Source: a virus
Direction: 5' to 3' (one strand)
Length of the DNA stretch: 20,184 nt
Virus record (IMG/VR): IMGVR_UViG_3300040801_002725
Location: 1-20,184 of that record
Part shown: positions 1-20,184 of the stretch, piece by piece
How the letters are laid out: the number at the start of each line of letters is the position of its first letter
How positions within the stretch are numbered: the first letter of the stretch is position 1
The notes under the pieces: generated by a model
What the model was told of the DNA's origin: nothing
Seen by the model: the letters and a program-made list of their open reading frames with translations, nothing else
Database searches by the model: none
Program-made: the position numbers and the translations under genes

Positions 1-388
1 GCTCTACACCATTTGACTCGCCAACAACTCTTTCGGGTGACTCACCACTCATTATTCTTCTGGCCTCTGGACTTATGTCAGCACCAGGAAGAACAGGATT
101 GTTTGGGTCAACATTTTGTGACATTGGACTGCCCCCACGTTGAAGCTGGTCTAACGGTACACCACCTCGTGTTATTGGTTGTTGCGGAGAAACTCGTCTC
201 TGCTGCATAGCTGGTTGTTGATACATGACGTTCTGTTCAACCTTTTTAGAAGGCTCTGTTATACCGTCAATAGCGGCTCTAATTGCCTTCCATTGATCTT
301 TTGTAGGAGCCCAATCCTTACCTAGAGTCTCTTCCATTCCTTCTATATATGCCTTAAACTCTTTTATAGTTCTTTTCTTTTTTCTCAT
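1..388 (-). CDS. Unknown phage protein, N-terminal part (cut by window edge)
   Basis: An open frame starts at the ATG at 388 and runs without a stop to base 1, giving at least 129 residues. The start overlaps the stop of the upstream gene as ATGA (385-388), so the two are translationally coupled in one minus-strand operon with uvsW. The protein begins with a basic patch (MRKKKRTIKEF), then a short acidic/Trp region (GMEETLGKDWAPTKDQW, about residues 17-33), then a long Gln/Pro/Gly/Arg-rich, probably disordered stretch. The early part resembles small proteins of marine T4-like phages as I recall them, but I cannot assign a function. The C-terminus lies outside the window. Confidence 0.75.
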   Translation of the reverse strand, partial: MRKKKRTIKEFKAYIEGMEETLGKDWAPTKDQWKAIRAAIDGITEPSKKVEQNVMYQQPAMQQRRVSPQQPITRGGVPLDQLQRGGSPMSQNVDPNNPVLPGADISPEARRIMSGESPERVVGESNGVE

Positions 389-894
389 AGTTCTTCTCTC
401 TTTATCTCTATAGAACGTATATCGTCTTTGACGTATTTATTGAATCCGTCCTTCTCTGATACTACTATCCATAAATTATTATTTAAAGGATAACAAAGCA
501 TATATCGCATGTCTAATGATGGAATAATATTACTTACGTTAGGCTCATAGTTTACAGCTTTAATCTCTTGAGTATTATAAATTATACTCTTTGGTCCGTA
601 AATAAAAGCTTCAAATTTAGTTCTAGAGCACGCTGATACATCAACAATATCATATATGAATGTAGAACCGTCCATTATAAAAATATTCCAATTCACAGGA
701 AGAGACACCTGATATCCTATAATATCTAGAACCATACAGTCGGTGATAATCTCTTCAATAATGTACATTGGTTGCAAAAAGAACTTAAACTCAACGAGAT
801 CGAAGAGCCATATTTCTTTTTTAAAAAGATTTACATTAATCTCTTCTTCGTTATTAAGATCTACTATTTGACTGGAACTATCAAGTACTTTCAT
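385..894 (-). CDS. Unknown T4-like phage protein, 169 aa
   Basis: It starts at ATG 894 with an AGGA ribosome site 6 nt upstream, only 9 bases after the uvsW stop, and ends in an ATGA overlap with the next gene. No signal peptide or long membrane helix is visible. The sequence alternates hydrophobic and polar residues, suggesting a beta-rich globular protein. The segment LPVNWNIFIMDGSTFIYDI (about residues 64-82) and a second block with RYMLCYPLNNNLWIV (about 130-144) look like conserved cores. I recall similar unknown proteins near uvsW in marine T4-like phages but cannot name a family. Its position suggests co-expression with recombination genes, not necessarily a recombination role. Confidence 0.8.
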   Translation of the reverse strand: MKVLDSSSQIVDLNNEEEINVNLFKKEIWLFDLVEFKFFLQPMYIIEEIITDCMVLDIIGYQVSLPVNWNIFIMDGSTFIYDIVDVSACSRTKFEAFIYGPKSIIYNTQEIKAVNYEPNVSNIIPSLDMRYMLCYPLNNNLWIVVSEKDGFNKYVKDDIRSIEIKREEL

Positions 895-903
895 CTTTTT
901 TCC

Positions 904-2382
904 TTACATATCTATCGTATTTTTTTCGAATGGATACTGCGCTTCTTTATAGTATGATATTCTCTTATTAAGATGACTTCTACCATACTTTAAGTCCGAA
1001 CAAATATCAGTTACTGTTACTGAATCTTTATCATTAGCTTTACGCAAACCGCGACCAATAGATTGTATGACTCGTATAGATGACTTTCCAATATCAACCA
1101 TAACAAGATGAAAGATTCGCTTAATATCAATACCAGTCGACGCTATTTGAACATTTGCGATAACGACAAGATTGTTTTCTTCTTTAAACATCGAGAATAC
1201 CTCTTGACGTTTTGACATTCCGTCCGCGCCATATAAAAAGTACGAATCCTCAATTAACGCGTTAAGTTTCTTACCAAACGAAATATTGCTCACTAGGCAA
1301 AATACGTTACCTGAACCGCTATCACGAAGTCTAGATATATAAGAAGCTATCCATTCTAATCTTTTTGGCGATCTTTCAAGATATGATTTTTCAGCTTGGT
1401 AATCTGGAAAGTAAGAGTTCTTGAACGATGTATACGTCATTGTATTCTTTAAATTAGAAGACTCGTACTCGTTCTTTAGATTGGTTTTTAACTGTAAGAT
1501 ATTGATATGTATCTTTGCAAGAAACCCTTGCTCAATAAGAAGGTGTGCTGGAATCTCGTGTAACACCGGGCCAATAGAGGTCTTAATAGCTATCTGAGCT
1601 TCAGTATCCTTTGGAAGAGTACCAGTAACCCCAAAACGATAGGCAATATTGGCACCTTCTCCATTAAGAAGCTTCTTAAGCACGTTACTTTTTGCACCAT
1701 GACACTCGTCAACAATAAAAACGTCAAAATCTTTTAGAACCAAAGGAATGTTCTTTAAGCTTTGCCATGTTGAAACGAGATGCTGCTGAGACAACTCTCT
1801 AATACCATCGCCGCACATGCCTACGTCTAATCCAAACTTTCTGTATTCATCGCGTGTTTGGTAGCTTAGATTCTTATCTGGAACAATAATAACCGATCTA
1901 AGACCGCCAGCGAGCTCGTACGAACGGGCCAGAGCTGCACACATTGACGTTTTACCAGAACCCGTTCCACTTATTCCAAGTCCTATTCCTTTCGTTAATA
2001 ATTTGTTCACCAACTCAACTTGATAATCTCGCATTTTCCACGGATTGTCATCATCGTCCATCACATGAGATAAGAAGTCCTCGTTTATAAGCGGTGGGTT
2101 AACGGCTTTCTTTCTTTTTCTTTGGTCATCAATATGCGGTTCGTAACCACATTGCATTAATATTGGTATGATCTCGTCTAGAAGATTAATGAACGTCTTC
2201 CCGGTCTTTTCACTAAAGTAGTTTATCTTTCCGTCCCACATACCAAACTTATAGCGAGGATTAAAAAAATATCCTTCTGATTCATAAGCAAAGTGTCTTG
2301 ATAAACTTTCCATATAATGAGGTTCAACACCAAGTACCACACAGTTAACCTCATCCTTAATAAGGATTCTACATTTTTTCAT
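904..2382 (-). CDS. uvsW: UvsW-like recombination helicase
   Basis: This is a superfamily 2 helicase of 492 residues, close to T4 UvsW (about 500). Visible motifs are Walker A GTGSGKT (139-145), motif II DECH (225-228), motif III VTGT (252-255) and motif VI QSIGRGLRK (440-448). The N-terminal ~110 residues, with FNPRYKFGMWDGKI, match the small DNA-binding domain that precedes the helicase core in UvsW. T4 UvsW unwinds branched DNA and R-loops and drives branch migration and fork regression, shifting replication from origins to recombination intermediates. The start ATG overlaps the uvsY stop as ATGA, so it is probably translated by coupling in the uvsX-uvsY-uvsW operon. Confidence 0.95.
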   Translation of the reverse strand: MKKCRILIKDEVNCVVLGVEPHYMESLSRHFAYESEGYFFNPRYKFGMWDGKINYFSEKTGKTFINLLDEIIPILMQCGYEPHIDDQRKRKKAVNPPLINEDFLSHVMDDDDNPWKMRDYQVELVNKLLTKGIGLGISGTGSGKTSMCAALARSYELAGGLRSVIIVPDKNLSYQTRDEYRKFGLDVGMCGDGIRELSQQHLVSTWQSLKNIPLVLKDFDVFIVDECHGAKSNVLKKLLNGEGANIAYRFGVTGTLPKDTEAQIAIKTSIGPVLHEIPAHLLIEQGFLAKIHINILQLKTNLKNEYESSNLKNTMTYTSFKNSYFPDYQAEKSYLERSPKRLEWIASYISRLRDSGSGNVFCLVSNISFGKKLNALIEDSYFLYGADGMSKRQEVFSMFKEENNLVVIANVQIASTGIDIKRIFHLVMVDIGKSSIRVIQSIGRGLRKANDKDSVTVTDICSDLKYGRSHLNKRISYYKEAQYPFEKNTIDM

Positions 2383-2837
2383 AGTGTATCATATCCTACC
2401 GAAGCGACTCGAGCTTTAGTAATATTGTTCAATGAATAACCTCTAGATACAAAACCGTCTACTACCGATGAGTACTTTTCATACATCTCTTTTACTTCTA
2501 AGTAAAGTTGATATATTACTGTAAAATCTTTCTCATTATCGATAAAACGCTGTATCTCTCTGTCTGAAAGGTCTCTTTGATAGTTTTCTTTATACTGGAC
2601 GAACCATTTCGCACGAATCCTGTCAACCTCATGTTTAAAGAATTCTGTTACTGTTTTTAGTTCTACTTTCTTTTGATCGTAATAAAATTGAAAAGGAGCG
2701 TTCTCTTTATTTGCCTGCTCTAAAGACTTGCCGTCTAATGACATTACCTTTTCGACTTTGTTTAGTTCGTCTTGATAATACTGCAATAAAGGACCGACGT
2801 TTTCATAAGCAGTTCCTAGATTACCTAATATGCTCAA
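2379..2837 (-). CDS. uvsY: UvsY-like recombination mediator
   Basis: A 152-residue protein, close to T4 UvsY (137). The second half shows the UvsY pattern: YYDQKKVELKTV (about 52-63), a K/R-rich helix with a [D/E]REIQRFI segment, a DKD-like NEKDFTVIYQLYLE helix, and a C-terminal SRGYSLNNITKAR resembling T4 SRGFAIKHIQDMR. UvsY displaces gp32 and nucleates UvsX filaments on ssDNA. The start is a TTG at 2837: a strong GGAG lies 6 nt upstream and the TTG overlaps the previous stop as TTGA, and no better ATG exists nearby. It sits directly before uvsW, as expected for this recombination module. The assignment is by pattern and context. Confidence 0.85.
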   Translation of the reverse strand: MSILGNLGTAYENVGPLLQYYQDELNKVEKVMSLDGKSLEQANKENAPFQFYYDQKKVELKTVTEFFKHEVDRIRAKWFVQYKENYQRDLSDREIQRFIDNEKDFTVIYQLYLEVKEMYEKYSSVVDGFVSRGYSLNNITKARVASVGYDTL

Positions 2838-3331
2838 TTTAAACTCCTTAGACCATTCTTATCTACAAAAAAGTTTGATTTTTGTTCTTCAGTGAGATTA
2901 GAAATATCAAATTCTTGCTCGTTGGCGGTATTCAAACTATTGGAAAAATGTTTTAATAATGAATCTTTAAGAAAACTTGTTATAGCTTCAGAAGTTAGAT
3001 TCTCGTCAATAAGCTTAAATGGAAAGTCGAGATGTACTATTTGTTTTGAAACTTCTGAAAGTTCTGGTGTTATAAGAAGGTTATCACCGTTTAGCTGTTG
3101 AATCTCTGTACCTGGTTTTATCTGTGTCGCAAAATAAACGGTAAGAAACTCTTCATCATGAACGTCAAAATTATGAATCTCAAATGAGACTTTATCTCTT
3201 ATATCTTTATCTTTAAACGCCAAGGAATTTATTATTCCCTCTAGAAACATAGGACCATACTCGTCTATAATAAGTCCTGATTCATTCATAAATTCTACGT
3301 TTCTTTTTAAAATTCTGTCTTTTAAACTCAT
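2834..3331 (-). CDS. Unknown protein in uvsX-uvsY interval, 165 aa
   Basis: It starts at ATG 3331 with AGGA 7 nt upstream and ends in a TTGA overlap with uvsY. The protein is acidic, without Cys-rich motifs, membrane segments or a nucleotide-binding loop. Residues 18-70 (ESGLIIDEYGPMFLEGII and following) look alpha/beta; the C-terminal 35 residues are polar and may be flexible. I do not recognise the family. It is separated from uvsX by a 78-bp gap with a long inverted repeat, so it may begin a separately controlled sub-operon with uvsY and uvsW. Co-transcription with recombination genes is the only hint of its role. Confidence 0.8.
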   Translation of the reverse strand: MSLKDRILKRNVEFMNESGLIIDEYGPMFLEGIINSLAFKDKDIRDKVSFEIHNFDVHDEEFLTVYFATQIKPGTEIQQLNGDNLLITPELSEVSKQIVHLDFPFKLIDENLTSEAITSFLKDSLLKHFSNSLNTANEQEFDISNLTEEQKSNFFVDKNGLRSLN

Positions 3332-3344
3332 AATATTATCCTAA

Positions 3345-3380
3345 AAATAGTCTATAATTTATTGTAATTATAAACTATTT
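3345..3380. repeat. Long AT-rich inverted repeat between uvsX and the 165 aa gene
   Basis: Arms AAATAGTCTATAATT (3345-3359) and AATTATAAACTATTT (3366-3380) pair at 14 of 15 positions around a 6-nt spacer. In the minus-strand transcript the hairpin lies after the uvsX stop and is followed by UUAGG, which includes the ribosome site of the next gene. It may act as a weak terminator, an RNA-stability element or a protein site. A second perfect palindrome (3397-3414 region, ATTAAAAATTTTTAAT core) overlaps the uvsX stop. Confidence 0.6.
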
Positions 3381-3409
3381 AAAGGATAAATGTAACAGAT
3401 TAAAAATTT

Positions 3410-4525
3410 TTAATCACTTTCTTTTTGCGCTTCGGCTAGACTCTCCAAATGTTTGGTTATTCTACGTTCGCGCAAAGATTCCTCGTCATCACCAGAATCT
3501 TCTTCAAGACTTTCATCAATATAAAGTCGTGAGTCTGTAAGTTTGATGCACTCTTCTAAGATTCTATCTAAATGCTGATCTAACTTTTTCTTTGTCCACT
3601 TATTATCTGGTTCAGAAGTAAAACAATAGCTTAATGACGTTACCTTCTTTATTATGCCTAGACCAACAGCAACGTCTAACAAACCATTGTAAGGATCCAT
3701 ACCTGTGTTATAAGGAACCTCAATGCTTATCGTTTGGAACGGAAGTGTGAACCGCGTTTTTACCCCTTCACACCTCATACGAATACCAACGCTCTCCTTA
3801 CTTGAGTCGTCTCTTAATTTTAGTTTGGTGATAAGAATAATCTCGCTAAGACTGTATTTAATTGCGTCCTTAATCTTCCAATCACCTTCACCATTATACT
3901 TGTCTTGATTTGCGTAAACCTGATCTGTAACTACGATACTAATATTAAGGCCATCGATCTTATGCACGAAACCTCGAAGCATTGACTTAAACTGCTTGTT
4001 TCTTTGACCCTGATCACCTTTTATAACACCTTTCTTAAGGTTATCCCACTCGGTCTCTGTGAGTAACATGTCTATGCTGTCGAGTGCTATAAGCACTCTT
4101 GGTGCGTTCTCAGGATCATCACCGTACTCTTGTTTATATTCCTCAACGAATGCAGACACCGCGTTAGTAACTTGAGTATTGGTGCTTACCTCTATTGGAA
4201 TATACTTCTCGCTATCGGGATCAACACCGATGGCAGCAACGAAGGATTTATCTAGAGCCTTTTCACTGTCAATAGCAAGAACCCAAAATCCTTGAGCTTG
4301 CGCCTCACGCATTATATTTGTTAAAAGAAAGCTTTTACCGGAACCAGAAGGACCTACGAGCCCACAAACACGACCCTGAGGAATTCCGCGAAGAAAATCT
4401 CCAGAAATGATCTTGTTGAGTACGTAGTTCCCTGTAGGAATCCAATATCGAGGGGGCTCTGCAGCCCCGTCGACCTTGATACCAGCTTTCTTCAAACCCT
4501 TGGTATAGGCTTGAATAAACTTCAT
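3410..4525 (-). CDS. uvsX: UvsX RecA-like recombinase
   Basis: A 371-residue RecA-family strand-exchange protein, near T4 UvsX (391). Walker A GPSGSGKS is at 58-65, the catalytic-glutamate region DSEKALD at 86-92 and Walker B VLIALD at 144-149, followed by SIDMLL. The protein forms ATP-dependent filaments on ssDNA and promotes homologous pairing for recombination-dependent replication, working with gp32, UvsY and UvsW in the same operon. The C-terminal tail is acidic (EESLEEDSGDDEESL), as often seen in RecA proteins. The start ATG at 4525 lies 2 nt after the gp32 stop, with a GAGGG ribosome site inside the end of gene 32, so expression is tied to gp32. Confidence 0.97.
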   Translation of the reverse strand: MKFIQAYTKGLKKAGIKVDGAAEPPRYWIPTGNYVLNKIISGDFLRGIPQGRVCGLVGPSGSGKSFLLTNIMREAQAQGFWVLAIDSEKALDKSFVAAIGVDPDSEKYIPIEVSTNTQVTNAVSAFVEEYKQEYGDDPENAPRVLIALDSIDMLLTETEWDNLKKGVIKGDQGQRNKQFKSMLRGFVHKIDGLNISIVVTDQVYANQDKYNGEGDWKIKDAIKYSLSEIILITKLKLRDDSSKESVGIRMRCEGVKTRFTLPFQTISIEVPYNTGMDPYNGLLDVAVGLGIIKKVTSLSYCFTSEPDNKWTKKKLDQHLDRILEECIKLTDSRLYIDESLEEDSGDDEESLRERRITKHLESLAEAQKESD

Positions 4526-4527
4526 TA

Positions 4528-5472
4528 TTAACCCTCTTTGTTATCTACACGAGAACGAACACGGTCAAGAATACTCTTTCCGTACGCCGAAAAGTCGTCA
4601 GTAGCACTTGCTTCAGCAGCAGGAGCAGGTGTAGGAGCACTCGCAGGTTGAGAAGGTGTAGGAATAGGTGCTTCTGTCGGCTGATGAGCAGCATTTTCCC
4701 AAGGATTAGGTTCGCTCGGAGGAGCATTAAACGCCGATCCAGGAAACCCAGCAGATACACCACCGGTTCTTTCAAGATCAAGAAGACGCTGAACCTCATC
4801 TACCTCAATCTTTTTAGGAAGAAGATCACGAAGATTCACAATATTATCTTCAACGTATGCAATCTCTTCTTCGGTTAGATCGCGCGATCTACGAAGAAAG
4901 CGACTGCCAACACTGTAGTTGTTACGACCGCCAGCAAGTGTTTTCTTAATAGCAAAATCTGTTCCACCTTCATAGGCAAAAGGAACAACATCAAGATCAC
5001 CAGATGCCAGACCTTCTTTTACCGAGTTTAGAAGTTGAAACCCCATGGAAATGGCATGAATCTTACCAACACGAGACTGACCGTCATCAGGAAGAGGAAG
5101 AGGATCCTCAACAACAATGATCTGAGAAACATGATTAATGTCTCTCCAGTACTTTTTGCCAAGTTCTTTATTCTTCTCTACATTATAGTAATGCTGAGAA
5201 AGCTTACAGATTGGACAGTCTTCGTTGTACATTTGAAGACATGGAATTCTTTTCGTCTCGCCTTCAACTTCTAAGTTATGACGATGACGAGCGACAAAAT
5301 ATCCATTAGGGTTAGATTCATCTTTATCGGGAAGAAAACGAATGACTGCTTGCGCGCCCTCTTTCATATCCCAAAAAAGGTAATAGGGAAGAAGGCTACC
5401 TGTACCTTCTCTATTATTAGATTTTTCGAAGTTATTTTTTAATTGATCCATCGACATGAATTGTCTAGGCAT
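4528..5472 (-). CDS. gp32: gp32-like single-stranded DNA binding protein
   Basis: The 314-residue protein carries the gp32 zinc site: His63 or His65, Cys78, Cys86 and Cys89, close to T4 His64/Cys77/Cys87/Cys90. The region after it (SQIIVVEDP, GGRNNYSVGSRF) matches the OB-fold DNA-binding core. gp32 coats ssDNA in replication, recombination and repair and recruits partners. Residues about 240-295 are a Pro/Ala/Ser/Thr-rich linker. The last residues (GKSILDRVRSRVDNKEG) are not a strongly acidic tail as in T4; a short helix may take the partner-binding role. It is the first gene of the minus operon, preceded by early- and late-type promoter candidates and a low-structure repeat-rich leader. Confidence 0.95.
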   Translation of the reverse strand: MPRQFMSMDQLKNNFEKSNNREGTGSLLPYYLFWDMKEGAQAVIRFLPDKDESNPNGYFVARHRHNLEVEGETKRIPCLQMYNEDCPICKLSQHYYNVEKNKELGKKYWRDINHVSQIIVVEDPLPLPDDGQSRVGKIHAISMGFQLLNSVKEGLASGDLDVVPFAYEGGTDFAIKKTLAGGRNNYSVGSRFLRRSRDLTEEEIAYVEDNIVNLRDLLPKKIEVDEVQRLLDLERTGGVSAGFPGSAFNAPPSEPNPWENAAHQPTEAPIPTPSQPASAPTPAPAAEASATDDFSAYGKSILDRVRSRVDNKEG

Positions 5473-5493
5473 AGTTACATAGTCTCCAGTTGT

Positions 5494-5550
5494 CTAAATT
5501 AGTGTAAAAGTAGTATAAAGTTAGCTAAATAGTATAAAAGTTGGTCTAAT
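5494..5550 (-). promoter_or_regulatory. Repeat-rich leader of gp32, possible autogenous operator
   Basis: In the leader, read on minus, CUUUUAUACU (5540-5531), CUUUAUACU (5520-5512) and CUUUUACACU (5510-5501) recur, embedded in A/U-rich sequence with little pairing. T4 gp32 represses its own translation by binding an A/U-rich unstructured leader; this layout would suit the same control. The operator role is inferred. Confidence 0.4.
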
Positions 5551-5562
5551 TGCTAGTGTCAA
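5534..5562 (-). promoter_or_regulatory. Candidate early sigma-70 promoter for gp32 operon
   Basis: On minus a perfect -35 TTGACA (5562-5557) is followed after 17 nt by TTTTAT (5539-5534), 4 of 6 to the -10 consensus. Transcription would start near 5527 and read gp32, uvsX and the following genes. This fits early expression of recombination genes by the host polymerase. Confidence 0.45.
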
Positions 5563-5580
5563 TTTTTTAAGTTGACTCTA

Positions 5581-5588
5581 TATTTATA
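5581..5588 (-). promoter_or_regulatory. Late promoter upstream of gp32
   Basis: The minus strand reads TATAAATA at 5588-5581, an exact match to the T4 gp55-type late promoter. It lies about 110 bases upstream of the gp32 start, so gp32 could be made both early and late. Confidence 0.6.
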
Positions 5589-5707
5589 ATATATTAAGAA
5601 GTGTTTGTAAACTGTTTATTTTCAATTCACGCCTTGCCTTAATTATGGTGAGTAGTCGTGCGAGCACGAGAAGTCGGTGGTATTCGATTAATTTCAAATA
5701 TCATAAA

Positions 5708-5762
5708 TGTTACACAAACTGATATCTAATATCTATATACTATCTCATAGGATTGTGTAACA
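5708..5762. repeat. Perfect 10-bp inverted repeat in gp17 leader
   Basis: TGTTACACAA (5708-5717) and TTGTGTAACA (5753-5762) are exact reverse complements separated by 35 nt that contain repeated TATCTA-like units. It could form an RNA stem in the gp17 leader or bind a dimeric protein. Confidence 0.6.
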
Positions 5763-5808
5763 GCCTAGAAAACTAATAATAGATAATATAAAAGAGCGGA
5801 GTCTTGTT

Positions 5809-7380
5809 ATGCCTCAAAATCCTTTAGTCAAGGGTTCTAACGAAGAAACCCAATATACTGCAGAAACACTGCAGGAGTTCGCTAAGTGCGCCCAAGATCC
5901 TATATATTGTATCACTAATTACTTTAAGGTGCAATACCCTGGTAAAGGTCTGGTGCCTTTTGAACCATATCCGTATCAGGTTGAACTTATAAAGGCGTTT
6001 CAAGATAATCGGTGGAATATCGTACTCTCTTCAAGACAGACAGGAAAGAGTGTTACTGCTTGCGCGTTCCTTTTATGGTATGCGATGTTCAACTTTCAAG
6101 CAACTATTATTATCGCGTCCAACGTTCATAAAGGTTCTCTTGAGATGATACACCGTATACGTACGATGTATGAGAACCTTCCGATGTGGCTTAAACCAGG
6201 TATCACGCCAGACGGATGGAACAAACTAAGTGTTATCTTTGATAATAAGAGTCGTATCCTTTCTTCAGCGACAAGTAAAGAGGCAGGTCGTGGTTACTCT
6301 ATCGATCTTTTGTATCTTGACGAGTTCGCGTTTGTGTTACCAAATATTCAGCACGACTTTTGGACAGCTATTCTTCCTACACTATCTACCGGTGGACGTT
6401 GTCTTATCACTTCAACACCTAACGGTGACGCGGACCTTTTTGCTGAACTCTGGCGTGGTGCTGAGATGGAGTCTAATGGTTTCTGGCACCGTCACGTAAA
6501 ATGGGATGAACCACCAGGTAGAGACGAAGAATTTAAGAAGACGATGATTGATAAGATTGGTCTTCATCGTTGGAAACAGGAATTTGAGTGTGAGTTTATA
6601 TCTGATGCAACACTTCTCATTGATTCTTTAGTGCTTCAAAGACTCACTAAAGAAGTTGATACGATTCAACCTATCTTTTCTATTCAAAATATATACTTTT
6701 GGGAAAAGATTGAGAGAGAAGGTACTTATATTGTTGGTGTTGACCCTGCGACAGGTATTGGAAAGGATTATACAGTATTTCAGGTATTTTCGGTTCCTGA
6801 TATGAGACAGGTAGCCGAGTACCGTTCTAACGTTATGTCCATTAGTGATCAGTACTCATTATTTAAGAATCTTCTTCTTTATATTGAAGGACAGTGTAGA
6901 ACAGTTTACTTTTCTATTGAGAGTAATGGTGTTGGTGCTGCGATGCTAACCTTATACGAGCAAGACACTTCACCACCAAAGTCGTCGTCTCTTATTTCTG
7001 ATGATGGAAGAAATAAGTTAGGTTACACAACAACTCATAAGGTAAAGATGCGTGCTGCCGTTAACTTTAAAGAGATGCTTGAGAAAGGGTCAATGACTAT
7101 AAGATCTCCAGTCCTTCTCACAGAATTAAAGAATTACGCTCGTAGGGCTAACTCTTATGAAGCCCTTCCTGGAGCTACCGATGACGCGGTATCTGCGGTC
7201 CTAATATGTGTCCGATTGTTTGAGGAGGTATCTAAGTACGATATCAATATGTTCAATAAGATGTACGCGTTAGAAGAGAAGAGGTGGTCAGTCTCGGACT
7301 TTGAACACTATAGAAATAACGCTGCTTATGACGGCTATGATGATATAGATGAGACTGACAAACCATTACCTATGATGTAG
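5809..7380 (+). CDS. gp17: Terminase large subunit (gp17-like)
   Basis: This 523-residue protein is the DNA-packaging motor ATPase and nuclease. The ATPase domain shows Walker A SRQTGKS (75-81), Walker B DLLYLDE (166-172) and the coupling motif STPNG (202-206). The nuclease domain has candidate metal-binding acids Asp312 (GVDPATG), Glu371 (SIESNG) and Asp458/Asp459 (GATDDA), in the order of the T4 Asp401/Glu458/Asp542 triad. It is shorter than T4 gp17 (610). It cuts concatemers and pumps DNA into proheads at the portal. Its start at 5809 has GGAG 7 nt upstream. Unlike T4, the small subunit is not upstream but converges from the other strand, the stops abutting at 7380/7381. Confidence 0.97.
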   Translation: MPQNPLVKGSNEETQYTAETLQEFAKCAQDPIYCITNYFKVQYPGKGLVPFEPYPYQVELIKAFQDNRWNIVLSSRQTGKSVTACAFLLWYAMFNFQATIIIASNVHKGSLEMIHRIRTMYENLPMWLKPGITPDGWNKLSVIFDNKSRILSSATSKEAGRGYSIDLLYLDEFAFVLPNIQHDFWTAILPTLSTGGRCLITSTPNGDADLFAELWRGAEMESNGFWHRHVKWDEPPGRDEEFKKTMIDKIGLHRWKQEFECEFISDATLLIDSLVLQRLTKEVDTIQPIFSIQNIYFWEKIEREGTYIVGVDPATGIGKDYTVFQVFSVPDMRQVAEYRSNVMSISDQYSLFKNLLLYIEGQCRTVYFSIESNGVGAAMLTLYEQDTSPPKSSSLISDDGRNKLGYTTTHKVKMRAAVNFKEMLEKGSMTIRSPVLLTELKNYARRANSYEALPGATDDAVSAVLICVRLFEEVSKYDINMFNKMYALEEKRWSVSDFEHYRNNAAYDGYDDIDETDKPLPMM

Positions 7381-7836
7381 TTAACTTATTTCTTCTGCAT
7401 CGGTAATATCTTCGTTCTTTAACGCTTTTAATATATCATTTCTATCAGCAAGAATCACGGCGGTATTGTTCACAGTATCGCCTTGTTTCATCTCAACCTG
7501 TTTTATCGCTACATTAAGTCTATCTTTATGCTCTTTTAAAGATCTCTTTTCTTTTAAGGCTGTGAGAGCTGTATTAAGCATTTGGGCAGAGGTCTCTTGG
7601 GCTCTAGATCTAAAACGAGGATCTATAAGCTCAATCTCTCTTAATTGCTCTCGAGCCGCGTTCACTGATATCGTATACACCTCTTCGAGCTGTCTCTCAA
7701 TCTCATTATCCTTATCATCATACTTTTCATCTTCAACGAGGGTGAGATCTCGAGTCTCATCAATGATCGCGATATCTGTTGTACCTTCTTTGATATCAAA
7801 TACCCTTTCAAGAGGGTGGTTTATATTATTGCTCAT
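7381..7836 (-). CDS. gp16: Terminase small subunit (gp16-like)
   Basis: A 151-residue protein, close to T4 gp16 (164). It has the same plan: an N-terminal acidic arm with a DLTLVEDEKYDDKDNE stretch, a central helical segment (about 48-115; REQLREIELIDPRFRSRAQE and ALTALKEKRSLKEHKDRL) that would make the oligomerisation coiled coil, and a polar C-terminus with a DRNDILKAL motif. gp16 assembles into rings, recognises DNA and stimulates gp17 ATPase. The start ATG at 7836 shares one base with the gp4 stop and lacks a strong ribosome site, pointing to coupling. Its location tail-to-tail with gp17 is unlike T4, where 16 directly precedes 17. The call rests on similarity pattern and context. Confidence 0.8.
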   Translation of the reverse strand: MSNNINHPLERVFDIKEGTTDIAIIDETRDLTLVEDEKYDDKDNEIERQLEEVYTISVNAAREQLREIELIDPRFRSRAQETSAQMLNTALTALKEKRSLKEHKDRLNVAIKQVEMKQGDTVNNTAVILADRNDILKALKNEDITDAEEIS

Positions 7837-8282
7837 TATTTGAATAACTCTTTTTCTGTTAATAATCTAAAGTTAATATTATGTTTCTTACAGAACTGTG
7901 ATGCTGCCTGAAATTTAGCAGAGTTTACAGCGTATGTTATTGTCTCGTATACCTGTTGATTCTTTCTTTTACCAACTCTTCTTGGCATTGATGTTTGCGC
8001 TTTTGGTTTTATCTCTATAAGGTCTTTCTTTAAGTTCCCTCTACGATCCTTGTAGACCATAAAGAAGTCTGGATAGTATTTATGAATCCTATTATCAGTT
8101 GGCTTAACATAAGGAATAGGAAACGGTTCTATAGCCCACTTAATGATATTTGGGTTCTCATCTAAGAACTTACAAAAATGAGCTTCCCACGATGATCGAT
8201 AGAACGCCTTATTTGGGTCTTTAATGTATTTTTCTTTGTTCTTTACCTTATATAAACCCTTTCTTGTTCCCTTTCCATACAT
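7836..8282 (-). CDS. gp4: Head completion protein gp4-like (PD-(D/E)XK fold)
   Basis: A 148-residue protein closely resembling T4 gp4/50 (150). Shared blocks are YRSSWEAHFCKFLDENPNI (28-46), YYPDFFM (69-75), LIEIKPK (88-94) and the C-terminal AVNSAKFQAA...FRLLTEKEL. The Glu33, Asp72, Glu90-x-Lys92 set is the layout of a PD-(D/E)XK nuclease like the TnsA family. In T4, gp4 acts at head completion, before tail joining; a role trimming or sealing packaged DNA is inferred from the fold. It lies between the tail-tube-fold gene and gp16 with start/stop overlaps of 1 base on both sides, in a late minus operon. Confidence 0.92.
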   Translation of the reverse strand: MYGKGTRKGLYKVKNKEKYIKDPNKAFYRSSWEAHFCKFLDENPNIIKWAIEPFPIPYVKPTDNRIHKYYPDFFMVYKDRRGNLKKDLIEIKPKAQTSMPRRVGKRKNQQVYETITYAVNSAKFQAASQFCKKHNINFRLLTEKELFK

Positions 8283-9697
8283 TATGAGAAGAACCCTCTA
8301 GCGGTATTTGCCACGTCATTAGCATAGTTTCTCAAGGCTTTTGCTTGGTTAAAGGCGTTATTTATTGGTGCAGCTATCTCGGATGCCCCTCCAACAATCC
8401 CGGTTACGGCATTTCCGAGAGGCCCGGGAATCTCAAGATCGCCAAATATTCCACCGCCTTCTCCAGTGTTAAACGGGTTATTATTACCTTCAGAAAGTGT
8501 ACCTTGTGTCGCATTAGTTCTTGGATTACGCAAAGGATAAAGACCTCTATTTGTGAGTTGCTCGAGGTTATACTCGCTAGTATTTCCGCGAAAGTAATCT
8601 GTATCTACATGAACGCCGTCATACGCAAATTCTAATTGCATCTCGCCACCTTCACCGCTCTCAGCCATATCAAGATCATTAAGTTCCATATTTAAGATCT
8701 TTGGGTTATAGAACTTATACACGTTCATAAAATTACCTTGCTGATAAACGTGAAAGAGCGTTATACGTTTAAGAATATTTTTCGTCTCTCCGTCTGGCTG
8801 AGGACCTAATGAAGAACTATAAAAATTCTTCGTTTGAGAACGGTTAACATAGTCCATGCTTACTTCTTCATACATCGGGCTATCTTCAATTCGTTGGTCA
8901 AATCTCATGTTAGCGATAGGACTCATCCTACGAAGATACTCGTTGTAAAAGATCATAGAGTTATTTCTGTCGTCGTCAATGAATCTCATCGTCATAGGTT
9001 CGTAAATTGTTTTCTTAGCAACTTTTGTGCGAAAGTTATACATATTAACATCTTCGTATTCAAATTGCACGTGCGGGCGTGTAGATCCTTTAACTACAAA
9101 CGCCATTCCGTCACCAAAGGTTGTTAAGCTGTTATGTAAAGGCGTAAAATCAAATTGAACAACGAATAGAAACTTATACTTAGGTGCATATCTGAGCAAA
9201 TCCATAGCGTACGGCGACGCGTAGCATTGAAGCGAACGTCTACCGTTATCACCGGAGTTTGGCGTGTATATTCCTTTTATTAACTGTTCAAGATTTTGAA
9301 CATCTTGAAAGACGCTTGGGATATCGTCAAACCCAAAATCACCGTTTCTTACCTTATCGGCGATCTGTCGTGCTTGACCTATACCTCTGTTCACAACTCC
9401 AGGATTAAAGTCCTTTGCGAACTCTGCCGCCATTCTACCAACGCCAACGGTGTCTAACACCTCGTTAGTAGCGGTTTCAATATTGTTCCATACCGTTCCA
9501 AGAACGCTTCCTTGTCTAGCGGAATTCGATATACCGCTCAAAGTTCTTAACCCACGACCAATATCACCGAGACCTTCAAGGTTTCCAATCTTCTCAAGAG
9601 CATCAAAGAAGCCTTTCTTCTGCTCCGCGTTCCTTATAGAATCGCCTATGCTTCTTGCGCAGTTTGGTGTTAAGAATGTCCGTGGATCAAGGGCCAT
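8282..9697 (-). CDS. Baseplate tail-tube-fold protein (gp48/gp54-like)
   Basis: The 471-residue protein contains a central tail-tube-like domain (about 165-355): YKFLFVVQFDF, FVVKGSTRPHVQFEYEDVNMY, TMRFIDDDRNNSMIFYNEYLRR and a closing KFYNPKILNMELNDLDM...MQLEFAYDGV. This is the strand order of gp19-type tube proteins and of the baseplate tube proteins gp48 and gp54, which start and cap the tail tube. The N-terminal 160 residues are helical and polar; the C-terminus is Asn/Gly-rich, ending in a helix (NNAFNQAKALRNYANDVAN). I cannot decide between gp48 and gp54. A late promoter lies 29 bases upstream of the start, and it leads the operon with gp4 and gp16. GGAG is about 11 nt before the ATG. 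Confidence 0.6.
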   Translation of the reverse strand: MALDPRTFLTPNCARSIGDSIRNAEQKKGFFDALEKIGNLEGLGDIGRGLRTLSGISNSARQGSVLGTVWNNIETATNEVLDTVGVGRMAAEFAKDFNPGVVNRGIGQARQIADKVRNGDFGFDDIPSVFQDVQNLEQLIKGIYTPNSGDNGRRSLQCYASPYAMDLLRYAPKYKFLFVVQFDFTPLHNSLTTFGDGMAFVVKGSTRPHVQFEYEDVNMYNFRTKVAKKTIYEPMTMRFIDDDRNNSMIFYNEYLRRMSPIANMRFDQRIEDSPMYEEVSMDYVNRSQTKNFYSSSLGPQPDGETKNILKRITLFHVYQQGNFMNVYKFYNPKILNMELNDLDMAESGEGGEMQLEFAYDGVHVDTDYFRGNTSEYNLEQLTNRGLYPLRNPRTNATQGTLSEGNNNPFNTGEGGGIFGDLEIPGPLGNAVTGIVGGASEIAAPINNAFNQAKALRNYANDVANTARGFFS

Positions 9698-9725
9698 AAT
9701 GTAAAAAACTCCTTTAATTTTATAT

Positions 9726-9733
9726 TATTTATA
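9726..9733 (-). promoter_or_regulatory. Late promoter for tube protein-gp4-gp16 operon
   Basis: The minus strand reads TATAAATA exactly at 9733-9726. The expected start point near 9720-9717 leaves a leader of roughly 20 bases holding the GGAG before the ATG at 9697. Confidence 0.75.
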
Positions 9734-9748
9734 ATAGATATATGATAT

Positions 9749-9756
9749 AATAAATA
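9749..9756 (+). promoter_or_regulatory. Candidate late promoter for 42-aa gene
   Basis: AATAAATA (9749-9756) is 7 of 8 to the late consensus and sits within TATAATAAATA, which also includes a sigma-70-like TATAAT at 9746-9751 without a good -35. The same ATAATAAATA string occurs before the 123 aa gene at 17808-17817. Confidence 0.5.
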
Positions 9757-9760
9757 CTCC

Positions 9761-9790
9761 GTCATCCAAAAGATGACATGTTATTCATGT
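9761..9790 (+). promoter_or_regulatory. Two small leader hairpins of 42-aa gene
   Basis: GTCATC-CAAAA-GATGAC (9761-9777) forms a 6-bp stem, and ACATG-TTATT-CATGT (9776-9790) forms a 5-bp stem. They lie at the 5' end of the expected plus transcript, one base overlapping the other stem, and may protect the mRNA or be alternatives. Confidence 0.4.
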
Positions 9791-9818
9791 TTTCAAATAG
9801 TTAAACAGGAGATTTGAA

Positions 9819-9947
9819 ATGTTGAATCATGATATAGTTACTCTAGGTGTTGACGTTGGAACAGTGATCACACTGAACATAGCAAAAATGGGCCCAGGTT
9901 GGTTCTCAATTTTACAATTCTTTACACAGATAAGCTACCTGGCATAA
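9819..9947 (+). CDS. Small hydrophobic protein, 42 aa
   Basis: ATG at 9819 is preceded by AGGAG (9807-9811) with a 7-nt spacer, and a late-type promoter lies about 60 bases upstream. The product starts MLNHDIVTLGVDVG, continues with hydrophobic segments (VITLNIAKMGPGWFSILQFF) and ends SYLA. Hydrophobicity is spread through most of the chain, so a membrane-associated peptide is possible; there is no clear signal peptide or long charged domain. The stop codon TAA touches the A-run that is the U-tract of the minus-strand terminator, so this gene and the candidate ncRNA converge. Being close to the spanin genes it could belong to lysis control, but that is only a guess. No family recognised. Confidence 0.5.
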   Translation: MLNHDIVTLGVDVGTVITLNIAKMGPGWFSILQFFTQISYLA

Positions 9948-9978
9948 AAAATGGGGAGACTTTGAAAGTCTCCCCATT
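9946..9978 (-). terminator. Strong rho-independent terminator on minus strand
   Basis: TGGGGAGACTTT (9952-9963) pairs with AAAGTCTCCCCA (9965-9976), realistically with a loop of about 5-7 nt. Read on minus, the hairpin is followed by UUUUUU (9951-9946). On plus there is no U-run after it, so the terminator faces transcripts arriving from around 10200 on the minus strand, where no ordinary gene lies. Confidence 0.85.
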
Positions 9979-10216
9979 AAATTACGTCCTGTAACCATTT
10001 TATCATCATCGACCGGTATCTACCAGTCCTTTTATGACTTCACAAAGATAAATATCCTTTTAACCTTTCATCGCAACAACAAATAAGAGTTTCTTTGCTC
10101 CTTGCAAACGTATCCATAAACGCTCTGGATTCCTTTGAGCTTTCTTCACAGTCCAATTGCTATGGGTTCCAATGATGTCGTCCTAAAACATCAAGAGAAC
10201 ATCTTTTTTGTTGTTA
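9946..10216 (-). ncRNA. Candidate structured late non-coding RNA, ~270 nt
   Basis: An exact late promoter (10230-10223) and a strong terminator (9978-9946), both on minus, bound about 270 nt without a credible gene. The 5' end pairs with an internal segment: bases 10218-10202 against 10072-10088 give 16 of 17 pairs with 2 G-U and 1 mismatch. Inside are TTTGC-AAGGA-GCAAA (10108-10094) and a 6-bp TGATGT/ACATCA stem. Downstream, GACTGGT-AGAT-ACCGGTC (10028-10011) makes 7 pairs including a G-U that would be a mismatch on plus, supporting the minus orientation. The first three AUGs near the 5' end meet stops within four codons. A loop showing AAGGA could touch anti-Shine-Dalgarno rRNA. Function is unknown; a decayed gene is the main alternative. 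Confidence 0.5.
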
Positions 10217-10218
10217 CA
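10072..10218. repeat. Imperfect inverted repeat spanning the ncRNA core
   Basis: Arms 10072-10091 (CGCAACAACAAATAAGAGTT) and 10198-10218 are reverse complements except for one extra base, one internal mismatch and two end transitions that become G-U pairs in the minus RNA. The spacer of 106 nt contains smaller stems. Confidence 0.65.
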
Positions 10219-10222
10219 TCTT

Positions 10223-10230
10223 TATTTATA
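10223..10230 (-). promoter_or_regulatory. Late promoter without a downstream ordinary gene
   Basis: The minus strand reads TATAAATA at 10230-10223, an exact late consensus. The first minus-strand gene downstream is the tube protein more than 500 bases away behind a strong terminator, so this promoter appears dedicated to the short structured transcript. Confidence 0.65.
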
Positions 10231-10256
10231 TCCGCGAAATTTTTTACCCCCAGCTA

Positions 10257-10284
10257 TTTACGTTTCCTCTAGTTTGTTTATAAT
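10257..10284 (+). promoter_or_regulatory. Candidate sigma-70 promoter for 90 aa gene
   Basis: TTTACG (10257-10262) and a perfect TATAAT (10279-10284) are separated by 16 nt, giving a start near 10291. It suggests early expression of the 90 aa gene by host polymerase. Confidence 0.5.
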
Positions 10285-10306
10285 AGATCTTGTAAGTTAA
10301 ACAAAC
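10272..10306. repeat. Perfect 9-bp inverted repeat over early promoter
   Basis: GTTTGTTTA (10272-10280) and TAAACAAAC (10298-10306) are exact reverse complements with a 17-nt spacer; they flank the -10 box and start point. It could be an operator or a 5' UTR stem. Confidence 0.5.
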
Positions 10307-10324
10307 ATATCAAAAGGATATATA

Positions 10325-10597
10325 ATGTCTTCATCTTCATATTATGGTACTGCCAGTCTTCAAGAAGTTGCTGAATTTATTGGTTGGTATCTAGAAAAAA
10401 ACGTTATTGAAACATACTCAGAACTTGATAAACTGGTTGAAGAGGAGTTTGGGTATAACGACTGCGATAGGTTTATCACCGATGGTTTAAACCGCCCACG
10501 CCATAAACAACGTATCTACGATGTATACAAACCCTTGCGTAAAGTATACGGTAGACGTATCAATCGTTTTAACGGTGGTTACATTTTAAATCCATAG
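10325..10597 (+). CDS. Unknown protein, 90 aa, probably early
   Basis: ATG 10325 follows an AAGGA ribosome site. The protein begins with a Ser/Tyr-rich head (MSSSSYYGTASLQEVAEFI), has an acidic helical centre (ETYSELDKLVEEEFGYNDCDRF) and a basic Tyr/Arg-rich C-terminal half (RPRHKQRIYDVYKPLRKVYGRRINRF). The charge split and lack of membrane segments suggest a small soluble, possibly nucleic-acid-binding protein. I do not recognise it. It is the first gene of the plus cluster that leads into the spanins, has a sigma-70-like promoter with an overlapping inverted repeat, and is followed 17 bases after its stop by a strong terminator. Confidence 0.75.
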   Translation: MSSSSYYGTASLQEVAEFIGWYLEKNVIETYSELDKLVEEEFGYNDCDRFITDGLNRPRHKQRIYDVYKPLRKVYGRRINRFNGGYILNP

Positions 10598-10614
10598 AAT
10601 TAATTACTTTTTAC

Positions 10615-10659
10615 ACCTCCCAATAAGTATTATTATACATATTTACTGGGAGGTTTTTT
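10615..10659 (+). terminator. Terminator hairpin that contains the spanin ribosome site
   Basis: ACCTCCCAATAAGTAT (10615-10630) pairs with ATATTTACTGGGAGGT (10639-10654) at 15 of 16 positions (one A-C mismatch, one G-U) around an 8-nt loop, then TTTTTT (10654-10659). This is a textbook terminator for the 90 aa gene. Its 3' arm includes GGGAGG (10648-10653), which is the ribosome site of the gene starting at 10661, so transcripts reading through would have that site buried. Confidence 0.9.
10634..10641 (+). promoter_or_regulatory. Candidate late promoter inside terminator loop
   Basis: TATACATA (10634-10641) is 7 of 8 to the late consensus and lies in the loop and 3' arm of the terminator. 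A start about 6-8 nt downstream would omit the 5' arm and free the GGGAGG ribosome site of the spanin gene. Confidence 0.45.
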
Positions 10660-10660
10660 C

Positions 10661-11137
10661 ATGCCTGCTTTCTTATTACCGCTTTTGGGCCTTAAGGACA
10701 TATTTGTTAAACTATTGGGATTCTTTCTCGACAACTGGAAAGAGATCACAATATTCGTACTACTATCAATCGTTATATACCAAAATTTTTATCCAAAACC
10801 TCCAACAGTTTTGGGGTTAACTGTTATTCCGTTGACGACTATTCCGCACCTTGAAGAGCAGCTTCGTCAGGCCCAAGAACAGTTCGAGGTTTGTGCCGAG
10901 GGTAATAGGATACTCTCAGAAACCATAGACGCTAGGAACGAGGAGATACAACGTTGGAAGGATGAGACCGACGCGCTCCAGGAAGAGTTTGACAAGGTTG
11001 AAGAGAGATTGCGGAATAGAAGAACACAAACAAATCAAAGAGTTGAAAGGATAATAAGAGAGGATACGCGACCTAAAGATTCTGACGCCGCTATAGAGTT
11101 TTTAAGAGGTGCAAAAGAACGTTTAAAATGGGATTAA
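10661..11137 (+). CDS. Inner-membrane spanin (Rz-like)
   Basis: The 158-residue protein has a hydrophobic N-terminal region ending in one clear membrane helix (EITIFVLLSIVIYQNFY, about 28-44), then a long polar coiled coil (about 65-135; HLEEQLRQAQEQFEV, NEEIQRWKDETDALQEEF) and a basic C-terminus. This is the i-spanin plan: anchored in the inner membrane and spanning the periplasm to bind an outer-membrane lipoprotein. That lipoprotein is encoded just downstream. Spanin pairs fuse inner and outer membranes in the last step of lysis, which implies a Gram-negative host. Its ribosome site GGGAGG, 7 nt from the ATG, sits in the 3' arm of the preceding terminator hairpin. No endolysin or certain holin is seen in this window. 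Confidence 0.75.
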   Translation: MPAFLLPLLGLKDIFVKLLGFFLDNWKEITIFVLLSIVIYQNFYPKPPTVLGLTVIPLTTIPHLEEQLRQAQEQFEVCAEGNRILSETIDARNEEIQRWKDETDALQEEFDKVEERLRNRRTQTNQRVERIIREDTRPKDSDAAIEFLRGAKERLKWD

Positions 11138-11175
11138 ATTATGATAAAATAGTATCTTTAACACAGAGAAGTCAA

Positions 11176-11556
11176 ATGAAAAATGTTATAAATAGCTCTA
11201 TACTTCTTCCTATGGTTTTGATAGCTACAGGTTGTGGAACTACTACGACGTTAAACACTGAGGTGCAAGAGGTTCTCGTACCGGTGCTCTATTGTCCTAA
11301 TCCTACAATTCCTGATAGACCTGCGCTCGCTATAGAAGATATAAATAATAATACTAGTGCTGGTGAGATAGCTCAGAGATACGAGGCTACCATCGTGCAG
11401 CTTCAAGGCTATGCTGGGGAACTTGAAGAGTCATTAGAACAGTACAAGGATATAAACGAACGTTTTGGCGATATTGAGGAGCGTATAGATATTACGTTTC
11501 AGGATGAAAGGGATGAAGATACAGGAAATACTACAAGAAGTGTCGGAGACCGGTAA
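11176..11556 (+). CDS. Outer-membrane spanin lipoprotein (Rz1-like)
   Basis: Starting at ATG 11176, the product opens with a lipoprotein signal, MKNVINSSILLPMVLIATGC, with lipobox IATG|C and Cys20 as the acylation site. An upstream in-frame ATG at 11128 would add 16 polar residues before the signal and overlap the i-spanin stop; the shorter start is preferred because it makes a normal signal peptide. The mature part (about 107 residues) holds a Thr-rich linker, a Pro-containing segment (VLYCPNPTIPDRPAL) and a helical, acidic half (YEATIVQLQGYAGELEESLEQ). With the i-spanin upstream this is the o-spanin. It is longer than lambda Rz1, so the C-terminal helix may extend the periplasmic bridge. 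Confidence 0.75.
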   Translation: MKNVINSSILLPMVLIATGCGTTTTLNTEVQEVLVPVLYCPNPTIPDRPALAIEDINNNTSAGEIAQRYEATIVQLQGYAGELEESLEQYKDINERFGDIEERIDITFQDERDEDTGNTTRSVGDR

Positions 11557-11899
11557 GGAAGAAGCTATTAATCCCGTTGCAAGTCTTATTGAAGGGCTCG
11601 CAACGATGAACATTGCTTCTCGAGGTGGAATAGTAAAGAGAGGGTTATCTGGTGCAAAGAAATTTGCGTTGGCGAATCCTCTCTTTGTTGCGGGTGCTGC
11701 CGCTCTCGCGATTGATAGATATAACAAGCACAAGCTAAACAAGAGAAAGTCCGTCAATCTTTATTCCAGTAATCCAGACGAACATAAGATAATGAAAAAT
11801 GTTGTTGACGCTCTCGTTCAGACCGGTAAATTTCGTTTAGAGAAATCTGAGTATGCTGGGAAGGACAAGCATTGGCTTCTGAAGAAGGTAAGAACATGA
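11513..11899 (+). CDS. Unknown T4-like virus protein, 128 aa
   Basis: ATG 11513 is preferred over ATG 11504 because AGGA (11501-11504) lies 8 nt upstream of it; the gene overlaps the end of the o-spanin. The N-terminal part (KIQEILQEVSETGKEEAINPVASLIEGL) is helical. A Gly/Ala-rich hydrophobic segment follows (FALANPLFVAGAAALAIDRY, about 51-70) and might be a membrane helix. The C-terminal ~60 residues (KSVNLYSSNPDEHKIMKNVV...KHWLLKK) resemble a small domain I recall in unknown T4-like phage proteins (xxLFAxxxxEKKMMxxxVDxLxxxG..). Function is unknown. Position after spanins may mean late expression. Ends in an ATGA overlap with the next gene. Confidence 0.7.
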   Translation: MKIQEILQEVSETGKEEAINPVASLIEGLATMNIASRGGIVKRGLSGAKKFALANPLFVAGAAALAIDRYNKHKLNKRKSVNLYSSNPDEHKIMKNVVDALVQTGKFRLEKSEYAGKDKHWLLKKVRT

Positions 11900-12417
11900 G
11901 TTTTCTAAATAATCTTTTTGAAGATAAGAATAAAGAAGAGGGGTTTCCTGAAGAAACTATAAAGGAGATCACTAAGCTCATTAAAGAAGGCGCTAAGAAT
12001 AGAAAGAGAGATTGGGCTAACGCTCTTGAACTCATTCACGCCGCCTTTAAACACCTGAACGTTCCAAGACCTAACCCTAACGATGATTATCGTTGGAAGC
12101 AATATGAAGAGCTCATTCAAGTCGCGGTAAAAGAACTTAGAAAATCTCGCTATGTTAAGGGCGACTGGAGAATGTCCTCTACTGTATTTAAAGAGGGTAT
12201 TCAACTCTTTATGGAAAAGGGTGGAAAACACCAGGTTCTAGAGATTGAAGGGACTAAAGATATTAACCGTTTTTTAGATACTATCGCAGAAGCCTTAGAA
12301 GAAGACGGTTATACTATGAATTTAAAAGAGGGTTCCAATGACGGAACCCTCGTAGAATTTGAGCGTTTTGGTATAAAGAACAATCTCAAGGTTTGGTTAC
12401 CTACATCGTATGTTTAA
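11896..12417 (+). CDS. Unknown protein, 173 aa
   Basis: The start is ATG 11896, overlapping the previous stop as ATGA, with AAGG upstream; an earlier in-frame ATG at 11872 would lie well inside the previous gene and is less likely. The protein is helical and charged, with Trp/Arg-rich surfaces (KNRKRDWANALELIHAAFKH, DDYRWKQYEEL, SRYVKGDWRMSSTVF) and a C-terminal beta-like segment (GTLVEFERFGIKNNLKVWLP). No membrane segment or catalytic motif is evident. It ends the plus operon and overlaps the 3' end of the primase gene by 21 bases tail-to-tail. A perfect hairpin inside it (12328-12351) looks like the terminator of the opposing primase transcript. I do not recognise the family. Confidence 0.7.
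   Translation: MSFLNNLFEDKNKEEGFPEETIKEITKLIKEGAKNRKRDWANALELIHAAFKHLNVPRPNPNDDYRWKQYEELIQVAVKELRKSRYVKGDWRMSSTVFKEGIQLFMEKGGKHQVLEIEGTKDINRFLDTIAEALEEDGYTMNLKEGSNDGTLVEFERFGIKNNLKVWLPTSYV
12324..12351 (-). terminator. Terminator for primase operon inside opposing gene
   Basis: GAGGGTTCC (12328-12336) and GGAACCCTC (12343-12351) form a perfect 9-bp stem with a 6-nt loop. On minus it is followed by UUUU (12327-12324), about 46 bases beyond the primase stop. It lies within the coding sequence of the convergent plus gene. Confidence 0.6.
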
Positions 12418-13398
12418 TTGAACCTCTGCGTCTATACCTGAGAAGGTATTCTTTATGAGTGTGTCAACGAGATATATTTTTCCATACTTAACTAACACGT
12501 CGTTAACGTCTTTACAACCAGATCCTTGAATAAACGCTACGTCCCAACCTTGCTTTATAGCCTGACGAGCTCCTGTAGCGCCATCTCCTTCAAGGTCTGG
12601 TATATATATCTTCTTACGTCTACTTCGTTTTAACCATTCTATCTGTCCCTCTTCCATCTTATTCGTAAGAATTGCTGTGGCGTAAGGATATAATGATAGA
12701 GCGTCGTAAACGCCCTCAACTATAAAAAGAGGTATATCATCGAACTTAAAAATATTATCAAAGTCCCATAATACTGCTCCTCTCTCAACGTGTGCACTGT
12801 TATACTTGCTCTTTCGTTCTCCAGTAAGATCTCTTCCTTGGTAAAAGATACACTTGCCATCCTTATAGAATGGTGTTATGAGCATCGCGGCCCATTGTCT
12901 ACCGTAGGGATTATCAACACCGCAAAGTCTAAAATCAACAATATGTTCAGGTATCTTTCTTTCTTTAAGGTATATTCGAGCTATTTCAGCCCACACGTCA
13001 TCGTTTCCAGCTTCTGAAAGTTTGTAGAACTGCTCAGGCAGCTCTATTTCTTTTATATCTAATTTTTTATCCTTCTTTTGCGCCTTTTTTTCTTGATCTT
13101 CTTTAAAGTCCAAAGGATCTACGACCTTCTTCCATTCGTCATGAGGTACCCCAAACTCAACGAGAATCTTTCGCATCTTTCGAGGAACGACTTTATGAAC
13201 AGAAGGATCATACATAGCGCTCTCACCACAATTAAAGCAGTTGAACCCTACAGTGTCTCCATCAAACTTAAAACCAGCCCTATCTCCTTTCTTTCCGTGA
13301 TCACATGCGCTATGAAGAACCTTATGCCACCCTCCTCCATATCCACCGTCTTTAAAATAAACGTATCGTCTTATAATATCTTCAAGATTCTCTCTCAC
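12397..13398 (-). CDS. gp61: DNA primase (gp61-like)
   Basis: A 333-residue protein, near T4 gp61 (342). The N-terminal zinc-binding region has Cys32/His34 and Cys54-x2-Cys57 (SACDHGKKGDRAGF...FNCFNCGES). The TOPRIM catalytic part shows Glu228 in LFIVEGVYDALSL, Asp268 and Asp272 in YIPDLEGDG and Asp297/Asp301 in KDVND, like the KDPDE motif of DnaG. It makes RNA primers on the lagging strand with the gp41 helicase. The central linker (about 98-118) is strongly charged (KEDQEKKAQKKDKKLD). The start is GTG 13398 with AGAGG 5 nt upstream. It follows the small 94 aa gene by 8 bases and overlaps the opposing gene at its 3' end. Confidence 0.9.
   Translation of the reverse strand: MRENLEDIIRRYVYFKDGGYGGGWHKVLHSACDHGKKGDRAGFKFDGDTVGFNCFNCGESAMYDPSVHKVVPRKMRKILVEFGVPHDEWKKVVDPLDFKEDQEKKAQKKDKKLDIKEIELPEQFYKLSEAGNDDVWAEIARIYLKERKIPEHIVDFRLCGVDNPYGRQWAAMLITPFYKDGKCIFYQGRDLTGERKSKYNSAHVERGAVLWDFDNIFKFDDIPLFIVEGVYDALSLYPYATAILTNKMEEGQIEWLKRSRRKKIYIPDLEGDGATGARQAIKQGWDVAFIQGSGCKDVNDVLVKYGKIYLVDTLIKNTFSGIDAEVQLNIRCR
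12434..12454 (+). terminator. Weak plus-strand terminator inside primase gene
   Basis: ATACCT (12434-12439), GNRA-type loop GAGA, AGGTAT (12444-12449), then TCTTT. It lies 17 bases after the stop of the plus operon, within the primase 3' end. The stem is short and the T-run interrupted, so efficiency is uncertain. Confidence 0.4.
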
Positions 13399-13406
13399 GT
13401 GTACCT

Positions 13407-13691
13407 CTAAACTGATTTTGAGTACAGATCTATCATGTCTTTTAATATTAGGTGTATGTCAGCGCCATTGTATATATAAACGTATTCCATCTTCCAGTTT
13501 TCTAAAGTCTCATTAGAAATAAGCAAACCGTGTCGAGTATACTCAAAGTACTCTAACTCGTTAGGAGGAGCTTCTCCAAGTTTATAAATTCCGTCAGGCT
13601 TTGTTTTAACTGAAATATGTTGACAATCTACGTTCACGCTTCTCTTTTTTCCATCAAGAGGGCCACCTAGAAATAAAACGTCTTTAAACAT
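13407..13691 (-). CDS. Small GGPLDG-type phage protein, 94 aa
   Basis: The protein starts MFKDVLFLGGPLDGKKRSV. A GGPxDG segment followed by a basic stretch and aromatic strands (ELEYFEYTRHGLLI, WKMEYVYIYNG) is typical of small conserved proteins of unknown function in many phages. The rest alternates strands and ends with a helix (IHLILKDMIDLYSKSV). It sits 8 bases upstream of the primase and 30 bases downstream of the -1 frame extension of gp26. The ribosome site is weak (GGTG-like). No catalytic function can be assigned. Confidence 0.75.
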   Translation of the reverse strand: MFKDVLFLGGPLDGKKRSVNVDCQHISVKTKPDGIYKLGEAPPNELEYFEYTRHGLLISNETLENWKMEYVYIYNGADIHLILKDMIDLYSKSV

Positions 13692-13721
13692 AATTATACA
13701 CCAATATTAATAAATTGTACA

Positions 13722-13955
13722 TTATCGACGCTGTCTTTTTAAACGTTTATTGTCAGCTGCCGTCTTTCTTTCTAAAAATTCACTCACGCGACTCTTCTCA
13801 TACACAGACATATTCATTATCTCAGTGTAACTTATACTTCCTTTCATGTAATATGCTAGTTCTATTGAAGAGTCTATAATGCTCTCGGCTTCCGTTGAAA
13901 AGCGATCAAAAAGATCCTTGATCCTTTGAGGATCCCCGCTCTTCAACGTTACATA
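13722..13955 (-). CDS. -1 frame extension of gp26 (GT-like chaperone tail)
   Basis: Seventy-seven codons in the -1 frame relative to gp26, entered at the TTTTTTT heptamer (13961-13955). The first residues after the slip would be Tyr-Val-Thr-Leu-Lys-Ser-Gly-Asp-Pro. The frame has no ATG until residue 37 and no ribosome site before the TTG at 13946, so independent initiation is unlikely. The sequence is helical (PQRIKDLFDRF, SIIDSSIELAYYMKGSISYTEIMNMSVYEKSRVSEFLERK) and ends strongly basic (NKRLKRQRR). YYMKGSISYTEIMNM-type helices are common in tail assembly chaperones. The fused product would be 411 residues (334 of gp26 plus 77). I propose it is the equivalent of the T part of lambda gpGT, binding the tape measure protein. 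A TTG-initiated separate protein of 74 residues is the alternative. Confidence 0.7.
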   Translation of the reverse strand, partial: YVTLKSGDPQRIKDLFDRFSTEAESIIDSSIELAYYMKGSISYTEIMNMSVYEKSRVSEFLERKTAADNKRLKRQRR

Positions 13956-13961
13956 AAAAAA
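13893..13961 (-). promoter_or_regulatory. Programmed -1 ribosomal frameshift signal
   Basis: In the gp26 frame the mRNA reads ACU UUU UUU AUG UAA, so U-UUU-UUU (13961-13955) is a canonical X-XXY-YYZ slippery site. After a 6-nt spacer (AUGUAA), CGUUGAAGAGCG (13948-13937) pairs with CGCUUUUCAACG (13904-13893) as 12 continuous base pairs with one G-U. The 32-nt interior contains a 6-bp GATCCT-CAA-AGGATC hairpin (13934-13920). Site, spacer and stem all meet the usual requirements. Confidence 0.85.
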
Positions 13962-14956
13962 GTTAAAGGATTCAACGGCGCAGAAGCCTTAGCTATCTTT
14001 CCGCAGTCTTTGCATTGTAAAGACACGTCAAAGTTTACACCCCAGTTTCCAGATTTTTCTAACGCTTCTTCAATCTGATCTATCCACTTACTCTTAATCA
14101 TAGATAACCACTCTGATATAAGACCTTTATCATTGATATCATCAACGCTGTCAATCCTATTAACTAAAATGTCTAGCCATAATCGTTCTTGATTTTCGTT
14201 ATTAACGTTAGGATCTTTTACTGGGGTAGAAGCTACCATTAATTTTATGAATTCTTTAAACCGTAGCGGTGTGAACCGTACTACTTGGCCGTTTTCTAAA
14301 GTAACGCTGAAGCGTTTCTTAACAGTAGTTGGTGCAATCTCTTTGGTATTTGAAATAAAATTGTCAAGATCGAGAACGTAGGAGTGATCGTGCGCGTCTT
14401 TACAGTCGTGTTTGAAGCGAATCTCATACTCTGAACCGTAAGTTACCTTTCTCAGTGCCAGAAGAATCATATCAATATCTTTCTGAAAGAGCTTATCTGG
14501 ATGAATAACCTGTGGAACACATTTTTTAATAACTTTCTTTACAGCTTCGCCGTTTAAGAGTAAGTGAGGGCTTCTCATATTTAAGGCGTCAATGCCAGAC
14601 ATCGCGTGAATCTTTAGCTCGCCGTCTTTAACATCACTATCCAATTCACCATTCGTATAGAGTAAACCTCTTGAAGGAATTCTGTATATTTCTTCGGGAA
14701 TAATAACCCTTTCTAATAGGGGATTGTTTCGTCTCTGTGCTTGCACCGGTTTAGGATCATAATCTTCTTCAAAAAAACTAACACCAGGATTAGAGACTGC
14801 ATCTTCTTCGTGCCTTTCATACTTAATTGCTGGCTGTTCTCTTTTCTTTGCTCCAGGAGGAAGAGCAAATTCTGGAATGGTCTCGTATAATTCATCATGT
14901 GGAACAACGTTAGAAAAACCTTTTGGACCATTCTCTTCTGTAATATCTTTTGACAT
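13949..14956 (-). CDS. gp26: gp26-family tail assembly/baseplate hub protein
   Basis: A 335-residue member of the T4 gp26 baseplate family (T4 gp26 is 208). After a polar N-terminal ~85 residues come the family landmarks: a L/IPSRGLLY-type motif (RIPSRGLLYTNG), the MSGIDALNM block, and KDIDMILLALRKVTYGSEYEI followed by a Cys/His-containing stretch. The C-terminus has Cys315-x2-Cys318 and ends LNPLTFFM. gp26 is classically called a hub subunit, though a chaperone role in tail assembly fits better with the frameshift seen at its end. Its stop lies right after a U7 run that allows -1 frameshifting into a 77-codon extension. It is divergent from the probable tape measure gene, and a late-type promoter precedes it. 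Confidence 0.75.
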   Translation of the reverse strand: MSKDITEENGPKGFSNVVPHDELYETIPEFALPPGAKKREQPAIKYERHEEDAVSNPGVSFFEEDYDPKPVQAQRRNNPLLERVIIPEEIYRIPSRGLLYTNGELDSDVKDGELKIHAMSGIDALNMRSPHLLLNGEAVKKVIKKCVPQVIHPDKLFQKDIDMILLALRKVTYGSEYEIRFKHDCKDAHDHSYVLDLDNFISNTKEIAPTTVKKRFSVTLENGQVVRFTPLRFKEFIKLMVASTPVKDPNVNNENQERLWLDILVNRIDSVDDINDKGLISEWLSMIKSKWIDQIEEALEKSGNWGVNFDVSLQCKDCGKIAKASAPLNPLTFFM

Positions 14957-14983
14957 ATCTATTATCCTATCAATGTTAAAAAT

Positions 14984-14991
14984 TATAAGTA
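14984..14991 (+). promoter_or_regulatory. Candidate late promoter for tape measure gene
   Basis: TATAAGTA (14984-14991) is 7 of 8 to the late consensus, 32 bases before the ATG at 15023. It directly abuts the minus-strand late promoter for gp26. Confidence 0.5.
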
Positions 14992-14999
14992 TATTTATT
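14992..14999 (-). promoter_or_regulatory. Candidate late promoter for gp26
   Basis: The minus strand reads AATAAATA (14999-14992), 7 of 8 to the consensus, 36 bases upstream of the gp26 ATG. Confidence 0.55.
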
Positions 15000-15022
15000 A
15001 TCTATCTTTGTGGGAATTTTAC

Positions 15023-17800
15023 ATGGCAACTGCGGATCTTTCATCATTAAACGGACTAATAGACGCGATACAAAGAAATACACAAGCGGAACAAACCGCT
15101 ATTCAAGAATTGCGAAATATATATAATGCCAAAGGTCGTGGTAGGAATCAAACAGGTGAGAGTAATAGCATACGAGCTACCCAGACTAGGGAGACGAGAA
15201 TACGAGAAGCACAGTTAAAGGTAATTGAGGACAATATAAAGGCGTTTCACGGTCTTAACGAGGCCTCAATAGATTCAATAGCAGCTCTTCGACAGAATGG
15301 AAGATTGTCAGATGCTGCAACTCAAGAATTTGTAAATCAGTTAGACACTCTTTCTCAACAAACCTCAAATCTTTCCGAAGAACAAAGAGACGAAATTGAC
15401 GGTATTAGAGATCTTATTCGCCAGAATGGAATTCAGGAAGAGCATCTCGAAAGAATAAACGATATCACCAGCGATCAGATACGAGCGGATTTAGATGCGC
15501 TTAGAATTCAAGAAGAAACTAATAGAATCCAAGGAAATAATATCGGAGGTTTGTCATCTTTAGGTGAGTCAATATCAGCAGCTGGTGCAAATCTTGGTAG
15601 TTTTAAAACAATAATAGGTCTTGGCAGCGCCGCTCTTAATAGAATGTTTGAGATGGTTGAAAACGCTGGGAGAACACTTGGGCCAAATCTCACTGGCTTA
15701 GAATTAGAAGAATTTGGCGATGTTGTTGAACGTCTTGGAATAAGTCAGACCGAGTATCTTCAAATTGTTGAACAGAATAGAACCGCTCTTATTACTGCTA
15801 CAGGACAGTTAGAAGATTTTAGAGACGTTGGAAGAAACTATATTGATAACTTAGAGCAACAGCGAGACGCGCTCTACGATATAACTGGAAGTTCTACTGA
15901 AGCATCATTCCTGTTCGCTGAGTTATCTAAAACATTAAACGAACAGACGATAGCAGTAACGATGGAAGAGCTCAATGCTCAACTTCAGGGCCCAGACGGC
16001 CTTATCTCTAATATGTCTTTCTTAGCAAAAACGGAAGGTAAATCGATTAGAGAAATGAATGCTATGGTAGATAGCCTGATGCGTTCTAATGAGATGCGGG
16101 CTGTAGGCCTTGGCATGGAGGAAAAAGAAAGAAAGCTAAGAGTTAAGAACTTCTTTGCTTTTGCTGAACAAACTCGCGCTATGGGTATGAGCGTTGAACA
16201 AACTATAGAGTTTCAGCGAGCGATGGCCAGTGCTAACAAAGAGCTGTCAGCAAAAGATTATGTAGATCAAATCGGTCAATTTATATCTGGTGCTTCAGCG
16301 CTAGGTATAGAACAAGAAAAACTTTTAGCATTTAGAGTCGCAAGCTTAAAGCCGCTACAAAAACGATCAGAAGAAGAGATAAAACTCTTGTCTGACGTGT
16401 CTACAGAGGTTGAAAACCGACTTGCTGATGCTCTTGGTGGCGTTGGTTCTTTAACAGACCAACAAGCGATCGCTATGAACTTAACGGCTAGGACTATAAA
16501 TGAAAGAATATCACCATATATGAATTCTGTCGGGGCAGCTGCTTCTGTTGCTGGTAATGAGCATAAGGCACTCTCAGAAGAAACCAGAGAAGTTATTAAA
16601 GCGTACGATCCTTTTAAAGAAGGTTTAGTTAGCGGCGCCGCAGAGTTAAAGAAACACGCAGAGACAGTAAGTGCTATAGCGGGTTCAGAAGAACTTGCTG
16701 GCGGGATGGCAGGTCTTTCGGCAGCAGCAGGAGTAGCTAAAGGAGTTGTTAACGCTGCTTCAACATTAAATGAAATGTTTAGAAGACACGCAGATCCATC
16801 TAGAGGCGGCTTTGCCGCCTCTATTGGAAATAAGACTAAAGGACTAGTTGGCGCTACCGTTAAGGGTGCCGGTGCTCTAGGCGTTTTTGCATTGGCTGCT
16901 GGAGCAGCTACCGACGCCGTCACGGCAATAAGAACTGGAGAGTCTCAAAGTGCTAGCTTTATTGAAAATAACTTTCCCAATCTGTGGGATAAGATGATAG
17001 GCATGGCTGGAACAGATGTAGAAGCGGCAAAAAGTGCGTGGCAATACGTAACAGACGCTGGTTCTAAGCTCGTTGACGGCGTTAAGAATCTAAATAAAGA
17101 TCTCGAGGACGCCCAAAAACGAAGAGTTGACATGGATGAGGCAGAAGCAAGAATAAGATCGCGCGTAGAGAGAAATGATCGGTGGGCTGGAAATCTTGGT
17201 GGCTGGGCTGGTTTTGGTAACAAGTCTCAAGAGGATATAGACGAGATAGTAGCAGAAAAGATGCGCGAGATGTATCCTGATTATGATAAAATTCAAGCGA
17301 CCCGAGCGGCAGAAAACGATCCAGAATTTCAAGCTCAGCAGAATGACGCTTTGGCTCATCTTAATGCTCTTAACGAAGGAACAATAACCGATCCAAGCGG
17401 TGCGGTTACCGGAGTAAATCACCTAGAGAAACGAATAGAAGCCATAGTTGATAACATTAGTTCAGACGGCAAGATCACAATGCAGGAAGAAGGGCATCTT
17501 AAATTCTTGAGATCCGTACAAGAATCTGTTGATAATCTAGGCCAGCTTGATGACGCTAAGGCGCAAGTAGAAAGACAGAATCTTGACACACAATTAAAGA
17601 TTTTAGAAGGAATAATACGTCTCAATAAATCAAATGAAGAGACACGCGATAGGATGGCAGAGAATAGAGATAAACTAGCAGATATAATTCAAAGCATGTT
17701 AAAACAGAACGATCTTACTGAAGAACAAGCCGAATCTTTAAAAGCTATGCAACGAAAAGGAACAATAAGTTTTGGTAACCCTAAGCCGTTTGGTAGATAG
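15023..17800 (+). CDS. Probable tail tape measure protein
   Basis: A 925-residue protein from ATG 15023 (GGGA 8 nt upstream); a TTG at 15008 is in frame but has no ribosome site. The chain is mostly helical and Gln/Glu/Ala-rich, with long coiled-coil segments near both ends (NTQAEQTAIQELRNIYN; LRSVQESVDNLGQLDDAKAQ). About two thirds along is a Gly/Ala-rich hydrophobic region (LGVFALAAGAATDAVTAI). This build matches tape measure proteins, which set tail length and enter the host envelope. T4's counterpart gp29 is 590 residues. A fully helical 925-residue ruler at 0.15 nm per residue would span about 140 nm. It is adjacent to the gp26 gene with the chaperone-type frameshift. Another large virion protein cannot be excluded. 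Confidence 0.6.
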   Translation: MATADLSSLNGLIDAIQRNTQAEQTAIQELRNIYNAKGRGRNQTGESNSIRATQTRETRIREAQLKVIEDNIKAFHGLNEASIDSIAALRQNGRLSDAATQEFVNQLDTLSQQTSNLSEEQRDEIDGIRDLIRQNGIQEEHLERINDITSDQIRADLDALRIQEETNRIQGNNIGGLSSLGESISAAGANLGSFKTIIGLGSAALNRMFEMVENAGRTLGPNLTGLELEEFGDVVERLGISQTEYLQIVEQNRTALITATGQLEDFRDVGRNYIDNLEQQRDALYDITGSSTEASFLFAELSKTLNEQTIAVTMEELNAQLQGPDGLISNMSFLAKTEGKSIREMNAMVDSLMRSNEMRAVGLGMEEKERKLRVKNFFAFAEQTRAMGMSVEQTIEFQRAMASANKELSAKDYVDQIGQFISGASALGIEQEKLLAFRVASLKPLQKRSEEEIKLLSDVSTEVENRLADALGGVGSLTDQQAIAMNLTARTINERISPYMNSVGAAASVAGNEHKALSEETREVIKAYDPFKEGLVSGAAELKKHAETVSAIAGSEELAGGMAGLSAAAGVAKGVVNAASTLNEMFRRHADPSRGGFAASIGNKTKGLVGATVKGAGALGVFALAAGAATDAVTAIRTGESQSASFIENNFPNLWDKMIGMAGTDVEAAKSAWQYVTDAGSKLVDGVKNLNKDLEDAQKRRVDMDEAEARIRSRVERNDRWAGNLGGWAGFGNKSQEDIDEIVAEKMREMYPDYDKIQATRAAENDPEFQAQQNDALAHLNALNEGTITDPSGAVTGVNHLEKRIEAIVDNISSDGKITMQEEGHLKFLRSVQESVDNLGQLDDAKAQVERQNLDTQLKILEGIIRLNKSNEETRDRMAENRDKLADIIQSMLKQNDLTEEQAESLKAMQRKGTISFGNPKPFGR
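16801..16823. repeat. Perfect GC-rich hairpin inside tape measure gene
   Basis: TAGAGGCGGC (16801-16810), TTT, GCCGCCTCTA (16814-16823): a 10-bp perfect stem within coding sequence for SRGGFAAS. No U-run follows on either strand. It stands out in an AT-rich genome and could pause ribosomes or polymerase. Confidence 0.6.
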
Positions 17801-17809
17801 TTCATCTAT

Positions 17810-17817
17810 AATAAATA
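17810..17817 (+). promoter_or_regulatory. Candidate late promoter for 123 aa gene
   Basis: AATAAATA (17810-17817) within ATAATAAATA, 7 of 8 to the late consensus, 48 bases upstream of the ATG at 17866. It repeats the string seen at 9747-9756. Confidence 0.55.
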
Positions 17818-17865
17818 GTATAAGTTGAAATTATTGTTATTTAATTTAAAGGAGCACTTATAAAA

Positions 17866-18237
17866 ATGTTAATGGATTCAATAAGGTATATCTCTGGTGC
17901 AGATTGGAACTACGATATAGCCGGTTCTACACTCTCACCGCCGTCTGATGGTGACGTTATCACTCGTTTTACCGCCACACGTAAGTTTCGTTTACCTGCA
18001 AACTTTGCCGGTGTCGTTTTTAACCTCGGTACTAATCCTACATCTACAGCGCAGATTGCTATTAAAAAGAATGGAACCACCATCGGCGCCATTGCTATTA
18101 ATACTTCCGGTGTAGAAACACTTCCTACCGTTCCAGCGACAGATTTCGAGATTGACGACCGTTTAGAGATTGAGGTTGTTACCGCTGCCGGTATGGGTCA
18201 GGTCGGTATCACCATTAAGACTCTCGCTCTTCAATAA
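17866..18237 (+). CDS. Beta-rich virion protein (decoration or fibre-tip type)
   Basis: The 123-residue protein starts at ATG 17866, about 11 nt after GGAG. After an N-terminal ISGADWNYDI, it is nearly all beta strands: ITRFTATRKFRLPANFAGVVFNLGT, AQIAIKKNGTTIGAIAI, a Thr/Pro turn and DDRLEIEVVTAAGMGQVGITIKTLAL. The pattern 'lipid-like LPA..., I-KNG--IG-, GD/DDRL-I-' is one I recall in small phage virion proteins and fibre domains with a jelly-roll or Ig-like fold. Only Trp15 and no Cys. It lies between the tape measure gene and the prohead protease, has its own late promoter and a perfect terminator, so it may be made in high amount. Capsid decoration, fibre tip or adhesion are possible; none is proved. 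Confidence 0.6.
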   Translation: MLMDSIRYISGADWNYDIAGSTLSPPSDGDVITRFTATRKFRLPANFAGVVFNLGTNPTSTAQIAIKKNGTTIGAIAINTSGVETLPTVPATDFEIDDRLEIEVVTAAGMGQVGITIKTLALQ

Positions 18238-18257
18238 AAATAAAACACTTTAATATT

Positions 18258-18289
18258 TTAAAGGGAGATAATTATCTCCCTTTAATTTT
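18258..18289 (+). terminator. Perfect palindromic terminator after 123 aa gene
   Basis: Bases 18258-18285 form a 28-nt perfect palindrome with GGGAGAT/ATCTCCC arms and an AATT centre, followed by TTTT (18286-18289). It lies 20 bases after the stop and just before the next late promoter. The symmetry may also stop minus-strand transcripts. Confidence 0.8.
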
Positions 18290-18291
18290 GA

Positions 18292-18299
18292 TATAAATA
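18292..18299 (+). promoter_or_regulatory. Late promoter for prohead protease
   Basis: Exact TATAAATA (18292-18299), 41 bases before the ATG of gene 21 and 2 bases after the U-run of the upstream terminator. Confidence 0.8.
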
Positions 18300-18340
18300 A
18301 TTACATTATATATTAAAACAATTTGGAGTAAACAACTATT

Positions 18341-18976
18341 ATGAAAACGGAATTACTCGTTGAAGAGTTACAACCTAAAGAGGCTTCTATTATCGTTGAA
18401 GCTGATACGGGTAATAAGAACGTTTGGCTTAACGGTATTTTTATGCAGTGTGAGCAACAGAATCGCAACGGACGAATCTACTCTCTTAAAGAGATGGAAG
18501 GGTCCGTAAAGAGCGCCAATGAAATAATTAAAAAAACTCGAGGTTTATTAGGAGAGCTTGATCATCCGCAGACTCTTACTACAAATCTCGATCGGGTATC
18601 TCACGTTATTCGTGAATTAAATATTCGCGGTAACGACGTTTACGGTAAGGCTCTTCTTATCGATACGCCATGTGGTAATATAGCTAAAGAAATATCTAAA
18701 CATGTAAACTTTGGCGTGAGTTCTCGCGGAACAGGACAAGTTGCTGAAAGTGGGCAGGTGTCTGGTTATAATTTCGTGACCATTGATATCGTTGCCCAAC
18801 CATCCGCACATGATGCTTATCCTCGTACTGTGATGGAGAGCATCGAGATGTATCAGGGCGAGAAGGAGATCGTGTCTCTTGCCGAGGCCATTAAGCACGA
18901 TAAGGCAGCTCAAAAATATTTTCAAAAAGAGATACTTAAGTTCTTAAGCGAGGGTCTCTTTAAGAAGAAAAAATAA
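18341..18976 (+). CDS. gp21: Prohead core protease (gp21-like)
   Basis: A 211-residue serine protease, as long as T4 gp21 (212). Catalytic candidates are His75 in GELDHP and Ser127/Ser128 in FGVSSRG, with Asp149 in FVTIDIVAQPSAHDAYP as the third position. The herpes-assemblin-like protease cuts scaffold and head proteins after L/I-x-E sites during head maturation and cleaves itself. The C-terminal ~35 residues (KHDKAAQKYFQKEILKFLSEGLFKKKK) form a basic helix that may anchor it in the core. The ribosome site is GGAG. It is preceded by its own late promoter and followed by the scaffold gene, the usual 21-22 order. Confidence 0.95.
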   Translation: MKTELLVEELQPKEASIIVEADTGNKNVWLNGIFMQCEQQNRNGRIYSLKEMEGSVKSANEIIKKTRGLLGELDHPQTLTTNLDRVSHVIRELNIRGNDVYGKALLIDTPCGNIAKEISKHVNFGVSSRGTGQVAESGQVSGYNFVTIDIVAQPSAHDAYPRTVMESIEMYQGEKEIVSLAEAIKHDKAAQKYFQKEILKFLSEGLFKKKK

Positions 18977-19042
18977 CAAATCTAGTTTAATTTAACATAT
19001 TGATTTGATTATAAAAAATTATGTAACCTAAATGTATTAATG

Positions 19043-19068
19043 ATATTTATGTTAAAAAACATAAATAT
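19043..19068. repeat. Perfect inverted repeat containing a late promoter
   Basis: ATATTTATGTT (19043-19053) and AACATAAATAT (19058-19068) are exact reverse complements around AAAA. Each arm holds CATAAATA, one reading on each strand. Confidence 0.75.
19060..19067 (+). promoter_or_regulatory. Late promoter for prohead scaffold gene
   Basis: CATAAATA (19060-19067), 7 of 8 to the late consensus, 42 bases before the ATG at 19110. A mirror copy faces the other way at 19051-19044. Confidence 0.6.
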
Positions 19069-19109
19069 ATTAAGAGTTTACAAAATAACCCTTTATTGGA
19101 GAACTTAAG

Positions 19110-20171
19110 ATGGATGAACTTTTGCAGAAACTGCTTGAGAACGAGATCCTCACAGAAGAGACTCGTGATCAGCTGCGTGATGCGCTTAAGGTGCAGCTAG
19201 ATGAAGCTGTTGCTGACGCCAAGAAGGAGACTGAAGAGTCTGTTCGTGTTGAACTCACTGAAAAGTGGATCAACGAACGTGAACAACTCGTCGAGGCTCT
19301 GGAAACAAAAATGGACTCGTTCATGACAGAAGAAGTTGAAGAACTTCGTCGTGACATTGAAGGTTATCGGGATCTTGAAGCTGAGTACGCCCAGAAACTT
19401 GTCGAAGCCAAACAAGCTATGGCTGATGAGCTTAAAGGTGATATGAAGACTCTCGTTGAGAAACTTGATAACTACCTAGAGATTCGTATCTCCGCCGAGG
19501 TTGAAGAACTTCGTGAAGATATCGAGGAGCAGAAGCTTAACACTTTCGGTCGCAGGATTGCCGAAGCTTTTGCCGAAGATTTTATGACCAACTTTTACTC
19601 TGAAGAAGAAACAGGTCTTACTATTAACGAGATGCAGGAACGTCTTGATGAAACTCAAGAAGCTCTGCAACGTGCTGAAAAACGTGCCAATGAAGCGGAA
19701 CGTTCCATTAAGTTGGAGAATCTGTTAGGCCGCTTGGAAGGCAATGCTCGTAAGTTGATGGAAGCCATTCTGAGTAAGGTTGATACCCAACACCTTGAAG
19801 AAGGATACAACACCTTTATTGGTCGTGTCCTTAACGAGAGTGAAATTGCATCAGAGAAGGAAAATAGAGTACTTGCTGAAGGCTATGACTGCGACGATGA
19901 TGACGACGATGATAAAGAGGAAGAGGAAGAAGAAGTAACCAAGAAGGTTAAAGATCCTAAAGGTAAGAAAACACCTGCCTTGAAGAAAGATGCCAATAAG
20001 GTTAAAGATAAGAACGAAGTACACAGAAAGAACAAAAATGATACAACTCCTATTAAAGAGTCAGTATATCTTACCGGTGATCGTGAACAACAGCAACTCG
20101 ATGAGTCGGCTGAAAATATCTCTGGATTAAGTTCTATCGACAGCTTTCGTCGTCTAGCAGGTCTTTTGTAA
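19110..20171 (+). CDS. gp22: Prohead scaffold/core protein (gp22-like)
   Basis: A 353-residue, highly charged, coiled-coil protein, larger than T4 gp22 (269). Residues 1-230 are nearly continuous heptad-like helix rich in Glu, Leu, Lys and Arg. An acidic block of Asp then Glu follows (about 261-275), then a strongly basic Lys-rich region (about 276-310), and the tail SSIDSFRRLAGLL. The scaffold forms the prohead core and is degraded by gp21. Candidate L/I-x-E cleavage sites are visible, such as LAE-Gly before the acidic block, LNE-Ser and LDE-Ser. GGAG lies 10 nt before the ATG. It follows the protease gene as in T4. The acid-base switch is an addition relative to T4 as I remember it. Confidence 0.9.
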   Translation: MDELLQKLLENEILTEETRDQLRDALKVQLDEAVADAKKETEESVRVELTEKWINEREQLVEALETKMDSFMTEEVEELRRDIEGYRDLEAEYAQKLVEAKQAMADELKGDMKTLVEKLDNYLEIRISAEVEELREDIEEQKLNTFGRRIAEAFAEDFMTNFYSEEETGLTINEMQERLDETQEALQRAEKRANEAERSIKLENLLGRLEGNARKLMEAILSKVDTQHLEEGYNTFIGRVLNESEIASEKENRVLAEGYDCDDDDDDDKEEEEEEVTKKVKDPKGKKTPALKKDANKVKDKNEVHRKNKNDTTPIKESVYLTGDREQQQLDESAENISGLSSIDSFRRLAGLL

Positions 20172-20184
20172 TTTTAAATTGAAA

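Follow-up and report, generated by a model that had tools for sequence, protein, structure and literature searches.

A putative late small RNA in a T4-related phage, with repeated A(N)GGA hairpins and a possible decoy role towards CsrA/RsmA

The decoy RNAs of the bacterial Csr/Rsm system (CsrB and CsrC of E. coli; RsmY, RsmZ, RsmV and RsmW of Pseudomonas) are 100-400 nt long, end in their own terminators and carry repeated short A(N)GGA hairpins. The translation regulator CsrA/RsmA recognizes A(N)GGA, and RNAs with many such sites titrate it (PMC4066749, PMC7366521); two of the decoy RNAs, RsmV and RsmW, are believed to have originated independently (PMC7366521). CsrA/RsmA proteins encoded by phages also exist (PMC8450108, PMC7366521); in the open-access literature we found only such phage-encoded CsrA proteins and no phage-encoded decoy RNA of the CsrB/RsmZ kind. 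Known phage non-coding RNAs are few, with 21 counted in a 2021 paper, and those of phiKZ, found by Grad-seq, come from the untranslated regions of mRNAs (PMC8545117).

The window analyzed here is an entire linear virus record of 20,184 bases, a 20-kb fragment of a genome, and an interval near its middle probably encodes a late non-coding RNA of about 272 nt, judging from its sequence signals. The predicted RNA resembles the Csr/Rsm decoys in length, in having its own terminator and in its predicted A(N)GGA hairpins, one of which, GUUAC[AGGAC]GUAAU, shares the AGGAC loop and the C-G closure of the CsrB repeat UGACGC[AGGAC]GCGUUA. It differs from them in its long 5' closing helix, in its phage late promoter, whereas the bacterial decoys are typically, but not universally, under GacA/UvrY control, and in having fewer A(N)GGA sites: 7, compared with 13 in E. 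coli CsrC (246 nt, 7 of them in possible hairpins) and 19 in CsrB (369 nt, 12 in possible hairpins). The phiKZ RNAs are also structured, belong to a jumbo phage and measure about 100-180 nt, but derive from untranslated regions, whereas the RNA of the window has its own promoter and terminator. The stable RNAs C and D of T4 are non-tRNA species encoded in the T4 tRNA cluster; the RNA predicted here is likewise a non-tRNA species of a T4-type phage, but lacks any Rfam match.

The phage and the setting of the locus

The window encodes proteins of a T4-related myovirus: tail tube, head closure, terminase, an Rz-like spanin, primase and head maturation protease, together with a T4 baseplate protein; the names UvsW, UvsX and gp32 are those we presume from our own reading of its open reading frames. 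Its terminase shares 49% identity with the enzyme of Xanthomonas phage XacN1 (384 kb) and 47% with the one of Stenotrophomonas phage RAS14 (320 kb), and because of the size of these relatives the genome is likely to be large and the phage a T4-related one of jumbo type.

In near relatives, sheath and tube genes lie upstream of the counterpart of the window's tail tube gene. This cassette is absent from positions 9698-12417, which hold the RNA and small plus-strand genes instead, and the arrangement suggests a site of insertion or rearrangement. Because the cassette is broken here, the relatives have no syntenic counterpart of the RNA. Within these positions, an open reading frame at 10661-11137 (plus) encodes an Rz-like coiled-coil spanin and is overlapped by another at 11128-11556 (plus), which contains the lipobox-like stretch MVLIATGC; the two are likely to form an Rz/Rz1 pair. 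Two copies of the late promoter octamer described below, TATAAATA, lie inside the second frame (11187 and 11340).

In a collection that may lack the records closest to the window, no homologue of the RNA was found in 12 related records, and the loci recovered through tail tube and terminase matches, which are 27-54% identical, do not contain the region. Searches for relatives through the 90-aa protein, the spanin and the primase returned none, and exact patterns taken from the RNA were absent from viral contigs. In phage and plasmid records, DNA similarity searches brought up nothing beyond terminator hairpins of a generic kind and short matches due to chance. A Lentilactobacillus genome (L071, 3957-3978) has an exact 22-base match to the hairpin region at 10011-10032; we rejected it as a homologue, as the similarity does not extend beyond the hairpin and a run of T follows, which makes it look like a chance terminator. 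Rfam, searched at gathering and permissive thresholds, offered no meaningful family for the RNA, and none of the matches up to E 10 was a CsrB, CsrC or Rsm model. A tRNA search of the interval found none.

A late promoter and a terminator around the interval

The features that delimit the predicted transcript are the following:

10223-10230, minus strand: T4-type late promoter, exact octamer TATAAATA, of a class validated in relatives
9946-10217, minus strand: predicted small RNA of about 272 nt, fold z -4.85, with no credible gene inside
9946-9978, minus strand: intrinsic terminator, a 13-pair hairpin followed by a U tract, the strongest terminator-like site of the window

T4-type late promoters consist of an octamer at about -10 and have no -35 box. 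The first-pass annotation had placed an exact late promoter at 10230-10223 on the minus strand, and the octamer there is indeed exact; no sigma-70-type promoter-like site was reported on the minus strand at 10223-10230. The start of the RNA at about 10217 is our assumption, based on the spacing of T4 late promoters.

To evaluate the promoter class, we considered the intergenic copies of TATAAATA with a gene downstream in the window and in related phages (about 1 Mb). Of these 37 copies, 34 are oriented towards the gene that follows, compared with 67% for octamers of the same composition (pooled), and the distance to that gene has a median of 27 nt and a maximum of 153 nt. Few octamers of the same composition do as well, and all of them are close variants, which seem to belong to the same late motif. 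Since the count of TATAAATA in intergenic DNA ranks only 4th of 56 octamers, it is orientation and distance that carry the case for the promoter. In the related loci (L003-L066), the octamers TAATAAAT, ATAAATAT, TAAATAAT and TAAATATA behave in the same way: 95-97% face the next gene, at a distance of about 25 nt. This group of phages therefore probably uses a broader late motif than the T4 octamer. A similar motif has been reported for jumbo phage CBB (PMC5259590). Three larger relatives encode proteins similar to the T4 late sigma factor gp55:

XacN1, 181693-182022 (L069): T4 gp55-like protein
RAS14, 149385-149720 (L068): T4 gp55-like protein
Record G010, 66910-67221 (L070): T4 gp55-like protein

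The copy at 10230 was left out of the orientation test because a 45-aa plus-strand open reading frame, which has a poor codon score, covers it. Between this promoter and the terminator there is no credible gene start on the minus strand and no minus-strand frame longer than 38 aa; the nearest substantial minus-strand gene starts 525 nt from the promoter and has its own TATAAATA at 9733-9726. In the related phages, one candidate for an orphan late promoter (L064, 9559, plus strand) was rejected, as it belongs to an overlapping inverted motif next to a 44-aa frame.

At the other end, the hairpin at 9978-9950 has 13 pairs and is perfect. The strong hairpin with a U tract announced by the earlier annotation thus proved to be the best terminator of the window, and it encloses, with the promoter, about 272 nt without a credible gene. 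On the plus strand the terminator has a weaker U tract, and for this reason the hairpin at 9950-9978 possibly stops both the minus-strand RNA and the plus-strand frame at 9819-9947. The latter, a hydrophobic frame of 42 aa that converges on the RNA, has CAGGAG as a good ribosome site.

Fold of the RNA and distribution of its A(N)GGA sites

For the predicted 272-nt minus-strand RNA the folding energy is -81.1 kcal/mol (z -4.85), a value that none of 200 shuffled sequences reaches. The same holds for the 241 nt that precede the terminator (-60.9 kcal/mol, z -3.25; 0 of 200 shuffles), whereas the plus strand of the interval gives a far worse value, -40.6 kcal/mol with a z of -1.96. The elements of the fold are listed below, with transcript positions counted from 10217:

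10202-10217, minus strand: 5' arm of the closing helix (transcript positions 1-16), outer 11 pairs with probability 0.9-1.0
10173-10193, minus strand: hairpin UGAUGUU[UUAGGAC]GACAUCA, AGGA in the loop, pair probability about 0.92
10122-10140, minus strand: hairpin GCUC[AAAGGAAUCCA]GAGC, AAGGA in the loop, probability 0.31, an alternative to the minimum-energy fold
10094-10108, minus strand: hairpin UUUGC[AAGGA]GCAAA, pair probability 0.41-0.64
10073-10088, minus strand: 3' arm of the closing helix (transcript positions 130-145), from the pair-probability model
10011-10028, minus strand: hairpin GACUGGU[AGAU]ACCGGUC with one G-U, in the minimum-energy fold
9981-9995, minus strand: hairpin GUUAC[AGGAC]GUAAU, pair probability 0.80-0.86, with a loop like that of the CsrB repeat

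The closing helix begins at the presumed start and pairs 15 of its 16 positions; with the start placed one base earlier, 16 of 17 positions pair, two of them as G-U. In the fold model this agrees with the internal pairing of the 5' end, over 16 of 17 positions, that had been noticed from the sequence. The earlier reading also stood in its other structural points: the G-U of the hairpin at 10028-10011 becomes A-C on the other strand, which makes this hairpin dependent on the minus strand, and the stem-loop exposing AAGGA turned out to be one of several whose loops bear AGGA.

In the 241 nt ahead of the terminator GGA occurs nine times, AGGA six times and AAGGA four times, once as AAGGAG. It is important to note that the A(N)GGA motif was chosen post hoc, after the sequence had been seen, and all the following probabilities have to be read with that in mind. 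AGGA is in excess over dinucleotide shuffles (P 0.002, post hoc), the seven A(N)GGA sites compare with 2.8 in shuffles (P 0.008, post hoc), and five of the seven can lie in the loop of a perfect local hairpin, where shuffled sequences have 0.71 (P 0.0005, post hoc). The minimum-energy fold places just 2 of the 7 sites in hairpin loops, and in the ensemble the population of two AGGA hairpins is only 31-64%. Forcing four AGGA hairpins gives -77.5 instead of -81.1 kcal/mol, and because the cost is only 3.6 kcal/mol these hairpins are compatible with the closing helix.

Among the roughly 100 intergenic gaps of at least 150 nt in related phages, counted on both strands, none has more than three such hairpins; in that comparison the RNA itself, shortened by a spurious open reading frame, shows 3 hairpins of 6 sites. 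When about 1 Mb was scanned on both strands in 67,366 test segments, coding regions included, 10 places reached five, of which the RNA is one.

Rival readings and the candidate decoy role

The proposal that the interval specifies a late-expressed phage small RNA has gained from this analysis: the promoter type, the terminator, the strand-specific fold and the lack of a credible gene all support it, and the relatives strengthen the promoter. As to its function, the earlier annotation suggested a possible action on host or phage translation; the repeated AGGA loops suggest instead the capture of an AGGA-binding protein. Since CsrA/RsmA recognizes A(N)GGA and RNAs that bear it can titrate this protein, we propose a decoy for the host CsrA/RsmA, a role that appears possible but rather doubtful when taken by itself. 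A stand-alone late unit that also acts as such a decoy is, as a whole, the explanation we tentatively consider the best. A late small RNA that base-pairs with host mRNAs (in the manner of Hfq or ProQ RNAs) or acts through its structure alone, with incidental AGGA, is itself a serious possibility, short of being probable; the strong fold, the terminator and the promoter would suit any small RNA, and AGGA is only moderately enriched, in a test chosen post hoc. It also speaks against the CsrA/RsmA decoy that AGGA looks like a Shine-Dalgarno site. Nevertheless, no convincing antisense pairing was found to the 23 phage gene starts of the window (best z -2.1), and chance seldom produces five AGGA hairpins. 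The four AAGGA, including the AAGGAG, could be taken to indicate a decoy for the ribosomal anti-Shine-Dalgarno sequence that slows host translation; this reading is very improbable, however, since the RNA pairs with that sequence no better than shuffled RNA does (-9.7 versus -10.0 kcal/mol).

Two further explanations dispense with a functional RNA of this kind. The interval could be a late mRNA with a structured leader for a very small protein, either a 29-aa frame starting with GTG (10149-10063) or a 38-aa frame starting with TTG (10156-10043), the longest minus-strand frames inside the RNA. Late promoters of this type otherwise nearly always serve genes, and the codon score of the 29-aa frame, 0.19 bits/codon, falls within the coding range (0.28 bits/codon for real genes, -0.29 for off-frame reading), whereas that of the 38-aa frame, -0.17 bits/codon, is like non-coding sequence. 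By inspection, however, neither frame is preceded by a well-placed ribosome site, which most of the named genes of the window have; both start 60-70 nt into a strong fold, there is no Pfam match, and the 38-aa frame has no credible match in phages. A tiny protein is thus unlikely, and we give the mRNA reading a small share of the probability. Smaller still is the chance that the interval is a non-functional remnant, the orphan promoter and terminator of a gene lost in a rearrangement: the conserved sheath-tube cassette is broken exactly at the RNA, as this explanation would have it, but the minus-strand fold is strand-biased and much above chance, and the promoter, the 5' helix and the terminator are all intact.

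In our reading, host RNA polymerase with a phage late sigma factor of the gp55 type would probably start at about 10217 on the minus strand and stop at the hairpin 9978-9950, and so yield a stable non-coding transcript of about 272 nt. Its 5' end would be locked in a helix of 11-16 bp. According to the decoy proposal, its hairpin loops and linkers would present repeated A(N)GGA to CsrA/RsmA, so that the build-up of the RNA late in infection would, if the host has CsrA/RsmA, draw this regulator off host or phage mRNAs. The RNA may work like a Csr/Rsm decoy without membership in a known family; because RsmV and RsmW are thought to have arisen independently, the lack of an Rfam match leaves such a function possible. 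More speculative, and in our judgment unlikely, is the fuller version in which the phage owns a late CsrB/RsmZ-like decoy, evolved independently of the bacterial ones, that would disable CsrA/RsmA during virion production.

An orphan late promoter combined with its own terminator makes this interval a clean, testable candidate for a phage RNA gene. Phage-encoded CsrA/RsmA proteins, of which no gene was found in the window or in six related records, likewise interfere with the host Csr/Rsm system, but they supply the protein, whereas the RNA would remove it. In some hosts CRISPR-Cas, too, is under the control of the Csr/Rsm system (PMC8450108). If the RNA titrates CsrA/RsmA, phages would act on this system in two opposite ways, through proteins that supplement the regulator and RNAs that deplete it.

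Follow-up and report, generated by a model that had tools for sequence, protein, structure and literature searches.

In bacteriophage T4, the ribosome site of gene e lies in a hairpin on the long RNA, and the late promoter CTATAAATAC is located within that hairpin (PMC3014915). For the T4 genes I-TevI, I-TevII, I-TevIII and segB, and for mobE of Aeh1, early or middle RNA forms a hairpin that hides the ribosome site, and the late promoter is positioned such that late RNA is unable to form it (PMC2988022). The late genes 49 and soc of T4 also have sequestered initiation regions (PMC3014915). The T4 late promoter is TATAAATA at −13 to −6; position −13 is often A in relatives, and single deviations are tolerated (PMC1524935; PMC2988020). 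In the gene e leader (ACCTTCTATAAATACTTAGGAGGTATTATG) and the I-TevII leader (CCTCGTATAAATATGAATACGAGGTGAAACGATG), the late promoter sits inside the hairpin, the ribosome site forms part of the 3' arm and no T tract is present. Folding of the gene 49 and soc leaders predicts sequestered initiation regions. The principle of a ribosome-site lock paired with a late promoter is known from e, I-TevI, I-TevII, 49 and soc, and its fusion with an intrinsic terminator, which we describe here, is a variant. Our search of the open-access literature retrieved the T4-type lock and no description of a terminator-fused one.

The locus lies in a 20,184-base virus record (the window), which belongs to a T4-like phage and contains genes for TerL, a gp4-type head closure protein, tail tube, UvsX, an SSB-like protein, a UvsW-like helicase, primase, baseplate hub and prohead protease. 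Among named phages, the large phages XacN1, CM1 and RAS14 are the closest, with 47-49% identity in TerL. A composite element of 49 nt on the plus strand separates a 90 aa ORF (10325-10597) from a spanin-like gene pair. A consensus scan places a presumed early, sigma-70-like promoter candidate of the 90 aa gene, TTTACG-16-TATAAT, at 10257-10284, where a match of 10/12 is not evidence of function. The hairpin (10615-10654) comprises a lower stem of 8 bp between ACCTCCCA (10615-10622), which is complementary to the ribosome site, and TGGGAGGT (10647-10654), followed by a 1x1 mismatch, an A/T-rich upper stem of 7 bp (10624-10630 paired with 10639-10645) and an 8-nt loop (10631-10638). The Shine-Dalgarno sequence GGAGGT (10649-10654) is contained in the lower-stem 3' arm. 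It runs into a T6 tract (10654-10659) placed both as the tail of an intrinsic terminator and as the spacer between the Shine-Dalgarno sequence and the start codon; a single C (10660) precedes the spanin ATG at 10661. The late-promoter-like word TATACATA (10634-10641), which matches TATAAATA at 7/8 positions, spans part of the loop and extends 3 nt into the inner 3' arm. The initial annotation had described a 15-bp hairpin whose 3' arm is the ribosome site, followed by a T-run, one further base and the ATG, and this observation is confirmed.

The first gene behind the element encodes a putative i-spanin of 158 aa (10661-11137). Its profile match is weak (phrog_89, E 6e-4), and the call is supported by a hydrophobic N-terminal segment, a coiled-coil-like body with several weak coiled-coil matches and an adjacent, overlapping lipoprotein-like ORF; the protein thus has features that fit both the N-terminal membrane segment and the coiled-coil periplasmic domain of an i-spanin. 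The overlapping ORF, a putative o-spanin lipoprotein (11128-11556, with a likelier start at 11176), features a lipobox-like sequence (...LIATGC) and matches phrog_456 only at E 0.006. We regard the spanin pair as putative, given weak profiles combined with anatomy. Neither the spanin nor the 90 aa protein has relatives in IMG/VR, INPHARED contains no relatives by DNA or by spanin protein, the TerL relatives (L003-L005) carry no spanin homologue, and no family was found for the 90 aa protein. Spanins act after holin and endolysin and do not time lysis; neither a holin nor an endolysin was identified in the window. The label 'lysis switch', given to the element in the initial annotation, therefore overreaches.

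The hairpin is above chance level: its predicted energy is −18.1 kcal/mol (z = −3.8), and none of 200 shuffles was equally stable. On readthrough RNA, opening the spanin ribosome site is predicted to cost 14.9 kcal/mol, the highest value among 22 starts in the window (0.7-8.7 for the others) and one reached in 0 of 1000 shuffles of the upstream sequence. The Shine-Dalgarno sequence is thus predicted by folding to be paired in a stable hairpin on long transcripts, as in locks of the gene e and I-Tev type, which supports the suggestion that readthrough RNA would be locked. The sequence also has the form of an intrinsic terminator, with the G+C-rich stem ACCTCCCA/TGGGAGGT directly abutting T6. 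This form weighs against the possibility that the element is, like the T4 gene e leader, a translational lock and nothing more, its loop carrying a late promoter, its T-run serving only as spacer and termination being negligible. Such a lock would share its geometry with T4 e and I-TevII, neither of which has a T tail, and the tail-tube gene of the window does have a T6 spacer without a hairpin. However, a G+C-rich lower stem running straight into six T is the classic terminator form, and nearly all copies of a comparable cyanophage element described below retain a T tract behind the stem; we consider a pure lock improbable. Because the tail-tube gene has T6 after its ribosome site without a hairpin, the T-run of the spanin leader may nonetheless be partly a spacer. 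It is very improbable that the hairpin is a processing or stability element (an RNase site or 3'-end protection) or a temperature- or protein-controlled riboregulator unrelated to the late promoter. Phage intergenic hairpins can have such roles in general, and nothing specific points to one here; a search of Rfam with the element returned no match, and a simpler model explains the geometry fully.

TATACATA is one mismatch from the late consensus of T4. As that consensus sits at −13 to −6, the predicted +1 falls on 10647, where the 3' arm begins (T4 spacing, PMC1524935), and the whole 5' arm would therefore be missing from late RNA. The initial annotation had claimed a near-consensus late promoter in the loop: the word is present with exact geometry, but its match is weak and not significant on its own. 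A site with at most one mismatch occurs anywhere in 30% of dinucleotide shuffles of the 27-nt interior, and at suitable spacing in 11.5%, so that in such an A/T-rich interior the word alone does not exceed chance. Most structural genes in the window do, however, carry the same loose motif. Of the seven identifiable structural genes that have an upstream region of their own, six carry TATAAATA with at most one mismatch 28-48 nt 5' of the start; genes with zero or one mismatch are those for tail tube, tail fibre-like, protease, hub, tape-measure-like and scaffold-like proteins, and the word upstream of terL is AATAGATA. Within the window, no such site was found upstream of uvsX, ssb, uvsW or the 90 aa gene, and some other presumed early genes carry one at chance level. 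Scored with a matrix from the other late genes, the spanin site being left out, the spanin site ranks 34th of 40,346 positions. XacN1 (L002 record) and RAS14 (L008 record) encode gp55 homologues; gene 55 is not in view within the 20 kb window fragment. Neither XacN1 nor RAS14 shows an enrichment of exact TATAAATA, which is rarer than or similar to a reversed control, and the late promoter consensus of these two phages probably differs from that of T4.

Two further arrangements in the window involve a perfect TATAAATA. At the prohead protease gene (18258-18341), a separate terminator, TTAAAGGGAGATAATTATCTCCCTTTAA-TTTT, is followed by a perfect TATAAATA at 18292, an un-fused form of the order terminator, then late promoter. 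On the minus strand (9945-10230), a perfect TATAAATA at 10230-10223 would start an RNA of about 270 nt near 10217, ending at a strong terminator (9978-9950). This strand has no ORF longer than 38 aa, and the RNA is predicted to fold far better than shuffles (z −5.3, or −3.3 without the terminator), making it a candidate late structured noncoding RNA. It gave no real match in Rfam and no convincing match among phages.

An alternative explanation is that the terminator overlaps the ribosome site of the next gene only to save space, and that the loop contains a late-promoter word by chance. The spanin would then be translated from readthrough transcripts or from those of an upstream promoter, and the hairpin would act as a constant damper. 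The frequency of the word at suitable spacing in shuffled interiors fits this explanation, as does the finding that overlaps of terminator and ribosome site are common in viral contigs, many of them without a late-promoter word, including cases before primase and HNH genes. It would, however, leave the spanin without a good late start: its ribosome site would stay behind the full opening cost of the readthrough RNA, and no other site with at most one mismatch exists in the 110 nt upstream, whereas most structural genes of the window have a close late motif of their own. In the cyanophage element, moreover, no part is better conserved than the TAAATA core at the equivalent position, which persists in L217 and L240 although these have lost the hairpin. 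We judge a chance word in a space-saving terminator to be unlikely, if less so than a pure lock.

Instead, we propose that 49 nt at an early/late boundary combine a terminator, a ribosome-site lock and a late promoter in one composite element, a three-part mechanism to which we assign a probability of roughly 60%. Transcripts begun at the presumed early promoter of the 90 aa gene would fold into the hairpin and end at T6. In any readthrough RNA, the same hairpin would hold the spanin GGAGGT, as the computed energies suggest, and little spanin would be made early. Late in infection, a gp55-type RNA polymerase would start from TATACATA at about 10647, 2 nt before the ribosome site. Because this late RNA lacks the 5' arm, it should neither terminate nor lock, and the spanin pair could be translated. 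That a late start frees the ribosome site, as was originally suggested, holds in relative terms: the 5' arm would be removed by the predicted +1, and the opening cost would drop to 6.7 kcal/mol from 14.9 kcal/mol in readthrough RNA, but the predicted late RNA keeps a weaker hairpin, so the site becomes easier to open rather than unstructured. The earlier interpretation is thus partly supported, standing in outline.

The strongest new support for a three-part element, though indirect, comes from T4-like cyanophages. When IMG/VR was scanned for CCTCC...GGAGGTTTTT..ATG, leaving the promoter word unspecified, CCTCCC(C)TCTAAATAGTTAGACGGGAGGTTTTTT(C)ATG turned up in many marine contigs. Wherever the surroundings were read, these composites share one place, after replication and metabolism genes (in S-CAM3, DNA primase/helicase, MazG and a tRNA) and before a variable gene of 340-540 aa, which itself precedes a conserved phrog_455 gene. 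Using the phrog_455 protein, we fetched 80 cyanophage loci, of which 69 had a readable leader. The composite is present in 67 of these 69 loci and in 43 of 45 distinct leaders, which come from related phages and are not independent tests. Pairing of the lower stem is maintained throughout, in places through changes on both sides (CG/TG/TA; AT/TA); covariation is limited since the ribosome site fixes the 3' arm. The TAAATA core is constant, and in most leaders about 5-8 nt separate it from the GGAGG-type site. The T tract is preserved in nearly all copies. Two leaders (L217, L240) have no terminator but retain AATAAATA. In Aeh1, the core sequence CTAAATA is the known late motif (PMC1524935), and for S-PM2 the published motif is NATAAATA (PMC2984593); judging by the motif, the downstream genes would be late. 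For RNA beginning at the predicted +1, the computed cost of opening the ribosome site in five cyanophage leaders is about 1-2 kcal/mol, down from 9.5-14.5. The combination of a lock with a terminator-like hairpin, which had been presented as a feature of this locus, is therefore not unique to this phage.

The window element was considered as a member of the cyanophage class and rejected, its core being TACATA rather than TAAATA and its flanking genes having no homology to those of the cyanophages. Its architecture and spacing (7 nt) match, and we treat the two as analogous.

Similar composites were found before a TerL gene (L023) and before a RuvC-like resolvase gene (L258 and six near-identical contigs); the T4 resolvase gene 49 also has a lock. 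In L018 and L130, a gene of 116-119 aa is kept after the composite and the hairpin interiors differ. Raw counts showed no excess: in IMG/VR, the composite-with-promoter pattern occurred at 17 loci versus 23 for a reversed-word control, and only some of the real-pattern matches have a gene starting right after. With a broader WATAAATA composite, hairpin and ORF were both present in 19 of 50 viral and 22 of 80 bacterial-genome matches. Across IMG/VR and bacterial genomes, A/T-rich terminator loops before ORFs often hold TATAAATA-like words, also where no gp55 is expected. As such counts do not prove a class, the argument rests on conservation at fixed loci.

Two other groups of terminators came to light in these scans. 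Five large-phage and other contigs (L009, L010, L012, L013, L014) have in common a terminator whose loop contains TATAAATA (CCTCCCAYCTATAAATAARTAGGTGGGAGGTTTT and variants) and behind which no gene starts directly, possibly a repeated terminator/promoter module. In L073, L068, L113 and L134, terminators overlap the ribosome site before HNH- or homing-endonuclease-like genes, without a clear late promoter; the family was confirmed for L073 and L068, and the arrangement echoes the hairpin control of T4 homing endonucleases.

We tentatively suggest, with somewhat less than even confidence, that the fused terminator, lock and internal late promoter, within 40-50 nt, represent an undescribed class of early/late insulators that recurs in T4-like phages and arose independently before different late genes (spanin, TerL, RuvC-like resolvase and a cyanophage late module). 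Independent origins could recur since the sequence demands of a GGAGG ribosome site, of a terminator arm and of a T-rich spacer are readily reconciled. Phages with late genes among early ones must block early expression twice, in transcription and in translation. If the suggestion is right, one short element imposes both blocks and contains the promoter that circumvents them, which would be a very economical solution; it would also explain in general why terminators occur 'inside' ribosome sites and could serve as a compact building block where gene expression is to be timed. Since its cyanophage copies are conserved, the element can be tested in cultured phage-host pairs.

Compared with known systems, the element is, in outline, a variant of the T4 gene e and I-Tev design in which the lock would double as a terminator. 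The likeness to gene e, noted from the start, is borne out on the T4 sequence itself: both concern a late, lysis-related gene, in the window a putative one, behind early transcription, with a late RNA, predicted in the window, that lacks the 5' strand. In contrast to the window element, the gene e leader has no T tract and is thus not a terminator, has a consensus promoter and precedes a gene for lysozyme rather than a spanin, and the two share no sequence homology. I-TevII (TCCTCGTATAAATATGAATACGAGGTG) is the nearest geometric match, closer than gene e; the I-Tev group differs in comprising homing endonuclease genes, and the I-TevII leader, the sole leader of the group that was read, has no terminator tail. 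In all T4 leaders read, including those of gene 49 and soc, the stem is not followed by a T tract, unlike in the window. The G+C-rich stem followed by six T resembles intrinsic (Rho-independent) terminators, from the usual form of which the element departs in its larger loop and upper stem (15 bp, 8-nt loop) and in a 3' arm that doubles as ribosome site. The element of the Kyanoviridae, for example before gene 165856 in Synechococcus phage S-CAM3, unites all three parts in the order CCTCC...TAAATA...GGAGG, T tract and ATG, and its late transcripts are predicted to begin one to three nt ahead of the ribosome site. It differs from the window element in its CTAAATA core, shorter stem and smaller loop, in the lower opening cost of its predicted late RNA (about 1-2 kcal/mol) and in the families of the genes that follow (phrog_1462, 13937, 27473 and 8438).

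Follow-up and report, generated by a model that had tools for sequence, protein, structure and literature searches.

The gp26-family gene at this locus has a run of seven U residues close to its end, is followed by an open -1 frame, and raises the question whether a single gene encodes both the short and the long form of a tail assembly chaperone. The gpG/gpGT pair of lambda-type phages is textbook knowledge, and T4 is listed as an exception among the long-tailed phages (PMC5009743). The stretch of DNA analysed here (the window) comprises the 20,184 bases of an IMG/VR virus record, in which terminase, prohead protease and primase-like genes surround gp26; no second gp26-family place was found within this 20-kb record, which is a genome fragment. 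From comparison of sequences we infer, with a probability of about 0.93, that programmed -1 ribosomal frameshifting yields two tail assembly chaperones from this locus.

The end of gp26 and the frame behind it

The gp26 gene (335 aa) occupies positions 14956 to 13949 on the minus strand, and its last codons, read directly from that strand, are ACU UUU UUU AUG UAA. The heptamer U UUU UUU (13961-13955) is in phase with gp26, and the UAA stop codon of the 0 frame (13951-13949) lies 3 nt past it, which is the commonest spacing among relatives with such a site (112 of 212). A spacer of 6 nt (13954-13949) leads to a probable stimulatory stem-loop at 13948-13893, whose outer stem pairs 13948-13937 with 13904-13893 over 12 bp, including one G-U, and encloses an inner hairpin. 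The -1 frame (13955-13722) continues for 77 codons to a stop at 13724-13722, so that a slip would give a product of 334 + 77 = 411 residues. Its earliest start-type codon is a TTG at 13946, and neither an ATG nor a Shine-Dalgarno sequence was found for the -1 frame at this TTG. When the coordinates were rechecked on the minus strand, the phase of the heptamer, the spacer, the stem, the length of the -1 frame, its want of an ATG or ribosome site and the 411-residue fusion all proved to be as the preliminary description had given them.

In-frame U UUU UUY is scarce in the window, with three sites in the 22 listed genes, two of which are inside gp26. The second of these, U UUU UUU at 14777-14771 on the minus strand, falls near codon 60 in an N-terminal extension of gp26 that is specific to the window and poorly modelled, and a -1 slip there would terminate after about 20 residues.

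An open -1 frame was rejected as evidence by itself. Such frames are frequent at gene ends in the window because neighbouring genes overlap, and weight was therefore placed on the heptamer, on the missing start and above all on conservation.

The RNA of 13948-13885 folds at -25.2 kcal/mol (z = -3.24), and only 3 of 200 shuffled sequences folded equally well. The same tendency was found in the relatives, where the RNA 3' of the heptamer had a mean z of -1.84, the controls giving -0.25 and -0.16 (p ~1e-12), with z below -2 in 38% of the clusters. A stimulatory RNA element of the kind expected for the G/GT type is thus predicted downstream of the heptamer. Across the group the structure is a tendency and not a conserved fold, which counts against the frameshift reading.

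According to the scheme that we favour, most ribosomes would reach the gp26 stop and produce a 335-residue, G-like short form, while some would be held up by the stem-loop that lies 6 nt past the heptamer. Paused ribosomes could slip by -1 on U UUU UUU, where both tRNA-Phe would re-pair, and read 77 more codons to give the 411-residue, GT-like form, which is longer by a helical T domain. The occurrence and frequency of slippage and the partners of gp26 and of the fusion are the presumed parts of this scheme.

Conservation of the heptamer and of the -1 frame

The relatives of gp26 found by tblastn were jumbo phages of the T4 superfamily, namely XacN1, CM1/RAS14, Atu_ph07, PA5oct, 121Q, RaK2, BF and CBB, and viral contigs scanned with the window gp26 as sole query gave no match. 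An alignment of gp26 from all jumbo phages was too diverse for scanning and was replaced by four narrower ones. These four viral-contig scans and the fetched records together gave 225 loci, which form 69 clusters at 65% identity; the gp26 stop was in view in 223 of them.

Among the annotated jumbo relatives inspected, all 12 had an in-phase T TTT TTC or T TTT TTT, with a related tail in the -1 frame, and the heptamer and -1 tail were also present in cyanophage Sf-FS3, Rhizobium phage IC12 and Aeromonas phage phiAS5. In the survey as a whole an in-frame U UUU UUC or U UUU UUU was found near the gp26 stop in 212 of 223 loci (202 and 10, respectively), where codon use would lead one to expect U UUU UUY at 0.23 per Phe-Phe site; the other Phe-Phe pairs in gp26 took this form in 2 of 27 cases. 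Every one of the 208 uncut -1 frames was open, for 60 to 83 codons, compared with a median of 10 for the +1 frames. The alignment of gene ends proposed in the preliminary description as a check, for a conserved U-run and a -1 open frame, thus came out in its favour.

Past the stop codon of gp26, the -1 frame was compared in 65 independent pairs, in which substitutions numbered 613, 341 and 1396 at codon positions 1, 2 and 3, and pN/pS was 0.18 in this frame against 1.31 and 1.90 in the other two. To judge by these substitution patterns the -1 frame evolves as protein, and the arrangement of heptamer and -1 frame is not attributable to chance. The extension that characterizes the G/GT type, conserved, protein-coding and without a start of its own, was found here. 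When the tail of the window was searched alone by tblastn, it matched sequences in the equivalent location, either after gp26 or overlapping with it, in CM1, RAS14, XacN1 and Atu_ph07, and more weakly at that place in Phosso and SCTP-2.

The tail could instead be a separate small protein made by re-initiation just past the gp26 stop, with the U-run merely coding for Phe-Phe. In the window a UUG lies 2 nt past the stop (UAA CG UUG), an ATG occurs within the first 15 tail codons in 18 of the 69 clusters, and many tails are annotated as separate ORFs in public records; a UAAUG overlap without heptamer is moreover seen in Cygsa01 and K469. Against this, the choice of codons at the heptamer far exceeds Phe-Phe codon use, most clusters have no ATG near the start of the frame, and a start codon with a Shine-Dalgarno core within the first 15 codons was seen in just 1 of 69. 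Conservation of the -1 frame also begins directly at the heptamer itself, and T4 gp51, discussed below, is truly a fusion of the two domains, so that we regard re-initiation as a very improbable source of the tail.

Slippage of the polymerase on the U7 run, yielding the two forms from transcripts of differing length, would find a substrate in the homopolymer of seven T residues in the window, but 202 of the 212 relatives have T6C, which is short for polymerase slippage. Ribosomal slippage is in keeping with the exact codon phase, with the C and with the RNA structure behind the site, and the transcriptional alternative is hardly credible.

gp26, gp51 and the lineages without the heptamer

The window gp26 belongs to the family of T4 gp26 by several measures. 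It matched PF12322 (T4_baseplate) with E = 3.3e-14 and 53.5 bits, against a curated cut-off of 24.5, and phrog_150 with E = 6e-16, a profile that T4 gp26 and T4 gp51 both match as well. For structural comparison the short form and the tail were folded separately with AF2, from alignments made up of the window and viral-contig rows. The gp26 model (pLDDT 82.7) has a confident core at about residues 80-330, and its best fold matches in BFVD are annotated T4-like baseplate hub assembly proteins, with E down to 1e-19. A search of PDB by sequence gave no relevant matches, and the fold of the HK97 gp13 chaperone (2ob9) compared insignificantly with gp26 (E 6.9, probability 0.08, TM 0.44 over the target).

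By hhalign the gp26 family was homologous to T4 gp26 over the whole length (96.8%), and profile comparison with the N-terminal 200 residues of the gp51 family gave 97.8%. The tails aligned with the gp51 C-terminus (221-251) at 84.5% with E 7e-6, an E-value from a small search; alignment to the single T4 gp51 sequence by hhalign was weak, and it took four gp51 sequences to make the comparison informative. A tail HMM retrieved T4 gp51 at 5.6e-7, likewise a small-search E-value, and phrog_634 ('baseplate hub assembly catalyst') matched T4 gp51 at 147-246 with 1e-23 and also 11 of 60 tails. Sequence homology thus indicates that T4 gp51 is a gp26-like protein fused in one frame to the tail, from which it follows that the short, G-like chaperone would be gp26 and that the long, GT-like one would be its fusion with the tail.

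T4 itself is homologous to the window at gp26 over the full length, and its gp51 comprises a gp26-like part and the tail, but it differs in having two divergent genes for the short and long forms and in the end of gp26, TTC TTT GAG TTA CTA TAA, which is without the slippery heptamer. The T4 gp26 and gp51 genes are paralogues on opposite strands (locus L016 of the survey, 7803-9229), and gp51 has the tail in frame. In the Straboviridae a slip site was found in phiAS5, Aeh1 and EniLVp02, and a full gp51 in T4, RB43, phage 31 and an Acinetobacter phage; to judge by their sequences, this family contains both solutions.

It has been reported that gp51 of cyanophages and vibriophages is without its first ~200 residues and that gp51 is missing only in Aeh1 (Sullivan et al., PMC3037559). 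Sequence comparison identifies the short gp51 of these phages as the -1 frame, and the 'missing' gp51 of Aeh1 likewise. In Aeh1 a slippery site and a -1 tail are present and unannotated (L021, 3705-3884), and the tail is also wholly unannotated in RaK2 and PA5oct. Elsewhere public annotations begin the tail at arbitrary internal codons, as ORFs of 46-60 aa (L002, L007, L025 and L027). The 32-kb record MG010123.1, titled Staphylococcus phage SAJK-IND, has a T4-type gp26, which suggests mislabelling or contamination.

About seven lineages are without the standard heptamer: T4, Cygsa01, Vibrio K469, ECML-4, L158, L216 and L220-L224. L158 has A AAU UUU instead, another standard heptamer, and in Kuttervirus ECML-4 the -1 frame is open with A AUU UUC at the site. 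L216, which is near the window phage, reads CUU UUU UCA, where a base has possibly been lost or gained. Cygsa01 and Vibrio K469 (the pair L019/L024) both have the UAAUG overlap and no heptamer, and may make the short form and the tail as separate proteins, the tail being started on its own at UAAUG. Five nearly identical viral contigs with a distant gp26 (L220-L224) share AGC UUU UUU UGG; their -1 frame is closed, and a tail-like sequence (E 3.6e-8, from a small search) is found in the +1 (or -2) frame, the odd-frame site lying at about 3180-3475 in L220.

The preliminary description had suggested that a T4-superfamily lineage uses the gpG/gpGT strategy. The strategy holds, but not for one lineage, as the site is found nearly throughout the jumbo phages of the T4 superfamily and also in cyanophages and the examined Straboviridae Aeh1, phiAS5 and KVP40-like phages, T4's own group being the exception. 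We consider it rather probable that nearly the whole T4 superfamily ancestrally used -1 slippage at U UUU UUY and that this was replaced several times, by duplication into gp26 and gp51 in the T4 group, by the UAAUG overlap without heptamer in some lineages and by a +1 (or -2) shift in L220-L224.

Tail assembly chaperones and the candidate tape measure gene

The neighbour of gp26 in the window is a divergent gene at 15023-17800 on the plus strand, encoding 925 aa, and is a candidate for the tape measure protein by position and length. The protein had no informative family match, PHROG gave it no tape measure name, and phmmer detected no similarity to the divergent neighbours elsewhere. A long divergent gene stands in front of gp26 in 51 of 55 jumbo-like clusters. 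In the cyanophage/KVP40-like clusters the order is gp26, tail and long ORF in 10 of 11, as in G-T-H of lambda. The assignment of the 925-aa gene as tape measure is a positional one.

Even if the frameshift is real, gp26 might be a true component of the baseplate hub, with a tail unrelated to tape measure chaperoning. The older literature and the database names call gp26 a hub protein, and genetic data support its place in the hub (PMC3004832), but in the same source gp26 and gp51 also figure among the hub assembly chaperones, and T4 gp51 is described as essential yet not in the virion. The hallmark of G/GT is moreover a short and a long form produced through -1 slippage next to a long, tape-measure-like gene, the lambda-like gene order of the cyanophage/KVP40-like clusters agrees with it, and Vladimirov et al. 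2022, as cited in PMC10885494, name gp26 and gp51 tail assembly chaperones. A hub component is in our judgement an unlikely identity for gp26, and tail assembly chaperone the preferred one.

The AF2 model of the tail is all helical (pLDDT 92) and resembles, among others, the tape measure chaperone of phage Moogle (probability 0.99, TM 0.69, E 0.41), the gene of which is annotated with a translational frameshift (PMC4319497). In the tail assembly chaperone (TAC) locus of Vandenendeviridae and Andersonviridae, including Pseudomonas phage Adele and Citrobacter phage Moogle, a -1 frameshift takes place on GTTTTT near the end of TAC-N (PMC12846349), and the likeness to the window lies in the slip site and the tail model. 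The cyanophage and KVP40-like phages have gp26 and a 'gp51 baseplate hub assembly catalyst' with T TTT TTC in phase and a tail in the -1 frame, as in the window, but this tail is shorter (~60-68 codons from the slip) and annotated as a gene, and the long ORF lies downstream in the same orientation. The slip site of lambda is G-rich, whereas the gp26 loci use U UUU UUY; their first domain is much larger, with CxxC pairs, and the candidate tape measure gene of the jumbo phages is divergent. With lambda gpG/gpGT a -1 slip comes close to where the short gene ends, the second domain is small and the tape measure gene is adjacent (PMC5009743); the likeness of the gp26 loci lies in the slip, in the small second domain and in a neighbour that is a candidate tape measure gene. 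If lambda is a guide, the tape measure protein would be covered by many copies of the short form and a few of the long one, and these would draw in subunits of the tail tube.

The heptamer, pN/pS, the RNA structure and the homology to gp51 together lend comparative support to the -1 frameshift, to the G/GT analogy and to gp26 as a chaperone, as initially proposed. The last of these is not new in kind, as Vladimirov, Gautam & Davidson had in 2022 already recognized T4 gp26 and gp51 as tail assembly chaperones (cited in PMC10885494 and PMC12846349). To judge by its title, that work favoured a mechanism that is not frameshifting; PMC10885494 describes its scheme as a short gene and a longer fused gene, and in PMC12846349 it is the reference given for poly-T slippery sites of T4-like phages. 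The recoding mechanism is thus of a known kind and the window locus a clear addition to it. What may be new is how widely the -1 site occurs, the different reading given to gp51 of cyanophages and to Aeh1, and the odd-frame clade.

According to the survey, relatives of T4 mostly retain the -1 site and T4's group has divided the two forms between separate genes, gp26 and gp51, which would explain the truncated gp51 of cyanophages and vibriophages and its seeming absence in Aeh1 (PMC3037559). Gene calls would be corrected in many public genomes, and the role of gp26 and gp51 in the control of tail length becomes directly testable. If ancestral slippage is the true history, the 'gp51' of cyanophages would not be a gene of its own, and the puzzle of T4 gp26 and gp51 would be one of escape from recoding by gene duplication.
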